Shown here: positions 1-64,000 of the stretch, piece by piece
Numbering within the stretch: the first letter of the stretch is position 1
Layout of the letters: each line of letters opens with the position of its first letter
Assembly (NCBI RefSeq): GCF_009177065.1
Contig: NZ_WEZF01000013.1
Span: 1 to 64,000, forward strand
Origin: Tautonia marina
GTDB lineage: Bacteria; Planctomycetota; Planctomycetia; Isosphaerales; Isosphaeraceae
Length of the DNA: 64,000 nt
Direction of reading: 5' to 3'
Translations under genes and position numbers: made by a program
The notes under the pieces: model-generated
Database searches by the model: none
Told to the model about the DNA's origin: nothing
The model's input: only the letters and a program-made list of their open reading frames with translations

Positions 1-174
1 TTCGGGAGGGGTTTCGGGCATGTCCTTGCTGGTCCAGGAGGCGACGAGCACTTCCATGCGCTGGCGTTCCTCGTCGCAGAGGGGACGCTTGGCGGTCAGG
101 CCGTGGGTGAGGGCGTTGGCGGAGGGGTCGGACGGGAGGGGATGAGGGTTCGGGTCGTGGGGTTGCGGAATCAT
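1..174 (-). CDS. Hypothetical protein, N-terminal part only (runs off left edge)
   Basis: An open frame of 58 codons reads leftwards from ATG at 174-172 to the window edge without a stop. A GAGG lies 8 nt upstream of the ATG. The visible protein starts MIPQPHDPNPHPLPSD and contains NALTHGLTAKR. I associate such an 'NAL.HGLTA' phrase with the N-termini of planctomycete proteins of unknown function (from memory). The start is proline-rich with no signal peptide. No function can be given because the body of the protein is outside the window. The following gene is divergent, 253 bp away. Confidence 0.5.
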   Translation of the reverse strand, partial: MIPQPHDPNPHPLPSDPSANALTHGLTAKRPLCDEERQRMEVLVASWTSKDMPETPPE

Positions 175-427
175 AGGGGGGGCCTCGATCGGTGCTCGGG
201 TCGGGGTGGGTGTTTGGCTCGCTCGGGATCGAGGGCTCGGAGGGAATCGTTGCGGTTGGACAGTCGCGGAATGACGGAGACGGAGAATCAGCCCTCATCT
301 TTCATCATCGAAACAGATCGGAGGTTTAAGCACATTTTCCGAAAAAAATCGTCGGTGGACCGATTACGATGGAACGAGGACGCGCGGCGAGGCGGCTCGG
401 CGCGAGCGGCCAGAAGGAGGGGAACCG

Positions 428-979
428 ATGAGCGACGTGGAAAAGGCTCGGTCCCTGTTCGAGCAGGCGGGGTTGAGCTTCCCGACGATTCCCGAGGCGC
501 TCGCGGGGCAATTGAAGGAGCGCGAGGAATGGCGCTTCTCGACGCGAACGCTCCCGAGGATTCCGTACGACCTGCCGTATTATTCTGAGGAAACCGATGG
601 TCCCGAGGAGTACGCCGTGCTGAGCCACGACGGACACGGGGTGAACTCGTATGCAATCCAGTACTACCTGGTGACTGGCCCGCTCAGGATGTTCCTCCAC
701 CTGGGATGGGGTGGGGCCTACATGGATCACGATCGGGAGGCGTCGAAGATCCGGACCTGCTTCGCGCTGGCCGATGCCATCGTGAGCGAAGTGAAGACGA
801 CGGAGAAGCTCGCCCCGGGGGAACGGCTGACGATCGTCGGCGCCGACTTCTACGGCAGTTCCTGGTCGGCCCCGAGGCAAGGCCCCTACCGATACGAGGC
901 GGGGATGGAAGGGGTGGTGCAGGTTCTCAGTGGTGCCCTGGCGTGGCTCCGGATTGGCCTGATGAATTCCTCGGAGTGA
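428..979 (+). CDS. Hypothetical protein (183 aa)
   Basis: The ATG is preceded by an AGGAGGGG-type ribosome site 6-7 nt upstream, which supports the start. The product is soluble-looking, with no signal peptide or membrane segment. The N-terminal half is rich in charged residues and the middle has an aromatic stretch (QYYLVTGPLRMFLHLGWGGAY, residues about 77-97). I do not recognise a family. It stands alone, with a divergent partial gene upstream and a gene-free stretch downstream. Codon use is the same GC-rich type as the neighbours. Confidence 0.8.
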   Translation: MSDVEKARSLFEQAGLSFPTIPEALAGQLKEREEWRFSTRTLPRIPYDLPYYSEETDGPEEYAVLSHDGHGVNSYAIQYYLVTGPLRMFLHLGWGGAYMDHDREASKIRTCFALADAIVSEVKTTEKLAPGERLTIVGADFYGSSWSAPRQGPYRYEAGMEGVVQVLSGALAWLRIGLMNSSE

Positions 980-1345
980 GCGGTTCTCGATGGCCGGAGG
1001 AGGCCCCCTTACCCCGGCGCTCTCTCCCGTGAGCGCAGACGAGGCGGCCCCGGGGATGGGACGGGTGGGCTCCGCTCAACGACGAGGGTGGACACGAGGG
1101 GCTCTGCGTTGCCAGGGGGGAGACGGAGCCTGGCGGCTTGTGCCGGGGGGAACCAGGGGGTAGGTTGCCGGTCGGGAAGCGAGCGGGGATCAGGCAACGC
1201 GGCAAACGGGAGGCTCCCGAGGTCCGGGCATCGGCCGTCGGGGTCGGTGGCCGGTGCGCTGGCGAGAGTTGGACCTCCCCGGCCCGACGCTCGCGTGTAC
1301 ATGCAATGACATCATGCATTTCTATTGGGTTCTGAGACGAAACCG
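980..1345. other. Gene-free stretch
   Basis: 366 bp between two + strand genes. Most of it is G-rich and open in several frames by composition only. The last 50 bp are less GC-rich and contain an imperfect dyad (ATGCA at 1301-1305 facing TGCAT at 1315-1319). The promoter of the downstream DUF389 gene is probably here, but I cannot assign clear -35/-10 boxes. Confidence 0.4.
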
Positions 1346-3232
1346 ATGGCGATTCTCTTGTTGTTTGATCCCGCCGAGGAAGCGAAGGTGCGCGAGACGA
1401 TCGTGCCGCTGTTCGGGGAGGAGGTGGTGGAGGCGATCCCGTATCCGTCGGCCGAACTGCCGGAGAAGGAGGCCGGGACTCGGGTGGTGACGTTTCTGGG
1501 GGACGAGGCGTTGGCGCCGGTGGTCCAGGAGGCGGCGAAGCGAGGGTGGCGGCTGGGGATCTTGCCGCATCCGGGGCTGGATCGGGCGCGGTCGAGTCTC
1601 GGGATTGCGCCAAAGCTGGAGGAGGCGGTGGCCGACCTGCTGGACGGTCAGGCCGACGAGGAGAAGGACCTGGAGCTTGACCTGTTGCTCTGCAATGGTC
1701 GGGTGGTGTTTCAGGATGTGGTGATCGGTCATGCGTTGACCCTGGCGCCGGGAAGCACGCCGATCAACGGGATCTGGGGACGCCTGAAGCACTTTGCGGG
1801 GCTGGTGCGGGATCTGACCTCGCTACGGCTTCAGCCGGTGCAACTGGTGACTCAGAACGAGAACGAGATCGACACAGCGGCGTTAGGAATTGTGGCGGTT
1901 GAGCAAGGGCGAAGCTCGCTGCTGGCCAGGCGGATCGTGGATGCGTCGAGCGATAACGACGGCATGTTGTACGCGATGGTGCTGGCCCCTCGAAGCCTGC
2001 TGCAATTGCTCGGGTATCTGGTGACCTCGGTGGTGATGGGGCGGTGGGGAGGGACGAGGATTCCGTCGTTTGTGGGGCTGGTTCGGGCGTCGAGCTTGAC
2101 GATCCGGAGCCCGAAGCCCCTGGAGCTGGCGCACGACGGCGTGCTGCTGAACGCCAAGCAGGTGGAGCTGATCGTCGAGCCGAAGGCGCTTCGGCTGATC
2201 GCCGGACATCGGCTGACGCTGGAGCCGGGGAGCCCGGAGTCGAAGGAACGGTTTCAGGTGCAGGCGCTGCCGGTGGGAGAGGCGAAAGGGGCGCTGATGT
2301 CGAAGCCGCTGCCGTGGCTCTCGCACGCCAGCACGGAAGAATTCAAGGAACTGTATTCGCTGTTGCGAGACAATGCGCGCTGCTCGTCGTCGTACCTGAC
2401 CTTGATGGTCCTCTCGACCTTACTGGCGACGCTGGGGCTGTATGGCGACTCGGCGCCGGTGATCATCGGGGCGATGATTCTGGCCCCGCTGATGGCGCCG
2501 ATCATCGCGCTGGCGATGGGTCTGGTGCGGCAGGATTTTCGCCTGCTCGGAAAGAGTAGCGGGACCCTGGCGGCGGGCCTGGTGCTGGCGCTCGGCTTTG
2601 CGATGGTGACGACCTGGTTCACGCCGCTTCGGGTGGTGACCGACGAAATCAGCGCCCGGATGCGGCCGACCTTGCTGGATCTGGGAGTGGCGGTGATTTC
2701 GGGAATCGCCGGGGCATATGCTCATGCTCGGGCCGAAGTGGCTCGAAGCCTGGCAGGCGTGGCGATTGCCGTGGCCCTGGTGCCGCCGGTGGCGGTGGCA
2801 GGGATCGGGATCGGCTGGGCGGACTGGTCGGTGTTTGGCGGGGCGAGCCTGCTGTTCTTGACGAACCTGACGGGGATCATCCTGGCCAGCGGTGCGACGT
2901 TCCTGTGGCTCGGGTTCGCGCCGTTCCGGAGGGCTCGGAGCGGGCTCTTACTGGAGCTGGTGCTGGTGGCAGCGGTGAGCGTGCCCCTGGCGTTCAGCTT
3001 CGGCCGGATGGTGGAGGAGCATCGGATCATCCGGGAGCTGGACGGCTGGGAGGTCGGTTCGATCGCCGTGCGGAGCGTGGACGTGCGGCCCGGCGACCCA
3101 CTGCAGATCGGGGTGACGCTGGTGAGCCGATCGGCCCTGAATGACGCGGACCTGGACCGAGTGAAGCGGGCGATCGAGGAGCGGATCGGCCAGGAGGTCG
3201 AGCTGGTGATGAGCGTGGCTATCATGCGATGA
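1346..3232 (+). CDS. DUF389/TIGR00341-type membrane protein with N-terminal diacylglycerol-kinase-like domain
   Basis: A 628-aa protein. The C-terminal half (about 335-535) is a DUF389 membrane domain: a charged lead-in ELYSLLRDNARCSSSYL, then hydrophobic helices with GAMILAPLMAPI. The N-terminal ~300 residues follow the diacylglycerol kinase/NAD kinase-like fold. There is VVTFLGDEALAPVV where the GGDGT motif should be (residues 47-60), GILPHPGLDRARSSLGI matching the GILPLGTGNDFAR region, and a C-terminal VELIVEPKALRLIAG strand. GGDGT is reduced to LGDEA, so kinase activity is doubtful and a lipid- or nucleotide-sensing role is possible. ATG 1346 is preferred over an in-frame TTG 21 nt upstream. 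Transport or signalling function of DUF389 is not established. Confidence 0.8.
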   Translation: MAILLLFDPAEEAKVRETIVPLFGEEVVEAIPYPSAELPEKEAGTRVVTFLGDEALAPVVQEAAKRGWRLGILPHPGLDRARSSLGIAPKLEEAVADLLDGQADEEKDLELDLLLCNGRVVFQDVVIGHALTLAPGSTPINGIWGRLKHFAGLVRDLTSLRLQPVQLVTQNENEIDTAALGIVAVEQGRSSLLARRIVDASSDNDGMLYAMVLAPRSLLQLLGYLVTSVVMGRWGGTRIPSFVGLVRASSLTIRSPKPLELAHDGVLLNAKQVELIVEPKALRLIAGHRLTLEPGSPESKERFQVQALPVGEAKGALMSKPLPWLSHASTEEFKELYSLLRDNARCSSSYLTLMVLSTLLATLGLYGDSAPVIIGAMILAPLMAPIIALAMGLVRQDFRLLGKSSGTLAAGLVLALGFAMVTTWFTPLRVVTDEISARMRPTLLDLGVAVISGIAGAYAHARAEVARSLAGVAIAVALVPPVAVAGIGIGWADWSVFGGASLLFLTNLTGIILASGATFLWLGFAPFRRARSGLLLELVLVAAVSVPLAFSFGRMVEEHRIIRELDGWEVGSIAVRSVDVRPGDPLQIGVTLVSRSALNDADLDRVKRAIEERIGQEVELVMSVAIMR

Positions 3233-3364
3233 GCGACGGGGTTGATCGGCCGAGGGGATGTGATCGGCCACGGTGGAGGCAGACAGGGCGTGACATCGCC
3301 TGTCGGGCGAAGACCTGGTGCGGGCACCCGTGCCAACCGACCAGCAAGGGGGGATGGTGAGTCG

Positions 3365-4015
3365 ATGGGGATTGGAAGGCGAGAATTCCTCAAGTTTGTT
3401 GCCACCGCGCTCGGCGGGCTGGCCATCGATCCAGCCCGGGAGATTGCCGTCAACGGCGACTACTATGTCAACACGAGGCTCGGCCTCGGGTTCGTGAAGC
3501 CCGGGGGCTGGACGCTCGACGTGTTCCGGGATTTCGCGGCGAAGCATGAAGGGCAGATCGTCCACGGCCTGCAGCCCGGCGTCGATGAGGAGGAGTTCCG
3601 ACGCGACCAGGCCGCGACGATGGTCGCGACCATCAGCAAGTATGGCGACGCGGTGCGAGCGTTCGGCCCCTCGATCACCGTCTTCAAGAACCAGGAGGAT
3701 TATCCGGGGGCGATGCCCAGGGGCCTGGAGGCGATCACCTGGGGCGGGATCGATGGGTGGGGGAGCCTCTTGAGGGATTACGAGGTGCTCGAAGAGCCGA
3801 GCCGAGGCGAGGTCTCGCGGTGTGCCTGCATGCGCTTCAAGGCCCGATGGCTCTTCGAACATCGCGACATCGAACCGGTCGTGATCGAGGATGAGACCCT
3901 GTTGATCGATCAGGGATCGCTGCTGTACACGATTCATCTGTACGATTCGCCAGAGGAGGGGGAAACCGCCCCCGAGGAGTTCGCACGGTTCCTGGAAGGT
4001 CTGCATCTGGCGTGA
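3365..4015 (+). CDS. Tat-signal-bearing hypothetical protein
   Basis: 216 aa from ATG 3365, which has a GGGGGGATGG purine tract upstream. The same frame is open further upstream but is low-complexity Arg/Gly-rich and probably not translated. The N-terminus GRREFLKFVATALGGLA is a twin-arginine export signal (RR at 5-6, then a hydrophobic run). The mature part is a compact alpha/beta-looking domain with many aromatic and acidic residues. It may be a PsbP/MOG1-like lipocalin-scale fold, but that is a guess from composition. The next gene is also Tat-exported. Confidence 0.75.
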   Translation: MGIGRREFLKFVATALGGLAIDPAREIAVNGDYYVNTRLGLGFVKPGGWTLDVFRDFAAKHEGQIVHGLQPGVDEEEFRRDQAATMVATISKYGDAVRAFGPSITVFKNQEDYPGAMPRGLEAITWGGIDGWGSLLRDYEVLEEPSRGEVSRCACMRFKARWLFEHRDIEPVVIEDETLLIDQGSLLYTIHLYDSPEEGETAPEEFARFLEGLHLA

Positions 4016-4162
4016 GGCTGTGCTCGGGATCGGGACACAGGGCCGGGCGGGCGATCGCCGCGTTCATGGAGATTTCATGGGCGAGGGACGAGGACAATGG
4101 GTAAGATCGAGCCGCGAATTGAGTCCGGTTTCGCGGTTTTCATGATCCTTTCTCCAGAGTAA

Positions 4163-5173
4163 ATGATGTTCAATCGATTCTTTCGGAAGGGCGAACAATT
4201 GCCTTTTCATGCCGGGATGACCCGGCGAGGAATCTTGCGGGCGACCGCCGGCGCGGCCGGTGGAGCGCTGGTGCTGGGATCGGGGGCAGAGGCGGTTGCG
4301 GCCACGCCGAAGGGTCGGCGGGTGCTGAGGCTGGCGCATTTGACCGACATCCACATCACGCCCGAGCGGAACGCCGAGGCGGGGTTTGCAGCCTGTTTGG
4401 AGCATGTGCAAGGGCTGGACGATGCGCCGGAGCTGATCCTGTTCGGCGGCGACTGCATCATGGACGCCTTCGCGCAGGATCGGGAGACGGCGGCGAGGCA
4501 GTGGGCGCTCTGGCATCGGAGCCTGGAGCAGGATTGCTCGCTGCCGGTCGAGGCGTGCATCGGCAATCACGACGTCTGGGGATGGCGAGGGGGCGGATTC
4601 GAAGCGTCGACCGACGGCAGTTGCGCGGGGAAGCGCTCGGCGGTGGAGGAGCTGGGGCTGCCGGGTCGCTACCGAGCGTTTGAGAAGGCCGGTTGGAAGT
4701 TTGTGGTGCTCGACAGCACCCACCCCGGGGCCGAGCCGGGCAGCTACACGGCGAAGATCGACGAGGAGCAAATGGACTGGCTCGTGAGGGAACTGGAAGC
4801 GACCCCGGCCTCGACGCCGATTCTGATCCTTTCGCATATTCCCATTTTCGCGGCATGCCCATTCCTGGATGGAGAGAACGAACAAAGCGGCAACTGGCAG
4901 GTGCCGGGGGCCTGGATGCACATTGACGCCCGCACGCTGACGGCCTTGTTCCACGAGCGGGGGAACGTGCGCGCCTGCCTGAGCGGACACATTCACCTGG
5001 CCGATCGGGTTGATTATCTGGGCACCACGTATTACTGCAACGGAGCGGTTTGCGGGGGTTGGTGGCGGGGACCGTATCAGCAATTCGCCCCGGCGTATGC
5101 GGTGGTGGACCTGTACGATGATGGATCGACCGCGTGCCAGATGATTCCCTATGGATGGGATGCCACGGGCTGA
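4163..5173 (+). CDS. Tat-exported calcineurin-like metallophosphoesterase
   Basis: 336 aa. The twin-arginine signal is at about 19-47 (TRRGILR, then an Ala/Gly-rich core). The full set of metallophosphoesterase motifs follows: TDIHI (61-65), GGD (95-97), GNHD (134-137), SHIP (224-227) and GHIH (275-278). These form the two-metal site of calcineurin-like phosphatases. The substrate cannot be read from sequence. Domain order and length fit secreted phosphodiesterases of the 3',5'-cAMP phosphodiesterase/Icc type. It is followed by a hairpin and then two Tat-exported oxidoreductases. Confidence 0.92.
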   Translation: MMFNRFFRKGEQLPFHAGMTRRGILRATAGAAGGALVLGSGAEAVAATPKGRRVLRLAHLTDIHITPERNAEAGFAACLEHVQGLDDAPELILFGGDCIMDAFAQDRETAARQWALWHRSLEQDCSLPVEACIGNHDVWGWRGGGFEASTDGSCAGKRSAVEELGLPGRYRAFEKAGWKFVVLDSTHPGAEPGSYTAKIDEEQMDWLVRELEATPASTPILILSHIPIFAACPFLDGENEQSGNWQVPGAWMHIDARTLTALFHERGNVRACLSGHIHLADRVDYLGTTYYCNGAVCGGWWRGPYQQFAPAYAVVDLYDDGSTACQMIPYGWDATG

Positions 5174-5198
5174 TCGGTCGATCGTTCGGCGCGGCTCT

Positions 5199-5218
5199 CC
5201 GAGGCCGAGGGGCCTCGG
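5199..5218 (+). terminator. Hairpin downstream of metallophosphoesterase gene
   Basis: Perfect 8-bp inverted repeat CCGAGGCC / GGCCTCGG with a GAGG loop, 26 bp after the stop codon. There is no T-tract after it, so it could be a rho-dependent end or an mRNA-stabilising hairpin. Confidence 0.4.
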
Positions 5219-5381
5219 GGGGGATGCCCGAAACGGAGGAGGCCCCGGGAGTGGCCGACGCTGGCGGAGTGGGAGACGGGCCGTTAGGATCGAGGCGATC
5301 GCATCCTCTCGGCTGGGCCCCTCAAGGGTCCGGGCCTGTTGATCGGGTCACTCGATACCACTCGAAACGGGGAAGAGGCCA

Positions 5382-6743
5382 ATGACCTCCAAGCAAGGGC
5401 TTTCGCGTCGGGGATTTGTGGGTTCAGTGGGTGTTGCGGCAGGCGCGGCGACGTTCGGGATCAGGGCGTCGGGGGCGAGCCCTGCGCAGGATCGGGTGCG
5501 GCTGGGCCTGATCGGCGCGGGGAGCCGGGGGAATCAACTGCTCAGCGAGTTTTTGAAGCGCGAGCAGGTGCAGTTCGTCGCGGTGGCCGACGTGGACGAT
5601 CGGCACGCCAACGACACGGCCGATCGCATCCACCGCGAAAAAGGGGGTGAGCGTCCGGAGTCGATGCGAGACTACCGGGCGATGCTCGACCGGAACGACC
5701 TGGACGCGGTGGTGATTGCCACGCCGGACCACTGGCACGCACACCCGACGATCCACGCCTGCCAGGCGGGCAAGGATGTTTATGTCGAGAAGCCATTGGC
5801 CCATAACGTGGTCGAAGGGCAGGCGATGGTCAAGGCGGCGCGGAAGTATGGGCGGGTCGTGGGCGTGGGCACGCAGCAGCGATCGAGCGAGAACTTTCGC
5901 AAGGCGGTTGAAGCGATCCGAGCGGGGAAGATCGGACGGGTTCACTGGATTCAGACCTGGAACTTTGAGAACATCAGCCCGTTTGGCATGGGGGTTTCTC
6001 CGGACAGTGAGCCGCCGTCGGGCGTGGATTACGACGCCTGGCTGGGACCGGCGCCGTCGCGGCCGTTCAATATCAACCGCTTTCACCTGTTGTTCCGCTG
6101 GTTCTTCGACTATGCCGGCGGCATGATGAGTGACTGGGGTGTGCATCTGAATGATATTGCCCTGTGGGCCCTCGATCAAAAAGGCCCGACGACGGTGAAC
6201 ACGACCGGCGGCATCTGGACGGTGAAGGACGACCGCGACACGCCGGACACGATGCAGGTGGTGTATGAATTCCCCGGCGATTGCGTGTTGACCTATTCGA
6301 TGCGCAAGGGGAACGGCTACCCGATGAACGGGCACGGCTACGGCATCTTGTTCTGCGGGACCGATGGGACGTTATTCATCGACCGATCAGGGCATGAGAT
6401 TTTCCCCGATCGGATGGCCGAGCCGTATGGCATCAAGCTGATCAAAGGGGAAGTGCCCACGCGGTCGATTCCGACCCAGGCCGAGGACTTCAAGGCCCAG
6501 GACGACGGCCTGCCCGACCACGTGACCGACTGGCTCGAATGCCTGAAGACCCGAGGGCGGCCGATCTGCGATGTGGAAGTCACCCACTGGTCCACGAACA
6601 CGACGCACCTGGGGAACATCTCGTACCTGCTCGGCCGCAAGCTGACGTGGGACGCCGAGACGGAAACCTTCCCCGGCGATGACGAGGCGAACCGCTTGCT
6701 CTCGCGGCCGTACCGGACGGGGTATGAGCTGCCGGAGGTGTGA
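5382..6743 (+). CDS. Tat-exported Gfo/Idh/MocA family oxidoreductase
   Basis: 453 aa. Starts with a twin-arginine signal (LSRRGFVGSVGVAAGAA, RR at 9-10). The NAD(P)-binding Rossmann motif LGLIGAGSRG is at 41-50, followed by ADVDDRH after the second strand and the family's VEKPLAHN (EKP) catalytic motif at about 140. DYDAWLGPAP and the 'GGMMSDWGVHLNDI' region are typical of the secreted planctomycete/Bacteroidetes subgroup. The family acts on sugars and related polyols or glycosides, and the specific substrate is unknown. ATG 5382 is preceded by GGGGAAGAGG. A second paralogue follows after a repeat-filled gap. Confidence 0.92.
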   Translation: MTSKQGLSRRGFVGSVGVAAGAATFGIRASGASPAQDRVRLGLIGAGSRGNQLLSEFLKREQVQFVAVADVDDRHANDTADRIHREKGGERPESMRDYRAMLDRNDLDAVVIATPDHWHAHPTIHACQAGKDVYVEKPLAHNVVEGQAMVKAARKYGRVVGVGTQQRSSENFRKAVEAIRAGKIGRVHWIQTWNFENISPFGMGVSPDSEPPSGVDYDAWLGPAPSRPFNINRFHLLFRWFFDYAGGMMSDWGVHLNDIALWALDQKGPTTVNTTGGIWTVKDDRDTPDTMQVVYEFPGDCVLTYSMRKGNGYPMNGHGYGILFCGTDGTLFIDRSGHEIFPDRMAEPYGIKLIKGEVPTRSIPTQAEDFKAQDDGLPDHVTDWLECLKTRGRPICDVEVTHWSTNTTHLGNISYLLGRKLTWDAETETFPGDDEANRLLSRPYRTGYELPEV

Positions 6744-6760
6744 GCGGGAGGGTTCGTTTC

Positions 6761-6900
6761 GGCCTCCCTCTCCCCCGCTCGCGGGGGAGAGAGCCGGGGT
6801 GAGGGGGCCGGAGACAAACGGAATCGCCATGCAATCCGAACGAAGACCCCCTCACCCGGCCTGCGGCCACCCTCTCCCCGCCAGCGGGGAGAGGGATGAG
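6761..6900. repeat. Inverted pair of GC-rich intergenic repeat units
   Basis: Two related units face each other in the gap between the oxidoreductase genes. Unit 1 (about 6761-6809) reads CCCTCTCCCCC-GC hairpin, then GGGGTGAGGGGGCC. Unit 2 (about 6846-6895) is its reverse-oriented relative: CCCCCTCACCCGGCC, a GGCCTGCGGCC dyad, then CCCTCTCCCCGC-CAGCGGGGAGAGGG. Each contains its own hairpin. A third relative lies at 11649-11700. These are dispersed extragenic elements. Any role in transcription termination or mRNA stability is inference. Confidence 0.7.
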
Positions 6901-6963
6901 ATGGAAGCGGATCGGCAAACAAGCGAGTCAATCAACATCTTGACCCAACAGGAGTCTCAAGCG

Positions 6964-8331
6964 ATGGCGCACCGTTTTGACCGTCGGCAGTTTTTGCGAT
7001 CGACGTCGGCCGCGGCGGCCGGGTTTTTGATTTTGAGCAAGGATGAACGGGTGGCGTTGGGACGGTCGCCGAACGAACGAGTGGCGATTGCGTGTATCGG
7101 GGTTGGGGGGAAGGGACGGAGCGACACGGATCACGCGGCAAGCTGCGGGCAGGTGGTGGCGCTGTGTGATATTGATGATCAGCGGTTGATGCAGAAGGCA
7201 GAGCAGTACCCGGACGCGAAGAGGTTTCACGACTTCCGGGAATTGCTGGAGACGCTCGACGATCGGGTGGACGCGGTGGTCGTGAGCACGGCGGATCATA
7301 CGCACGCGGTCATCGCGATAGCGGCGATGAAGCGAGGCAAGCATGTCTATTGCCAGAAGCCGCTTGCGCATTCACCGTTTGAAGCGAGAATGATGATGGA
7401 GGCGGCGCGGCGCTATGGCGTGGCAACGCAGATGGGGAATCAAGGAACGGCGTCGAACGGGTTCCGGACGGGAGTGGAGTTGATCCGGTCGGGGGTGATC
7501 GGGCCGGTGAAAGAGGTTCATGTCTGGACGAATCGGCCGTTCAAGTACTGGAAGCAGGCGCCCGACATTGTGGCACGGCCGACCGAGACGCCGCCGATTC
7601 CGGAGCATGTGAAGTGGGATTTGTTCCTTGGCCCCGCGCCGGAACGGCCGTATCACCCGGTCTATCACCCGCACGACTGGCGAGGCTGGTGGGACTTCGG
7701 CACGGGATCGCTGGGTGACATGGCCTGCCATACGGCGAACCTGCCGTTCATGGGGCTCGAGCTGGGGTATCCGACGCGGGTTTCGGCCGAGAGTGGCGAA
7801 ATCAACCCGGAGACGTACCCGGCGTGGGCGACGATTACCTATGAGTTCCCGGCGCGGGGGGATCTGCCGCCGGTGAAGCTGACCTGGTACGAGGGGGCGA
7901 AGGACGGCGAGCGGAACCTGCCCGATCCGGCGTTGTTCCAGGGGCGAGAGGCGGTCGATAGCGGCTCGCTGTTGATTGGCGAGCGGGGGTCGATGTACTC
8001 GCCGAGCGATTACGGCATGGAACAGGTTTTGTTGCCGGCCGATCGCTTCTCGGGATTCTCGGCGCCGGAGCAGACCTTGGAACGGCTCGGCGGCGAGGAC
8101 GAGCGGGACCTGAACGCGAAGCGGGAGTGGGTCCGCGCGATCGAAGGTGGCCCGGCACCGCTGGGGAATTTCGACTACGCGGCGGTCCTGACCGAGTCGA
8201 TGCTGCTGGGCAATGTTGCCGTCCGGCTGGGCCAGGCGATCGATTACGACGCGAAGACGATGACCGTGGCCGGCGTGCCCGACGCAGCGGCGCTCATCAA
8301 ACCACCGTACCGGCAAGGGTGGTCGCTTTGA
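6964..8331 (+). CDS. Tat-exported Gfo/Idh/MocA family oxidoreductase (second copy)
   Basis: 455 aa from ATG 6964. The frame is open upstream only through the intergenic repeat. Twin-arginine signal FDRRQFLRSTSAAAAGFLI (RR at 7-8), Rossmann motif IACIGVGGKGRSD (about 42-54), ALCDIDDQ, and the catalytic YCQKPLAHS (QKP in place of EKP, common in this branch). FLGPAPERPYHPVYHPHDWRGWWDFGTGSLGDM is the usual C-terminal signature region of secreted Gfo/Idh/MocA proteins. It is a paralogue of the preceding gene, not a close duplicate. Exported sugar/polyol oxidoreductase; the substrate is unknown. Confidence 0.92.
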   Translation: MAHRFDRRQFLRSTSAAAAGFLILSKDERVALGRSPNERVAIACIGVGGKGRSDTDHAASCGQVVALCDIDDQRLMQKAEQYPDAKRFHDFRELLETLDDRVDAVVVSTADHTHAVIAIAAMKRGKHVYCQKPLAHSPFEARMMMEAARRYGVATQMGNQGTASNGFRTGVELIRSGVIGPVKEVHVWTNRPFKYWKQAPDIVARPTETPPIPEHVKWDLFLGPAPERPYHPVYHPHDWRGWWDFGTGSLGDMACHTANLPFMGLELGYPTRVSAESGEINPETYPAWATITYEFPARGDLPPVKLTWYEGAKDGERNLPDPALFQGREAVDSGSLLIGERGSMYSPSDYGMEQVLLPADRFSGFSAPEQTLERLGGEDERDLNAKREWVRAIEGGPAPLGNFDYAAVLTESMLLGNVAVRLGQAIDYDAKTMTVAGVPDAAALIKPPYRQGWSL

Positions 8332-8579
8332 CGCGAAGCCGACCGAGCGACCCTGGAATGGCCCGACGCGAAGCCGGGGACGAACAGATCCCCCTCGGGC
8401 GACCATTTTGTTTAGAATGACGGTTCGCACGAGGGGCCGATTGGGGAACAATCCCAGGGGATTGCCCGCGATCGGCTCGTCGTGGTCCCGACGGCTGCGC
8501 CTGCAAGCGTCGCCGGTTTGCTTGATCCCACCTTCTCCGCCCGACGTTTGACTCGACCCGCACCCCGGAGATCGACTGC

Positions 8580-9848
8580 ATGCCCCTTCCGACGACTCCC
8601 CTGCCCCGCCTGAGCCTGGTCTTTGGGCTGGCGATGACCCTTGCGGTTGCCGTCCGGCCCGCCTCGGCCGCCACGCCCGCCGATGAGACACTGCCGGAAC
8701 TGTACACCGAGGTCGCCTTCCCGAACCTGAAGTTCGACCGGCCGGTCACCCTGGCGTATCCGAACGATGAACACAAGCTGCTGTTTGTTGTCGAGCAGCA
8801 CACCGCGAAGATTTATTCGTTTCCGAACGACTTGCAGACGGATGACAAACAGCTCTTTCTCGACCTTCCGCAGACGATCGGCAAGGACAACGAGGAAGGG
8901 TTGCTCGGGCTGGCCTTTCACCCGAACTATGCCGAGAACGGACAGTTTTATGTCTACTACTCGGCGACGAACCCGAGGCGGTCGGTTGTCTCGCGGTTCA
9001 ACGTGTCGAAGGACGACCCGCGCAAGGCCGACCCGAACAGTGAGCAGGTGATCTGGGTCTCGGCCGATCAGCCGTACGGCAACCACAACGGCGGCTGCAT
9101 CGAGTTCGGCCCGGATGGTTATCTGTACATTTCACTCGGCGACGGCGGCGCGGCCGACGACCCGCTGAGCACCGGTCAGAACCCGACCGACTGGTTCGGC
9201 TCGATCTTGCGGATCGACGTGGACAATCCCGAAGGGGACATGGCCTACGGCATTCCGGCCGATAACCCGGCAAAGCGCGACCCGAAGTTCTCCCACTGGG
9301 CGCCGGAGGTCTACGCGATCGGGATTCGAAATATCTGGAAGTTCACGTTCGATCGGGAAACCGGCGATCTGTGGGCCGGAGACGTCGGTCAGAACAAGTG
9401 GGAAGAAGTGATCAAGGTGGTCAACGCCGGCAACTACGGCTGGAACGTGTACGAAGGGTTCCACCCGTTCAAGGTCCGGGGGAACCGGGTCGAGCGGTCG
9501 TCGCCGATCTTGCCGCCGATCGTCGAGTATCCTCACCCGGACGTGCCGGCCGCGCAACGCCGAGGGCGCAACGACACGGGCAAGAGCATTACCGGCGGCT
9601 ACGTGTACCGAGGCGATCGGATTCCGGAGTTGCAAGGCGTTTATGTGTACGGCGACTTCGAGACGTTCCGCATCTGGGGGGTGAAGGTCGATGAGCAGGA
9701 CGAGGTGATCGTCACCGGCGAGCTGATCGACCTTGACTCGCCTCGCCAGGCAAAGATCAACATTGCCGGGTTTGGCGAGGACCAGGAGGGGGAACTTTAC
9801 ATCCTCGGGTTCGACGGGCGAATCCACCACCTCGTCCCGCGCCGCTGA
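8580..9848 (+). CDS. Secreted PQQ-dependent sugar dehydrogenase-like beta-propeller (GSDH family)
   Basis: 422 aa with a cleavable signal peptide (hydrophobic core, ends VRPASAA). The body has the soluble glucose/sorbosone dehydrogenase pattern: EEGLLGLAFHPNY, NHNGGCIEFGPDGYLYISLGDGG (ligand-binding blades), GSILRIDVD, YAIGIRNIWKFTFDRETGDLWAGDVGQNKWEEV, NYGWN and GGYVYRG. These correspond to the six-bladed propeller that in family members binds PQQ and calcium. It probably oxidises aldose sugars in the periplasm. GGAGA lies 9 nt before the ATG. The 3' end overlaps the convergent antiporter gene by 52 bp. Confidence 0.9.
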   Translation: MPLPTTPLPRLSLVFGLAMTLAVAVRPASAATPADETLPELYTEVAFPNLKFDRPVTLAYPNDEHKLLFVVEQHTAKIYSFPNDLQTDDKQLFLDLPQTIGKDNEEGLLGLAFHPNYAENGQFYVYYSATNPRRSVVSRFNVSKDDPRKADPNSEQVIWVSADQPYGNHNGGCIEFGPDGYLYISLGDGGAADDPLSTGQNPTDWFGSILRIDVDNPEGDMAYGIPADNPAKRDPKFSHWAPEVYAIGIRNIWKFTFDRETGDLWAGDVGQNKWEEVIKVVNAGNYGWNVYEGFHPFKVRGNRVERSSPILPPIVEYPHPDVPAAQRRGRNDTGKSITGGYVYRGDRIPELQGVYVYGDFETFRIWGVKVDEQDEVIVTGELIDLDSPRQAKINIAGFGEDQEGELYILGFDGRIHHLVPRR

Positions 9849-11593
9849 GGCGGGGAGAAGGTGGGGGGCGATTCGGGATCGATGGGGACGATGACCATGC
9901 CAACCCCGTCGATCCGGCCCGCATCGTCCAGCTCGCGGATGCGCAAGGCGACCGGCCCGAAGGGAACGAGGCAACCGACCTCGGCTCGCTTCGGGCCGAG
10001 TCGTTCCAGGATCACGTCTTCCAGCGTGGCGTCGGTCGGGGCATGAAGGCTGAAGCCGTAGCAGGCTTCCAGGTCGCCGACCCGGCTGGAGGCACGAAGG
10101 GGAAACTCGACATCGCGCGGCAAGGCCTCGCCCGGGGCTCCCTGCGCAAAGACCCGATCGACGAGCGGCCGGGTCCCGGGGCCGAGGACGACGATGACGT
10201 GGTCGCCGGGCAAGACGCGGGTGCTTCCCTTGGGAGGGATGACGCGATCGCCGCGGGCGATCAGGGCGATGACGGCTCCCTCGGGCAGGGCCAGCTCGCG
10301 GACCATCTTGCCGGAGGCTCGGGAGTCGAGGTTGAGGTAATAGTCGACGATGTCGCCATCGACGTGCCGGAGCGCGGTCAGTTCCAACGTCACCGGCGCC
10401 GAGGGTTCCGGAGGCCGTTGCAGGCCGAGCTTCCTCGCCAGGATCGGCAGGGTCCAGCCCTGGAACAGGGCCGAGACGAGCACGACGAAGAAGACGACGT
10501 CGAAGATGCGGTCGGCATTGGCGATCTGAAAGAGGAACGGGAAGGTGGCCAGGGTGATCGGCACGGCCCCCTTCAAACCTCCCCAGGAAAGGAAGATCAG
10601 CTCTCGCCAGGCGAAGCGGAAGGGTAAGAGGGTGAGGCCGACCGCCACCGGACGGGCCACGAAGACCAGGACCGCCGCCAGCAGCAAGCCCTGAGGCGCC
10701 ACATCAACCAGGCGGCTCGGGAAGCTCAACAGCCCCAGCACCACGAACATGACGATCTGAGCCAGCCAGGCTCCGGCGTCGTGGAAGAGAAAGATCCCGC
10801 GTTTGAACACGAGTCGGCTATTGCCGAGGACGATGCCGGCCAGGTAAACCGCCAGGAATCCGCTGCCGCCCAGCGCCACGGTCAGGCCATAGGCAAGCAT
10901 GCCAACCGCCGTCGCCAGCACCGGATAAAGGCCGGCCGATTCGAGCCGGATACGGTTGATGAGCTGAACCCCCAGGAAGCCCACGCCGAGGCCGATGACC
11001 GTGCCGCCGATCGCCTGGGTGGCGAACAGGCCGAGCAATTCGGGTCCGATCGCCATCTCGCCTCGAATGACGCCAATCAGGCCGATCGTCAAGAAAATGG
11101 CCATCGGGTCGTTCGATCCGCTCTCGACCTCCAGGGTCGCCGACAACCGGCCGGGCAGCCGGATTCCTCCCGATCGCAAGACCGCGAAAACGGCGGCCGC
11201 GTCGGTCGAGCCGACAATGCTGCCGAGCAACATGCCGTCGATCAGCTTCAGGCCGAGCACCCAGGCCGCCGCGGCCCCCATGATGGCCGACGTGAGCAAG
11301 ACCCCCAGGGTCGCCAGCGCCGCCGCCGGTTTCCAGGCGGTGCGGAAGGCGGAAAGCGGGGTGCTCAGACCGCCATCAAAGAGGATGAGCGTGAGCGCGA
11401 GCGTGCCGATGCCGTAGGCCAACTCGTAGCTGTCGAAGTTGATCCGCCCGATCCCCTCCGACCCGGCCAGCATCCCCAGAATCAAGAACAGGACGAGCAC
11501 CGGAATGCCCGCCCGCGCCGAGAATTTGCTCGACGCAATGCCGAGCAGGATCAGGACGCTCGCAATCAGGATCAACGCTTCCGCAGGAAACAT
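9797..11593 (-). CDS. Potassium/proton antiporter, CPA1 family (CvrA/NhaP2-like)
   Basis: 598 aa. The first ~385 residues form a cation/proton antiporter domain of about 12-13 membrane helices, with LILFDGGLSTPLSAFR, GSIVGSTDAAAVFAVLR and VESGSNDPMAIFLT, the motifs of the NhaP/CvrA branch. A RCK/TrkA-C-like cytosolic domain follows (about 425-490: GAVIALIARGDRVIPPKGSTRVLPGDHVIVVLG). A further C-terminal domain of about 90 residues is like the CorC/HlyC-associated region of NhaP2. It likely exports K+ in exchange for protons and takes part in volume or pH control. The extreme C-terminus is encoded across the 3' end of the convergent sugar dehydrogenase gene. Confidence 0.9.
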   Translation of the reverse strand: MFPAEALILIASVLILLGIASSKFSARAGIPVLVLFLILGMLAGSEGIGRINFDSYELAYGIGTLALTLILFDGGLSTPLSAFRTAWKPAAALATLGVLLTSAIMGAAAAWVLGLKLIDGMLLGSIVGSTDAAAVFAVLRSGGIRLPGRLSATLEVESGSNDPMAIFLTIGLIGVIRGEMAIGPELLGLFATQAIGGTVIGLGVGFLGVQLINRIRLESAGLYPVLATAVGMLAYGLTVALGGSGFLAVYLAGIVLGNSRLVFKRGIFLFHDAGAWLAQIVMFVVLGLLSFPSRLVDVAPQGLLLAAVLVFVARPVAVGLTLLPFRFAWRELIFLSWGGLKGAVPITLATFPFLFQIANADRIFDVVFFVVLVSALFQGWTLPILARKLGLQRPPEPSAPVTLELTALRHVDGDIVDYYLNLDSRASGKMVRELALPEGAVIALIARGDRVIPPKGSTRVLPGDHVIVVLGPGTRPLVDRVFAQGAPGEALPRDVEFPLRASSRVGDLEACYGFSLHAPTDATLEDVILERLGPKRAEVGCLVPFGPVALRIRELDDAGRIDGVGMVIVPIDPESPPTFSPPQRRGTRWWIRPSNPRM

Positions 11594-11648
11594 GCAGGAC
11601 GACTCTCCGGTTTCGAGGGCGTGCGAGGCGCTGCGGCCAGTCGAAGAA

Positions 11649-11700
11649 CCCCTTCACCCGGCCTTCGGCCACTTGCTCCCCCGGCGTGGGGGAGAGGGTT
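11649..11700. repeat. Dispersed GC-rich intergenic repeat unit
   Basis: Reads CCCCTTCACCCGGCC, a GGCCTTCGGCC dyad, then a CTCCCCCGGCGTGGGGGAG hairpin followed by AGGGTT. Same organisation as the units at 6761-6900. It sits directly upstream of the antiporter gene on the minus strand. Confidence 0.6.
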
Positions 11701-11790
11701 GATTCAGGGATTCGTTTGGTCTGCCCCCTGGCAGTTGACTAGCTTACCCGTTCGACAGGCGGCGATCGATCGCAACCGGGGCGAACCCGG

Positions 11791-12891
11791 TCAGCTTCCG
11801 GAACGATGGAAGACGGTGGGAGCAGTGGAGAAGGTGACGCCGAAGAGCCGGTTGTGGAGCATCTGCTCAAGGGTCGTCGGGTCGCCGAGCATGGCTTCGG
11901 CCGGCGCGAGGTCGACTTCGGAGACGGGTCGAGACGGATAGGCATGAACAATCGCCAGGCGGTCGATTATGGGTGGGTGGGCGGCGTCGGTCTTGGTCGG
12001 GGGATCGCTCAGAACGCGGTGACGCATGGCCGTCATTAACGGGTCGGGCAAGCGCTGCCAGAAGGCGCGGAAGGAGGCGTAGAGATTGGGCACGCCGGGA
12101 AGGTCGGGATCGTAGTGTTCCAGCACTTCTCGGAAGATGGGCTGGACGAGCGCGACCTTGACCAGGGCCGAGGCGGTGGCGGGTCCCCCGGCGACCCCGG
12201 CGGCGAAGCGGTCGGCGCGGGCCTCCTGGCCCTGGGCGATCGGGGCGAGCAGGCGCGATCCGACGGCGAAACTGCCGCGAGCCCAGGCTCGGAGCGGGCT
12301 GCGCGAGGAGGGGCTGGCCTGGTCGAGGGCGCGGCCGAGGGCCTCGACAAACCGGGCCGATCGGGCGGCGTGGGTCGCATCGCCCCGAGCGAGGTGGGCC
12401 AGCTCGTGCGCGAGGACGGCACGCAGCTCGACCCGATTGAGGACCGAGAGCAAGGGCAAGCCGATGAGCAAGGCCCGTCCGCGGCGTCCCCAGGCCGTGG
12501 CGCCGCAGCAGGGGAGATAGGCCAGGCGGATCTGACCCGGCGGTTTCGCCCCGGCGCGTCGGGCCAGAGCGGCGACCTCGTCGAAGAGTTCGGGGGCATC
12601 GGTCCGGCCGAGGACCGGGCCGTGATCGCCGTCGGGGTTGCCCACCTCGGCCGTCGGCCGGACGCCGCCGAGGGTCGCCAGCACGTCGGCCCAGGAGGTC
12701 ACCCGATCATCAAGCCAGCCGCGCAGGACCGGTACGAAGCCGCCGAGCGCGATCAACCCGGCCGCCCCCAGCGCGTTCCCCACCGGAAAGGCGCGTTCGA
12801 GGACTTCAAGGGCTAGCCCCCGCAGGTGCAAGCCCAGGCCCCCGATCGTTGCGTCCCGGCCCGGGTCGCCCCCGTCGTCGGCTCGGCTCAC
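11791..12891 (-). CDS. M48-family zinc metalloprotease-like membrane protein
   Basis: 366 aa from GTG 12891, chosen because GGAGGAG lies just upstream. The frame is open back to a TTG at 12954, but that would cover the operator region. A hydrophobic segment (about 35-57) anchors the protein. The zinc site is LAHELAH (HExxH) with the third ligand in GQEARADR, about 65 residues later, as in HtpX/Ste24-type M48 peptidases. It is divergently placed from a BlaI-type repressor, with two BlaI-like dyads 27-68 bp upstream of this start. It may therefore be the protease partner that in classical bla/mec systems would be an M56 BlaR1 protein. No penicillin-binding sensor domain is present. Confidence 0.82.
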   Translation of the reverse strand: MSRADDGGDPGRDATIGGLGLHLRGLALEVLERAFPVGNALGAAGLIALGGFVPVLRGWLDDRVTSWADVLATLGGVRPTAEVGNPDGDHGPVLGRTDAPELFDEVAALARRAGAKPPGQIRLAYLPCCGATAWGRRGRALLIGLPLLSVLNRVELRAVLAHELAHLARGDATHAARSARFVEALGRALDQASPSSRSPLRAWARGSFAVGSRLLAPIAQGQEARADRFAAGVAGGPATASALVKVALVQPIFREVLEHYDPDLPGVPNLYASFRAFWQRLPDPLMTAMRHRVLSDPPTKTDAAHPPIIDRLAIVHAYPSRPVSEVDLAPAEAMLGDPTTLEQMLHNRLFGVTFSTAPTVFHRSGS

Positions 12892-12917
12892 CCGCGCTCC
12901 TCCGCTCGACCGTGCTT

Positions 12918-12959
12918 GACAGATGTCCGATTCACGGTTGACCTTCTGGGACAAGTGTC
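12918..12959. promoter_or_regulatory. Pair of BlaI-type operators GACA-NN-TGTC
   Basis: Two perfect dyads, GACAGATGTC at 12918-12927 and GACAAGTGTC at 12950-12959, with centres 32 bp apart (about three helical turns). Their form matches the BlaI/MecI operator core (TACA-NN-TGTA type) with G/C at the outer position. The right-hand site lies inside the spacer of a predicted + strand promoter for the blaI-type gene. The pair also sits just upstream of the M48 gene on the other strand. Autorepression plus control of the protease is the natural reading. The same dyads recur at 35074-35124. Confidence 0.7.
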
Positions 12960-12966
12960 TTAGGAT
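12938..12966 (+). promoter_or_regulatory. Predicted promoter of the BlaI-type repressor gene
   Basis: TTGACC (12938-12943), 17-bp spacer, TAGGAT (12961-12966). Five of six -35 bases match the sigma-70 consensus. The operator at 12950-12959 fills the spacer, so bound repressor would block polymerase. The implied 5' leader to the ATG at 13135 is about 160 nt. Confidence 0.5.
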
Positions 12967-13134
12967 ACGAAGACCGGGGATCGCGGGTCAACCCCGGACC
13001 GCATCCACCCACCTGCCCGCTCTGCGCGATCGCCCCGCGTGTCGGGGTTCCCCCCGCGCCGCCGAGGCCCGTTTGTTTGGGATTGAGTTCACCCCGCATC
13101 TGACCCGCACTGAACCGTGGAAGGTCCCCGAGCA

Positions 13135-13539
13135 ATGGCCAAGCGACCCCCCACCATCCCCGACTCGGAGCTGGATGTCCTGCGAATTCTCTGGGACCGC
13201 GGCCAGGCGACGGTTCGAGAGGTGCTTGACGCCTCGAAGGCCGCCGGGCGGCAGTGGACCTATGCGACCGTCGCCACCCTGCTCGACCGCCTGGAGCAGA
13301 AAGGGATGATCAGCAGCGACCGGAGCGAGCTGGCGTTTGTCTACACTCCCAAGATCGCCGCGCAGGACGTGCGCCGCAAGCGGGTGGAGAACCTGGTCGA
13401 CAAGCTCTACCAGGGAGAACCCGGCCTGCTCGTGCTTCATCTGTTGCAGCAGCACCGGCTGGCCCCGGAACACGCCGAGCAGATCCGCGCCTTGCTCGAA
13501 CAGGGTGAGCCCGAGAGCCAGGGCTCGGATCAGGGATAA
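13135..13539 (+). CDS. BlaI/MecI/CopY-family transcriptional repressor
   Basis: 134 aa, a normal length for the family. The N-terminal winged helix has IPDSELDVLRILWDRGQATVREVLDA, then WTYATVATLLDRLEQKGMI as the recognition helix and wing lead-in (residues about 9-58). The C-terminal part forms the dimerisation helices. Family members repress by binding GACA/TACA-NN-TGTA/TGTC dyads and are inactivated by proteolysis. ATG 13135 is preferred over a GTG 18 nt upstream. The partner gene across the divergent promoter is an M48 rather than M56 protease. A small membrane protein gene follows. Confidence 0.92.
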   Translation: MAKRPPTIPDSELDVLRILWDRGQATVREVLDASKAAGRQWTYATVATLLDRLEQKGMISSDRSELAFVYTPKIAAQDVRRKRVENLVDKLYQGEPGLLVLHLLQQHRLAPEHAEQIRALLEQGEPESQGSDQG

Positions 13540-13620
13540 TTTGGTTCGGGTTCGGGTTTGGGTCGGGTCATTCCCGCCTTTTTCCCGATTGCTGATCGCT
13601 TTGACTGAGGAACGGCTGAG

Positions 13621-13851
13621 ATGCCCCCCACCGACGGATCGAATGCGAGAGATCCGTGGCTGGCCGCGCTGGTGCTGGCCGCCCTGGCCCTTTCGGGAGC
13701 GATGGGAGCGATGCGCGCCTCGCGGCCGTCGAACGGAACGTGCCCGGCACCGGGCCTTGAGGGGATCGGCGTGCGAGGCGGCGCGCCGATTGCGCCGCTG
13801 GAATCGTCGCCGGGCGTGAGCGTCCGGGAGTCGATCGCGGAGATCCGCTGA
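13621..13851 (+). CDS. Small single-pass membrane protein, unknown
   Basis: 76 aa. One hydrophobic segment (WLAALVLAALALSGAMGAM, about residues 13-31) follows a short charged N-terminus, then a Gly/Pro/Ser-rich tail. GAGGAACGGCTGAG precedes the ATG. It follows the BlaI-type gene by 81 bp on the same strand and could be cotranscribed. No family is recognised and the short length leaves some doubt that it is translated. Confidence 0.5.
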   Translation: MPPTDGSNARDPWLAALVLAALALSGAMGAMRASRPSNGTCPAPGLEGIGVRGGAPIAPLESSPGVSVRESIAEIR

Positions 13852-14006
13852 GCGCGGGGCTTCCGTCGCGGCTCGACTTCGGGGATCATGGAACGATTGG
13901 AATGGACCGCGAGCCGCCGGTTGACCGTGCCGCCCGCGCGACGGATCGACCCGAAGCAACACGCAAAGACCGGCCGGCCCCCGGCCGTCGGACGAACCGG
14001 GGCATC

Positions 14007-15035
14007 ATGGCGATCGTCATTTGCCAGTGCGGAACGTGGTTGAAGGCCCCCGAGCCGGGATCGGTCGGGACGGGCCGGTGCCCGAAGTGCGGCCGGGTGA
14101 TCGGCCCCGATGGGACGGTCGGCAGCGATCCGGCCCCCGAACTGGTCGCCGGGCGATCGAAGTTGCGGTTCCGGGCCTTCCGCCCTGCCCCTTCGTACCC
14201 AAGACGGGGGCAGCCGATCGGTCTGGGAGAGGTCTTGACGTTCCCCTTACGCGACGGGCCGGGGCTGGTCTTGCTCGTCCTCTTCCCGCCGTTTTTGACG
14301 ATCATGTCGGTGCCGGTGTTCGACATCGTGATGTTCTTCCGAGACGGGCCGAGGGGAGGGTTTAACCCACTCGCGTTGCTCTTGATTCCGTTCTCGCTGC
14401 CGTTGATCATCAGTTTTTCGTTTACGGGTGGGTATCTTTTGCTCTATTTCGCCCGGGTGTTGACCGATGGGGCGATGGGGAGAACGGATCACCCTCGGTT
14501 CCCGATGTGGGACCGGCAGACGATTCTGGAAGGGCTGGGGCGGTGGATCTGGGCGGGGATCGTGGGGCTGGGGGTGGGGGCGATTCCGGTCTTGCTGTAT
14601 GCCAAGCTGCGCGGCGAGTTCGGGCCGCTCGACTGGGTGGCGGTGGTCATCCTGATCGGACTGGCGGCCGGTTACGTGCAGATGGGGCTCGCCGCGGCGA
14701 TTTTGCACGACAACCTCACGCTGGCGCACCCGCTGTCGATCGCTCGGGCGATTCGGATTATCGGCCGGGAGTACTTGCCGCTCTGGCTGTTGACCGCCTT
14801 CGCGCTGTTTCTGGCGGTTGGGGTCTGGCGGCTGGTGATGTTCCACGCACCCAACCTGACGGCGGCGGCCCTGGGGTTGTGGGGGCTCTGGATGCTCTTG
14901 CTTTATGAAGGCATGGTGATCACCCACCTGCTTGGGCGAATCTGCTTTCGCAACGCCATCGGCCTGGGCTGGTTCCGGAGGGAACCGACCTGGAGTTCCT
15001 GGGATCGCTCGGGGCGGATCTATTCGAACTCGTGA
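14007..15035 (+). CDS. Polytopic membrane protein with N-terminal zinc-ribbon-like motif
   Basis: 342 aa from ATG 14007. An upstream in-frame ATG at 13902 would add 35 low-complexity basic residues and looks less likely. The N-terminus has CQCGTW...GTGRCPKCGRV, a four-cysteine zinc ribbon (residues about 6-32). This is followed by a Pro-rich linker and about six to seven membrane helices. The membrane part resembles DUF4013-type integral proteins (glycerophosphoryl-diester-like membrane domain), but that is only a resemblance. Zinc-ribbon plus membrane architecture is common in planctomycetes. Function unknown. Confidence 0.75.
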   Translation: MAIVICQCGTWLKAPEPGSVGTGRCPKCGRVIGPDGTVGSDPAPELVAGRSKLRFRAFRPAPSYPRRGQPIGLGEVLTFPLRDGPGLVLLVLFPPFLTIMSVPVFDIVMFFRDGPRGGFNPLALLLIPFSLPLIISFSFTGGYLLLYFARVLTDGAMGRTDHPRFPMWDRQTILEGLGRWIWAGIVGLGVGAIPVLLYAKLRGEFGPLDWVAVVILIGLAAGYVQMGLAAAILHDNLTLAHPLSIARAIRIIGREYLPLWLLTAFALFLAVGVWRLVMFHAPNLTAAALGLWGLWMLLLYEGMVITHLLGRICFRNAIGLGWFRREPTWSSWDRSGRIYSNS

Positions 15036-15059
15036 GGGTGGATGGGATCGCCCAAGGGC

Positions 15060-16022
15060 TCAGGGAGCCGGAGCCGGGTGAAACGAGGGATCGGCCGCGT
15101 CGCGGATGAGGGCCAGGGCGGCGGCGGTCGCCGAAGCGCAGTAAGAGGCGTTGACCTTGTCGGGTGTGTCGGCCTGATCGTGGTAGAAATCGGCCTCATC
15201 GGCGCCGTCGAATAGCCCGACGCAGACGACGCCATTGGCCTCGAACGGCATGTAATCGCTGCCGTACATGACGCCGGAAACCGGCTTGAGGCCGGTGGCC
15301 GCGACGTGCGATTTGAGCCGATGCGCCCAGGCTCGTGAGGGGGCGTCGTTGACCGGGGAGCGGAGGCCGGGATCATGCTCGACGATGAGAGCGCGGCGGG
15401 CCTCGTCCATGGGGTGGCCGATCATGTCGAGGTTGATCATCAAGGTGATCGGAAGGTTCTCATCCTGGCACCTTTTCGCAAAGGCGCGTGAACCGATGAG
15501 CCCCTGTTCCTCGCCGCTGAAGGCGACAAGGCGGACGGATCGAGCCGGGGGATCGACGGCGAGGGATCGGGCCAGTTCCAGCAAGGCGGCGGTGCCGGAG
15601 GCGTTGTCGTTGGCGCCGGGAGCCGGTCCCTGGGTGTCGGCGAGCTGAGCGTTCCGCGAGTCGAAATGAGCGCCGACGAGGACGAATTCGTCGGGACGAT
15701 CGGTCCCCCGGATGGTGGCCACGACATTGTGCCGGGTGCGGGGTCCAATGGAGAAGTCGTGCAGGGCGACCTCGTCGCATCCGGCGTCTCGGAAGCGCTC
15801 GGCGAGCCACTCGGCCGCGCGAACGTTCGTTTCGGAGAGGGAGTGACGGGTGCCGAAATCGACCAGGGCGTCCACATCGGCCATCAGGCGAGCAGGAGAG
15901 ACGGTCGGGGGCGGACCATCATTGAGGGCCAGGCCGGGCGAGCCTGAAAGGCCGCAGGCGATCAGCCCGGCCACCACGAAGCGGGGGATGATGACCAGGA
16001 ATGGGGCAAAGGCTCGACTCAT
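15060..16022 (-). CDS. Secreted M28-family zinc aminopeptidase
   Basis: 320 aa with a signal peptide (hydrophobic 8-30). The complete M28 metal site is visible: GAHFDS (His, Asp), PGANDNASG (bridging Asp), SGEEQG (catalytic and metal Glu), NLDMIG (Asp) and DFYHDQADT (His). The enzyme would release N-terminal amino acids from peptides outside the cytoplasm. Its ATG lies 3 nt after the stop of the PEP-CTERM gene upstream on the same strand, so the two are translationally coupled. The 3' end converges with the zinc-ribbon membrane protein gene, 24 bp apart. Confidence 0.93.
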   Translation of the reverse strand: MSRAFAPFLVIIPRFVVAGLIACGLSGSPGLALNDGPPPTVSPARLMADVDALVDFGTRHSLSETNVRAAEWLAERFRDAGCDEVALHDFSIGPRTRHNVVATIRGTDRPDEFVLVGAHFDSRNAQLADTQGPAPGANDNASGTAALLELARSLAVDPPARSVRLVAFSGEEQGLIGSRAFAKRCQDENLPITLMINLDMIGHPMDEARRALIVEHDPGLRSPVNDAPSRAWAHRLKSHVAATGLKPVSGVMYGSDYMPFEANGVVCVGLFDGADEADFYHDQADTPDKVNASYCASATAAALALIRDAADPSFHPAPAP

Positions 16023-16025
16023 TCC

Positions 16026-16745
16026 TCAGACCCGGAATCGGCCGGAACGATTCCGGGACCGTCCGAAGCAGACCAGGCCGATCATGGTTCCGCAGGCCGC
16101 CATCGCCAGGGTCGAGGGTTCCGGGACGGCCACAACCGCGGCCAAGGAGGGAGAATCGGCCTTGATACTCAACTGGGCGAGTCGGGCCTCGCCGCCCCGA
16201 GTCCGGATCTCGAAGGTGTTCCCGGTCACGTTCATCGTGAAGCGTTCCAGGGAGACGAAACGGGCCAGGGTGGAACTGGTGCTGACAAGGCTGGTGACGG
16301 GATTGTTTTCATCGACCAGCAGATCGAAGCTGTAGTCGAGGTCCTCCGTACCGCGCCGACGGAAGAAAACCAGCTCCGTCAGAGTCACAAGCTCGTCGGA
16401 GTGGAAGATGAGGGATTCCCCCGTATGCAGCCAGCCGCTGCCGCCACCTCGAACGCCGAGGCCGGGATCGTCCAGGTGGAACCGTTGCGGATTGAGCAAT
16501 TTTCCGGCGAGGTTTCTCCCACCGGCCGCAGCGATCGTGAGCGAAGTGCCTTCAACGGTCACGTTCTGGCCGGAGACGAGATTGCCGTGGCTGTCTGGAA
16601 CGAGGCCGACGTTAGGCGCGAACGTGGAGTCGCCCAGCGTTCGGTCGGCAAAGGTGAAGTGCGTGACCAGACCGGCTTGAACAGGTCCAGCGAGCACGAG
16701 CGGCAGCAGGGCTCCAAGGAATCTGGAGGAGATCTTTCGATTCAT
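16026..16745 (-). CDS. PEP-CTERM sorting-domain protein
   Basis: 239 aa from ATG 16745. The frame is open further upstream but has no signal peptide in the longer form. An N-terminal signal peptide (RFLGALLPLVLAGPVQA) precedes a beta-rich domain of about 180 residues, with FTFADRTLGDSTFAPNVG near the start. The C-terminus is VPEPSTLAMAACG, a membrane helix, then RSRNRSGRFR: the PEP motif, helix and basic tail recognised by exosortase. It is therefore likely cleaved and surface-delivered. No exosortase gene is in the window. It forms an operon with the M28 peptidase. Confidence 0.9.
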   Translation of the reverse strand: MNRKISSRFLGALLPLVLAGPVQAGLVTHFTFADRTLGDSTFAPNVGLVPDSHGNLVSGQNVTVEGTSLTIAAAGGRNLAGKLLNPQRFHLDDPGLGVRGGGSGWLHTGESLIFHSDELVTLTELVFFRRRGTEDLDYSFDLLVDENNPVTSLVSTSSTLARFVSLERFTMNVTGNTFEIRTRGGEARLAQLSIKADSPSLAAVVAVPEPSTLAMAACGTMIGLVCFGRSRNRSGRFRV

Positions 16746-17058
16746 GGCCCTTCTCCCTTCTCGCTCGGTGTCGGGCAACTCCGCGCCCGATTCGTTCGCC
16801 GGATGGAAACCATCCGGTTTGGACCATCGCTTCGTTGCGATGCCCCACTTCCTCAAAGATCGAGTCGAGGCGTCAAGCGCCTGTTCGTACACCCACACCC
16901 TACCAAGCATTCCGCAATTCGCAATGGCGTGTTGCAAAACGTTGAATTTAATCAACGCCCGAACCGACTCCCGATCGTTGATGCGTGAGCCGGCCGAACG
17001 ACCGCCGAGCAAGGGGATACGGTCCCGAGCTTCGAGAATTTGCGAAGCGGGGAGGAAG
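16746..17058. other. Gene-free stretch upstream of PEP-CTERM gene, with hairpin
   Basis: 313 bp between two minus-strand genes. It contains a perfect 8-bp inverted repeat CCGGATGG-AAA-CCATCCGG at 16799-16817, about 55 bp upstream of the PEP-CTERM ATG, in what would be its leader or promoter. It also contains a shorter GTTGA...TCAAC dyad near 16943-16958 in an AT-richer patch. I could not find a convincing -24/-12 (sigma-54) pair, which some PEP-CTERM genes use. Confidence 0.5.
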
Positions 17059-20007
17059 CTACGATCCGCTCCCGTCGTCGAGTTGATCGGCGAGCAGTTC
17101 GATGGGGTGAACGGCGTCGATGCCGGCAAGGCCGTGGACCTGGCTGCGGCAGGAGAAGCCGGGGGCGGCGAGGAGGGCATCCGGCTCGGCTCGAACAGCG
17201 GGAAGCAGAACACGCTCGGCCAGGGCGACACTCACGTCATAATGGCCGCGTTCGTAGCCGAACGATCCGGCCATGCCGCAGCAGCCGGAATCGAGGGCGT
17301 TGACCTCAAGGCCGGGGATGCGCTTCAGCACGGCGACGGTGTCGGCGGTGCCGACGAGGGCCTTTTGCTGACAGTGACCGTGGAGCAGAACGCGATCGGA
17401 TCGGGGACGGAGCGGGAGGTCGGGGACGCGGTCGGGATCGGCGAGGAAGCGGTCGATCAGCATCGAGGCATCGGCAACGGCCAGGGCATCGGGGCCGAGG
17501 CGGAAGTCGCGGTACTCGTCGGTGAGGGTGAGCAGGCAGGAGGGCTCGCAGCCGACGATCGGGACGCCCTGGCGAGCCGCGCCGACGAGCTTCGCCACGT
17601 TCTGCTCGGCCCAGCCCCGGGCGAGGCCAAGTAAGCCCTTCGAGATGGCAGGGCGGCCACAGCAGACGAGGCCGGCGAGTTCGACGGTGTAGCCACTCGC
17701 CTCCAAAACGCGGACGGCGGCGCGGCCGATGGAGGGCTGGTTGTAGGTGGTGAAGCAGTCGTCGAGAAGGATCACGCGGCCTCGGGTGCCGGCTCTCGGG
17801 TCGGGCTGGTGGCGGCGGAACCAGCGGCGGAGGTGGTCGCGCTCGAAGGCGGGGGCGATCCGGCGGCGATCGAATCCGGCGACTTTCTCCATCAGCCAGC
17901 GGACGGAGGTGCGCTCGCGCATCCAGTTCGCCAGTGGAGCCGTGGCCGATCCCATGACGTTCAGCCGGTGAATCTGAGCAACCAGGAGCGAACCAAGGGG
18001 GACGGCTCGGGATCGGTACTTCTGATGAAGATACTCCGCCTTGAGCTTGGACATGTCGACGTTTGACGGGCACTCGGTCTTGCATGCCTTGCATTGCAGA
18101 CAGAGGTCGAGGGCCTGGTCCAGATCGGTGCTGACGAGCCCCTCGGCGGGCAAGGTGCCGGACATGACCAGACGGAGGAGGTTGGCGCGGCCTCGGGTGG
18201 AGTGGTCCTCGTCCCGGGTGACCATGTAGCTGGGGCACATGGTGCCGGTGCCGGTCTTTCGGCAAGCACCCACACCGGAACACATCTCGACGGCTCGGGC
18301 AAAACCGCCCTGGGAGGAAAAGTCGAAAGCAGTGTCGCGCGGTTCGCGGTCGGCGTGATAGTGAGGGCCAAGGCGGAGGTCGAGGCCGGGGTCGGGCTCG
18401 GCGACGACCTTGCCGGGGTTCATGAGGTTCTTCGGGTCGAACGCCTGCTTGACGGTGCGAAATGCGCCGTAGATTTCCTCGCCGAAGAGCTTGCGGTTCC
18501 ATCGGCTGCGGGCGAGGCCGTCGCCGTGCTCGCCGCTCATGGCGCCACCGAATTCGAGGACGAGGTCGGAGACCTCGGCGGCGATGGAGCGGAGTTTCTC
18601 GACCTCGTCGGGATCCTTCACATTCAAGATGGGTCGAATGTGCAAGCAACCGACATCGGCATGTCCATAGCATGAGGCGACGGTGCCGTGCCGGGCAACG
18701 AGGTCGTGGAAGCGGCGGTAGAACTCGGGGAGCTTCTCGACGGAGACGGCCGTATCTTCGACGAAGGCAACGGGCTTGGCGTCGCCGACCATCCCCATCA
18801 GGAGCGAGAGGCCAGCCTTGCGGACCTTCCAGAAGTCATCCTTGGCGGCGTCGGCCAGGGTGGTGCGGTGGCCGAGCAGACCGGGGGCCCCTTCGACGCG
18901 ACGGAGGAGGTCGTGGGCCTTCGCGGCCAGCTCGTCGGGGGTGTCGGCGTAATATTGAGCGGCAAGGACGGCCTCGGGACGACCGGTGGCGAAGGAAAGG
19001 CTTTTGGCGTACTCGGGGTTGCGGGCGGCGAGGTCGAGAATGGCGCGATCGACCATCTCGATGGCGACCGGCTCGGTTTCGAGCATCGGGAGCAGGCGGT
19101 CGAGGGCGTGGGGGATGGTGGCGAAGGACAGGACCACCAGACCTTGATGTTTTGGCGCAGGCACAAGTTTGAGTTCGGCGCCGGTGACGACGGCGAGGGT
19201 TCCCTCGGAGCCGACGATGAGCTTGGCGAGGTTGAAGGCCCAGGGGTCGTCGGGGACCTCGGGGGCCCGGATCGGCAGGCCGGGGATGAACTCGTCGAGG
19301 TTGTAGCCGCTGACGCGCCGCAGGATGGAGGGGAAGTGGCGGGCGATGGCGTCTTTGTGGTCCTTGACCACGTCGCGGACGTCGCGGTGGATGCGGCCGA
19401 GGATGCCATCGTGGCGGCAGCGTTCGGCCAGTTGGTCCGGTGAGCAAGGGCCAAGGGTGGTGGGGGTGCCGTCGGAGAGGACGACGTCGAGCGACCGGAT
19501 GGAATCGACGGTCTTGCCGAAGCGGAGGGAGCGGGCCCCGGCGGAGTTGTTGCCGATCATGCCGCCAATCGTGGCGCGATCGGTCGTGGAGACGTCGGGA
19601 CCGAACATCAGGCCGAGGGGCTTCAGCTCGGCATTGAGGCGGTCGAGCACGACACCGGGCTGAACGGAGACGGTCATCCGGTCGCGGTTGACGGTGCCGA
19701 TGCGGGTGAGATACTTCGACGTATCGAGAATAATGGCGGTGCCGATCGTTTGACCGGAAAGGCTGGTCGCGCCGCCTCGGGGGACGATCGGTACGCCTTC
19801 CTCGGCGGCGATGCGGACGGTGGCGGCCACGTCGTCGACCGTGCGGGGGACGATGACACCGACCGGCATGATCTGGTAGAGGCTGGCGTCGGTGGCGTAG
19901 AGGCCGCGGCTGCCGGGGTCGAAGCGGACCTCGGCGCGGGTGGCGTCAATCAGGCGGTCGCGGAGTCGGTTCACAACGCGGGGAGACGGCGTGGCAGTGC
20001 TGGGCAT
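17059..20007 (-). CDS. Large FAD-linked oxidoreductase with Fe-S and CCG domains (D-lactate/2-hydroxyacid dehydrogenase-like)
   Basis: 982 aa from ATG 20007; the 28 codons upstream look untranslated. Domain order: FAD-binding type 4 (about 15-230, with PRGGATSLSGQ and GGMIGNNSAGARSLRFG), FAD-oxidase C-terminal domain (to about 530, with SGEHGDG at 491-497), two 4Fe-4S motifs (CSGVGACRKTGTGTMCP at about 576 and CLQCKACKTECP), then two cysteine-rich CCG domains (GLVCCGRPA, DSGCCGMAGSFG). This fuses GlcD/Dld-like and GlcF/GlpC-like parts, as in the single-chain D-lactate dehydrogenases (Dld-II type). It likely oxidises D-lactate or another 2-hydroxyacid and passes electrons to the membrane pool. 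It stands alone. Confidence 0.9.
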   Translation of the reverse strand: MPSTATPSPRVVNRLRDRLIDATRAEVRFDPGSRGLYATDASLYQIMPVGVIVPRTVDDVAATVRIAAEEGVPIVPRGGATSLSGQTIGTAIILDTSKYLTRIGTVNRDRMTVSVQPGVVLDRLNAELKPLGLMFGPDVSTTDRATIGGMIGNNSAGARSLRFGKTVDSIRSLDVVLSDGTPTTLGPCSPDQLAERCRHDGILGRIHRDVRDVVKDHKDAIARHFPSILRRVSGYNLDEFIPGLPIRAPEVPDDPWAFNLAKLIVGSEGTLAVVTGAELKLVPAPKHQGLVVLSFATIPHALDRLLPMLETEPVAIEMVDRAILDLAARNPEYAKSLSFATGRPEAVLAAQYYADTPDELAAKAHDLLRRVEGAPGLLGHRTTLADAAKDDFWKVRKAGLSLLMGMVGDAKPVAFVEDTAVSVEKLPEFYRRFHDLVARHGTVASCYGHADVGCLHIRPILNVKDPDEVEKLRSIAAEVSDLVLEFGGAMSGEHGDGLARSRWNRKLFGEEIYGAFRTVKQAFDPKNLMNPGKVVAEPDPGLDLRLGPHYHADREPRDTAFDFSSQGGFARAVEMCSGVGACRKTGTGTMCPSYMVTRDEDHSTRGRANLLRLVMSGTLPAEGLVSTDLDQALDLCLQCKACKTECPSNVDMSKLKAEYLHQKYRSRAVPLGSLLVAQIHRLNVMGSATAPLANWMRERTSVRWLMEKVAGFDRRRIAPAFERDHLRRWFRRHQPDPRAGTRGRVILLDDCFTTYNQPSIGRAAVRVLEASGYTVELAGLVCCGRPAISKGLLGLARGWAEQNVAKLVGAARQGVPIVGCEPSCLLTLTDEYRDFRLGPDALAVADASMLIDRFLADPDRVPDLPLRPRSDRVLLHGHCQQKALVGTADTVAVLKRIPGLEVNALDSGCCGMAGSFGYERGHYDVSVALAERVLLPAVRAEPDALLAAPGFSCRSQVHGLAGIDAVHPIELLADQLDDGSGS

Positions 20008-20332
20008 CGGCGATCTCGGCGGTTCGGCCCTGGACTTCGGGCGATCCTTCGGAGAAGGGTATTGTAGGCGCCGGCAGTGCCAGGCCGCCATGCCTGGGGG
20101 CGGGGGAAAGGGATTGGGGAGGGGACCTCGCGCAGAGACGCGGAGGCGCAGAGAAGGGAGAGATGAGGATCAAGGGAGAAGGTTGGAGCGAGCAGAGGAC
20201 TGCTCCGTGGTCCTCTCTGCGACGCTGCGACGCTGCGAGGGTCTCTTATCCGTGCCCATCAATGACAAGAGCCGCAGGACCCACTCTGAGGAGGGGTCCT
20301 GCGGCCTTGATGGATCGGGAGAGATCGGTAGC
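20008..20332. other. Gene-free stretch with dispersed-repeat-like sequence
   Basis: 325 bp. It holds a CGCAGAGACGCGGAGGCGCAG unit (about 20129-20158) and a partly inverted relative, CTCTGCGACGCTGCGACGCTG (about 20215-20240), separated by a GAGCAG-AGGA-CTGCTC hairpin (20190-20205). Such 'tctgcgcctccgcgtctctgcg' sequences occur as scattered extragenic elements in several bacterial phyla (from memory). The right-hand part contains the terminator described separately. Confidence 0.5.
20271..20305 (-). terminator. Strong hairpin ending the xanthine-dehydrogenase-type operon
   Basis: Perfect 12-bp inverted repeat GCCGCAGGACCC / GGGTCCTGCGGC with an 11-nt loop, 28 bp beyond the last stop codon of the minus-strand operon. 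Read on the minus strand it is followed by TCTTGTCATT, only weakly U-rich. Confidence 0.65.
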
Positions 20333-20626
20333 TCAGAGGGCCTCGTAGCAGGACCGGGAGGGGTCGCAGCAGAGGTCTTTCTGGGCGAGGTCGTCGTCGG
20401 GCCCGAAGGCCTTGTGGGTGGAAAGGCACCAGTAGATGGTGTTGTCGTAGTCGCCGTGCGACTCGGCAGGCCCATCGGTGTAGACGTACATGCCCTTGCT
20501 CCGAAGCTTGCGGCACGTGGGGCCGAGCATCTGGTACTCAGGAGGGGGGGGCGGCTCGGGAGTGGGCTCGGGCTCGGGAACGACCGCGGGGTCGGGCTCG
20601 AGGCCGGGCTCGGGCTTCGGTTTCAT
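20333..20626 (-). CDS. Small Pro-rich, Cys-containing protein, last gene of the xdh-type operon
   Basis: 97 aa from ATG 20626, 13 bp after the stop of the FAD-subunit gene. The first third is a Pro/Glu repeat (KPKPEPGLEPDP...PEPEPTPEPPPPPEY). The rest is a small domain with CRKLRSKGMYVYTDGP, TIYWCLSTHKAFGPD and KDLCCDPSRSCYEA, giving five cysteines. No metal-cluster spacing is recognised. Its tight position suggests a role with the molybdenum enzyme, perhaps as accessory or electron-transfer partner, but this is inference. A strong hairpin follows. Confidence 0.75.
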   Translation of the reverse strand: MKPKPEPGLEPDPAVVPEPEPTPEPPPPPEYQMLGPTCRKLRSKGMYVYTDGPAESHGDYDNTIYWCLSTHKAFGPDDDLAQKDLCCDPSRSCYEAL

Positions 20627-20639
20627 GGATCGCACGGGG

Positions 20640-21716
20640 TCAGGCCTCCGTGTTGGACCAGTACTCATCTCCGGCGGCCCGGAGCAGGGCGCGCTTGACG
20701 GCGGTCTTGACCAGGGGGACCTTGTAGGCGTTTTTCGAGAGAGGCTGGGCTCCCTCGGTGGCGGCCTGGCCGGCGGCGGCGGCGGTCTCGCGGTTCAGTT
20801 CCTTGCCGGCGATGGCGGCCTCGGCAGCCTTGGGCCGGTAGGGGACTGGGGCGACGCCGCCGAGGATGATCGACGGCTCGCCGCCGTTCTCGGGCACGCA
20901 GACGGCGGCCATGACGATCGGCCAGTCGTGCGAGAGCTTCTGGCGGATCTCGTAAAACGCGTTCTTGCCCTTCGGCTCGGGCACGAGAATGCGGGTGATG
21001 ACCTCGCCGGTGGTGAGGGTCAGCTCGCGGTCGCCTTCCTCCTTTGGAACCTGGTAGAGGTCCATCACGGGGATGGTCCGGGAGCCGTCGGGGCCGACGA
21101 TCTCGGCCTCGGCGCCGAGGGCGATGAGGGCCGGGGCGAGGTTCGACGGAGTGACGAACAGGGCGTCGCCGTCGGTCATGAAGATGGCGTGGTAGCGGTT
21201 GTCGCCGTTGCGAACGAGGTGCCCGTTCTCGGGCTGGCCGACGAGGTCGATGTTGTAGGGGGCGAATTCCCCTTCGAGCTCGCGGACGAGCTTGGCCTCG
21301 GCATCGCCGGTGCGCTGGCCGCCGAGCAGGCCGAAGCCGGTTCGGTAATACCAGCAGCGCGGGCGCTGAAGAAGGTTGCCGGCCACCGTCGCCATGTTCC
21401 GGATCTGAGGCGTGGCGATGGAGCGGGCGGCCTGCTTGATGGCCGGGTACTTCTCGGCGATCGTGTCGTCTTCGAGCAGTTCGGCCAGGGTGGTGCCGGC
21501 GCCGATGACGAGCTTACCGCCCTCGGTCCGGATGCCGCGGAAGGTGTCGTCCTCAATGTCCTTGAGGTAAACGACCCGATCGGGGCTGGAGATATAATCC
21601 TTCATGCGGCAGAGCAGATCGGTGCCGCCGGAAAGACCCTCGCTGGACTCGGCGCCGGCCAGGGCCTGAACGGCCTGCTCGACGCTGGTCGGGCTGGCGT
21701 ATTCAAAGGCTTTCAT
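20640..21716 (-). CDS. Xanthine dehydrogenase family, FAD-binding subunit (XdhB/YagS/CoxM-like)
   Basis: 358 aa. The N-terminus KAFEYASPTSVEQAVQAL and LSGGTDLLCRMKDY are the FAD-binding motifs of the medium subunit. ATPQIRNMATVAGNLLQRPRCWYYR is the second FAD-contact region and matches the YagS branch, which has a CWYYR stretch with a cysteine that in YagS-type proteins takes part in an extra Fe-S cluster (from memory). The C-terminal CO-dehydrogenase flavoprotein domain covers about 215-350. It transfers electrons from the Mo/2Fe-2S subunits to its acceptor. It lies 109 bp after the Mo-subunit gene. Confidence 0.93.
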   Translation of the reverse strand: MKAFEYASPTSVEQAVQALAGAESSEGLSGGTDLLCRMKDYISSPDRVVYLKDIEDDTFRGIRTEGGKLVIGAGTTLAELLEDDTIAEKYPAIKQAARSIATPQIRNMATVAGNLLQRPRCWYYRTGFGLLGGQRTGDAEAKLVRELEGEFAPYNIDLVGQPENGHLVRNGDNRYHAIFMTDGDALFVTPSNLAPALIALGAEAEIVGPDGSRTIPVMDLYQVPKEEGDRELTLTTGEVITRILVPEPKGKNAFYEIRQKLSHDWPIVMAAVCVPENGGEPSIILGGVAPVPYRPKAAEAAIAGKELNRETAAAAGQAATEGAQPLSKNAYKVPLVKTAVKRALLRAAGDEYWSNTEA

Positions 21717-21825
21717 AGGTTCTGATTGCTCCTCGGAATGATCGGATCGGCCGGGGCGGCAGGAGGGGAACCGCGGCGAGCGATCACCGCGGTTCCGGCG
21801 TCCACCGCCCGTTTGAGATCGCGAA

Positions 21826-23985
21826 TCAGGCCTTGGCCAGGGCGTTGAGGACGTTCATGGGGGTCATGGGGAAGTGTGGGACACGGGTGCCGAGGGCGTT
21901 GGCCACGGCGTTGCCGATGGCGGCGGCGGTGGCGATCGTCGGCGGCTCGCCGACGCCGATCACGCCTCGCTTGCGCATCTGCTCGTTGTCGAAGGGAATG
22001 ATGTCGATCTCGGGGATGTCGCTGGCGCCGGCGAGCTTGTACAGCTCCATGTCGGGGTTCAGCGAGAGGCCGGTCGAGGGGTCCATGACCAGTTCTTCAA
22101 ACAGGCCATAGTTCAATCCCATGATCACGCCGCCATAAACCTGGCTTTTCCAGGTCATCATGTTCAGGATCAGGCCGGTGTCCTGAACGGCGACGATCTT
22201 GTTGAGCTTGACGACGCCGGTTTCGGTGTCGACGGTCAGGTCAACGAACTGGCAGCCGCCGACGCCCTGAGCAGTCAGGCCCTCGGAGAAGCTGCCGGTG
22301 ACGTTGATCGGCATGGTGCCGAGCTTCCGGCAGGCGTCCTTCCAGGGAACCTCTCGCTCACCCTTGACGAGGATCACGCCCTCGCCGATGGACAAATCGC
22401 CCGGTTCGGCGTCGAGCGCACCGGCGATGCGCTTGAACAGCAGGTCGCGGGCTTCGAGGGCGGCGTTGTAGGCCGGTGGGGCCATCGACGGGGTCGTGGT
22501 CGATCCGCCGGAGGCCTGGCCGGGGGGGAACTGCGAGTTGCCGATGTTGGAGTTGATGTCGGTCGTTTTGAGACCGAGCACCTCGGCGGCGATCTGGGCC
22601 AGGACGGTCCGGCAGCCGGTGCCGATGTCCTGGGTCGCGCTGCGCAGCTCGACCGAGCCGTCGGGGTTGATGATGCAGGTGACCTGCTTGTCGTCTCGGC
22701 CGCCGCCGCCCCACTGGTGCAGGGCCATGCCGAAGCCGCGCTTGATCGGGCCTTCGGCCTTGGCGTTCTCGGCGCGGGACTTGCGCTGATTCCAGCCGAT
22801 GGCCTCGGTCCCGAGCTTGATCTGCTCGCGGTAGATCTCGCTGCGGTTCAAGGGTTCGCCGGACCCGCTGGGGACGGTGTCTTGCTCGGCGAGGCTGGCG
22901 AGGCGCATCTGCAGGGGGTCGATGCCCATTTTCTCGGCCAGGTCGTCGAGGGCCGATTCCATGATGAGGCAGCCCTGGGGGTGCCCCGGGGCTCGCATGG
23001 CTCGGGCGTTGCCGCCGTTGACGCGGATGTCGGTATGCTGGCGGCGGCTGTTGGGCACCTCGTAGACGTAGGGCAAGGGGAAGGCGGCCCCTCGGGAGAT
23101 GCCGCCGGTGCCGGCGGTCTCGGCGATCAGGGCGGAGAGCTTGCCGTCCTTGTCGGCGGCGAGCGTCAGCTTGGCCGAGGCGCTGGGCCGGTTGCCGGCG
23201 GTCAGGTGTTCCTGGACACGGTCGAGGAACAGCCAGACGGGCCTGCCGGTCTTCTTGGCCAGTTCACCCGCGGCGACCCCCCAGGTATCGGCGCCGAACT
23301 TCGAGCCGAAGCCGCCGCCCATGACGGGGGTGAGGACGGTGACGTCGGTGGCCGGGACGTTGAAGGCACCGGCCATTTCGGACTCGACACCGTCGACGTT
23401 CTGGGTGCTCGACCAGACGGTCATCTTGGCGTCGCCGTCCCATCGGACGACCTGTCCGTGGGTTTCGAGGCAGACGTGGGTGATGACCGGGACGGAGTAC
23501 TCTCCTTCGATGCTGGCGGCGGCCTCCTTGAGGGCGGCGTCGGGGTCGCCGTCTTCCTGGGCGCGGCCGGCCTGGGTGTTGCCGCGAGGGGTGAGGCGGG
23601 GTGCCCCGTCGGCGAGGGCCTGGGCCTCGGTGACGGCGTGGGGCAGGACCTCGAACTCGATGGCGATGGCGCGGCAGCCGTCTCGGGCGATTTCCTCGCT
23701 CTCGGCGGCGACGGCGGCGATTTCCTCGCCGTGGTAGCGGAGGGTCGCCCCTTCGTTGGCGATCAGGTGCACGCCCTTGACGCCGGGGATGGCCTCGGCC
23801 TTCGACGTGTCGATCTTGACGATCTTCGCGTGGGCGTGAGGGCTATGAAGCACGGCGGCGAACAGGAGGCCGTCGGGCCGTTCGTCGGAGGGGTACTTGG
23901 CGCGGCCGGAGGCCTTGGCCAGGCCGTCGAGCCGGGGAACGCCTTCGCCGATGAGACGCGGGTTATCGGGCCACAGTGCTGCCAT
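21826..23985 (-). CDS. Xanthine dehydrogenase family, molybdopterin-binding subunit (YagR-like)
   Basis: 719 aa. The N-terminal aldehyde oxidase/xanthine dehydrogenase a/b hammerhead starts with IGEGVPRLDGLAKASGRAKYPSD. The molybdopterin-binding domain has VMGGGFGSKFG, GGNARAMRAPGHPQ and QDIGTGCRTVLAQIAAE. The catalytic glutamate is in RGVIGVGEPPTIATAAAIGNAVANA near the C-terminus. Length matches the short (about 730 aa) YagR type rather than eukaryotic-like fusions. It hydroxylates an aldehyde or N-heterocycle; the substrate is not readable. It is 3 bp from the 2Fe-2S subunit gene. The 2Fe-2S subunit has a Tat signal, so the complex is probably periplasmic. Confidence 0.94.
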   Translation of the reverse strand: MAALWPDNPRLIGEGVPRLDGLAKASGRAKYPSDERPDGLLFAAVLHSPHAHAKIVKIDTSKAEAIPGVKGVHLIANEGATLRYHGEEIAAVAAESEEIARDGCRAIAIEFEVLPHAVTEAQALADGAPRLTPRGNTQAGRAQEDGDPDAALKEAAASIEGEYSVPVITHVCLETHGQVVRWDGDAKMTVWSSTQNVDGVESEMAGAFNVPATDVTVLTPVMGGGFGSKFGADTWGVAAGELAKKTGRPVWLFLDRVQEHLTAGNRPSASAKLTLAADKDGKLSALIAETAGTGGISRGAAFPLPYVYEVPNSRRQHTDIRVNGGNARAMRAPGHPQGCLIMESALDDLAEKMGIDPLQMRLASLAEQDTVPSGSGEPLNRSEIYREQIKLGTEAIGWNQRKSRAENAKAEGPIKRGFGMALHQWGGGGRDDKQVTCIINPDGSVELRSATQDIGTGCRTVLAQIAAEVLGLKTTDINSNIGNSQFPPGQASGGSTTTPSMAPPAYNAALEARDLLFKRIAGALDAEPGDLSIGEGVILVKGEREVPWKDACRKLGTMPINVTGSFSEGLTAQGVGGCQFVDLTVDTETGVVKLNKIVAVQDTGLILNMMTWKSQVYGGVIMGLNYGLFEELVMDPSTGLSLNPDMELYKLAGASDIPEIDIIPFDNEQMRKRGVIGVGEPPTIATAAAIGNAVANALGTRVPHFPMTPMNVLNALAKA

Positions 23986-23988
23986 GAC

Positions 23989-24648
23989 TCAGGCCCCTCC
24001 TTTCTTCATCGCCTTGGCGGCGTCGAGCGCCGCCTGGAAGACACCGATGTAGGTGCCGCATCGGCAAATGTTCCCGTCGAGCCCTTGCTTGATGTCGTCA
24101 AGCGTCGGCTCCTGGCCGGGGTTCTTTTCGAGCCAGGCCTGGCAGGCGGTGACGAACCCGGGGGTGCAGTAACCGCACATCAGGGCGTCGTTCTGGTGGA
24201 AGGCGTGGGGAACGCTTCCCTCGTCGGTTTCGAAGCTTTCGAGCGTGCGGACCTCGTGATCGGCGCAGGAGATGGCCAGGGTCGTGCAGGAGTACACGGC
24301 GTCGCCATCAAGAATGACGGTGCAGGCACCGCAGCTGGCCCGGTCGCAGACGCGCTTCGGGCCGGTGACGCCGAGGCGATTGCGGAGCGTGTCCAGCAGG
24401 GTCGAGCGGGGCTCGATGGTGACGCTCATCGCCTCGCCATTGACCTTCAGCTCGATCGGGCAGGTGCCGGAATAGATCGCCACGCCGTCGGTTTCGGAGA
24501 CGTCGGCGCGGGCCTCGTGCATCGCCGTCTCGGCCGAGGTGGCCATCACGGCGCCGGCGGCGGCCAGGCTCGAGCCGCGCAAGAAGTCGCGGCGGCTGTG
24601 GCCCGGTCGTGGTAATTCGGCCGGTGCCTTGTGGTCTTCTGGTGGCAT
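23989..24648 (-). CDS. Xanthine dehydrogenase family, 2Fe-2S subunit with Tat signal (YagT-like)
   Basis: 219 aa from ATG 24648, with GGGAGG 8 nt upstream; the frame is open further upstream without support. Twin-arginine signal HSRRDFLRGSSLAAAGAVM. The plant-type ferredoxin motif CDRASCGACTVILDGDAVYSC is followed by the helical second cluster domain CGYCTPGFV...CRCGTY. Together these bind the two 2Fe-2S clusters of the family. As in E. coli YagTSR, only the small subunit carries the export signal and the other subunits would be co-exported. First gene of a four-gene operon (2Fe-2S, Mo, FAD, small protein). Confidence 0.94.
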   Translation of the reverse strand: MPPEDHKAPAELPRPGHSRRDFLRGSSLAAAGAVMATSAETAMHEARADVSETDGVAIYSGTCPIELKVNGEAMSVTIEPRSTLLDTLRNRLGVTGPKRVCDRASCGACTVILDGDAVYSCTTLAISCADHEVRTLESFETDEGSVPHAFHQNDALMCGYCTPGFVTACQAWLEKNPGQEPTLDDIKQGLDGNICRCGTYIGVFQAALDAAKAMKKGGA

Positions 24649-24932
24649 CGAGGGGGACCTCCCTGGGATCGAGAACGTGTCGCGGATGATGCCGACACGC
24701 GCGGTCCGCAATGCTTCGGGCGGAGAACCGCGCAGGATGCACTATCGTCGGCTGGTCGGTCGTTGGCAAGAGTCGGCTCCCCGAAAAACGCGCGGTTCTT
24801 TTTGGTTCGGCCCGGTTCAGGGTGTTCATGAGAGAACGAAAGGATTGCGACGGCCCCCGACGGAGACGAGCTGCGGTCGATCGGCGCGGGGAGGCCCGAT
24901 CTGCTATGATCGCAAGCCTCGAAGGAGGACCG

Positions 24933-26087
24933 ATGCCGGAGCATGAGACTGCGGATGTTGTCGTCGTCGGCGGCGGAGTGGTGGGGCTGTCGATCGCCTA
25001 TGTGCTGGCCACCGAGGGGCTGCGCCCGGTCGTGCTCGACCGCCGGGAGCTGGGTCGAGAGGCGAGCTGGGCCGGAGCGGGGATCATCGCCCCCGGCTCG
25101 GACAAACCGCACCCGTTGCCGATGGCCCGTCTGCGAACCCGAAGCGCCGAGCTGTACCCCAACTGGTCGGAACGGCTCCGCGAGCTGACCGGCATCGACA
25201 ACGGCTACCGGCGCTGCGGGGCCGTCGATGTGGCGCTCGACGCCAAGCAAGAAAACGACCTGAAGGCCGCCGCGGGGCGCTGGCGATCGGAGGGGATCGC
25301 CTTCGAACGTCTGGAGCCGGGGGACTTTGCCCGGGTCGAGCCGAGCCTCAGCCCCGAGCTTCGGGTGGCGTACTTCGTGCCCGATCGGGCCCAGGTGCGT
25401 AACCCGAGACATCTGCAGGCGCTGGCGACCGCCTGCGAACGGCTCGGGGGTCGGCTGCGTCCGGGGGTCCCCTGCACCGGGTTTGCAATGTCGAGGGGGA
25501 AGGTGGAGGCGGTGCAGACGCCCGGGGGGCCGATCCGTTGCGGAACGGCGGTCGTCTCGGCTGGTCCCTGGACCGAAGGGCTGCTCGGCCCGCTGGGCGT
25601 GCGCGTGCCGACCCCGCCGATCAAGGGGCAGATCGTTCTGCTGAACAGTCATCGCCCGATCTTGCAGCGGATTGTCGAGCTGGAAGACCGCTATCTGGTG
25701 CCCCGAGACGACGGTCGGGTGCTGGTGGGGGCGACCGAGGAGGACGCGGGCTTTGAGACGAAGCCGACGGCCTCGGTAGCGCGCGACCTGATCGACCTGG
25801 CGATCCGGCTTTGCCCGGTGCTGGCCGAGGCCTCGGTGGAAACCACCTGGGCCGGGCTGCGGCCAGGGAGCATGGACACGAGGCCGATTCTCGGTTGGGC
25901 TCCGGAGGTGGGCAACCTGCTGATCGCCACCGGACACCGCCGCGCGGGCTTGCAGCTTTCTCCGGCCTCGGCCGAGGTGGTGGCCGACTTGATTCTGGGC
26001 CGAACGCCGTCGCTCGATGTGGCCGACTTCCGGCCGGATCGTCCGGCGGCCTCGACTCCCTCGCCCCCCGACGCGTTCCGGTCCTGA
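24933..26087 (+). CDS. thiO: Glycine oxidase ThiO-like FAD-dependent amine oxidase
   Basis: 384 aa. GAAGGAGG lies 4 nt before ATG 24933, fixing the start. DVVVVGGGVVGLSIAYVLATEG is the FAD dinucleotide-binding motif at the N-terminus (about 7-28). ELGREASWAGAGIIAPGS follows, as in glycine oxidases. The C-terminal part has EDRYLVPRDDGRVLVGATEEDAGF, TTWAGLRPGSMDTRPILG and ATGHRRAGLQLSP. ThiO makes the dehydroglycine used for the thiazole of thiamine. No thi genes are adjacent, so a related D-amino-acid or sarcosine oxidase activity is possible. Confidence 0.88.
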   Translation: MPEHETADVVVVGGGVVGLSIAYVLATEGLRPVVLDRRELGREASWAGAGIIAPGSDKPHPLPMARLRTRSAELYPNWSERLRELTGIDNGYRRCGAVDVALDAKQENDLKAAAGRWRSEGIAFERLEPGDFARVEPSLSPELRVAYFVPDRAQVRNPRHLQALATACERLGGRLRPGVPCTGFAMSRGKVEAVQTPGGPIRCGTAVVSAGPWTEGLLGPLGVRVPTPPIKGQIVLLNSHRPILQRIVELEDRYLVPRDDGRVLVGATEEDAGFETKPTASVARDLIDLAIRLCPVLAEASVETTWAGLRPGSMDTRPILGWAPEVGNLLIATGHRRAGLQLSPASAEVVADLILGRTPSLDVADFRPDRPAASTPSPPDAFRS

Positions 26088-26156
26088 ACGGTCGGCCCTG
26101 GCGAGCCTCGCGGGGCCGGCTCGTTTTGACAATGCTTGTCTGGAAACGAGAAGGCC

Positions 26157-26489
26157 ATGCATCACAAAGGCTACGACATTATTTACGCCGATCCCGGCAC
26201 CCTGGACGAGGTCCGATGCCGGGTCTGCGGCACGATCTGCGATGCCAGGCGAGACGTGCCCACCACGGCCGGGTTCGCCGAGTCGCTCGCGGGATCGAAG
26301 CGGCGGCGCGATGTCTTCACCTGCCCTCACGCGGCGACCGAGTGGCATGTGCTGGCGCTGAAGCTCGTTCAGGAGATCGAGCGCACGCCGAGCAAACGCC
26401 TGGCCGAGCTGATGCGGCTCGACCTGCGCGACCTTCTCTCCGAACACGTTCCCGACGACGCAAGGCACGCCCCCGAGTGGCTCGGATAG
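26157..26489 (+). CDS. Small probable zinc-binding protein, unknown
   Basis: 110 aa from ATG 26157 with GAGAAGG just upstream; a TTG 21 nt earlier is in frame. Residues about 20-61 hold CRVCGTICDA and CPHAATEWH, a likely Cys/His zinc site. The C-terminal half is helical (ALKLVQEIERTPSKRLAELMRLDLRDLLSEH). No family is recognised. It follows thiO by 69 bp on the same strand, so cotranscription is possible. Confidence 0.75.
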   Translation: MHHKGYDIIYADPGTLDEVRCRVCGTICDARRDVPTTAGFAESLAGSKRRRDVFTCPHAATEWHVLALKLVQEIERTPSKRLAELMRLDLRDLLSEHVPDDARHAPEWLG

Positions 26490-26580
26490 CTGATGGAATG
26501 CGCAAGCATGTCGGGAAACCTTTCTTTCAAACGCACATCCACGCAACCACAGTCGATCTGACTTTCTTCCGAAAAATTGC

Positions 26581-26669
26581 TTGACATTCGTTTGCACCTC
26601 ACCGACGCTGACTCGCAGGTCGTGAAGACGTAAGCGTCTTGATGAATCACACGGACAATCGTGTGATTC
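26581..26669 (+). promoter_or_regulatory. Promoter candidate and two strong hairpins ahead of lipoprotein/DUF1559 operon
   Basis: TTGACA at 26581-26586 is a perfect -35 box. 17 bp later is GACGCT, a poor -10, so the promoter is tentative. Downstream lie two hairpins: AAGACG-TAAG-CGTCTT (26625-26640) and a perfect 10-bp inverted repeat GAATCACACG-GACAAT-CGTGTGATTC (26644-26669). They are followed by another copy of GTGATTCA. They lie 130-170 nt before the lipoprotein ATG, so they could form in the leader RNA or be operators. The rest of the 306-bp gap (26490-26795) shows nothing further. Confidence 0.5.
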
Positions 26670-26795
26670 ACGCAGTGATTCAATGACGTGAAGCGGTTGG
26701 GAACAGCGGGAGCGTGGCCCGTTTGCGGAACCTGGACCGTGTCGACGCCGAACGGCACGCCGACGGTTCGGCCCTGCTGGAACGAGTCAAAACAG

Positions 26796-27248
26796 ATGCA
26801 CAACATACGATCGTTGATCGGACTCCTGATGGTGATGGCCCTGGCCGGGTGTGGTGGTGGCGATGGCGTGGGCGTTTCGGGAATGGTGACGTTTCAGGGT
26901 CAGCCGGTCGAGGACGGGATGATCCAGTTCCTTTCCAACGAGGCGTCTGGGGAAGGACGATCGGCCGGGGCGCCGATTGTGGACGGCAAGTACGCGATTG
27001 CCCGCAACGGTGGGCCACCACCGGGATCGTACCGGGTTGAGGTGACGGCGTATCAAGAGGTCCGCGAGCAAACGGCCGAGGAGCTGGGCGGGGTGATGTT
27101 TGGGCGTGATCCCAGCGAGCTGGGCATTGCTCCCGAGGCGCTCATGGTCCGAGAAAACGTCATTCCCGAACAGTACAACACAAGCAGCACGCTGACGGTC
27201 ACGATCCCATCGCAGCGCAATTTCCAGTACGACGTTGAGATTCCTTGA
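26796..27248 (+). CDS. Small lipoprotein with carboxypeptidase-regulatory/transthyretin-like fold
   Basis: 150 aa from ATG 26796. Lipobox MVMALAGCGGG gives a lipidated Cys at about residue 18. The mature part GVSGMVTFQGQPVEDGMIQFLS...GKYAIARNGGPPPGSYRVEVTA is the beta-sandwich pattern seen in planctomycete lipoproteins next to DUF1559 genes. It likely sits on a membrane facing the periplasm. Its function is unknown. Frames upstream of 26796 are open but lack a signal. It is followed 84 bp later by the DUF1559 gene. Confidence 0.85.
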   Translation: MHNIRSLIGLLMVMALAGCGGGDGVGVSGMVTFQGQPVEDGMIQFLSNEASGEGRSAGAPIVDGKYAIARNGGPPPGSYRVEVTAYQEVREQTAEELGGVMFGRDPSELGIAPEALMVRENVIPEQYNTSSTLTVTIPSQRNFQYDVEIP

Positions 27249-27332
27249 CGGGATCGGTTGTGTTCCTGGGCCGTCCCTTTCGGGGCGGCGCTGGTTTCTG
27301 TCTCACCGTCCGAGCCAGAGGAGTGTTTTTCC

Positions 27333-28274
27333 ATGCACCATCGTCGTCATCGTGACGCATTTACGCTGATCGAGTTGCTGGTGGTCATCGCGATCATCGG
27401 CGTCTTGATCGCCTTGTTGCTTCCGGCCGTGCAATCGGCCCGAGAGGCGGCGCGACGGGCGCAGTGCGTCAACAATCTGAAGCAGATCGGCATCGCCCTT
27501 CATAACTATCACGACTCGCTCGGCTCGTTCCCGATGGGCACGATCATCAATGCCCCGGGCTGGCCGAACATGCCCAGCCTGCGGACCCCGTGGTCGTTCC
27601 ATATCCTCCGGTACCTGGAGGCGGGGAACCTGGGCAACGCCCTGAACTTCGAGGTGGGCATTGCCGGGCCAGCCTGGCAAGGGTCGAATGCGAACATGAG
27701 CATTGTGGCAACACGAGTTGCCACCTACAATTGCCCCTCGGATACCCCGGAGGTCTTCCTCGCCGACTGGCGGCCGAAGTACAACTACGGCCCGAACTGG
27801 GGGAACACGAACCTGGGGCAGCTCAACGTGGGCGACCCGGCGACCACCGGCCTTCGCTACCTTCGCGCTCCGTTCACGGTCAACCGGGTGGCCGGGATGC
27901 GCGATTTCCGAGACGGCACGAGCAACACGATTCTCGTCTCCGAACTGCTCCAGGCTTCCGAGCTTCGGGACATGCGTTCCGAGTGGTGGAACGACACCGA
28001 CTGCAACTTCATGACCCGAACTCCGCCGAACACGACGATCCCCGACTTCATGCCCGCCTGGTGCGTGAGCCGACCGGGCAACAACGAGCCCTGCGTCGTC
28101 GGCGGCGGCTGGAACGACCTGTACATGGCCAGCCGAAGCCGCCACCCAGGAGGCGTGAACACGCTTTACGGCGATGGATCGGTTCGGTTTACCAAGAACA
28201 CGATCGCTCTGCCCATCTGGCAAGCCCTGGGCAGCATGAGCGGCGGCGAGGTCATCAGCGCCGACCAGTTCTAA
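27333..28274 (+). CDS. DUF1559 protein with type IV prepilin-like N-terminus
   Basis: 313 aa from ATG 27333 (AGAGGAG upstream). The N-terminus [30 protein letters not shown] is a class III (prepilin-type) signal with the conserved Glu at +5, processed by prepilin peptidase. It continues [28 protein letters not shown], the DUF1559 signature. The C-terminal H-x9-DG motif is visible as [18 protein letters not shown]. These proteins are hugely expanded in planctomycetes and are thought to be pseudopilin-like surface components; precise roles are unknown. Confidence 0.94.
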
Positions 28275-28322
28275 GGCGTTGTTGATCCCTGGATTGATTT
28301 CCTCCCGATCGGAGCGTTTCCG

Positions 28323-29399
28323 TTGACTCGGCAGGCTTCGACGACCCTCGGGGGTGGTTCCTCACCCCCGAGCCGGTCGAGACGTTCGCTCGTCCGATCG
28401 CTGGCGATGGTCGGGCTGGCGGCGATCGCCGTTGTGGGTGTGGGAGGATGGGGGATCAGCCGATCTCGGCCGTACCGTGTTTGGTCGGCCGAGCGCGCGT
28501 TGAACAGGGGAGAGCCCGAGCAGGCCATCGAGCGGCTCGGCCCCTGGAAAACGTCGGACGACCCCAGAGCCGTGGTGATCGTCGCTCGCGCGCAGATCGC
28601 GCGGGGAAACCCGGAATCGGCCGTGCGATTGCTCGACGCTCGGCTCGCTGATCGGGTCGAGCCGGAGTGGCTCCACTTGCTGGGAGAGACGGCGCTGAGC
28701 CTCGGCGACCTGAACCGCGCGTTCGAGGCGTTCGCGGCGCTCGATGCCCGACAGCCGAATCATCCGCCGACCCTCGCCCACCTGGCCGAGCTGTCTGAAC
28801 CGCTGCGCGGGCCAGCCGAGGCCGATCGGCGTTATCAGGAGCTCGAACGCCTGGAGCCGGAGAATCCCGAGTGGCCGAAGCAGCGCGGGAGGATCTTGCT
28901 GGGGACCGACCGCTACGCAATGGCGGTCGAGACGCTGCGGTCGGCCCTGGAAACGAATCCGGAGGATCAGCAGGCTCGTCTCTGGCTGGCCGAGGCGCTC
29001 TATCTGTCGGGCGATCCGGCCGCAAGTCTCGAACATCTGGAACGCTGCCGAAAGGCCGAAGGCGAAGGGAACGACCGAATCGAGGTGGCCCGCGCCGAGT
29101 GTCTTCGAGCTCTCGGTCGGGGCGAGGAGGCGGCCGACGTTCTGGATGATCTGCTCGGAAGATCGCCGAAGAATGCCGACGCCCTTCGCCTGCGAGCCGA
29201 GCTGGCGCTCGAACACGGAGCACTCGATCAGGCCGCCGATCTGCTCGATCGGGCCGTGGCCGAGGCTCCGGACGACTGGCGCATTCATTACCAACTGTCG
29301 ATCGTTCTGGCCCGGCTGGGACGGCTCGAGGATGCCCGCCACCATGCCGATCGGATGACCGTCGAACGAGAGCGGGCACGGTTTTCGCCAGTCCCCTGA
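28323..29399 (+). CDS. Membrane-anchored TPR protein
   Basis: 358 aa from TTG 28323 (CGGAG 9 nt upstream); ATG 28407 is an alternative that would start right at the membrane helix. One N-terminal helix (LAMVGLAAIAVVGVGGWGI) is followed by about eight tetratricopeptide-type helical pairs, e.g. ERALNRGEPEQAIERLG, LGDLNRAFEAFAALDARQPNHPPTLAHLAEL and HGALDQAADLLDRAVAEAPDDWRIHYQLSIVLARLGRLEDARHHAD. It is a scaffold for protein contacts. It sits between DUF1559 and CRTAC1 genes, a recurrent planctomycete arrangement. Confidence 0.85.
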   Translation: MTRQASTTLGGGSSPPSRSRRSLVRSLAMVGLAAIAVVGVGGWGISRSRPYRVWSAERALNRGEPEQAIERLGPWKTSDDPRAVVIVARAQIARGNPESAVRLLDARLADRVEPEWLHLLGETALSLGDLNRAFEAFAALDARQPNHPPTLAHLAELSEPLRGPAEADRRYQELERLEPENPEWPKQRGRILLGTDRYAMAVETLRSALETNPEDQQARLWLAEALYLSGDPAASLEHLERCRKAEGEGNDRIEVARAECLRALGRGEEAADVLDDLLGRSPKNADALRLRAELALEHGALDQAADLLDRAVAEAPDDWRIHYQLSIVLARLGRLEDARHHADRMTVERERARFSPVP

Positions 29400-29440
29400 G
29401 CGTCTGCCTTGATCGTGGTCTTGAGGAGTTGAACACGTCG

Positions 29441-31231
29441 ATGAGCGATCGAGGGGTTCCTCGTTGGGTCGGGGTCGGTCTGGGGGTTGGGGGATCGGGG
29501 GCCCTGATGGCCGCAGCGTTGGCGTATGGGTTGCGGGGCAGTCCTGAGCCGGAGGTCGTCGAGCAGGCCGCTTCAGAAGTCGTTGCCGAACGCTTGCCCG
29601 AGGAATCGGTATCGCAATCGCCCGGCCTGGCCTTCTCGGAGGTATCCGACACGGGGATTGACGCGGTCTATCGCAATGGCGAGGAAACCGGAGCGCTGGC
29701 GATTCTGGAATCGCTCGGCGGCGGGGTCGCCGTCTTCGATTTCGACCGCGATGGTCGGCCCGACCTGTTTTTCCCGGGAGGGGGGCGAATTGTGCCCTCG
29801 GCAGAGGATTTGACGGTCGAAGGGTTGCCGGGCCGCCTCTACCGCAATCTCGGGGACTGGCGCTTTGCGGATGTGACCGAGGACGCCGGGCTCGACGACG
29901 CCTCGCGTTATTCGCACGGCTGCGCAGTGGGAGATTTCGACAATGATGGATTCCCCGATCTGCTCGTGACCGCCTACCAGGGGGTTACCCTGTATCGCAA
30001 CACGGGCGGCACGTTCGTTGATGTGACCGAGGCCGCCGGCCTGACCGAGCCGGGCTGGGCGACCTCGGCCGCCTGGCTCGACGCCGATGGCGACGGCCTG
30101 CTCGACCTGTACGTGGCCCGATATGTCGACTGGTCTCCCGAGCACAACCCACCGTGCCGCTATCACTCGTCGGGGGCGGTCGATCTCTGCTCGCCTTCGG
30201 TGTTCGACCCCCTGCGCGACCTGCTCTACCGGAACCGGGGGGACGGCACCTTCGAGGAAATCGGCCGGGAGGTCGGTCTGGATGATGGAGGAAAGGGTCT
30301 CGGCGTGGTGGCGGCCGATCTCGACGGTGATCGCTGGATCGACGTGTACGTTGCCAACGACACGACGCCGAATCTCCTCTACCGGAACCGGAGGGACGGC
30401 ACCTTCGAGGAAATCGGCCAGCTCTCCGGGGCGGCCCTCAGCGCCGAGGGCGTGGCGACCGGCAGCATGGGAGTGGCCGCAGGCGATCTGGACGGCGATG
30501 GCGACCTGGACCTCTTCGTGACGAACTATGAAGGGGAGATCAACGAATTCTACCGGAACGACGGGGCGATGCAGTTTGTTCCGGTCGGCCTTGCCTCGGG
30601 CCTTGGCGCGGCGAGCCGACCCCTGGTCGGCTGGGGGACCGTGCTGGTCGATGGCGACGGTGACGGGGTGCCTGAGGTCCTCATCGCCAATGGTCACCTG
30701 ATGCACCACCTTCCGGGCACGCCCCGGCCTCAGCCCACGTTACTGTTTCGTCGCGAGCCCGACGCCACGCGATTCGAGCCGATGCGATGGGGTCCGGAGT
30801 CCTGGTTCTCCCAAAATCGGGATGCTCGCGGAGTGGCCAGCGGCGATCTCGACGGCGACGGCGACCCCGATCTGATCGTCGTTCTACAGAACGCGCCGGC
30901 CAGCGTGCTCCGGAACGACAGCGCGGAGTCGTCGCGGTTCCTCCGCCTTCGGCTCGAAGGCACGCGGAGCAACCGCTCGGCCATCGGTGCGACGGTGATC
31001 GTGACGGCCGGCGACCGCTCACAGCACCTTTCGGTTGTGGGAGGAGGGAGTTACCTGTCTCAGAATGACGCGCCCCTGGTGGTCGGCCTGGGAACCGCCG
31101 CGATCGCCGATCAGGTCGAGGTCCGCTGGCCGAGCGGGCAGACCGATCGGCACGACGGGCTTCAGGCCGGTTCCGCCTGGCTTCTGCGCGAGGGGGAACC
31201 GGCTCAGGCCGATCCGATCGGGGTTGATTGA
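29441..31231 (+). CDS. CRTAC1-family secreted FG-GAP/VCBS propeller with ASPIC/UnbV domain
   Basis: 596 aa from ATG 29441 (TTGAGGAG upstream). An N-terminal hydrophobic segment anchors or exports it. Then come repeated FG-GAP/VCBS blades with calcium-binding D-x-D-x-D-G loops: DFDRDGRPDLFFPGGG, DFDNDGFPDLLV, DADGDGLLDLYVARY, DLDGDRWIDVYVAND, DLDGDGDLDLFVTNY, DGDGDGVPEVLIANG and DLDGDGDPDLIVV. The C-terminal ~90 residues (SNRSAIGATVIV...VEVRWPSGQTDRHDGL) are the ASPIC/UnbV domain. It is an extracellular or periplasmic protein, probably adhesive or binding. Last gene of the operon starting at 26796. Confidence 0.93.
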   Translation: MSDRGVPRWVGVGLGVGGSGALMAAALAYGLRGSPEPEVVEQAASEVVAERLPEESVSQSPGLAFSEVSDTGIDAVYRNGEETGALAILESLGGGVAVFDFDRDGRPDLFFPGGGRIVPSAEDLTVEGLPGRLYRNLGDWRFADVTEDAGLDDASRYSHGCAVGDFDNDGFPDLLVTAYQGVTLYRNTGGTFVDVTEAAGLTEPGWATSAAWLDADGDGLLDLYVARYVDWSPEHNPPCRYHSSGAVDLCSPSVFDPLRDLLYRNRGDGTFEEIGREVGLDDGGKGLGVVAADLDGDRWIDVYVANDTTPNLLYRNRRDGTFEEIGQLSGAALSAEGVATGSMGVAAGDLDGDGDLDLFVTNYEGEINEFYRNDGAMQFVPVGLASGLGAASRPLVGWGTVLVDGDGDGVPEVLIANGHLMHHLPGTPRPQPTLLFRREPDATRFEPMRWGPESWFSQNRDARGVASGDLDGDGDPDLIVVLQNAPASVLRNDSAESSRFLRLRLEGTRSNRSAIGATVIVTAGDRSQHLSVVGGGSYLSQNDAPLVVGLGTAAIADQVEVRWPSGQTDRHDGLQAGSAWLLREGEPAQADPIGVD

Positions 31232-31242
31232 TTGATCGCGTG

Positions 31243-31917
31243 TCAATCGGGGAGGGCTTCCGTCGTGGTGTCCTCGGCGGCGGGCTCCGGAGCGTCGGCC
31301 TCCGTGTTGGCATACTCGGGAGCATCCGCCGGCTCGGAGGCGAGTTCGAGCAGTTCGACCTCGTAGATGATGGTCGAGTTCGGGGGGATCGAGGGAAGTT
31401 CTTCGGCCTGCATCGCGCCGTCGAGGTTATGTTCCTTGCCGGGAGCGTATTCGCCGAAGGTGCCGAGCGCTCCATAGGCGAGATTGGCCGGAACGACCAG
31501 GCGGCGGAGTTCGCCGACCTTCATGCCGGCAATCCCCTCGTTGAAGCCCTGGACGGCGCGCGCGTCGCCGATGGTGTGGGTCCAGGGGGTGCCGCGGTCG
31601 CGGCTGCTGTCGATCGCCTCGCCCCCTTCGATGGTCGCGACGTAGTGAAGCACAACGCGATCGCCTGGCTTCGCCTGAGGACCGTCGCCGGCTTGGATCG
31701 TCTGATAGGCAAGGCCCGAGGCGGTGAGAACTTCCTCGCCCTCACCGGTCGGTTCGTTGAGCGCCGACGACGAGCTTCCGGACGGGGCCGGATCGGGGGC
31801 CGGCGCGAGCCCGGTCGCGTCTGCCGGGGCGCCGGAGGGCTCGGGATCACCAGAGACGCCGCAACCCAGCAGGGCAAGACTGACGCCGAGGGCCGTCAGA
31901 CCGACAAGGTGTCGCAT
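31243..31917 (-). CDS. FKBP-type peptidyl-prolyl isomerase lipoprotein
   Basis: 224 aa. Lipobox SLALLGCG (Cys at about 19) then a Pro/Ser/Ala-rich linker to about 60. The FKBP domain spans about 65-190: SGLAYQTIQAGDGPQAKPGDRVVLHYVATIEGGEAIDSS, WTHTIGDARAVQGFNEGIAGMKVGELRRLVVPANLAYG, then PPNSTIIYEVELLEL. Core FKBP residues (YxxxLxxG-like, VIxGW replaced by VQGFN) are largely kept. An acidic tail follows. It assists folding in the periplasm. GGAGGAG lies 10 nt before the ATG. Convergent with the CRTAC1 gene. Confidence 0.92.
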   Translation of the reverse strand: MRHLVGLTALGVSLALLGCGVSGDPEPSGAPADATGLAPAPDPAPSGSSSSALNEPTGEGEEVLTASGLAYQTIQAGDGPQAKPGDRVVLHYVATIEGGEAIDSSRDRGTPWTHTIGDARAVQGFNEGIAGMKVGELRRLVVPANLAYGALGTFGEYAPGKEHNLDGAMQAEELPSIPPNSTIIYEVELLELASEPADAPEYANTEADAPEPAAEDTTTEALPD

Positions 31918-32272
31918 CGGTTATTTGCTCCTCCACGGGCGGGGCGTTCCCGCTCGCTTGATTGATCCTGGTCAGGCGAAACGACCCGGTGTCGCAGCGA
32001 TCGCAATGATCGACTTGAGATGGATTCTAATGCGCCTGGACGTGTCGTTCGAGGGGTGACCCGGTCCAACGCTCCTTCGTCTTGAGGGAGGGTACGCCGG
32101 TGCGGGTCGGACGACCGTGGCATGAGGCCGCACGAGCATGGTTCGAGGCCAAACCGAAGACAAATCCACTCGATCATGCAAGTTGTCAGCCGAGAATTTG
32201 TAACCTAAAGTTTCGTAGCAAAACGGGGGAGGGTGTGGGCTCGGTTCGGCACCGTCAAGGAGTGGTCCTACC
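31918..32272. other. Divergent intergenic region
   Basis: 355 bp between the FKBP lipoprotein gene and the PAS-GGDEF gene, which point away from each other. Apart from the + strand promoter candidate at 32183-32211 I see no repeats or operators. Confidence 0.4.
32183..32211 (+). promoter_or_regulatory. Promoter candidate for the PAS-GGDEF gene
   Basis: TTGTCA (32183-32188), 17-bp spacer, TAAAGT (32206-32211), in the only AT-richer patch of this divergent intergenic region. Transcription would start about 55 nt before the ATG. Confidence 0.4.
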
Positions 32273-33220
32273 ATGCCGGTCGAGGAGATAGGGGAAGTGA
32301 TCTCCGCAAGTGAGGACGTTCGGCCGTTGGGGTCGCAGTTCTTCGAGCGGCTGCTCGATCACCTGTACGATGGGGTCTACTTTGTCGATCGGAACCGGAT
32401 TATCCGATACTGGAACCATGCGGCCGAACGGCTGAGCGGCTACTCAAGCAGCGAGGTGGTCGGACGAGCGTGCCAGGACAACATCCTCTGTCATACGGAC
32501 TGCCAGGGGACCTTGCTCTGCAAACGCGGCTGCCCGTTGCTCAAGTCGATGCGAGAGGACGAACCGATCTCCGCTCGCGTGTTCCTGAAGCACCGCAAAG
32601 GACACCGCGTTCCCGTGGATGTCTCGGTGATGCCGATCTACGACGACAACGGGAAAAGCGTGGGGGCGGTCGAGATTTTCCGAGACGCCAGTCCGGTCGT
32701 CGCGCTCGAATTGGCCTATCGCCAGATGCGAGAACTGGCGGAGAAAGACCCCTTGACCGGCGCGATCAACCGCCGTCAGGCTCTGGAGATTCTCGACCGG
32801 CAGATGACGCTTCAGCGCGAATCGGGCATGCCGTTCTCACTGATCATGGCCGACATCGACCATTTCAAGCTGGTGAACGACACCTTTGGCCACGCCGTCG
32901 GAGACGAGGCGCTGAAGGCCTTCGAATCGTGCCTGGAAGCGAAAAGTCGAGGCAGCGACATCGTCGCCCGGATCGGCGGCGAGGAGTTCCTCATCATCCT
33001 GCCCAATCTCGACGTCTCGCACGCGCTCCAGATCGCGGAGCGGCTTCGCAAAAGCGTTGCCAAGATCCGGATTGCCGACCCGGACGCGTTGCGACTCACG
33101 GCCAGTTTTGGGGTGGCCGAGGCCGATCCCAACGAATCGCTCGACCACCTGCTCGCTCGGGTCGACGCGGCCCTCTACCGGGCAAAACGCCTGGGACGCG
33201 ACCGGGTCGAATGGGGATGA
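32273..33220 (+). CDS. PAS-GGDEF diguanylate cyclase
   Basis: 315 aa. The PAS domain (about 20-140) starts FERLLDHLYDGVYFVDRNRIIRYWNHAAERLSGY. Within it is a Cys-rich insert C-x6-C-x3-C-x5-C-x3-C (CQDNILCHTDCQG, then CKRGCPLL), which may bind a metal, heme or redox signal. A short coiled linker leads to a GGDEF domain (about 165-312) with DPLTGAINRRQALE, the metal Asp in MADIDHFKLVND, and an intact GGEEF active site. RGSD five residues before GGEEF is a c-di-GMP inhibitory I-site. It should make c-di-GMP under feedback control. No membrane segment. Confidence 0.93.
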   Translation: MPVEEIGEVISASEDVRPLGSQFFERLLDHLYDGVYFVDRNRIIRYWNHAAERLSGYSSSEVVGRACQDNILCHTDCQGTLLCKRGCPLLKSMREDEPISARVFLKHRKGHRVPVDVSVMPIYDDNGKSVGAVEIFRDASPVVALELAYRQMRELAEKDPLTGAINRRQALEILDRQMTLQRESGMPFSLIMADIDHFKLVNDTFGHAVGDEALKAFESCLEAKSRGSDIVARIGGEEFLIILPNLDVSHALQIAERLRKSVAKIRIADPDALRLTASFGVAEADPNESLDHLLARVDAALYRAKRLGRDRVEWG

Positions 33221-33237
33221 CGAACGGGAGGAGCCGG

Positions 33238-34977
33238 TCATGATCCGTCGAGCCCGGTCGGCGGCCCCGGCGCTCGGGTCGCGGAGCGAGGCCAGAGCGA
33301 TACCCCGGCCTTGGCCAGGCTGATCAACGCCGCGACCACGAACGAGAGCAAGCCGAGGGCGATCTGGTCGATCCCCGGTACCAAGCGACGCAGCGCCAGG
33401 TACGACCGCGATCCGTAGACCAAGCCCCAGGCCCCGATCAACAACCCCGCCGAAACGAGGAACGCCCGGCCGCCCCCTATCCTGGCATAAACCACCGCCA
33501 GCGCCGCCATCGTGGGCAAATAGGCGGCATCGGCCATCGGTCCAAGCCGGATGAACAGCTCGGCAAACGCTCCAGCCATCCAGCAAAGCCCGAAGATCGG
33601 AAAGAGGCCAACCGTCAGTTCTCGCAGGAACTCGCCCAGCGCGCCCTCCCTCAATCCGAACCCCAGCGCCACGATGAGCGCCAGGTGCGCGACGACGATC
33701 CAGGGAATGGTTTCTCCCGCCGAGTCGGGCAGCGCCGCCGTGAGGCTTGCGATCAGGAAGGCACAGGCGAGCAGTCCCCGGCCTTCGTTGCGCCGTCGGA
33801 TCGCCGGAACGCCCTGGACGATCGCCGCCATCAGTAAAGGCCAGGGGTTCGCAAACGCAAGGCCGTCGAGGTCGAGCGTCGTCGGCCGCACCACGGCCAG
33901 GGCGGCCAGGGCCAGGCAAAGCCCATCGAGCCCACCCGGCACCCGACGATGAACGGCCCAGGCATAGAGCGGCAGGGCCAGCACGATCGTCAGGAAGGCC
34001 GGAGTCGCCCCCAGGACCATGCGGAAGTGGGAGAGAAAGGATTGGTAGACCGGATCGGGCCGGTCGTGACCGATCATCGCCAGTCCGAGCAGGCCGATCG
34101 GAGCGAGCAGGGCCACGGTCGTCGCCACCCGCCCGGCTCGGTGATCGCGTGCCGATCGGCCCAGCTCGAACAGCAAGAAGGCCCCCGGCAGGAGCAAGGG
34201 GACGAGGAAATACGGACCAAAGATCATTTGATCCTTCATCACAAAATGAAAGGAGACGCACAGCCAGTACGACCGCGCGCAGGCCGCTCCGCCGAGCAAT
34301 CCGAACAGGACCCAGGGGAACAGGGGCCATCGCCACGGGCTGCCGTTCTTCTCGGCGTACGACGGCCCGCGCCGGATCGCCGGGAGCAAGGTCAGGCTGA
34401 GCAGGCCCGCCACGGGAGCAAACCCGAACAAAGCCCACATCAAGGCCGGGTCGTCGGGGCGATCGACGAGCGGCGCCAGGCCGATCGGATACAGGAAAAA
34501 GAGCGCCAGAAACGCTTGATACGGCAGCCGGAACCCGGTGCGAAGCTCCAGACCCAGGCCGCGGAGAACCCCCTCGCTCACGAGCAGGGCGAACCCGAGA
34601 CCGACGAGATACAGCCCGCGTCCCATCGCCGGATCGCCGGCCAGCGTCTCGTCAAACGCGACCGAGATGGCCAGGAACATCAGGACGACCAGCAAGAGGA
34701 CGGTCCGCACGTCGTCCCAGACCTTCCCCCGCCGCACCAGGACCACCGCCGTTCCGGCCAGCAAGAGCGTGTAGGCGGTCAGACCGAGCATCAAGGCTCC
34801 CGTCTCCACCGCCGGGCCGCGTGCATCGAACGAGGCCCGCAAGCCCAGAAAGACCAGGCCGGCGCTGATGACATAGAACGGGTTGCTCGTGTAGACCCAC
34901 CGCATCAGGCCGGTCGGGTCGAGCCCTCGGCGCGTCGGAAGGGACGGCCCGGTCGGGGGAAGCGCTTCGTGATTCAT
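33238..34977 (-). CDS. Large polytopic membrane protein, unknown; BlaI-type operators in its promoter
   Basis: 579 aa from ATG 34977 (CGAGGTAGAGTG upstream). After about 45 soluble residues there are roughly 14-16 hydrophobic segments up to the C-terminus, with few conserved polar motifs. I do not recognise a family; the layout is like transporter-scale or O-antigen/mannosyltransferase-scale proteins, but no catalytic motif is seen. A predicted promoter at 35098-35126 carries BlaI-type dyads, so expression is probably repressed by the BlaI-family protein at 13135 or a paralogue. Convergent with the cyclase gene, 17 bp apart. Confidence 0.8.
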   Translation of the reverse strand: MNHEALPPTGPSLPTRRGLDPTGLMRWVYTSNPFYVISAGLVFLGLRASFDARGPAVETGALMLGLTAYTLLLAGTAVVLVRRGKVWDDVRTVLLLVVLMFLAISVAFDETLAGDPAMGRGLYLVGLGFALLVSEGVLRGLGLELRTGFRLPYQAFLALFFLYPIGLAPLVDRPDDPALMWALFGFAPVAGLLSLTLLPAIRRGPSYAEKNGSPWRWPLFPWVLFGLLGGAACARSYWLCVSFHFVMKDQMIFGPYFLVPLLLPGAFLLFELGRSARDHRAGRVATTVALLAPIGLLGLAMIGHDRPDPVYQSFLSHFRMVLGATPAFLTIVLALPLYAWAVHRRVPGGLDGLCLALAALAVVRPTTLDLDGLAFANPWPLLMAAIVQGVPAIRRRNEGRGLLACAFLIASLTAALPDSAGETIPWIVVAHLALIVALGFGLREGALGEFLRELTVGLFPIFGLCWMAGAFAELFIRLGPMADAAYLPTMAALAVVYARIGGGRAFLVSAGLLIGAWGLVYGSRSYLALRRLVPGIDQIALGLLSFVVAALISLAKAGVSLWPRSATRAPGPPTGLDGS

Positions 34978-35073
34978 CACTCTACCTCGATCGGTTCGGA
35001 AGACGGGACGACGGTCCGATCGGTTCGTTCGAGTGCCCCGCGTCGGCCCCAATGAGAACCGGGGCCAAACTGA

Positions 35074-35124
35074 GACAGATGTCAGAGGTGTATGGTCATC
35101 TTACGCGCCGCTCTGACAAATGTC
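35074..35124. promoter_or_regulatory. Second pair of BlaI-type operators GACA-NN-TGTC
   Basis: Two perfect dyads, GACAGATGTC (35074-35083; identical to the site at 12918) and GACAAATGTC (35115-35124). Centres are 41 bp apart, about four helical turns. The right site overlaps the -35 box and the left site lies just downstream of the transcription start of the predicted minus-strand promoter, a typical repression geometry. Confidence 0.68.
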
Positions 35125-35126
35125 GA
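35098..35126 (-). promoter_or_regulatory. Predicted promoter of the polytopic membrane protein gene
   Basis: On the minus strand: TCGACA (35126-35121), 17-bp spacer, TAAGAT (35103-35098). The leader to ATG 34977 is about 115 nt. It is flanked and overlapped by the two operators. Confidence 0.45.
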
Positions 35127-35321
35127 GCCTGATTGGCGGGTGAGTTTTTTCTCGGAAACGTCGATTCGGGGCCGGGGCGTGGGTGGCGATGGGCAAGGAC
35201 GTGTCGGAGCGTCTCGGAGCGGGTGTCGGTTGACCGCCTGGCATGGGGGCGGATAGGCTGCCGCTGTTGAGGCGAAATGGGGTTTGGCAGACCTTCAATC
35301 CACGAGTCGGAGTGCGTTGGA

Positions 35322-35891
35322 ATGAGCCCGTTTGAAGTGGAGATGAAGTTTCGGGACGCCAATCACGACGACTTGTTGCAGCGGTTGGGCGATCTCGGCG
35401 CGGTGCCTCGTGAGGAAGTCGAGCAGGAAGACATTTACATGTCGCACCCGGCTCGTGATTTCCGGGAAACCGACGAGGCCATGCGGCTGCGTCGGGACGG
35501 AGGCGAGAACCGCGTGACCTACAAGGGGCCGAAGCTCGCCGGCCCGACCAAGACCCGAGAGGAAGTGGAACTGACCTTCGAGCCCGGCCCGGACGCCTTG
35601 CTCAAGATGGAACGGCTGTTCGTCAACCTTGGCTTCCGCCCCGTGGCAACGGTGCGCAAGCGTCGGCTGGCCTATGACCTTCAGTTCGAAGGCCGATGGG
35701 TTCAGGTCGGCATCGACTCGGTCGAGGGACTGGGGGCGTACGCCGAGGTTGAGGCGATCGCCAACGGCCCGGCCGATCTGGCCGAGGCCCAGCGGGTCGT
35801 GCTCGAACTGGCCCGGCAGCTCGGCCTCGGGTCCGATCAGGTGGAGACGCGATCGTATCTGCGCATGGTCCTGGAACGGGGGGGCGCCTGA
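35322..35891 (+). CDS. CYTH-domain protein (class IV adenylate cyclase/thiamine-triphosphatase-like)
   Basis: 189 aa from ATG 35322. N-terminal EVEMKF is the ExExK signature of the CYTH triphosphate tunnel. Further signature residues are Y/D in EQEDIYMSHPARDF, RLRRDGGENRVTYKGPK (basic tunnel strands), the acidic EEVELTFEP strand, RKRRLAYDLQ, and VGIDSVEGLGAYAEVEAI (metal-binding Asp/Glu). Members cleave triphosphates: cAMP formation in CyaB-type, or inorganic/thiamine triphosphate hydrolysis. Sequence does not settle which. It lies across a divergent region with BlaI-type operators, but these favour the other gene. Confidence 0.88.
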   Translation: MSPFEVEMKFRDANHDDLLQRLGDLGAVPREEVEQEDIYMSHPARDFRETDEAMRLRRDGGENRVTYKGPKLAGPTKTREEVELTFEPGPDALLKMERLFVNLGFRPVATVRKRRLAYDLQFEGRWVQVGIDSVEGLGAYAEVEAIANGPADLAEAQRVVLELARQLGLGSDQVETRSYLRMVLERGGA

Positions 35892-35906
35892 TCCGGCACG
35901 ACAGGA

Positions 35907-36488
35907 TCAGGGATTTTCCGGCTCGTCGCCGAGAAACTGTTCGACCCGAGCCGGTCCTCCCGTGGTGATCTGGGTGAAGGCATCGACCTGTTCACGCGAA
36001 AGGCCCCGGTCCTTGACCAGATGCGCCGCCCAGAGCCGCGAGGCCCGGATCGCCGCCGAGCAGTGGATCAGGGCCTTGCCTTCGTGCGCGGCGAGCGTCT
36101 CTCTTAACTGCTCGACCGCTTCAAGCCGGGGGGCGTAGGGGCCTCGACCGATCGGAATGGTCACATAATCGACTCCGAGCGACTTGACCAGGGCCGGCTC
36201 GTCGAAGGGGACCGACTCTATTTCCTCGGGGGGCCGCAGGTTGATGACCACCGTCACCCCGTCCTTGGCAAGGCGGGAGAGGGTTTCCGGGTCGGGCTGA
36301 GCAGCCAGGTAAATCGGTCCGGATCGGTACAGCCCGCCGATTGTCTTGCCCCCTTCGACCGCCTCGGGGGCCTCGATGGGAGCCGAGGCCAGCGAGGTGT
36401 CGGGCTTCGGTTTCGGCTCGTCATCCTGGTTGGGAGCAAGGGCAAGGGCAAGGGCCAGCGACGCCACGGCCACGAGATCGATGGGCAT
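35907..36488 (-). CDS. Secreted DUF442-like dual-specificity phosphatase-type protein
   Basis: 193 aa from ATG 36488 (GAAGGAG 9 nt upstream; a TTG further up lacks support). Signal peptide IDLVAVASLALALALA, then an acidic/Pro linker. The domain has GGLYRSGPIYLAAQPDPETLSRLAKDGVTVVINLRPPEEI, matching the DUF442/beta-lactamase-hydrolase-like start. LIHCSAAIRASRLWAAHLV is the phosphatase loop, in the C-x4-R form of that family rather than classical C-x5-R. The general-acid Asp is not obvious. Likely a periplasmic phosphatase or a binding relative. Confidence 0.8.
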   Translation of the reverse strand: MPIDLVAVASLALALALAPNQDDEPKPKPDTSLASAPIEAPEAVEGGKTIGGLYRSGPIYLAAQPDPETLSRLAKDGVTVVINLRPPEEIESVPFDEPALVKSLGVDYVTIPIGRGPYAPRLEAVEQLRETLAAHEGKALIHCSAAIRASRLWAAHLVKDRGLSREQVDAFTQITTGGPARVEQFLGDEPENP

Positions 36489-36528
36489 CACGATCGTCTC
36501 CTTCTTGAGCGTCAAGTCACCGGACGGG

Positions 36529-37119
36529 TCACGGATTCACAGCCAGCGAGGCCCACTCGATCGGCTCCTCGGTTCCGAGCCGCTGGTACTGGGTCCGGCT
36601 GTGCGGATCGCTCCGGAGATCGAGATGATCGACCCGCTCCGGTTCGAGCAGCAACAGGGCGAACGACGGGGGCGGATCTCGGGGGTCGGGTGTGCCGACG
36701 CGGAACCGATGGAGGTCGGCCCGAGGGACACCCGGTTCGGGCCAGAGCAAGCTGATTCGGGTCGCCGGCGGCAAGGCCGTCCAGACGTCGGCCCGCTCGG
36801 CGAGCCATTGCGAGTCGGTCTCGTCGGGGCCAATGACGCGCAGATGGCCGGCGAGGCGGAACTGCTCGCGAGTCTCGGCGAACATCCAGCAGGCCTCGGC
36901 CCGAGCATTCTCGGCAATCTGCCCAACCTTCGCGCTGCGCAGATCGGACGTGAAGCGGAGGACAGGACCGGCCCCGAGGAATCCTCGGAAAACGACGGTC
37001 CGGACGCTCGGCCAGCCGTCGGACGTGACGGTCGCCAGTTGAAGCCATCGCGAGGGAGGGGCTCCGCGATGGATCGTCAGGGCGCGCTCAATGGCGATTC
37101 GCCAGGGGATCTCGCTCAT
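36529..37119 (-). CDS. Pyridoxamine 5'-phosphate oxidase-like FMN-binding protein
   Basis: 196 aa from ATG 37119; 19 codons further upstream are in frame but unsupported. The N-terminus PWRIAIERALTIHRGAPPSRWLQLATVTSDGWPSVRTVVFRGF is the FMN-binding split-barrel start of the Alr4036/PNPOx-like group. FTSDLRSAKVGQI, ACWMFAETREQFRLAGHLRVIG and ERADVWTALPPATRI follow in the expected order, and the C-terminus is conserved in type. It probably uses FMN. A true PdxH role is uncertain because the pyridoxal contacts cannot be verified. Confidence 0.85.
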   Translation of the reverse strand: MSEIPWRIAIERALTIHRGAPPSRWLQLATVTSDGWPSVRTVVFRGFLGAGPVLRFTSDLRSAKVGQIAENARAEACWMFAETREQFRLAGHLRVIGPDETDSQWLAERADVWTALPPATRISLLWPEPGVPRADLHRFRVGTPDPRDPPPSFALLLLEPERVDHLDLRSDPHSRTQYQRLGTEEPIEWASLAVNP

Positions 37120-37297
37120 GCCCTTATTGTGAACCGGCGGCGATCGACACGCAAGCCATCGTGATGCGCGGCTCATCCCCTGTCGGGAGAACGGTCTGCG
37201 TGGCGGCCCCTACCGCTCGACGAGGCAACCGTTCTAGAATCGAGAGAATCCCACCCCGTTTCGGTGGCCGAGCGTTCTTTACGGAGCACCATCTGCC

Positions 37298-39412
37298 GTG
37301 TCCAACCCTGTCGAAACCGTTGTCAAGAACGTCTGTCCGCTCGACTGTCCCGACACGTGCAGCATGGTTGTCACCGTCCGTGACGGGGTTGCCATCGACC
37401 TGCGAGGCGACCGCGACCACCCCTTCACGCGCGGGTTTCTCTGCCAGAAGATGGCCCGATATCTCGATCGTGTCTCCAGCCCCGATCGGCTGGAATACCC
37501 AATGCGGCGGGTCGGCCCCAAGGGCCCTGGCCAGGGGAGGTTCGAGCGCATCGGATGGGACGAGGCGCTCGATCTGATCGCCGATCGCTTCCGAGCCGTT
37601 GCCGACTCGGCCGACGGGCCGCAGGCCATCCTGCCCTACAGCTATTACGGCACGATGGGGAAGTTGCAGGCCGAGAGCCTCGACCGCCGCTTCTTTCACC
37701 TGCTCGGCGCCTCGACGCTCGACCGGACGATCTGTGCCTCGGCCGGTGGGGTCGGTTACGAGTACACGATGGGAACCGGCCGACTGGGAGCCGACCCCCT
37801 GGCCGTTCTCGAGTGCCGCTTGATTCTCAACTGGGGATCGAACACGGCGAACACGAACAGCCACCTCTGGAGCCTGATGATCGAGGCTCGCAAGCGCCAG
37901 AATGCGACGATCGTCACCATCGACCCCTACGCCAGCCCCACCGCCCGCCGATCAGACTGGCACCTCCAGCCCCGCCCCGGCACCGACGCGGCCCTGGCGC
38001 TCGGTCTGATGCACGTCATCTGGCGCGAACACCTGCACGATCAGGATTACCTGGATCGCGGCACCGTGGGAGCCGAACAACTCCGCGACCGCGTGTTGAC
38101 CGAGTACCCCCCCGATCGGGTTGCGACCATCACGGGAGTTCCCGTCGCTCAGATCGAAACCCTTGCCCGGCGTTATGCGACCGAGCATCCCAGCCTGATC
38201 CGCGTCAACTACGGGCTCCAACGCCACGGTGGCGGCGGGATGGCCGTGCGAACCATCACCTGCCTGCCCGCGATCGTCGGCGCCTGGCGGCACCGAGGAG
38301 GCGGGGCCTTGCTCTCGACGAGCGGGACGTACGGGCTCAACTCGTTTGCGCTCACCCGGCCCGACCTCTCACCGGCCGGAACCCGATCGGTGAACATGAA
38401 CCAACTGGCCGAGGCACTCACGGGAGAGCTTCCCGGCCCTCCGGTCAAGGCCCTTTATGTGTACAACTGCAATCCGGCGGCCGTGGCCCCCGATCAGAAG
38501 AAGGTGATTGAGGGCCTGCGCCGCGACGATCTGTTCACGGTGGTTCACGAACTGTTTCCGACCGACACGGTCGATTACGCCGATGTCGTGCTTCCGGCCA
38601 CCTCGCAACTCGAACACGAAGACATTCACACGTCGTACGGCCATCATTTTCTGATGCACAACCCTCGGGCGATCCCACCTCGGGGTGAGTGCCGATCGAA
38701 CGCCGACGTCTTCCGAGCCCTTGCCGGTCGGCTCGGGTTCGATCCCGCCCTCTTCCCCGACGACAACACCTTGATGCGGCAGGCGATCGATGGCGGCCCC
38801 GCGCTGGCCGGGATCACGCTGGAGCGGTTGAAAGCGGAAGGATCGGTTCGCTTGAACATTCCCGAGGATTATCGCCCGTTTGCCGACGGCCGCTTCCCAA
38901 CCCCTTCGGGCAAGTGCGAGCTGTACTCGGAGCGGATGAAGGCCGACGGCTTCGACCCCCTGCCCTCCTACATCCCTCCGCACGAAGACCCGCAGACGAA
39001 GCCCGGGCTGGCGGCTCGCTATCCAATTCAACTGGTCAGCCCGCCTCGCCCGCAGTTTCTCAATTCGACGTTCGCCAACTCGGCCTCGCACCTCCGTGCC
39101 GCCGGAGAGCCGACGATCGAGTTGGCCGCCGAGGATGCCGCAGCGCGGGGCCTCGATGCTGGAGACTGGGCCGAGGTCGTCAACGATCGCGGCCGATTCG
39201 TCGCCCGAGTTGCCCTGACGGGGTCCGTCCGCCCCGGCACGGCCGCGAGCCTGGGAATTTACTGGGCGAAGCATTCACCCAGCGGATCGGGAGTCAACGC
39301 CACGACCTCGTCGGCTCTGGCCGACATGGGAGGCGGCGCGACCTTTTTTGATAACCTGGTCGAGATCCGCAAGTGCCTCGACCATCCCGAGGCCGGGCCT
39401 TGCGACGCGTGA
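37298..39412 (+). CDS. Molybdopterin-dependent oxidoreductase (DMSO reductase superfamily) with 4Fe-4S site
   Basis: 704 aa; GTG start 37298 fits, as the family begins with the Fe-S motif. CPLDCPDTC and FLCQKM supply the four cysteines of the N-terminal cluster. The Mo-bis-MGD domain follows (ERIGWDEALDLIADRF, SYYGTMG, DRTICASAGG at the metal-ligand loop, LNWGSNTANTNSH, TIDPYASPTARRSDWHL). The C-terminal MGD domain has SGSGVNATTSSALAD. No Tat signal is present, so it is cytoplasmic. It is closest in layout to the assimilatory or thiosulfate/polysulfide-type group. The substrate is unknown and no partner subunit is adjacent. Confidence 0.9.
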   Translation: MSNPVETVVKNVCPLDCPDTCSMVVTVRDGVAIDLRGDRDHPFTRGFLCQKMARYLDRVSSPDRLEYPMRRVGPKGPGQGRFERIGWDEALDLIADRFRAVADSADGPQAILPYSYYGTMGKLQAESLDRRFFHLLGASTLDRTICASAGGVGYEYTMGTGRLGADPLAVLECRLILNWGSNTANTNSHLWSLMIEARKRQNATIVTIDPYASPTARRSDWHLQPRPGTDAALALGLMHVIWREHLHDQDYLDRGTVGAEQLRDRVLTEYPPDRVATITGVPVAQIETLARRYATEHPSLIRVNYGLQRHGGGGMAVRTITCLPAIVGAWRHRGGGALLSTSGTYGLNSFALTRPDLSPAGTRSVNMNQLAEALTGELPGPPVKALYVYNCNPAAVAPDQKKVIEGLRRDDLFTVVHELFPTDTVDYADVVLPATSQLEHEDIHTSYGHHFLMHNPRAIPPRGECRSNADVFRALAGRLGFDPALFPDDNTLMRQAIDGGPALAGITLERLKAEGSVRLNIPEDYRPFADGRFPTPSGKCELYSERMKADGFDPLPSYIPPHEDPQTKPGLAARYPIQLVSPPRPQFLNSTFANSASHLRAAGEPTIELAAEDAAARGLDAGDWAEVVNDRGRFVARVALTGSVRPGTAASLGIYWAKHSPSGSGVNATTSSALADMGGGATFFDNLVEIRKCLDHPEAGPCDA

Positions 39413-39491
39413 CGGCTCGGGCCTAGACTGCGAAATCGAGTCCAAACACAATGCGCCGATCGACCGACGTGACAGAACCACGGTGATTGAA

Positions 39492-41378
39492 ATGTGTCGA
39501 TTCTTGCTCCACGCCCTGCTCCTGGCCCTTGGTCCGGCGAGTGGGTTTGCGGTCTGCCACGCCGACGAGATTCTGCTGCACGTCGCTCCCGAAGGCCGCG
39601 ATACGTGGTCGGGCCGAGTCTCGACCCCGACTGAGGACGGGTCCAACGGCCCCCTGGCCTCCCTCACCGGTGCTCGAGACGCGATCCGCCAACTGCGAGC
39701 CGAACATGACGGCCGCTTGCCCGGTCCTGTTCGGGTCCAGGTGCAGCCGGGGTTTTATGCGATGGCAACGCCGCTTCGGCTGGACCCAGGCGACTCGGGC
39801 ACCGAGGAATCGCCGATCCGGTTCGAGGCGAGTCCCGGAGTCAATCCGCTCGATGCGCCGATCATCAGCGGTGGCGTTCGCCTGAAAAACTGGTCCGTCT
39901 CGGGAGATGCCTGGGAAACGACCGTCCCGGATTCCATCCGATCCGTTCGTCATCTCTATTGTTCGATCGACGGTGGCCGATCCTTCGTGCGACGCTTCCG
40001 GCCAACTCGGGGAGCGTTCGTGATCGCCGGCCTGACCGACTCTCCCATCAAGCCAGGAGCCAACCAGGCGCACATCCGGAGCCAGAAGGATTTCGTGTTT
40101 CACGAAGGGGATCTCGGCCCCTGGGTCCTGGAACCCGAGGTCGAGGTGCTGGCGCTGCATGACTGGAGTGCATCTCGACTGCGGGTGGATGCGCTCGACC
40201 TGGATCGGAACGTGATTACCTTTACGGGTTATCCGCGCTACCGAATCGGCCACTGGTGGGAAGGGGGACGCAACCCGTATGTCATCGAAAACGTGGCGGA
40301 AGACTTCGGGACGCCGGGCGAGTTCGTGTTCGACCCTCATACCCGGCGACTCCGCTATACCCCGACCGAAGCGGAACGATCGGCCGATCCCAACGAGGCC
40401 ACAGTTCACCTCGTCGTCCCGAAGCTCGAACATTTGATAATTCTTGACGGCGATCCCGACTCCGGGTCGTTTGTCGAGCATCTTGAGTTCGAGGGCCTGG
40501 TCTTTGCGTTCACCGGGTTCGAGCTGCCGGCCGAGGGCTACACCGACGGCCAGGGAATGACCAGCTTGCCCGCGGCCATCGAGGCCACCGGGGCGCGCCG
40601 GAATCGTTGGCGGCACTGTGCCTTCGAGCATACAGGGGGCTATGCGAGCCGGCTGGGCCTGGGGTCGTCGCACAACGCGATCGTCGGCTGCACGATGCAC
40701 GACCTGGGCGGAGGAGGCGTCTTGATCGGTGTCACCAACCGCCACGCCGAACCCCCTCGCTTGCCGGTGGGGAACGTGGTGGAGGAGTCTTGGATCGAAG
40801 GGCTCGGGCGTGACCATTTTTCGGCGCATGGTGTTTGGGTCGGGATTGCGGCCGAAACGCTCGTGCGACACAACCGGATTGCCGATGGGCTCTACTCCAC
40901 CGTTTCGGTCGGTTGGTGCTGGGATGACGAGCCGTCGTCGGTGCGCGACAACCGGATTGAGGCCAACCAGATTCAGCATGCCATGCGATTACTCGCCGAT
41001 GGCGGCGGCATCTACACGCTGGGCCGACAGCCCGGCACGGCCCTGGTTGGCAACCACATTCACGACATTCACCGGTCGCGCTACGCCGGACGAGCGGAAA
41101 ACAACGGCATCTTTTTCGACGAGGGAACGCGCGATCTGCTCGTGGAAGGCAACGTCATTCACGAGATCGCCGATCGGATCATTCGCTTCAATCGGAGCCA
41201 GGAAGACTGGCAGGACTTCCATGACAATGCCTTCGGCGTTTCCCCCGACGACCCCCGGTTTCCGGCCTCCCAAGCCGCATCGGCCGGCCCCACTCGTCCC
41301 GCCTGGCGACCCAAGCCCCCGGTGGTTAATCCTCCGATCCTGGCCCTCGAACTCCCCGATCCGAAGACCGAGGAGTGA
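39492..41378 (+). CDS. Secreted right-handed beta-helix protein, GH141-like
   Basis: 628 aa from ATG 39492 (GTG 39483 is also possible). Signal peptide LLHALLLALGPASGFAVCHA. The N-terminal part VAPEGRDTWSGR...GPLASLTGARDAIRQLRAEH...GPVRVQVQPGFYAM and PIISGGVRLKNW resemble GH141-type polysaccharide-active beta-helix enzymes. From about 370 on there are beta-helix coils (GGYASRLGLGSSHNAIVGCTMHDLGGGGVLIG, NRIADGLYSTVSVGW, GNHIHDIHRSRYAGRAENNGIFFDEGTRDLLVEGNVIHE). It likely acts on, or binds, polysaccharide outside the cell. Family assignment is from pattern, not a search. Confidence 0.8.
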   Translation: MCRFLLHALLLALGPASGFAVCHADEILLHVAPEGRDTWSGRVSTPTEDGSNGPLASLTGARDAIRQLRAEHDGRLPGPVRVQVQPGFYAMATPLRLDPGDSGTEESPIRFEASPGVNPLDAPIISGGVRLKNWSVSGDAWETTVPDSIRSVRHLYCSIDGGRSFVRRFRPTRGAFVIAGLTDSPIKPGANQAHIRSQKDFVFHEGDLGPWVLEPEVEVLALHDWSASRLRVDALDLDRNVITFTGYPRYRIGHWWEGGRNPYVIENVAEDFGTPGEFVFDPHTRRLRYTPTEAERSADPNEATVHLVVPKLEHLIILDGDPDSGSFVEHLEFEGLVFAFTGFELPAEGYTDGQGMTSLPAAIEATGARRNRWRHCAFEHTGGYASRLGLGSSHNAIVGCTMHDLGGGGVLIGVTNRHAEPPRLPVGNVVEESWIEGLGRDHFSAHGVWVGIAAETLVRHNRIADGLYSTVSVGWCWDDEPSSVRDNRIEANQIQHAMRLLADGGGIYTLGRQPGTALVGNHIHDIHRSRYAGRAENNGIFFDEGTRDLLVEGNVIHEIADRIIRFNRSQEDWQDFHDNAFGVSPDDPRFPASQAASAGPTRPAWRPKPPVVNPPILALELPDPKTEE

Positions 41379-41428
41379 TCGCTCCGATTCGTTCCCCTGG
41401 TATGAAGAGACCGGAGGCGCTCGAACCC

Positions 41429-41755
41429 ATGTCGCACCTGTTCGACCGGATCAAGGAACTCGTTCGTCCGGCTCGGGCGGATCACCTTCGCGTGACGATC
41501 TACACGAGGGCCGATTGCTCCTGCTGCGAGAGTGCAAAAGCCGTCATCGAACCCAGACGCCGGGAGCATGATTTTTTCGTTGAGGAAATCGACATCGACA
41601 CCGACCCGAAACTGGTCGAAGCGTACGGAACGCTCGTTCCCGTGGTGGCGATTGATGGAAAGGTCCGGTTCCGGGGGAAGGTCGAGCCGAGCCTGCTCGA
41701 TCGCCTGCTCCGGGCCGAAGCAACCAAACACCGAGACAAAAGCATCACGAGGTGA
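41429..41755 (+). CDS. Glutaredoxin-like thioredoxin-fold protein
   Basis: 108 aa from ATG 41429 (GGAGG 11 nt upstream; ATG 41402 also in frame). VTIYTRADCSCCESAKAVIE carries a C-x-x-C redox motif (CSCC) after the first strand. VEEIDIDTDPKLVEAYGTLVPVVAIDGK holds the cis-Pro (VPVV) of the thioredoxin fold. This fits the DUF836/glutaredoxin-like short family. The stop lies 4 bp before the next gene's GTG, giving an operon with the glycosyltransferase. Confidence 0.85.
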   Translation: MSHLFDRIKELVRPARADHLRVTIYTRADCSCCESAKAVIEPRRREHDFFVEEIDIDTDPKLVEAYGTLVPVVAIDGKVRFRGKVEPSLLDRLLRAEATKHRDKSITR

Positions 41756-41759
41756 TCAC

Positions 41760-42479
41760 GTGGCGTGGCCGATGCCAGACGGGGCGGTGCTGGGGATCTT
41801 CGGGAAGAAGCCGGAACCAGGGAAGGTCAAGACGCGGTTGGCGGCCGAGTTCGGCAACGACTTTGCCGCCGAGGCGCACGAGGCCATGCTGCTCGATACG
41901 CTCGACACCTGGGGGTCGAATCGTTTTCTCGCTCCCGGAGGACGGCGGGTCTTCGTCTTCGCCCCGGATGACGCCGGCCCGTGGTTCGATTCGATCGTAC
42001 CGGCCGGCCTGGCAATGCAGGCCCAGGCTCACGGCGATCTCGGCGCTCGCCTGCAATCGTTCTTCGAGGGAGAGTTTGCCGACGGGGCCTCTCGCGTGGT
42101 GGTGATCGGATCGGACAGCCCGACGCTCGATCCGTCGATTGTGGTGAGCGCATTTCTTTGTCTCGATCAGAAAGATGTGGTCATCGGTCCCTCGACCGAC
42201 GGCGGCTACTACCTGATCGGCTGCCGGGTGCCGGTGCCGTCCGTGTTTGAAGGGGTCGAGTGGGGGTCATCACGCGTGTTCGGGCAAACGCTTGATCGGC
42301 TCAGAGGATCGGGGCGCTCGCTGGCGGTCTTGCCGCCGTGGTACGATATCGACACGCCCGACGATTGGCGGTTGCTCGGCGCGCACGTCCGGGCGATGCG
42401 ATTGTCGGGCATGGACCCGGCCTTGCCTCGGATCGAGGCGTTGTTGCCCCGGGTTCTTCCGGCTCTTGAGCCGCGCTGA
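41760..42479 (+). CDS. DUF2064/TIGR04282-type glycosyltransferase
   Basis: 239 aa from GTG 41760; GAGG 7 nt upstream overlaps the previous gene's end. The N-terminus LGIFGKKPEPGKVKTRLAAEFG is the nucleotide-sugar-binding start of the family. VVVIGSDSPTLDP contains the DxD-like metal site, DVVIGPSTDGGYYLIGCR follows, and WYDIDTPDDWRLL is the C-terminal signature. Members are GT-A-fold enzymes (SpsA/CofC-like), often next to redox or radical-SAM genes. The acceptor is unknown. Confidence 0.9.
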   Translation: MAWPMPDGAVLGIFGKKPEPGKVKTRLAAEFGNDFAAEAHEAMLLDTLDTWGSNRFLAPGGRRVFVFAPDDAGPWFDSIVPAGLAMQAQAHGDLGARLQSFFEGEFADGASRVVVIGSDSPTLDPSIVVSAFLCLDQKDVVIGPSTDGGYYLIGCRVPVPSVFEGVEWGSSRVFGQTLDRLRGSGRSLAVLPPWYDIDTPDDWRLLGAHVRAMRLSGMDPALPRIEALLPRVLPALEPR

Positions 42480-42521
42480 CTCTCCTTCTTGATTTCCGGG
42501 ATGGAGCCGGGCTGACTCCCC

Positions 42522-44054
42522 ATGCGCATCGTGATTCGACTCTTGCTGATTGGTGTGTTCCTGATCGCCCTGGTCAGGGCGGGGCTCTTTCTCGGCAATG
42601 CCTGGTTCACCGTGGGCAATCCGCTCGACGTGTACCACCTCGAAGCCCAGATGGTTCACCTGGCCTGGCGTGTCCAGCACGACCGGGTCATGTATCCCGA
42701 GTGGCACAACGACCCTCACGTCATGAACGTGTTCGGACCGCTTTACTTCTTGCTGGTCGGCGGAATCGGCCGATTGCTCGACAGCGACCTGGACGGCTTG
42801 TATCGAATCGGCAGGCTCATCAGCCTCGGCTCGGCCCTGCTGGCGAGCCTGATCGTCGGGGTAGCCTCGGGAAGCCGGGGCGGCAAAGGGGCCGGCATCT
42901 TCGCCGGTTTACTCACGCTCGGCGCGGCCCCTCTGTACGGATTCGGCGTCATGGTGCGAGCGGATCTGATGGCTGATACGCTCGGCATTGCCGGGTTTCT
43001 GCTGGCAGTCGGTCGAGCGTCGCGGTGGCGGTACGCGCTGGGGGCCTTTTTGCTGGTCGCGGCCATCTTCACCAAGCAGACGATGGGGCTGTACCTGATT
43101 GCCGCCGTCCTGGCGGCGATGGGAACTGGTCGGATGCGTTGGGGGTTGACCCTGGCAGCCACTGCGGGAGCCGTCACCCTGGCGATCATTGCGGCGGTCA
43201 CGCTGACGGTCGAGCCCCTGTTCGCCCGCGAGCTGTTCGGCGCGGCCGAGACGCCGATTTTGCTCACCGACTGGCAACGGACCCTCTCCCGACTCTGGCA
43301 GCTCGGGCCGGAATTACCGATCCTCGCTCTGGTCGGGGTGGTTTTGTGGACCGTCCCTCGTGGGTTGCCGGAACGATCGCTGGCAGTGCTGGCCGGGGTG
43401 GTGCTGACCGGGGCGATCGTTCTGGCAATGAAAAGCGGCTCGGATCTGAATTATTTTCTTGGTCTGCGTCTCGTCGCGGCGATGGCGGGCGGGGCGGTCT
43501 GGGGATGGGCCGTGTCGTTGGTCCGGAACCCAGGGCCGATTCGACCGGGGACCGCCGTTCTGTCGATCGTCGGACTGGTCGGCCTGGGGGCAAGCCTGCT
43601 TCCGAGTCTCGACCACTCGTACGCCCAGTACCAATCGGCCCAGTCGATCCACGGGTATTTTTCAACCGTCGGTCGCCCCGTGCTGGCACAGTTCCGACAG
43701 ATTTTCGAACTGGCCGAGGACCCGGACATCCGTTTGCTGACCGAAAGCGGCATGGTGGCCGCTCATCAAGGCGATCGCGCCGCGTTCGTCGATCCGTGGC
43801 TCTTTCGCATCCTCGTCGAGACGGGCAAGATCGAGCCAGCCGCGATCCGAGAACGGCTCGAATCGCGTGAATACAATTACATTATCACGACCAAGGATCT
43901 GTATGACGAGACCGACCCGTACGACACCTACGGGTTTGGCCTTCCTCCCGAGCTGGCCGAGGCTGCCCGGCGGAATTACACCTTCGCCGGTGTTTCGGCC
44001 GGGCTCTTTCTTTATGTGCCCAGGCGATCCGGCGAACCGTCGGAGCGTGAGTGA
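42522..44054 (+). CDS. GT-C-fold-like integral membrane glycosyltransferase, putative
   Basis: 510 aa with about 10-11 hydrophobic segments up to residue ~365, then a soluble C-terminal domain. The first periplasmic loop after helix 1 has Asp/Glu-containing NPLDVYHLEAQMVHLAW and HNDPHVMNVFGPLYFLLVGGIGR, the pattern of ArnT/PMT-like (GT39/GT83) enzymes that use polyprenyl-linked sugars. VMVRADLMADTLG is another typical loop. Placement after a DUF2064 glycosyltransferase supports envelope glycosylation. Acceptor unknown. Confidence 0.8.
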   Translation: MRIVIRLLLIGVFLIALVRAGLFLGNAWFTVGNPLDVYHLEAQMVHLAWRVQHDRVMYPEWHNDPHVMNVFGPLYFLLVGGIGRLLDSDLDGLYRIGRLISLGSALLASLIVGVASGSRGGKGAGIFAGLLTLGAAPLYGFGVMVRADLMADTLGIAGFLLAVGRASRWRYALGAFLLVAAIFTKQTMGLYLIAAVLAAMGTGRMRWGLTLAATAGAVTLAIIAAVTLTVEPLFARELFGAAETPILLTDWQRTLSRLWQLGPELPILALVGVVLWTVPRGLPERSLAVLAGVVLTGAIVLAMKSGSDLNYFLGLRLVAAMAGGAVWGWAVSLVRNPGPIRPGTAVLSIVGLVGLGASLLPSLDHSYAQYQSAQSIHGYFSTVGRPVLAQFRQIFELAEDPDIRLLTESGMVAAHQGDRAAFVDPWLFRILVETGKIEPAAIRERLESREYNYIITTKDLYDETDPYDTYGFGLPPELAEAARRNYTFAGVSAGLFLYVPRRSGEPSERE

Positions 44055-44111
44055 TCCTCGCCATTCAGATCGAGAATCACTCATCCCTCCCCTGCCCTGG
44101 CTTTTCTCAAC

Positions 44112-44603
44112 TCAGATGGACACGGGCTTGCCGAGCTTCCGGCGGACCGCGACGAACTGCCCGGCGTGCATCAACGGGTGCGCGCCGACCATGTTCATGA
44201 GGGCGCCGACGGTCGGGGCAAACGGGGGAAATTTCTCGGCGTCGGTGCGGTCGAGATCGGCATCCGAGAAGCTGTCGAGCAAGGCCAAGGTCGCCTGACG
44301 CTGGGCTCCCCAGAGTTCTTGATATTTGGCGACCGAGTAGAATTTCGCCGGGTCGTCTTCGGTGAACTTGTCGCGGCCGTGACCTTCGAGAAAGTCGGCG
44401 GGCAGGGCCGGGCTAGTGCCGGGCTTGATCAGCTCGACAAAGTGCCGCTCGGAACCGATCAGGTGGCCAATCTGCCAGGCCATGTGGTTCATTCCCTCAA
44501 CCGGCCGAACCAGCAGGTCGGCATCGCTGAGATCCTTGAGATAGCTGTCAACAATCATCGCGCTCATGTCGATGGTATTGCGAATCGCGTCCTTGGCGTT
44601 CAT
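44112..44603 (-). CDS. DinB-family four-helix protein
   Basis: 163 aa. MNHMAWQIGHLIGSERHFVELI and VGAHPLMHAGQFVAVRRKLGK hold the histidines that form the DinB/YfiT metal site (H near 40-47 and H near 140-145). The four-helix bundle layout and length match DinB_2. Such proteins are thiol- or bacillithiol-dependent transferases or hydrolases, or of unknown role. It is downstream of the TolB-like gene on the same strand (56-bp gap). Confidence 0.9.
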   Translation of the reverse strand: MNAKDAIRNTIDMSAMIVDSYLKDLSDADLLVRPVEGMNHMAWQIGHLIGSERHFVELIKPGTSPALPADFLEGHGRDKFTEDDPAKFYSVAKYQELWGAQRQATLALLDSFSDADLDRTDAEKFPPFAPTVGALMNMVGAHPLMHAGQFVAVRRKLGKPVSI

Positions 44604-44659
44604 CGAGGGCAGGTGCTCCGAAAGGGTTGGAGGAAGTTGGGGTCGAGGCGTTTCGCCCC

Positions 44660-45805
44660 TTACTGCTCGGTGTCGGAATCAAGCACGAAGTCGGCGATGA
44701 AGAGCTGGCTGGTGTTGTCGGCGGTGCGGCCCTTGGAGGTCCACATCAGCTTCGTGCCGTCGGGGCTGAAGACGGGGAGGCCGTCGAAGCCGGGGGCAAA
44801 GGTGATGCGCTGCTCGTCGCCGGTTTCGAGATCCATCAAATAGATCTCATAATTGAAGTGGCCGTGCTTGCTCGTCGAGTAGGCGATGAAGCGGCCGTTC
44901 GGGTGGAAGTACGGGCCCCAGTTGACGTGCTCGTTGTCGGTCAGTTGCCGCTCGTTCTGGCCGTCGACGGTGTTGATGAACAGTTGAAGCAGGTCGTTCT
45001 CCGCACGATCGCTGCGGTAGATCAGGTACTTGCCGCACGGCGAGAAGAAGGGGCCGCCGTCGTAGCCGGGGGCGTCCGTGATCTGTCGGACGTTCGAGCC
45101 GTCGGCGTCCATCACGTAGATGTCGGCGTCGCCGTCACGGAAGCTGGTGAAAACGATCTGCGAGCCGTCGGGCGAGTAGCTCCCTTCGGCGTCGTAGCCT
45201 GGGGCGTCGGTCAGGCGGACAAGGTTCGAGCCGTCCGGCTCGGCGCGGAAGATGTCCATGTGGGGGTCGAAGTCCCAGGCATAGCGTTCCGATCGGCTGT
45301 AGGCCGGGGCGGCCTCGCGTTCCCCTTCGGCCGAGCCGTCGGCCAGGGCCGGGTCGAGGTGGGAGGAGGCAAAGAGGATCGACTGACCGTCTGGGTGGAA
45401 ATAGGCACAGGTGCATTTCCCCTTGCCCGTGCTGACCAGCTTCGGCGTTGCGCCGGGGGTCAGGGGGACGGTGTAGATCTGGTAGGCGTCCCAGTCGGGC
45501 GGCGGGGGCTGAAGGGTCGAGGGCTCCGGATACTCGGCGGCCTGGAAGATGATGGCGTTGCCATCGGGGCTATAGTAGCCTTCGCCGGCCTTGGCGAAGC
45601 CGTAGGTCACCTGGCGGATGTTCTTCAGGTGGCGTGACTCGTTGGCGGCGACCTGCTCGGGGGTCATCTCCTCGGCCCCCGGAGGACCGCCGGGGCCGCC
45701 GTACGAGCGGCCCGAGGAGGACGAAGGGCGCTGCTCTTGCGGCGTCGGATCGAGGGCGAAGATCGGGGCCAGGAGGGCCGCGGTCAGGGCGATCGGGAGC
45801 GTCAT
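44660..45805 (-). CDS. Secreted TolB-like beta-propeller (WD40-like PD40 repeats)
   Basis: 381 aa with a signal peptide (IALTAALLAPIFA). After a Ser/Gly/Pro linker there are PD40 repeats with the pattern 'G..SPDG..I.F.S....D.DIYVMDADGSN.RQLTD': GEGYYSPDGNAIIFQ, CAYFHPDGQSILFAS, AEGSYSPDGSQIVFTSFRDGDADIYVMDADG, GGPFFSPCGKYLIYRS, WGPYFHPNGRFIAYSTSKHGHFNYEIYLMDLETG and GLPVFSPDGTKLMWTS. A six-bladed propeller is expected. Likely a periplasmic binding protein; no TolA/Pal partners are nearby. Confidence 0.92.
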   Translation of the reverse strand: MTLPIALTAALLAPIFALDPTPQEQRPSSSSGRSYGGPGGPPGAEEMTPEQVAANESRHLKNIRQVTYGFAKAGEGYYSPDGNAIIFQAAEYPEPSTLQPPPPDWDAYQIYTVPLTPGATPKLVSTGKGKCTCAYFHPDGQSILFASSHLDPALADGSAEGEREAAPAYSRSERYAWDFDPHMDIFRAEPDGSNLVRLTDAPGYDAEGSYSPDGSQIVFTSFRDGDADIYVMDADGSNVRQITDAPGYDGGPFFSPCGKYLIYRSDRAENDLLQLFINTVDGQNERQLTDNEHVNWGPYFHPNGRFIAYSTSKHGHFNYEIYLMDLETGDEQRITFAPGFDGLPVFSPDGTKLMWTSKGRTADNTSQLFIADFVLDSDTEQ

Positions 45806-45961
45806 CGATGAGGGCCTCCGGGGTGATTCGGTGCCGGAGGGTCCCTTTTCGACCCCCCGCCTCGCGACTAGTATAGGGGCTGTGACCCGCCTTCGCCAAT
45901 CCGCCCGCCGCTTCGCTGTCTTGCCGCGTTCTCGGGCCGCCGCATCGGAGCAAGTGAATTC

Positions 45962-46516
45962 GTGCCCAAGATTTACACGAAAACCGGAGATGATGGTACC
46001 ACCGGCCTGCTCGGTCCCGGCCGAGTCGGCAAGGACGACCTTCGGATCGAGGCGTACGGCACCGTCGACGAGCTGAACGCCATCCTTGGCGTCGCCCGAT
46101 CAACCACCGCCATCAGCCTGGATCTCGACCGCAAGCTTTCCCAGATTCAGGAAGAGCTGTTCACCGTCGGTGCCGCCCTGGCCGACCCCGCCCCCGAAGG
46201 TCCGTTCCACAACAGCGTCCCGCGAGCCTTCACGCAGCGCATCGAGCACGAGATCGATCACGTCGAGTCGAGTTTGCCAACGTTGCAGCACTTCATTCTT
46301 CCGGGTGGCTCCCCCACGGCCTCGCAATTGCATCTGGCCCGTACCATCTGCCGGAGAGCCGAGCGCGTGACCGTTGCCCTGAGCCATGCCGAGGGGCAGC
46401 ACGTCCCGTCGAACCTCGTGATCTATTTGAACCGCCTGAGCGACTATCTGTTCGTCCTCGCCCGATCGGCCAATGCCGAGGCCGGTGTGGCCGACGTCCC
46501 CTGGAGAGGTCTGTGA
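45962..46516 (+). CDS. Cob(I)alamin / cob(I)yrinic acid a,c-diamide adenosyltransferase, PduO type
   Basis: 184 aa; GTG start with the protein beginning (M)PKIYTKTGDDGTTGLLGPGRVGKDDLRIEAYGTVDELNA, the ATP-binding signature of PduO/MMAB enzymes. QEELFTVGAALA, FILPGGSPTASQLHLARTICRRAERVTVAL and YLNRLSDYLFVLARSAN complete the five-helix bundle with the catalytic Arg residues. It transfers 5'-deoxyadenosyl to corrinoid, making coenzyme B12. The stop overlaps the next gene's GTG by 4 bp (GTGA), so the two are translationally coupled. Confidence 0.95.
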   Translation: MPKIYTKTGDDGTTGLLGPGRVGKDDLRIEAYGTVDELNAILGVARSTTAISLDLDRKLSQIQEELFTVGAALADPAPEGPFHNSVPRAFTQRIEHEIDHVESSLPTLQHFILPGGSPTASQLHLARTICRRAERVTVALSHAEGQHVPSNLVIYLNRLSDYLFVLARSANAEAGVADVPWRGL

Positions 46517-47289
46517 AGCTTGCCGGAGCCTCGATCCTGATCACCGGAGGCCGCCGCGTCGGTGCCTCGCTCGCCCGGTTGCTCGCCGACCGTGGCGCGA
46601 AGCTGGCCATGACCTTCCGGACCAGCCGCGACACCATCGAGCAAACCCTCGACGACTGCCGAGCCCGAGGAGCGGCCGACACCCTCGCCATCGCGGCCGA
46701 CCTGGCCGATCCCGACCAGGCCGAGCGTGCCGTCCGCCTGGTCGTCGAGCGGTTCGGACGGATCGACGCGCTGGTCAACATGGCCAGCATCTACGAACGG
46801 ACCCCATTTGCGGACCTGACGCCCGAGCATTACGACCGGATGATCGCCGCGAACCTCAGCGCGCCGTATCACTCGGCCGTCGCTGCCGGTAAGGCCATGC
46901 TGGCCCAGGAACCGATCGCCGACGCCTCGGGCCTGAAGGGGAAGATCATCTGCTTCGGCGACTGGGGAACCGATCGCCCCCGGGGCGGCGATCTGCCATA
47001 CATCGTCGCCAAAGGTGGCCTGACGACCATGACCCTGGCAATGGCCAAGGAACTCGCCCCCCACGTCGCGGTCAACCTGATTCAGCCGGGGACGATCGTT
47101 CCCTGGCCGGAGATGACCAACGAGCAACGGCAAGAGATTCTTCGGGCCACCCCCCTGGCCCGGCTTGGTTCGGCCGAAGACGCCAACCATCTGGTGCTCT
47201 ATTTGCTTGAAGGCACTGATTTTGCAACGGGTGGCTGTTATCGGATCGACGGCGGACGCTACCTGGGCACCGACGACGAACCTTCCTGA
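46513..47289 (+). CDS. SDR-family oxidoreductase, pteridine reductase (FolM/PTR1)-like
   Basis: 258 aa, GTG start overlapping the previous stop. ILITGGRRVGASLARLLADRGAKLAMTFRTS has the TGGRRVG nucleotide loop (Arg-containing, NADPH type) of pteridine reductase-like SDRs. ALVNMASIYERTPF holds the NNAS-equivalent, DLPYIVAKGGLTTMTLAMAKELAP gives the catalytic Tyr-Lys pair (YxxxK), and VNLIQPGTIVPWPEM the C-terminal Pro-Gly. It probably reduces a pterin or ketone with NADPH. Coupled to the adenosyltransferase gene. 134 bp before the kai-type cluster. Confidence 0.9.
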   Translation: MKLAGASILITGGRRVGASLARLLADRGAKLAMTFRTSRDTIEQTLDDCRARGAADTLAIAADLADPDQAERAVRLVVERFGRIDALVNMASIYERTPFADLTPEHYDRMIAANLSAPYHSAVAAGKAMLAQEPIADASGLKGKIICFGDWGTDRPRGGDLPYIVAKGGLTTMTLAMAKELAPHVAVNLIQPGTIVPWPEMTNEQRQEILRATPLARLGSAEDANHLVLYLLEGTDFATGGCYRIDGGRYLGTDDEPS

Positions 47290-47325
47290 TCGAACACGTT
47301 TACTGGTTGAATCCACCGAAACGAT

Positions 47326-47376
47326 TTGCCTGAAACAGGGGTCGGCGCGATACAATACGAAACCAAGGAACCTTGG
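47326..47376 (+). promoter_or_regulatory. Promoter candidate of the kai-type cluster with dyad at the start site
   Basis: TTGCCT (47326-47331), 19-bp spacer, TACAAT (47351-47356; five of six matches to the -10 consensus). Starting 7 bp after the -10 is CCAAGG-AA-CCTTGG (47363-47376), a perfect 6-bp dyad that would cover +1 to +14, well placed as an operator or 5'-end hairpin. The upstream gene ends at 47289, so the kai-type genes probably have their own promoter. Confidence 0.5.
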
Positions 47377-47385
47377 ACAGCGTCC

Positions 47386-47445
47386 ATGAGTTTCACGCGC
47401 ATGGCGGACCAGGGTGATTTCCATTGGGAGCATCGGGTACGGTGA
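47386..47445 (+). CDS. Possible 19-codon upstream ORF (leader peptide)
   Basis: ATG 47386 opens MSFTRMADQGDFHWEHRVR and stops with TGA at 47443-47445. The stop overlaps a GTG at 47442 (GTGA) that is in frame with the KaiA-like gene. If the true start of that gene is this GTG, the two would be translationally coupled. AAGGAACCTTGG precedes the ATG at a long distance. No homology can be claimed; this may be chance. Confidence 0.3.
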   Translation: MSFTRMADQGDFHWEHRVR

Positions 47446-48698
47446 TCGCCGGAGAGCTTCGGACAGTCTTGAACGTCCATGGCGACGGTGAAACCCGTGA
47501 GGCCGTGTCTCGGCTGCTCGTGGGCGAAGGGTTGCGGAGTCGGGACGTTCCCTCGACGGCCGAGGCCCGCGCCGCCCTGGCTGGTCCCGAGGCCCGGGAT
47601 GCCGGACTCATCTTGCTCGACGCGTCGCTCGACGAGGCGGAATCGTTCTGTCGCGAGGTGCTGCGATCGACCCCTTCCGTGCCCCTGGTGCTGACCCGAG
47701 CCCAGGACACGCCCTTATCGGAAGGGCTCTCCTCCCTTGCGGTCGAAGTCCTAGACCGTCCGCCCGATGAATCGCGATGGCTCGCCGCGATTCGAGCCTG
47801 GACTCGGGTCGGCGGTCGAGTGCAGGAACTCGGTGCCGAGGCCGAGCGCTGGCGGTCGATCTTCGAGGCGATCGACGAGGGGATGGCCCTGCTCGACCCC
47901 GATGGCCGGATTCGATGGTGCAACATCGCGCTGGCCGGCTTACTTCGAGACAAGCCGACGGCCTTGCTCGGCCAGCGGCTGAGCGATCGGGCGGCGCACC
48001 TCATCCCCCCGGGCCGCCAGTGGCCCCACGATCGAACCCTTCGCAGCGGTTCCCGGAGCCGGGACGAGTGGGAACTGGAGCATCACTGGTTCCGATCGGC
48101 CGCCGCCCCGGTCCGAAACGCGATCGGTTCCCTGAGCGGGGTCGTCACCACCATCGAAGACGTGTCGCACGAGGTGCGGCTCCGCCAGCGAATCGCCCAG
48201 GTCGAAGCCGAGGCCGAGGCCCGTTCCGAACGGATCGATCGGCTCGAACGTGATGCCAGGCTCTATCAGGCGCTCGCCGGCATTCCCGTTCGCCCCGAGG
48301 ATCTGGGGGCTCCGCGTCATCTCCCGCTGAGCCGCGAAATGCCCGAGGTCTTTTGCGATGCTCTGGAAGACTTCGGACGCGTGCTCGATCTGCGCTTGCT
48401 CCGCCGCAGCTACCAGACGCAACACCAGCCCGACGGCTCGGCCATCCTGAGCGCCCTGGCCGAGCGGCTTGCCACCGCCGGCGCGGGGCCGCGCGACGTG
48501 ATCGAATTGCACGCGATGGCCCTTCGACAGCGCTCCTCCGGCACGAAAGCTGCAAAAGTGAATGTGTATGCCGAGGAAGCTCAACTTGCCGTGCTAGAGT
48601 TAATGGGCCGTCTTGCCGAACACTATCGCGCCGGTCTCGCCGCCGCGACTCGCAATGAAGCGGTCGCATCGGATCGGTCCCCGGATTTCTCGGAGTGA
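47424..48698 (+). CDS. KaiA-like protein: pseudo-receiver + PAS + coiled coil + KaiA-type C-terminal domain
   Basis: 424 aa from TTG 47424 (AGGGTG upstream); GTG 47442 is an alternative start. Residues about 12-128 look like a response-regulator fold: LILLDASLD keeps the phosphoacceptor-position Asp, but the acidic pair is degraded (VHGD) and the Lys is Arg (LDRPPD), so it is a pseudo-receiver, as in KaiA. A PAS domain (about 141-247) and a coiled coil (about 247-283) follow. Residues about 303-406 match the cyanobacterial KaiA C-terminal domain by pattern: LRLLRRSYQ, then DVIELHAMAL (KaiA: VVEIHMELM), then AVLELMGRLAEHYRAG (KaiA: TLIDVIAHLCEMYRRS). Gene order KaiA-like, kaiB, kaiC supports the call. 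This domain in KaiA binds the KaiC tail and stimulates phosphorylation. The alignment is from memory and needs a profile search. Confidence 0.75.
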   Translation: MGASGTVIAGELRTVLNVHGDGETREAVSRLLVGEGLRSRDVPSTAEARAALAGPEARDAGLILLDASLDEAESFCREVLRSTPSVPLVLTRAQDTPLSEGLSSLAVEVLDRPPDESRWLAAIRAWTRVGGRVQELGAEAERWRSIFEAIDEGMALLDPDGRIRWCNIALAGLLRDKPTALLGQRLSDRAAHLIPPGRQWPHDRTLRSGSRSRDEWELEHHWFRSAAAPVRNAIGSLSGVVTTIEDVSHEVRLRQRIAQVEAEAEARSERIDRLERDARLYQALAGIPVRPEDLGAPRHLPLSREMPEVFCDALEDFGRVLDLRLLRRSYQTQHQPDGSAILSALAERLATAGAGPRDVIELHAMALRQRSSGTKAAKVNVYAEEAQLAVLELMGRLAEHYRAGLAAATRNEAVASDRSPDFSE

Positions 48699-48704
48699 CC
48701 GTCT

Positions 48705-49025
48705 ATGGACCGTTATCTCTTAAAATTGTACATCACGGGCCTGACCTCCCGATCGCAACGCGCCGTCGCGACGTTGCAGCGCCTCTGCGATTCGGAGTTG
48801 TCCGGCAGGTATGACCTGCTGGTCGTCGATGTACTCGAACAACCCGAGCTGGCCGAGCAAGACAAGGTGCTTGCTACGCCCACGGTGATCAAGGAACACC
48901 CCGAGCCGCAACGCCGAATTATCGGCGATCTCTCCGACGCGGCTCGCGTGCTGGCGGCGCTCGATCTCCATGCGAGCGAGACGCACGCCCCGGTCACGGA
49001 TTCCCGCGTCAAGGAGGCCGATTGA
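48705..49025 (+). CDS. kaiB: Circadian-clock protein KaiB
   Basis: 106 aa, close to the cyanobacterial length. YLLKLYITGLTSRSQRAVATLQ is the thioredoxin-like first strand and helix. YDLLVVDVLEQPELAEQDKVLATPT (about 36-60) contains the family's LAE-D-KILATPTL region with the cis-Pro. PEPQRRIIGDLSDAARVLAALDL (about 66-88) matches the KaiB PPPVRRIIGDLS..EKVL..LDL signature. The long acidic C-terminal tail of cyanobacterial KaiB is reduced. KaiB switches fold, binds the KaiC CI ring and captures KaiA. It lies 6 bp after the KaiA-like stop and 7 bp before kaiC. Confidence 0.96.
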   Translation: MDRYLLKLYITGLTSRSQRAVATLQRLCDSELSGRYDLLVVDVLEQPELAEQDKVLATPTVIKEHPEPQRRIIGDLSDAARVLAALDLHASETHAPVTDSRVKEAD

Positions 49026-49032
49026 ACCTTCC

Positions 49033-50553
49033 ATGTCGATCTCGAAGCTCCCTACGGAAATCCACGGATTCGACCTCATCGCCTGCGGTGGCCTTCCCGA
49101 AGGCCGGGTGACACTGGTGGCCGGATCGTCCGGCAGTGCCAAGACGGTCTTCGGCGCCCAGTTTCTGGCCGCTGGGATCATGAAGCGCGATGAGCCAGGG
49201 GTCTTCGTCACCTTCGAGGAAACCCCAGAGGACCTGCGGCGCAACTTCGGCGGCCTCGGCTGGGACATCCCCTCGTGGGAAGCGCAGGGCCGTTGGGCCT
49301 TTGTCGATGTCTCTCCCGATCCAGGGGAACAACCCGTCTTTGCCGGCGGCTACGACCTGGGCGCCCTGATGGCCCGCGTGCAATACGCGGTCAAGAAAGT
49401 CGGCGCGAAGCGCCTGGTCCTCGATGCCATCGGGGCCTTCTTCGGTCAGTTTCCCGACCAGCACACCGTCCGGTCCGAGCTGTTCCGGATGACCCGAGCC
49501 TTGCGATCGCTGGGCGTGACCTCGCTCATCACGGCCGAGCGAGGCGAGGAGTACGGCTCCGTCTCACGCTACGGCGTCGAGGAATTCGTCTCGGATAACG
49601 TCATCATCCTCCGCAACGTGCTCGACGAGGAAGTCCGCCGCCGAACGCTCGAAATCCTCAAATTCCGCGGCACCGACCACTTGAAAGGGGAGTGGCCCTT
49701 CACGATCGTCCCCGAACGCGGGATCGTCGCGATTCCGCTGGCCGCCCTGGAGCTGAAGCAAAAATCGTCCGACGTGCGCATCTCGTCGGGCAATGCCGAC
49801 ATCGACCGCATGTGCGGCGGCGGCTTCTTCCGCGATTCGATCGTCCTGGTCAGCGGGGCCACGGGCACGGGCAAGACCTTGCTCTCGACCGAGTTCATCG
49901 CCGGAGGAGCCCGCAGCGGCGAGCGCAGCCTTTTATTCGCCTTCGAGGAAAGCCGCGAGCAACTGTTCCGCAACGCCGCCGGCTGGGGGGCCGACTTCGC
50001 GACCCTCGAAGCCCAGGGGTTGCTCAAGGTGCTCTGCACCTATCCCGAATCGACCACGCTGGAAGACACGCTTATCCTTATCAAAGAAACGGTCGAAGAA
50101 TTCCAGCCCGACCGAATCGCCGTCGATAGTCTCTCGGCCCTGGAACGGGTCGCGCCGGTCAAGAGCTTCCGAGAGTTCGTCATCGGCCTGACCTCGGCGA
50201 TCAAGGACAAGGAAGTTCCCGCGCTGTTCACGGCCACGACCGACAGCCTGCTCGGCGGCTCGTCGATCACCGAGGCTCATATCTCAACCATTACCGACTC
50301 GATTATCCTGCTCCGCTATGTCGAGCTGTTCGGAGAGATCCGACGCGGCATGACCGTGCTCAAGATGCGCGGTTCGTGGCACGAAAAGGTGATCAGAGAG
50401 TTCACGATCGACGGCTCCGGCCTGCACCTGGGCCATCCGTTCCGCAACGTTTCGGGGATCCTCTCCGGCATGCTCTCGCATGCGGGCTCGTCGCCGTCGA
50501 ATCGGATCGACGACCTGTTCCAGGACGACCCCCCGCCTCCACCGGCTCATTAA
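49033..50553 (+). CDS. kaiC: Circadian-clock ATPase/autokinase KaiC
   Basis: 506 aa from ATG 49033 (AAGGAGG upstream at a long spacing), close to the 519 aa of the cyanobacterial protein. Two RecA-like domains. CI: Walker A GSSGSAKT (31-38; Ala in place of the second Gly), catalytic EE 62-63, Walker B LVLD to 131. CII: Walker A GATGTGKT (275-282), EE 305-306, Walker B IAVD to 365. The phosphorylation loop SITEAHISTITDSI keeps T413, S418 and T419, equivalent to T426/S431/T432 of Synechococcus KaiC. KMRGSWHEKVIREF follows. The C-terminal tail, which in KaiC is the KaiA-binding peptide, is about 33 aa and ends Pro-rich. It is expected to be a hexameric ATPase/autokinase. Confidence 0.96.
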   Translation: MSISKLPTEIHGFDLIACGGLPEGRVTLVAGSSGSAKTVFGAQFLAAGIMKRDEPGVFVTFEETPEDLRRNFGGLGWDIPSWEAQGRWAFVDVSPDPGEQPVFAGGYDLGALMARVQYAVKKVGAKRLVLDAIGAFFGQFPDQHTVRSELFRMTRALRSLGVTSLITAERGEEYGSVSRYGVEEFVSDNVIILRNVLDEEVRRRTLEILKFRGTDHLKGEWPFTIVPERGIVAIPLAALELKQKSSDVRISSGNADIDRMCGGGFFRDSIVLVSGATGTGKTLLSTEFIAGGARSGERSLLFAFEESREQLFRNAAGWGADFATLEAQGLLKVLCTYPESTTLEDTLILIKETVEEFQPDRIAVDSLSALERVAPVKSFREFVIGLTSAIKDKEVPALFTATTDSLLGGSSITEAHISTITDSIILLRYVELFGEIRRGMTVLKMRGSWHEKVIREFTIDGSGLHLGHPFRNVSGILSGMLSHAGSSPSNRIDDLFQDDPPPPPAH

Positions 50554-50589
50554 TCCCGATGTCCCGCCCCCCTCAGCGAGGTTTCGAGG

Positions 50590-52623
50590 ATGGAAGGATC
50601 GAATGAGCGAAGGGAGCCCGCATCCCTGCCACTGGGCGGGCCAGGCCCTCCCCAGATCGCAGCCGCTCCCTTTCAGCAAATGGTCGAGCATGGCGCCGAT
50701 GGCCTGGCGATCCTCGACGCCTCGGGAGTCATCGTCTATGCCAATCCGGCCGCCTCGGCCCTGCTGGGCCGGCCCTTGAATCTGTTGATCGGTCGGCCGC
50801 TGGGCTTGCCGGTCGTCGCCTTTCAATCGGCCGAGATCGACGTGCCGACGGCCGGAGAGTCGGCACGCATCGTCGAGCTTCGATCAACCCAAGTGGACTG
50901 GGAAGGCGGCCCCGCCTTGCTCGTCGGCCTGAGAGACGTCACCGCCTATCGTCGCCTCGTCGACAACCAGCGCTTCCTCGTTCGGGCCGGGGCCGAGCTG
51001 GCCCATTCGCTCGATCTTCCCACCACCCTCGCCCAGATCTCCCAGCTCGTCATTGAGGATCTGGCCGATGGCTGTCTAATCGACCTGATCCAGCCCGACG
51101 GCACCGTCCTCCGTCCGATTGCCCGGCACGCGACCGCCGAGGATGACGCCCTGCTGGCTCCGCTTCGAGACGGCTCCTGCGTCGATCTGAACGAACCCAT
51201 CGGCCTTCCTCGCGCCCTCCGCACCGGCCGTCCCAAGATCTACAACCGCACCACCGAGTCGGCCATCGACTCACTGGCGACCGATCCCGTCCGTCGTCAA
51301 ACGCTCCGGCAGATCGGCATCGGTTCCATCATGATCCTGCCCCTGATTGCTCGGGACCGGATCCTCGGGGCCTTGACCCTTTTGACCACGCGTCCCGGTC
51401 GCTTTTTCTCGGCCGCCGATCTTCCCAGTGCCGGAGAACTGGCCACCCTGGCCGCACTGGCCATCGACAACGCCCAACTCTATGACAACGCCCGAGAGGC
51501 CGTTCGACGCCGAGACGAATTCCTCGCCATGCTCTCCCACGAGCTGCGCAACCCCCTCTCCTCGATCATTCACGCCACCACCCTGCTCCAGAGCCACCAG
51601 AACCTCCACTCCGATCAGACCGGGGCGATCGAGGTGGTGGCCCGCCAGTCTCAACAGATGAGCCGATTGCTCGACGACCTGCTCGATATCTCTCGGGTCA
51701 CCCGGGGGATCATTCATCTGGAGCGCCTGCCGGTCGATCTGCTCGACGTGCTCGATCAGGCTCTCGAATCGGCCCGGCCGGCGATCGAATCGGCCGGACA
51801 TCGCCTGCACCTGAACCTCTCGGGCGGCTTGATGCCGGTGATCGGCGATCAAACCCGGCTGGTCCAGGTCCTGATCAACCTGCTCACGAACGCCGCGCGT
51901 TACACCCCCTCCGGCGGCGACATCTGGCTGGAGATGGCCTCGAGACCGCAGACGGTGGAGCTTGTGGTTCGAGACAACGGCATCGGCATCGAACCCGAGT
52001 TCCTTCCCCAGATCTTTGACCTGTTCACCCAGGGACGCCGCAGCCTCGATCGCTCGCAAGGGGGCCTTGGCATCGGTCTGACGCTGGTCCGGGAAATCGT
52101 CGAGCTGCACGACGGCTCCATCTCGGCCTTCAGCGACGGCCCGGGGCTTGGCAGCACCTTCCGGGTCCGATTGCCGGTTGCCAGTGTGCAAACGGACCCA
52201 ATCAATACGCCGATCACACCGGCTCCCCGTCAGACTCCTTCGGAGCTGCGCCCCCTTCGCATCCTGCTGGTCGAGGATCACGACGACAACCGCGAGATGC
52301 TCCGCACCCTCCTGATGCTCAGCGGCCATCAGGTCGAAACTGCCGCCGACGGCCACGCGGCGCTCGACGCCCTCCGACATCGGCCCGACCTGTCCCTCAT
52401 CGACATCGGGTTACCCGGCATCGACGGCCTGACGCTCGCTCGGATCGTTCGATCCGACCCCGATCTCAGCGACCTGACCCTGATCGCCGTGACCGGCTAC
52501 GCCCGTCCCGAAGACCGTGCCGAGAGCCTCGACGCGGGCTTCGACGACCATCTCCCCAAACCCGTTCGGATCGATGACCTGAAGCGTCTGCTCGATCGCC
52601 TTCCTCGGTCTGCCGATCCGTGA
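50590..52623 (+). CDS. Hybrid sensor histidine kinase: PAS-GAF-HisKA-HATPase-REC
   Basis: 677 aa, 36 bp after kaiC. PAS (about 25-118, QMVEHGADGLAILDASGVIVYANPAASALLG), GAF (about 130-298), HisKA with phospho-His H317 in SHELRNPL, HATPase with N box NLLTNAARY, G1 DNGIG (462-466) and G2 GGLGIGL (491-497). The C-terminal receiver has acidic pair ED (562-563), phosphoacceptor D605 in LIDIGLPG, T635 and K657, all intact. There is no KaiB-like sensor domain as in SasA, and no membrane segment. Position makes it the likely output or input kinase of the kai-type module. No DNA-binding regulator is adjacent. Confidence 0.93.
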   Translation: MEGSNERREPASLPLGGPGPPQIAAAPFQQMVEHGADGLAILDASGVIVYANPAASALLGRPLNLLIGRPLGLPVVAFQSAEIDVPTAGESARIVELRSTQVDWEGGPALLVGLRDVTAYRRLVDNQRFLVRAGAELAHSLDLPTTLAQISQLVIEDLADGCLIDLIQPDGTVLRPIARHATAEDDALLAPLRDGSCVDLNEPIGLPRALRTGRPKIYNRTTESAIDSLATDPVRRQTLRQIGIGSIMILPLIARDRILGALTLLTTRPGRFFSAADLPSAGELATLAALAIDNAQLYDNAREAVRRRDEFLAMLSHELRNPLSSIIHATTLLQSHQNLHSDQTGAIEVVARQSQQMSRLLDDLLDISRVTRGIIHLERLPVDLLDVLDQALESARPAIESAGHRLHLNLSGGLMPVIGDQTRLVQVLINLLTNAARYTPSGGDIWLEMASRPQTVELVVRDNGIGIEPEFLPQIFDLFTQGRRSLDRSQGGLGIGLTLVREIVELHDGSISAFSDGPGLGSTFRVRLPVASVQTDPINTPITPAPRQTPSELRPLRILLVEDHDDNREMLRTLLMLSGHQVETAADGHAALDALRHRPDLSLIDIGLPGIDGLTLARIVRSDPDLSDLTLIAVTGYARPEDRAESLDAGFDDHLPKPVRIDDLKRLLDRLPRSADP

Positions 52624-52675
52624 TCCCCCCCTTTCAGACCACGACCGCCCAAACCCCGGCTTCGCCCCCCCTCGA

Positions 52676-53149
52676 TCACCCTCCGGCATCGCCGCCGCCG
52701 TCCATCGGAGCGAACCGGGCCGCCGCGACGGCCGAGGGGGTTTCGATCGCCGCCAACGTTCCTTGATCGAGCCGAGCGACCCGATCGGCCACGAGACGGT
52801 CGAGCAGCGGGTCGGGACCGAGCGGGGGCCCCAGCAGGAACGCCACCTGCGGATGTCGAGCCGCCAGGTCTTCCCGGGCCGCCGTCAGGTCGCGCAACAG
52901 GTGAACCCCCATCGAAAGAAAATAGGGGACCATCAGCACCCGAGTCGCCCCCCGAGCCACGCAGCGATCCCCCGCCTCGGGAATCTCCGGCTCGGTCAGC
53001 TCTAGAAACCCTGCTTCCACGATCGGATACCCCCCCTGCTCGGCCATCCGCTCGGCCAGGCGTCGCAGGTCGGCGTTGGCCGGTTCGTGTCGGCTTCCGT
53101 GGGCGATCAGCAAGACGGCCGTCACGGGTTCAGTCTGCGGCTGGGGCAT
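52676..53149 (-). CDS. cbiX: CbiX-type sirohydrochlorin cobalto/ferrochelatase-like protein
   Basis: 157 aa from ATG 53149 (GAGGTG 6 nt upstream; the frame is open further but unsupported). VLLIAHGSRHEPANADLRRLAERM has the metal-binding His of short CbiX/SirB. VEAGFLELTEPEIPEA carries the second-site Glu, and RVLMVPYFLSMGVHLLRDL the C-terminal His region. The single-domain length fits CbiXS, which inserts Co or Fe into sirohydrochlorin. It pairs functionally with the cobalamin adenosyltransferase at 45962, though not in the same operon. Confidence 0.88.
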   Translation of the reverse strand: MPQPQTEPVTAVLLIAHGSRHEPANADLRRLAERMAEQGGYPIVEAGFLELTEPEIPEAGDRCVARGATRVLMVPYFLSMGVHLLRDLTAAREDLAARHPQVAFLLGPPLGPDPLLDRLVADRVARLDQGTLAAIETPSAVAAARFAPMDGGGDAGG

Positions 53150-53430
53150 CGGGAACACCTCGGAGCCCTTTGGGATGGGGGCGGGCGTGTCGTCATGTCG
53201 GAAACGGTCCACCAAGGAACCTCTCCCGATTGTTTGCCACCCCGACGACTCCGGCAAGGGCGCGTCTCGGCACAAAGCGGATGGCAATGAACCGCCCGCA
53301 TCACTCCCCGCGCAACGAAGAACCGCCGCTCCCGGCGATCGTTCCGATCCGGAACGAGGCGGAAGCGGCGGTGTGGCGTCTCGTCAACTCCAGGCACTCA
53401 CCAACCAGAAAAACCTGGCGGAGGCTCCCC

Positions 53431-54507
53431 TCAGCGGGGGAATCCCCCGGTCGTCGGCGGACCTCCCGGAACGGGGAACAATTCGGGCAAGCTGCCCGGA
53501 ACGGCCGGAGGAGGAGGAGCCGCCGCCGGCAGGCCCAGCGGCGAGACTCCGGCCGGAACCGGCGGCGGGGGAGGCGCCGAGGCCGGCTTGGCCAGGGCAC
53601 CGGGATGGCGGTCGGCGGCCGTTTCGGGACGAGCGGTCACGACCACCAGACGTTCGACCACCGCCGATCGTCCCCACTTCTCGGCCACCGATCGCGCCCC
53701 GAGGCTAATCAAGAGGCTTTCCCCCGGCTTGACTGGCCAGGCTCCCTCGACATGCGACCGGATGACCTCCGGCACCTGGAACGACGCCTGAAGCTTCATC
53801 GCCCCGGTTTTCGAGACCGAGGGATCGTTCCCCTCGCCGAAGCGGCGGAAAAGGCCCGCGATCGGGCGATCATCCCCCGCACCGGGACCTTGAATCGCGT
53901 CTTCGAACGACCCGGTATGCACCCCTTGCAGGCTCGTCTCGTCGAGGTTCACTCCCATGACCAAACCTTCAGGAGACGGCGTGGCCGAGAGGGCCATGTC
54001 CAGACCATTGTGCATCTGTTCCAGGATCGGCTGATAGGCCAGGCCCCCTTCGCGGCCGGTCGGCTTCTCTCCCTGGCGTTCGAGATCGACGATGAGCTGG
54101 ATGGTTGACCCGGTCATCGTCCGGGCCGATTGACCAGCCCCGGCCACCGCCGAGGGGGCCTGGACCACAGAGGAACGCGAAGACTTTTCGGCATGGTCAA
54201 TCAGGTCTCGGACCGCCGGCTCACCGACGGCCCAGACCATCAGGCCCGCCTGCCATTCGAGTCGTCGAGTGCGACCCTTGAGAACCCCTCGCCAGTCGAG
54301 CCCTTCGACCTGAAGATCACGGACCTCGAACACGTAACGAGGACCATTGCCGTTGACGTTGCCCTTCGACCCTTCGGCCGGGGTTTCCCTCGGCAGCGCC
54401 GAGGGGTCCGGGATGGGGGCCGAAGGCGGCACGGGCGACGGTAATTGCGGGGGGCCTTCGAGCGGCGCCAGGAGCAAGACCAACGACGAGACAATCGCGC
54501 CGAGCAT
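53431..54507 (-). CDS. Secreted Pro-rich hypothetical protein
   Basis: 358 aa from ATG 54507 (GGAGGG 8 nt upstream). Signal peptide LGAIVSSLVLLLA, then a Pro-rich linker. A beta-rich middle domain (about 55-300) includes YVFEVRDLQVEGLDWRGVLKGRTRRLEWQAGLMVWAV, VNLDETSLQGVHTG and VKPGESLLISLGARSV. This is reminiscent of planctomycete proteins with type II secretion-like wording, but no family is assigned. The tail (about 310-358) is Pro/Ala-rich. Same strand as the CDF gene upstream and cbiX downstream. Confidence 0.8.
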   Translation of the reverse strand: MLGAIVSSLVLLLAPLEGPPQLPSPVPPSAPIPDPSALPRETPAEGSKGNVNGNGPRYVFEVRDLQVEGLDWRGVLKGRTRRLEWQAGLMVWAVGEPAVRDLIDHAEKSSRSSVVQAPSAVAGAGQSARTMTGSTIQLIVDLERQGEKPTGREGGLAYQPILEQMHNGLDMALSATPSPEGLVMGVNLDETSLQGVHTGSFEDAIQGPGAGDDRPIAGLFRRFGEGNDPSVSKTGAMKLQASFQVPEVIRSHVEGAWPVKPGESLLISLGARSVAEKWGRSAVVERLVVVTARPETAADRHPGALAKPASAPPPPPVPAGVSPLGLPAAAPPPPAVPGSLPELFPVPGGPPTTGGFPR

Positions 54508-54653
54508 CTGGGAGTCCCTCCCTCCGAGCTGGCAATTCGTATCTATCCGTTCCCCTCTGGAACCGAGTGACCGGCCCCGGGCGCGGCGGATCATAGCCCT
54601 GAGCGCCGAAACGGTCAACCGAACTCCTGCCCCTGGTTTCGAGCCAAGCCGGA

Positions 54654-55622
54654 TCAGTCGGCTCTGGGCCGCTCGGTCCAGGGACGAGCCGCCGCGTCGG
54701 GTGGGTGAGGCTCTTCGGGAAACGGCTCCAGATGGACGAGGACATCTCGCAAGGTCGGAAAGGCTTCAAGTAAGCGATCCTTGACCCGATGGCCGATCCG
54801 GTGCCCCTCGGCAATGGTGAGATGGGGGTCGACTTCCAGATGGATGTCGGCGAAGTACTCCAGCCCCGACTTCCGCACCCAGAGGGTCTCGACCCCCTTG
54901 ACCTCGTCATCGGCCAGGGCTTCGGCCTCGATCCGGGAGACAAACTCTCCCTCGGCCTGTGCGTCCATCAGCTCGTGAGCACTTTCCCAGGTCAGCACCA
55001 GTGCCGACCGCACGATGATCCCCATGACAACCAGGGCCGCCACCTCGTCGGCGAAGCGATACCCCGGCCCTCCCCATCGCACCACCGACAGGCCGATCAG
55101 GACCGCCAGCGCGCTGAAGGCATCGGCCCGATGGTCCCAGGCGTTGGCGACCAATGCCCTCGACCCCGTCCGCCGGCCGATCCCGAGCTTGTAACGGAAC
55201 AGGACTTCCTTGATCACCACGTTGACGGCGGCGATGACGAGGGTCCACCCCGGCGGAATCTCGTGCCGCTCCGGCAGGCGTCGAATCGCCTCGGTCGCAA
55301 CCAGCACGGCCGAGCCGAGCACCAGCAGCGAGACGCTCAGGCCGGCGATCGCCTCGGCCCGGGTATGGCCGTACGGATGCTCCCGATCGGGTGGCCGTTG
55401 CGCCAGCCTCAGGGCGACCAGCACGGCGAGCGACGTGACCACGTCTCCCAGCGAGTTGACGGCGTCGGAGATCAGAGCAAACGAGTGCCCGACCAGCCCG
55501 CCGACCAGTTTCGCCACCCCCAGGCCGGCATTGACCACCAGGCCCAGGACCGCTGCGCCGACGACCTCGCGGTACAGGGCCGCTCGCGATTCCTCTCTCG
55601 GTACCCTCGGCCCCTGTGTCAC
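54654..55622 (-). CDS. Cation diffusion facilitator (CDF) metal transporter
   Basis: 322 aa; GTG start with GGAG a few bases upstream. Six membrane helices with the metal site HSFALISDAVNSLGDVV in helix 2 (D-x3-D type) and NAWDHRADAFSALAV in helix 5 (H-x3-D). HPYGHTRAEAI is the conserved cytoplasmic loop. The C-terminal metallochaperone-like domain (about 225-300) has DVLVHLEPFPEE at its end. It exports divalent metals such as Zn, Fe or Mn in exchange for protons; selectivity is not clear. Confidence 0.93.
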   Translation of the reverse strand: MTQGPRVPREESRAALYREVVGAAVLGLVVNAGLGVAKLVGGLVGHSFALISDAVNSLGDVVTSLAVLVALRLAQRPPDREHPYGHTRAEAIAGLSVSLLVLGSAVLVATEAIRRLPERHEIPPGWTLVIAAVNVVIKEVLFRYKLGIGRRTGSRALVANAWDHRADAFSALAVLIGLSVVRWGGPGYRFADEVAALVVMGIIVRSALVLTWESAHELMDAQAEGEFVSRIEAEALADDEVKGVETLWVRKSGLEYFADIHLEVDPHLTIAEGHRIGHRVKDRLLEAFPTLRDVLVHLEPFPEEPHPPDAAARPWTERPRAD

Positions 55623-55810
55623 GCGTCTCCGACCTCCCGGCCTCGATCGCCGGGGCTCGCTGCCCAGGCATTCCTCACTCTTATACCCGCCCGATCCGAT
55701 TCGCGTCGGCGCGGATCTGTGTCATCGCCGAGATGAATTCGGGATGAAGCCCGCCGCAAGCGCTCCGACTCGAATTGAGCCGGATGTCGCATCCTGCTAA
55801 AATCCTTCGG

Positions 55811-57169
55811 ATGAGCACGACACTGACCGAACCTGCCAGTTCACAACCCGCCTCCTCTCCCCTCGCCAACCTTCGCCACCGAGCCTCGCAGACGACGCCG
55901 TTGATGCGTCCGAGGTTCTACTACGGCTGGATCGTTCTGGGCGTCGCCGCAATGGCGATGTTCATGTCCGGCCCCGGACAATCGTACTCGATGGCGGCGT
56001 TCATCGACCCGATGCTCGCCGACCTCGGCCTGGCTCGCAGCCAGTACTCGCTGGCCTATCTGGTGGCCACCCTGATCAGCGGCTCGCTCTTGCCGATCGT
56101 CGGCCGATTGCTCGATGGCCGAGGGGCCCGGGTCGTCCTGCCGATCGTCGCAATCATGCTCGGCCTTTCCTGCTTCGGCATGTCCTGGGTGGCCGGCCCT
56201 CTGGCCCTGTACCTGGGCCTGACCTGCGTTCGATCGCTCGGCCAGGGGGCCCTGACTCTGATGGGCACCTGGATGGTCAGCCAGTGGTTCGAGCGTCGCC
56301 GAGGGATGGCGATGGGCCTGCTCGGCCTCGGCTCGACCCTCTCCTTCATGGCCTTCCCGGCCACGAACCTGGCCATGATCGGGCACTTCGGCTGGCGAGG
56401 GGCCTGGGTCGGTCTGGGCCTGGCCGTCTTGACCTTGCTGGCCATTCCCGCGCTGATCTTCGTCCGGAACCGGCCTGAGGATCTCGGCCTCGAACCCGAC
56501 CGGATCGCCCCGAAGCCTGGCTCGGACGCGAGGACCGACGGCCGATCGTCCTACGCCTCGTGGACCTCGTCGCAGGCGCTCCGGACCGCCTCGTTCTGGA
56601 AGGTCATCTCGGCCATGAGCGTCGGGGCGATGGTCTCCACCGGCCTGGTCTTCCATCAGGTCTCGATCCTCGGCGACCGCGGCCTCTCGGGAGGGGTCGC
56701 GCTCTGGCTCCTGACGATTCAGGCGGCCTTCGCCTGCGTGACGAGCCTGGTCGGCGGGGCCCTGGCCGATCGGATCGCCCCGAGGAAGATGCTCGCGGCG
56801 AGCATGGCCTTCATGGTCGTGGCGATGGCCTTGCTGCTGGTCCCGGTGACGGCGGCGACGGCCCTGCTCTACTCGGCCCTGCTCGGCCTGCACACGGGAA
56901 TCCAGCGGTATAGCGGATCGCTGACTCTGGCGGGGTACTTCGGCCGGGGGCACTTCGGCTCGATCAAGGGGATCGCCATGGCGGTCGTCATCGGAGCCTC
57001 GGCCCTGGGACCGTTGCCCCTGGCGATCGCCCGCGACAGCCTCGGCCACTACGACCTCTCGCTGCTCGCCATGATGATCTTCCCGATCGCCGCCGGCATC
57101 GCGGTCTGGTCGGCCCGGCCGCCGGTCCTGCCCGAAGCCAGCGAGCCCCTCGCGGCTCCCTCGGCCTGA
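55811..57169 (+). CDS. MFS transporter (monocarboxylate/oxalate-formate antiporter-like)
   Basis: 452 aa from ATG 55811; in-frame ATG 55784 and TTG 55775 are alternatives and none has a clear ribosome site. Twelve hydrophobic helices starting FYYGWIVLGVAAMAMFMSGPGQSYSMAAFIDPML, a start typical of the OFA/MCT-like branch. The motif-A-like loop is GRLLDGRGARVVLP after helix 2 and ADRIAPRKML in the second half. QWFERRRGMAMGLLGLGSTLS is also characteristic. It probably carries small organic anions. Divergent from the CDF gene. Confidence 0.88.
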   Translation: MSTTLTEPASSQPASSPLANLRHRASQTTPLMRPRFYYGWIVLGVAAMAMFMSGPGQSYSMAAFIDPMLADLGLARSQYSLAYLVATLISGSLLPIVGRLLDGRGARVVLPIVAIMLGLSCFGMSWVAGPLALYLGLTCVRSLGQGALTLMGTWMVSQWFERRRGMAMGLLGLGSTLSFMAFPATNLAMIGHFGWRGAWVGLGLAVLTLLAIPALIFVRNRPEDLGLEPDRIAPKPGSDARTDGRSSYASWTSSQALRTASFWKVISAMSVGAMVSTGLVFHQVSILGDRGLSGGVALWLLTIQAAFACVTSLVGGALADRIAPRKMLAASMAFMVVAMALLLVPVTAATALLYSALLGLHTGIQRYSGSLTLAGYFGRGHFGSIKGIAMAVVIGASALGPLPLAIARDSLGHYDLSLLAMMIFPIAAGIAVWSARPPVLPEASEPLAAPSA

Positions 57170-57336
57170 GCAGAGCCGACGAGATCGGGCCCAGGCCGCC
57201 TAGCGACCGATCGACGGGGAAACACACAAGTCTTGACTGGTGCAAGCTGCTGGCTCAAAATCGAGAGGAGTCTCGGTCATCGCCTCGGCTCACCCGGAGC
57301 GATCCTCGTCTTCCTTTGGGTTCCGGAAAGGGCGTC

Positions 57337-57786
57337 ATGGGCCTGTCTGAGGGAAGCTCGTTTCTGGATCAATTGATGGATGTTTTTCGTTCGGGAGCCA
57401 CCGCGCCGATCGCTCCCGAACAGGAGGAGCTGGTCGAGCAGGTCCGGGCCCTCTACGGCTGCATCATCCGGGGAGACTTCGCAGCCCTGGGAGACCTGAT
57501 GACCGAGGACGTCTGCCTCGACATCGACGCCCCCTCGATGCCCGCCTTTCACGGCAGAACCGACGGGCGAGACGCGGTGCTCGCCGTGATCGAGCAGAAC
57601 TTCTCCCAGGTTGACGAGCAGGTTCCCGAGGTCCGGGAGGTGGTCGTGCAGGGGGATACGGTGGTGGTCCTCAGCCGGGAATCGGGGCAGGTGACGGCCG
57701 ATGGCCAGACCTATCTGTTCTCCTGGCTCCAGTTCTTCACCTTCCGCGAGGGCCGGCTCTGCTTGATCCGCGAACGAATCTCCTAA
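57337..57786 (+). CDS. NTF2-like (SnoaL-type) protein
   Basis: 149 aa from ATG 57337 (GGAAAGG upstream). LVEQVRALYGCIIRGDFAALGDLMTEDVCLDIDAPSMPAFHGRTDGRDAVLAVIEQNFS and VVVQGDTVVVLSRESGQVTADGQTYLFSWLQFFTFREGRLCLIRERIS form the alpha-plus-beta cone of NTF2/SnoaL proteins. These are ligand-binding or isomerase-like. No catalytic residues are assigned. A hairpin lies just beyond the stop, before the convergent BON-domain gene. Confidence 0.85.
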   Translation: MGLSEGSSFLDQLMDVFRSGATAPIAPEQEELVEQVRALYGCIIRGDFAALGDLMTEDVCLDIDAPSMPAFHGRTDGRDAVLAVIEQNFSQVDEQVPEVREVVVQGDTVVVLSRESGQVTADGQTYLFSWLQFFTFREGRLCLIRERIS

Positions 57787-57805
57787 CCGGCCTTCGCCTC
57801 GGCTC

Positions 57806-57824
57806 GACTCGGCTCGTTCGAGTC
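57806..57824. terminator. Hairpin between convergent genes
   Basis: GACTCG-GCTCGTT-CGAGTC, a perfect 6-bp stem in the 36-bp gap between the NTF2-like and BON genes, usable from both strands. No T-tract. Confidence 0.35.
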
Positions 57825-58464
57825 AGGGGGTTGGCAAGGGAGGGCGGATGGACGGGGTCGGCTCGACCGGAGTTTCGGGATCGGGGGTCGGCCGAGGCTC
57901 AGGGCGCCGCAGCGGTTCCAGACCCGGCTCGGCCCCGGTGTTCGGCTGGGGCAAGGGCTCGGCGCGGGGCAGCGGTTCCAGAATCGGCTCGGAGCGCGGA
58001 TCGCCGAGGGGCCTGTCGGTCGCGGAGCCGGGAAGAACCGTCGTGGTGGTCCCCTCCGGCGCGACCAGTTCATTGAAGACCCGCGAGACACCGACGGTCG
58101 AAATGGCCAGCGCCGCGGCCCGATCGGCCGCCTCGGGGCTGGGCACGCTCCCTCGCAGAATGACCACCCCGCCGGGCCGGGCGTCGATAACAAACCGGCT
58201 GCCGGTCAGTTCCTTCTCCCAGAGCAACCGGCTGTAGACGCGGGAGGTGACTTCCATCGACTCGACCGCGCCTCGGGTGCGGGCGAAGGCGGTTCGCAGG
58301 CTCCGCTCGACCGCCCGGCCGGCCGTGTCGAGTGCCCCACCGACGACCTGACCCACCTGCTGCGCCGGCCCCTCCGACCGAATCACCTGCGCCTCGGCGG
58401 TCGCCGCCGTTCCGCTCAGGGCCAGGGCTGCCAGCCAGGCCCCTGCATGCTTGACCTGTCTCAT
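57823..58464 (-). CDS. Secreted BON-domain protein with Pro-rich tail
   Basis: 213 aa from ATG 58464 (GGAGGA 7 nt upstream). Signal peptide GAWLAALALSGTAATAEAQ. A BON domain (about 65-130) has VYSRLLWEKELTGSRFVIDARPGGVVILRGSVPSPEAADRAAALAISTVGVSRVFNEL, with the conserved 'G.V.LRG.V.s...a..A...A..v.GV..V.n.l' pattern. The last 75 residues are Pro/Glu/Arg repeats. BON domains bind membranes or phospholipid-exposed surfaces (as in OsmY). The GGTGCGC(C) repeat array lies 130-460 bp upstream of its start. Confidence 0.88.
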   Translation of the reverse strand: MRQVKHAGAWLAALALSGTAATAEAQVIRSEGPAQQVGQVVGGALDTAGRAVERSLRTAFARTRGAVESMEVTSRVYSRLLWEKELTGSRFVIDARPGGVVILRGSVPSPEAADRAAALAISTVGVSRVFNELVAPEGTTTTVLPGSATDRPLGDPRSEPILEPLPRAEPLPQPNTGAEPGLEPLRRPEPRPTPDPETPVEPTPSIRPPLPTP

Positions 58465-59376
58465 GAGATGTTCCTCCGTGATGGACGTTTGCGTGCTCGA
58501 TCCCTGCCGCCAAGCGGGTTGCAAGGCGGCCCGTCGTGCAAGTATGGCATGCCCTCGGCTGGCGTCGAGCCGAATTCCGGGCAAGGGACGACGCGGGCCG
58601 GTGCGCCCCAAGGTGCGCCGCTTCGGATGGCTCCGGTGCGCTCGGCACGCTCGACGCTTCTCCTGACCGGAAAACCTGTTACGCCGACCTCGACCGTTCG
58701 TTTCGTCACGGTGCGCCGGGGTGGGAATCGACGAGTCCCGCCAGGGCCAACGCAGGCAGCAGGATCGAGCAGTTCGGGGGCGGATTGGGGCAGGTGCGCG
58801 GTGCGGTGCGCCACTCGGTGCGCCCAGGGTGCGCCTGGCGAAAATGCTGTTATCGTTTGTGGAGGTTGAAGTTACGTCGATGGCCATCGGTTCGTTTCGG
58901 GGAATTCAAGCGAGCGGTGCGCGTTGGGACGCCTGGGGAACGTGTCGAGCCGAGAGGATCATCCAGCCACGAGAAGGGCGCGCGCCGCGGTTGAGTCGCT
59001 GACGTGGGAGAGTCGTTCGGCGGAGGAGGGCTGGCAGGACCGGCGGCGCTGCTGACTCTTTGTAATCATCGTGATTTGGAGGAGGTTCAGTCACACAATC
59101 CGTCGAGCGATTGGGGGATGAGGTGTTCGCGTCGGCAAGGTAGATGGGGCGCTGGCGAGGGCACCATTCCCATTGGCTCCACACCCTGGTTCGCCCTTTC
59201 GATCGGCCTGTGCCATCCGCCCGGTGCTCGGGGCGATTGGGCCAATTGGGGAACGTCTGCAAAGAACCTGAGAAGATTGTGGGAGGCTGGGGCGCGAGCC
59301 TTGTTCGGCACGGGGGGCGGGGCTAAGGTGGGCTCCGGATTGAAGGAAAGAGGATCAACCCCGAGAGGATCATCCG
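58465..59376. other. 912-bp gene-free stretch
   Basis: No frame here has family signature, signal peptide or ribosome site worth calling. It contains the GGTGCGC(C) array (listed separately) in its first half and an AATCA-TCG-TGATT dyad (59064-59076). I looked for RNase P RNA, tmRNA, SRP RNA and tRNA hallmarks and did not recognise any. It separates the divergent BON and phosphoesterase genes, so it must hold both promoters. Confidence 0.5.
58600..58922 (+). repeat. Array of nine GGTGCGC(C) direct repeats
   Basis: Same-strand copies at 58600, 58612, 58635, 58710, 58793, 58805, 58817, 58828 and 58916. Six of these are the full octamer GGTGCGCC, and the copies at 58635, 58793 and 58916 lack the final C. 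Four copies between 58793 and 58835 are phased 11-12 bp apart (about one helical turn). The octamer is rare elsewhere in the window as far as I could see. Confidence 0.65.
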
Positions 59377-61980
59377 ATGAGATGGGGATGGCACATGGTT
59401 TCAAGGTCTGGGCGGCTCGCTCGCGAGGCGATCGCGGTGGCGGGGGTGTTGGGATTCACACTCCAGGCCGAAGCGCTGGGTCAGGAGGCGATCGGTCCCG
59501 ATCGGGAAGCCGTTGCGGCGATCTGGCCGGGGATCACTCCGGAAGGGAGCGTGGTGCTGCCGAACGGCTGGTCGCTGAAGCCGGCCGGCAGTCAGGTGCC
59601 GCTGGCCGGCGACTTCCCGGTCTTGATGGCCAGGCACCCGAGCGAGCCGGTGCTGGCGGTGCTGTTCGCAGGATATCGTACGCATGAAGTGGTGACGATC
59701 GACCTGGAGTCGAACCGGGTGATCGGCCGGGTGGCGCTGCCGGCGTCGTTCTCGGGCCTGGTTTGGTCGCCGGGGGGAGATCGGCTGTTCGTCGGCGGCG
59801 GGTTCGACGACCTGATTTACCGCTTCGAGCATGACAGCGGGCTGCTCTCGGGGAAGGTCGAGATCCGCTACCCCGGGCCGCTGGTCGCGGCCGACCCGCC
59901 TCCCGAGAACGAGCAGGACATCCGCCGGACCGGCCAGCGGGTGCCGGGCGGCCTGGCCCTGTCGGGCGACGGCAAGACGCTCTGGGTCGCGAATGTTTGG
60001 GGCGACACGGTGGCGAAGTTCGACGCCGAGACCGGCGCACTGCTCGGCGAGTTCTTCACCGGAGTCCGGACGTACCCCTACGGCCTGGCGATCGACGAGG
60101 CGCGCGGGCGGGTGTACGCGAGCCTCTGGGGAGCGTCAGCCGTGGTGGCGATCGAAATGGAGACGGGGGACCGGGTCGCGCGCTGGGAGACCGAGGAGCA
60201 CCCGAACGAACTCTTGCTGGCCAGGGAGGGGAAGATCCTCTACGTCGCCAACGCGAACCGGAACACGGTGAGCGTGATCGACACCGACGAGGGCCGCACC
60301 CTGGAGACAATCGGCACGGCGATCGCCCCGGATGCCCCGGCCGGCTCGACGCCGAACGCGCTGGCGCTGTCGCCGGATGAAGCGGTCCTGTTCGTCTCGA
60401 ACGCGAACACCAACCACGTGGCGGTCGTCAACGTCGAGCAGCCCGGCCGCAGCCGGTCGATGGGCTTCCTGCCGGTCGGCTGGTATCCGACCTGCGTGCG
60501 GCTCTCCGAGGACGGCAAGACGATTTATGTGAGCAACGGCAAGGGAGCCATGTCGCGCTCGAACCGGCAGGGGCCGCAGCCAGTCGCAGGCCCGAGGCCG
60601 CCGACGGTCGAGTACATCGGCGGATTGTTCGAGGGGACGTTGTCGGTCATCCCCATGCCCACGCCCGACCGCATGGCCGAGCTGACCCGGACAGTCTACG
60701 AGTGCAGCCCGATCGACCGCGAGAGCCCGACCGCCGTCATCGCCGAGCGTCCCGAGGGAAACCCGATCCCGGCGAAGGTGGGGGACCCTTCACCGATCAA
60801 GTATTGCATCTATATCGTGAAAGAAAATCGAACGTATGACCAGGTGTTCGGCGATCTTCCCGAGGGGAAAGGTGCCCCGGAACTGTGCCTCTTTCCCGAG
60901 GAGGTGACGCCGAACCACCACGCCCTGGCGCGGGAGTTCGTCTTGCTGGACAACTTCTACGTGGAGAGCGAGGTCTCGGCCGACGGGCACGAGTGGACGA
61001 TGGCGGCCTACGCGACCGACTTCGTCGAGCGGACCTGGCCGCTGGGTTACCGGGGGGACCGCCGCGTCCCCTACCCGTCCGAGGGGAACTTCGAGATTGC
61101 CCGCCCGGCCGGCGGATACCTCTGGGACCGCGCCCGGGAGGCGGGGGTGAGCTACCGATCGTACGGTGAGTTCATCAGCAACGGCCCGACCCCCGACGCC
61201 CCGGGCGTCGCCACCGTCGAGACGCTGGAAGGGCACTTCGACCCCTTCTTCCGCAGCTACGACCTGAACTACCCCGACGTGAAGCGGGCCGAGCGCTTCC
61301 TGGAGGAGCTGGCGCGGTTTGAGGAAGAAGGGGAGATGCCGCAATTGATGATCGTCCGCCTGCCGAACGATCACACCGCCGGCACGAGGGTCGGCGGCCT
61401 GACCCCTCGGGCCATGGTCGCCGACAACGACCTGGCGCTCGGGAAGCTGGTCGAGGGGGTGAGCAAAAGCAAGTTCTGGCCCGAGACGGCGATCTTCGTG
61501 GTCGAGGACGACGCCCAGAACGGCCCGGACCATGTCGATGCGCACCGGACCGTCGCCTTGTGCATCAGCCCGTACACCCGAGGGACCGGGAAGGACTCGA
61601 CGATGTATTCCACCTCGTCGATGCTGCGGACGATGGAGCTGATCCTCGGCCTGGAGCCGATGAGCCAGTTCGACGCCGCGGCCCGCCCCATGTACGCCAG
61701 CTTCCGGCCCGAGGCGGACCTGCGGCCTTATGATCATTTGCCCGCGCGCATTGATCTCGAAGAGGTCAACCTCGCCACCGCCTGGGGGGCCGAGCTTTCC
61801 GAACGCCTCGACCTGACCAAGGAAGACGCCGCCGACGATCTGTTGTTCAACGAGATCATCTGGCGATCGGTCAAGGGGGCCGACTCTCCCATGCCCGCCC
61901 CGGTGCGCTCGGCGTTCGTCCTCCAGGTCGAGGGGGACGAGGACGACGAAGACGAGGATGAGGACGAGGACGGCGAGTGA
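59377..61980 (+). CDS. Secreted beta-propeller (YncE-like) plus phosphoesterase-family protein with acidic tail
   Basis: 867 aa; GAGAGGATCATCCG precedes the ATG. The N-terminal hydrophobic segment exports it. Residues about 80-420 are a YVTN/YncE-type propeller (KTLWVANVWGDTVAKFDAETGAL, GRVYASLWGASAVVAIEMETGD, KILYVANANRNTVSVIDTDEG, AVLFVSNANTNHVAVVNVEQP). From about 465 the phosphoesterase (PF04185-like, phospholipase C/acid phosphatase) domain starts KYCIYIVKENRTYDQVFGDLPEG, with NHHALAREFVLLDNFYVESEVSADGHEW, a metal/substrate-site pattern, and IFVVEDDAQNGPDHVDAHRT near the end. The C-terminus is a run of Asp/Glu (about 850-867). A secreted phosphatase or phospholipase is likely. Confidence 0.88.
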   Translation: MRWGWHMVSRSGRLAREAIAVAGVLGFTLQAEALGQEAIGPDREAVAAIWPGITPEGSVVLPNGWSLKPAGSQVPLAGDFPVLMARHPSEPVLAVLFAGYRTHEVVTIDLESNRVIGRVALPASFSGLVWSPGGDRLFVGGGFDDLIYRFEHDSGLLSGKVEIRYPGPLVAADPPPENEQDIRRTGQRVPGGLALSGDGKTLWVANVWGDTVAKFDAETGALLGEFFTGVRTYPYGLAIDEARGRVYASLWGASAVVAIEMETGDRVARWETEEHPNELLLAREGKILYVANANRNTVSVIDTDEGRTLETIGTAIAPDAPAGSTPNALALSPDEAVLFVSNANTNHVAVVNVEQPGRSRSMGFLPVGWYPTCVRLSEDGKTIYVSNGKGAMSRSNRQGPQPVAGPRPPTVEYIGGLFEGTLSVIPMPTPDRMAELTRTVYECSPIDRESPTAVIAERPEGNPIPAKVGDPSPIKYCIYIVKENRTYDQVFGDLPEGKGAPELCLFPEEVTPNHHALAREFVLLDNFYVESEVSADGHEWTMAAYATDFVERTWPLGYRGDRRVPYPSEGNFEIARPAGGYLWDRAREAGVSYRSYGEFISNGPTPDAPGVATVETLEGHFDPFFRSYDLNYPDVKRAERFLEELARFEEEGEMPQLMIVRLPNDHTAGTRVGGLTPRAMVADNDLALGKLVEGVSKSKFWPETAIFVVEDDAQNGPDHVDAHRTVALCISPYTRGTGKDSTMYSTSSMLRTMELILGLEPMSQFDAAARPMYASFRPEADLRPYDHLPARIDLEEVNLATAWGAELSERLDLTKEDAADDLLFNEIIWRSVKGADSPMPAPVRSAFVLQVEGDEDDEDEDEDEDGE

Positions 61981-62005
61981 TCCTCGGCCGAAGGGTTGCC
62001 CTGGT

Positions 62006-62040
62006 GGGGTGGCTGGTTTCGCAAAGAGCCCAGTCACCCC
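62006..62040. terminator. Bidirectional hairpin between convergent genes
   Basis: GGGGTGGCTGG (62006-62016) pairs with CCAGTCACCCC (62030-62040), 10 of 11 bases, with a 13-nt loop. It sits in the 81-bp gap between the convergent phosphoesterase and lipoprotein genes. Confidence 0.5.
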
Positions 62041-62061
62041 GCCGATGGGTTGGGGGCGTGC

Positions 62062-62511
62062 TCAGGTGCCGACGAACTCGATGTAGAGTCGGCCGTTGGG
62101 GCGATCGACCCAGATGCGGCTGAGCCCCGGGGAGTCGTCGAAGTAGACCTCGGGCAGGGCCTCGATGCGGTCGTGATCCCACCAGGCGGGAAACCCGTAG
62201 CGGGCGCTCATCGGCCGATCCCCGGGCGGGGGCGTTTTGAGCCCCCTGGCGGCGATGAGGCGATTGAGGTAGGCGTTGTCGATCGGCTCCAGGACCCAGG
62301 CGAAGGAGGGGTCCATGCCCCGCGACTCGCCGTAGTAATGCACGATCCTGACGGTTGCCGGCGGCGCGGCGCCGAACAGCCCCTCCAGCGGCTCGATCGC
62401 CTCGTCTCGCGACGGGCCGCACCCGACGCAGGCCAGCACGGCGACCATCGCCCACCGCCCTGCTCTGCCGGCCCGTCGTCCTGATTCGCCCGCGGTGCGC
62501 TGCATGGGCAT
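62062..62511 (-). CDS. Small lipoprotein, unknown
   Basis: 149 aa from ATG 62511 (GGAGGGATCCTC upstream; a second ATG is two codons later). Hydrophobic stretch and lipobox VAVLACVGCGPS give a lipidated Cys at about 32. The mature part TVRIVHYYGESRGMDPSFAWVLEPIDNAYLNRLIAARGL and YGFPAWWDHDRIEALPEVYFDDSPGLSRIWVDRPNGRLYIEFVGT is a compact alpha/beta domain. No family is recognised. It is the last GC-rich gene before the composition change. Confidence 0.82.
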   Translation of the reverse strand: MPMQRTAGESGRRAGRAGRWAMVAVLACVGCGPSRDEAIEPLEGLFGAAPPATVRIVHYYGESRGMDPSFAWVLEPIDNAYLNRLIAARGLKTPPPGDRPMSARYGFPAWWDHDRIEALPEVYFDDSPGLSRIWVDRPNGRLYIEFVGT

Positions 62512-62909
62512 GAGGATCCCTCCTGACGCGGTTGTCGCAACTTCGAACGGTCGTCGGGTGATGGCATCACCCCGATGCTTACGTCTCGAAGTTGGGCAGG
62601 GTTCGGCGACAGGGTGGCTTGAGCGCGGGCGGAACCTCAGAAAAGCCCCCCGGTCGGGTGGCACGGGTGACCTCACCAGTGGGGCCCCCATTGCAGGCAG
62701 AACCAAGGGAGGACACCCGGGTTTGCCCGGCGTTCGGCTCGGGGATGGGCAGAGCCTGGAGACGCTGGACAGGGGACGAAGGCGATCGCGTCGGCAAAGT
62801 GGGCTGAACACTGGTGAGGACACCAGTGCCACCCAGGCCATCATGTGTTGACAACTATGTTCCCACCAGTGCCACCTGCCCGTCTACTTGAACACGCCAC
62901 CAAGCAATG
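62512..62909. other. Gene-free boundary region with hairpin and direct repeats
   Basis: 398 bp where GC-rich sequence gives way to AT-rich sequence at about 62835-62900. It contains a perfect 8-bp inverted repeat CACTGGTG-AGGA-CACCAGTG (62809-62828) and a 13-bp direct repeat CACCAGTGCCACC at 62821-62833 and 62864-62876. A further CACCAGTGG occurs near 62674. No gene is seen. It could be the edge of an inserted element or a dispersed genomic repeat. Confidence 0.55.
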
Positions 62910-64000
62910 TCAACCAGTCAATTTGGACAAATCAATCTTCTTAACCGTCTCGTCATTTTCTTTAAGCAACATCACTCTAATGCACATTCTGAATTTGGGA
63001 TCTTTAAAAACGTAAGAATCGCCTTTTGCTGACCGTTTTATCACTGCTTTTTCCCCTCCAGCAAGCTCGGAAAGCATCCCACTAATATTCAATTTTGTTC
63101 CGCAGGTGGAACTCGGGAATTCTCTTCTCACGATATCCTCTATGTCTTGCAACTTAATTTCATCACCATCCATTTTTCCAAGCGAAAACAATACTTGATT
63201 CCTTCTTCCTACGCGTGTATCTTTGTTATTCATCAAACTCTCTATGACCGAATAATCATGGGAAAGCGAAGAACTTACCCATTGCCGATCAGCTTCTTCT
63301 AGCAAATCCAAATTTATAACATTTCCATTTTTTGCAATAATTCTCGAAAGCTCGAGACAATATTCATGAATTCTTTGGGGTACTCGATCTGTAACCCAGC
63401 TAATATAATGAACAAGCTGATCAAGATCTTGGGAACTAGAGGCTCTAAACTTGAGCTCTCCTATCAAACCCCGCACAATCAAAGCCGACGCCTGATCATA
63501 CGAGAGCCTTGAAACTTCTGGCAATTCATACAGACGATTTGAAATAGTATGCATATTTGGAGTACTAGCAAAATACTCCTTTACCCCGCTTGGCACACCG
63601 ACAATCAACAATTTTACACGATATCTAGAATAGCGCTCATCGTCAAGCAATGTAATTACATTTGCGAGCTCTTTCATCAAACTTTTATCATCGAACACAG
63701 ATTCTAAATTGTCTAAAACAACAAATGCATCTGAATCGTTGGCTTTTCTTCTTGCCAGGGCAAAACAGCGTTCCAAAGGATCTATCTCGGCCAATTGATA
63801 CTCAGCATCGTGACCAAGACCTCCTTCGACACCAGGAACCGATAATGTTGCTGCTTTCGACTCGCGATAAGCAACCTTACGAAAAGGGTCTAAAGTCGCG
63901 ATTATATTTGAAATTTCATTTGTTATTGATCCCATTCTGGACGCATTAGCCAAGTTTGCAGGAAAGTAAACGTAGGCCAATTTAGACATTACACTTTTAT
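62910..64000 (-). CDS. AAA+/ORC1-Cdc6-like ATPase, 5' end outside window, AT-rich
   Basis: At least 359 aa visible; the frame stays open to the window edge and ATG 63989 has no ribosome site. No Walker A motif is present, although VVLDNLESVFDD (Walker B, with DN in place of DE) and a sensor-1-like LLIVGVPSGV are. So the start and P-loop most likely lie beyond 64000. A lid-type region (YDQASALIVRGLIGELKFRA, SWVTDRVPQRIHEYCLELSRII) and a C-terminal winged-helix-like part (LQDIEDIVRREFPSST, GTKLNISGMLSEL, YVFKDPKFRMCIRVMLL) follow. Codon use is AT-rich, unlike all other genes here. Probably part of a transferred defence or mobile module whose partner genes are out of view. Confidence 0.82.
   Translation of the reverse strand, partial: KSVMSKLAYVYFPANLANASRMGSITNEISNIIATLDPFRKVAYRESKAATLSVPGVEGGLGHDAEYQLAEIDPLERCFALARRKANDSDAFVVLDNLESVFDDKSLMKELANVITLLDDERYSRYRVKLLIVGVPSGVKEYFASTPNMHTISNRLYELPEVSRLSYDQASALIVRGLIGELKFRASSSQDLDQLVHYISWVTDRVPQRIHEYCLELSRIIAKNGNVINLDLLEEADRQWVSSSLSHDYSVIESLMNNKDTRVGRRNQVLFSLGKMDGDEIKLQDIEDIVRREFPSSTCGTKLNISGMLSELAGGEKAVIKRSAKGDSYVFKDPKFRMCIRVMLLKENDETVKKIDLSKLTG

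Follow-up and report, generated by a model that had tools for sequence, protein, structure and literature searches.

A hybrid histidine kinase downstream of kaiC in Tautonia marina carries a kai-associated PAS domain and is a candidate reader of a KaiA3B3C3-type timer

SasA is the kinase that reads the Kai complex, and a hybrid histidine kinase of another kind starts directly 3' of kaiC in the window analyzed here, a stretch of 64,000 nucleotides from contig NZ_WEZF01000013.1 of the planctomycete Tautonia marina, whose genome comprises 7.07 Mb. For the KaiA3-KaiB3-KaiC3 system, the output components and the kinase for KaiA3 were described in 2024 as yet to be identified, according to the accessible part of that report (PMC11372060). 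The gene at issue closes a row of four on the + strand, namely a KaiA-like gene (47424-48698), kaiB (48705-49025), kaiC (49033-50553) and the kinase gene (50590-52623), separated by gaps of 6, 7 and 36 bp. These genes form an apparent operon and are presumably co-transcribed; a promoter scan of the window found no promoter, and the terminator count was 4 for the window compared to 3.5 in shuffled sequences. An SDR-type oxidoreductase gene (46513-47289, named by eye) lies 5' of the KaiA-like gene. Its position is conserved in all four genomes of the genus, and it marks the empty kai site in the congener that is described below.

The KaiB and KaiC proteins of the window both score above the Pfam cut-offs. 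KaiB (106 aa) reached 93.7 bits against a cut-off of 27; two NCBIfam KaiB models have cut-offs that it does not reach. KaiC (506 aa) scored 617.6 bits with NCBIfam (cut-off 546.25) and consists of two KaiC domains with the glutamate pairs EE62-63 and EE305-306. Residues S418 and T419 in the second domain stand at the position of the phosphorylation sites, which we take to be that of S431/T432. By identity the protein is of the KaiC3 type, as it shares 61-65% of its residues with KaiC of four cyanobacterial KaiA3-like loci (L085, L086, L093 and L116) and 53-56% with KaiC of 13 loci that have a canonical kaiA.

The gene upstream of kaiB, which encodes 424 aa, was not mentioned in the preliminary description of this locus. 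By Pfam alone it is a PAS protein: at E≤1 the scan matched neither KaiA nor RsbU, it found no phosphatase domain, and the N-terminus gave no Response_reg at E≤1, the only match there being FleQ at E 0.25. Pfam, NCBIfam and a profile of 8 rows (A1) gave no KaiA match, and a profile of 43 rows (A4) was needed. The last ~105 residues of the protein align with the same part of genes that precede kaiB elsewhere. When a profile was iterated over the ORFs of kai loci, canonical cyanobacterial KaiA joined it, with initial E values of 4e-5 to 7e-4 in this small database. Profile A4, made of 43 KaiA-type domains with canonical KaiA excluded, was then compared with 177635 PDB sequences. KaiA chains came first (1q6a, E 0.00094) with one unrelated chain among them (E 0.016), whereas chains of the RsbU N-terminal domain ranked after them, from E 0.14; the lack of a phosphatase domain match is a further difference from RsbU. 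An hhalign comparison of the domain with 13 canonical KaiA sequences gave E 1.4e-5 and a probability of 80.

The predicted structure of the C-terminal domain (aa 300-405; 48321-48638, + strand) had a pLDDT of 92. In Foldseek its best five matches were all KaiA, with prob 0.91-1.00 and E values of 0.046-0.18, none below 0.001. In VIA the best eight rows were KaiA as well (Z 10.9-11.8), followed by a stressosome domain at 10.2. Because helical bundles often give such fold scores, sequence and gene position were also weighed in the assignment. The full-length model, with a pLDDT of 78.7, shows an N-terminal receiver fold, a PAS domain, a coiled coil and the helical bundle. In the receiver (47463-47813, + strand) the Asp of LLDASL is kept and the acid pair and the Lys are changed, as judged by eye from alignments, and we call this receiver degenerate. 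From its profile matches and predicted fold, we classify the upstream gene as KaiA-like, with a KaiA-type C-terminal domain modeled as four helices.

Exactly one match to the KaiA-like domain was found in each of 8 of the 45 genomes of the family and none in the other 37. In scans of the phylum, which scored no more than 12 or 13 candidates in each genome for KaiB, the KaiA-like domain and the PAS type discussed below so that all counts are lower bounds, at least 26 of 392 genomes had a match to the KaiA-like domain at E≤0.001. At least six of the matches fell below E 1e-20, and these are the window gene and five genes adjoining kaiB; the remaining 20 genomes gave weaker matches, the best at E 1e-15. 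Many genomes of the class contain ORFs of ~350 aa that match the domain weakly at ~30-40 bits (for example G353 and G369, loci L178 and L179), and these are possibly RsbU-like.

A set of 80 KaiC loci, drawn by similarity to KaiC of the window type, comprised 58 loci from outside the cyanobacteria and 22 from within. The KaiA-like domain reached at least 40 bits in 44 of the 80, and in 40 of the 58 outside the Cyanobacteriota, which speaks for a KaiA-type partner being common outside this phylum. The front ends of these proteins vary. They include a receiver (L033, L042 and others), a receiver followed by PAS (L092, and weakly L089), two PAS domains (L079, L081 and L124), MASE3-PAS (L091) and MEDS-PAS-PAS (L120), and in Kuenenia the KaiA domain is preceded by dCache-HAMP-PAS, with the dCache match below its cut-off. 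The Kuenenia gene (L034, 8696-10639; the same layout occurs in L103, Candidatus Kuenenia hertensis) thus places a KaiA-type domain on a protein resembling a membrane receptor, directly 5' of kaiB-kaiC; two proteins with the PAS type described below follow these genes. In five other loci (L166, L167, L168, L169 and L170) a kinase gene overlaps by 4 bp the start of a receiver-bearing KaiA-like gene, which is followed by kaiC, and the kinase and the KaiA-like protein in these loci are likely an input pair.

The preliminary description had presented the gene after kaiC as a hybrid kinase that lacks the KaiB-like domain of SasA and has PAS, GAF and an intact receiver of its own instead. Both points were borne out. 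The kinase is a single ORF of 677 aa in which Pfam identified PAS (PAS_8, aa 28-74), GAF (141-293; 51010-51468), HisKA (308-372) and HATPase_c (419-531), the last two forming the core at 51511-52182, and Response_reg (558-667; 52261-52590), all on the + strand and all five above their gathering scores. Alignments inspected by eye showed SHELRNPL from aa 316 with the phospho-accepting His 317, an N box from 434 and G boxes from aa 462 and 492. The receiver is intact because E562/D563, D605, T635 and K657 are all present. The Pfam scan found no KaiB-like domain in the kinase, which distinguishes it from SasA and led us to reject that identity. Furthermore, kaiB itself gave the sole KaiB match at E≤0.001 when the entire genome was searched, and a genome with a single KaiB domain is therefore one without SasA. 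The NCBIfam model PRK09303, presumably the SasA model by its name, matched the kinase in the core only, at 131.5 bits compared to a cut-off of 342. The search for a cognate Hpt that had been proposed earlier gave 7 Hpt matches in the genome; none lies on the contig of the window, and no partner could be assigned to the kinase.

Linkage of such a kinase to kai genes, on which the earlier description depended, is conserved in relatives. The identical four-gene set is found in three of the four genomes of the genus, the fourth being without kaiABC. A kaiB of the KaiB3 type was assigned in 12 family genomes, and in 11 of them the cluster includes a kinase with the N-terminal PAS type of the window kinase, for which we coin the name Kai-PAS; in the twelfth (G412) the cluster is cut by the end of the contig. 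We also asked which part of the kinase follows the kai genes. Conservation of the whole kinase was rejected. Among 7 genomes that carry a KaiB3-type cluster and lie outside the genus, there were 5 in which the window kinase scored best against a kinase that is not kai-linked. For example, in G418 a kinase elsewhere scored 395 bits compared to 290 for the kai-linked one, and in G377 and G397 the kai-linked kinase was the best match. Single-domain queries were run against ORFs mostly from kai loci, supplemented with 21 loci carrying non-kai kinases of this genome and its relatives. The GAF domain, the core and the receiver each retrieved the kinases of the genus first, below which many non-kai kinases were mixed in, and outside the genus their nearest rows among the sequences compared were non-kai kinases. 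The PAS query, on the other hand, retrieved 73 ORFs at E≤1e-8, a number in which several loci are counted twice, with none among the non-kai kinases; all 73 are in kai loci except one in G110 (L176), which adjoins a KaiA-like domain only. In that genome the KaiA-like domain (L268, 4807-7529) scores 58 bits and adjoins a Kai-PAS protein, and no KaiC was found in the genome at E≤1e-30.

The GAF domain is present in the kinases of two congeners, G430 and G432, and was not matched at E≤1e-4 by any of 6 kai-linked kinases from the family's other genera. In a tree of 39 kinase cores, a single clade for the ten rows that are kai3-linked or from the genus was rejected (AU p 0.00014). The congener without kaiABC is G432. 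Its flanking genes are the same, and its kinase is kept from residue 128 on, so that the protein starts after the PAS domain and retains GAF, kinase core and receiver. The genome assembly, which is 94% complete, gave no match to KaiB, the KaiA-like domain or KaiC, and no Kai-PAS above 33 bits. Pairwise identities gave a mixed picture of whether kaiABC was gained or lost. In the kinase tree, G430 and G432 group together at 94/77, which tentatively favors a loss in G432. As judged by these comparisons, what is conserved with the kai genes is the N-terminal PAS domain and not the whole kinase.

This result bears on the earlier proposal that the domain set is closer to that of CikA, whose hallmark is a C-terminal pseudo-receiver lacking the phospho-accepting Asp. 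The window kinase does resemble CikA in the order of a GAF domain, HisKA/HATPase_c and a C-terminal receiver-type domain, and its likely contact with KaiB, discussed below, would be a second likeness. However, its receiver is intact, it has an extra PAS domain, and this PAS is the part that is linked to the kai genes, whereas the GAF domain, core and receiver are nearest to non-kai kinases and the core is not shared. We consequently rejected an assignment to CikA by domain set, and the proposal is not supported.

The Kai-PAS domain of the window kinase (approximately aa 26-123; 50665-50958, + strand) scored 122.5 bits with profile A6, of which it is itself a row. This profile has 28 rows built from kai-linked PAS domains and favors such domains. 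An invariant Trp (aa 104 in the window kinase) and invariant E, R and D positions stand out in it, and no conserved Cys or His is present, the maximum in any column being 3 of 28 for Cys and 5 of 28 for His. In the 45 family genomes, for each of which 21-111 candidates were scored, 13 had a match at 122-147 bits; the next scores were 84 and 67.5 bits, and all others were at most 46. The Kai-PAS is clustered with a KaiB3-type kaiB in 11 of the 13, adjoins kaiC in G413, where the contig ends, and lies at a contig edge in G407.

Outside the family, Kai-PAS reached at least 60 bits in 43 of the 58 non-cyanobacterial KaiC loci compared to 1 of the 22 cyanobacterial ones, and the other 15 of the 58 showed no Kai-PAS in the DNA examined. 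The Kai-PAS gene starts between -150 and +450 bp from the end of kaiC in 33 of the 58. When only loci outside profile A6 were counted, the domain was found in 24 of 39. We also scanned 40 whole genomes from which loci outside the profile had come, and 32 of them contained a total of 42 matches at E≤1e-12; the best match could be placed in 30 of these 32 and lay within the kai locus in 24 (in two cases 6-7 kb from kaiC) and outside the kai locus examined in 6, one of them at a contig edge. Across the phylum, at least 24 of 392 genomes had a Kai-PAS of at least 60 bits, and a KaiB match was present in 10 of these 24 compared to 26 of the 368 others (p 9.6e-6, on lower-bound counts). Where kaiC precedes kaiB and the KaiC is a distant one, KaiC2-like by our reading, the kinases of the cluster scored at most 18 bits if they matched at all, although this control is blurred because three clusters with an intermediate KaiC scored 83 (L045), 62 (L075) and 42 bits (L076). 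In L033 the kinase after kaiC has no Kai-PAS. In the cyanobacterium Brasilonema (L138), KaiB and KaiC, with no KaiA detected in the locus, are followed by a Kai-PAS hybrid kinase.

The association is not exclusive. We found 18 copies of at least 60 bits with no clear kai gene in the stretch examined (L252-L267, L278 and L279), some of them on short contigs, and an exclusive link to kai genes was rejected for this reason; three of these copies, in L253, L254 and L278, reach 121-131 bits, and their stretches contain no kai gene. The proteins that carry the domain are diverse. Among ten encoded after kaiC that were scanned, that of L113 has a GGDEF domain, that of L126 has GGDEF-EAL and that of L106 is a HisKA_2 kinase; the rest are HisKA kinases, in which a receiver and Hpt may be present or absent. 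In 7 loci Kai-PAS stands in front of a KaiA domain. One sensor-type domain placed on unrelated effectors in the same neighborhood would look like a docking or reading module.

To which Kai protein such a module might bind is suggested by the cases in which the kai genes are separated. In five genomes (G340, G239, G357, G268 and G293) a divergent kaiB adjoins a Kai-PAS kinase of 40-128 bits on the same strand, and no KaiC was found in these genomes at E≤1e-30. The KaiB proteins of these pairs (L270, L271, L272, L273 and L274) scored 23-53 bits with Pfam, that of G340 being below the cut-off of 27. In the genus g279, a kinase, kaiA and kaiC are at one site, and kaiB is at another together with a Kai-PAS kinase. 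Because of the pairs without KaiC, the split in g279 and the coincident absence in G432, the latter two being single events each, KaiB rather than KaiC is the more probable partner of Kai-PAS, and a physical contact between the PAS domain of the kinase and the Kai complex is presumed. Cyanobacterial KaiA and CikA both bind fold-switched KaiB. By analogy, a PAS domain common to KaiA-like proteins and kinases would fit such binding. The earlier suggestion of either an output kinase or a CikA-like input thus survives in part: co-occurrence suggests a contact with KaiB like that of CikA, but not an identity with CikA by domain set.

Taken together, we consider it somewhat probable that the window kinase is the output arm of a KaiA3B3C3-type timer and is docked through its Kai-PAS, most likely on KaiB. 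The kinase would dock on the Kai complex via this N-terminal domain while KaiB is seated on the KaiC ring, and docking would alter autophosphorylation at His 317. The phosphoryl group would pass to D605 of the kinase's own receiver, which would hand it on to an Hpt or response regulator encoded elsewhere, with the GAF domain possibly contributing a second signal. At the other end, input would enter through the degenerate receiver and the PAS domain that precede the KaiA domain of the KaiA-like protein, and this putative KaiA domain should stimulate KaiC. Both the direction of signaling, with the kinase as output, and the rhythm of this Kai system are presumed in this scheme.

PAS and GAF domains are classic sensors of small ligands, and the kinase could instead serve as an input that senses a metabolite or redox state and signals to the Kai core, either as CikA does or via the KaiA-like protein. 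The available part of one report describes CikA as acting in both input and output (PMC5520375), and by hand count a kinase lies directly 5' of the KaiA-like gene in 14 of 31 receiver-bearing cases compared to 0 of 17 without a receiver; with near copies collapsed and two cases with little upstream sequence dropped, the counts are 9 of 24 and 0 of 15 (p 0.007, post hoc). In the window, however, no kinase lies 5' of the KaiA-like gene, and because the receiver of the KaiA-like protein is degenerate, input by phosphorylation of KaiA is less likely here. The residues usually involved in ligand binding are not conserved in Kai-PAS, as the low counts of Cys and His per column show, and the domain precedes unrelated output domains. 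Overall, we regard a role as input as unlikely.

The position of Kai-PAS directly after kaiC in 33 of the 58 non-cyanobacterial loci, together with G413 and G179, in which kaiC is followed by the Kai-PAS kinase, would suit a domain that reads KaiC or its phosphorylation state directly. The pairs of KaiB and Kai-PAS kinase in five genomes without KaiC, and the position of the kinase apart from kaiC in g279, argue for KaiB instead, and direct reading of KaiC seems to us rather improbable. We give still less credence to a link by neighborhood only, in which the PAS domain responds to a cofactor or ligand that kai carriers share and the kinase makes no contact with Kai proteins. Such a link would account for the copies away from kai genes, some of them high-scoring, but not readily for the gap in score that separates the kai-linked PAS domains of the family from its other ones, for the absence in G432 of exactly Kai-PAS together with kaiABC, or for the presence of Kai-PAS in KaiA-like proteins. 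Docking of an output kinase on KaiB remains the reading that we prefer.

The locus can be compared with described Kai systems. Orthologs of the Synechocystis KaiA3-KaiB3-KaiC3 proteins are listed for Roseiflexus, Chloroflexus, Chloroherpeton, Rhodospirillum and Bradyrhizobium in the accessible part of the 2024 report (PMC11372060). The window shares with that system the order kaiA-like, kaiB, kaiC and a KaiA-like protein that combines a receiver-type N-terminus with a KaiA-type C-domain, as in KaiA3. It differs in that the receiver is degenerate and lacks the complete pocket around the conserved Asp, a PAS domain is added, and a kinase follows in the operon. A kinase or a GGDEF/EAL protein directly after kaiC/kaiB was noted outside the cyanobacteria in 2011, and in the sections available to us a legend refers to a hybrid kinase next to kaiC whose domains include PAS, GAF and a receiver, and an N-terminal reading module, compared with SasA and KaiB, is proposed for kaiC-kinase pairs that lack kaiB (PMC3164672). 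As far as the available text of the respective reports goes, R. palustris has kaiC-kaiB-PAS kinase (PMC4794148, 2016), and R. sphaeroides has kaiBC with a PAS protein (PMC6627678). In the available portions of these three reports, however, no PAS type common to kinases, GGDEF proteins and KaiA-like proteins is singled out. Planctomycetaceae bacterium TMED241 has a kaiABC operon that is described, in the part of the source at hand, as typical of cyanobacteria (PMC8113500); it is similar to the window in having kaiA, kaiB and kaiC together in a genome labeled as planctomycete. In the open literature searched, a scope outside of which lay most subscription journals and all supplements, we found no description of Kai-PAS as a Kai-linked domain, and neither its exchange between effectors nor the wide range of sensor-KaiA fusions was found there.

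Beyond this locus, we tentatively entertain, as a possibility short of an expectation, that Kai-PAS is a general reader of KaiB in non-cyanobacterial KaiABC-type timers and that KaiA-type proteins are modular input receptors. Kai-PAS would then be a third clock reader beside the KaiB-like domain of SasA and the pseudo-receiver of CikA, fitted to kinases, to diguanylate cyclases/phosphodiesterases and also to KaiA-like proteins, and the KaiA-type domain would receive its signals from front ends of the receiver, PAS, MASE3, MEDS or dCache-HAMP type. With a length of ~100 residues, Kai-PAS accompanies kai genes in many phyla and is exchanged among output modules. It provides a sequence marker for candidate clock-coupled proteins, and it makes the question of clock output testable with one binding assay. 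For Tautonia marina, the kinase after kaiC is a good candidate for the clock reader where the cyanobacterial reader is missing.
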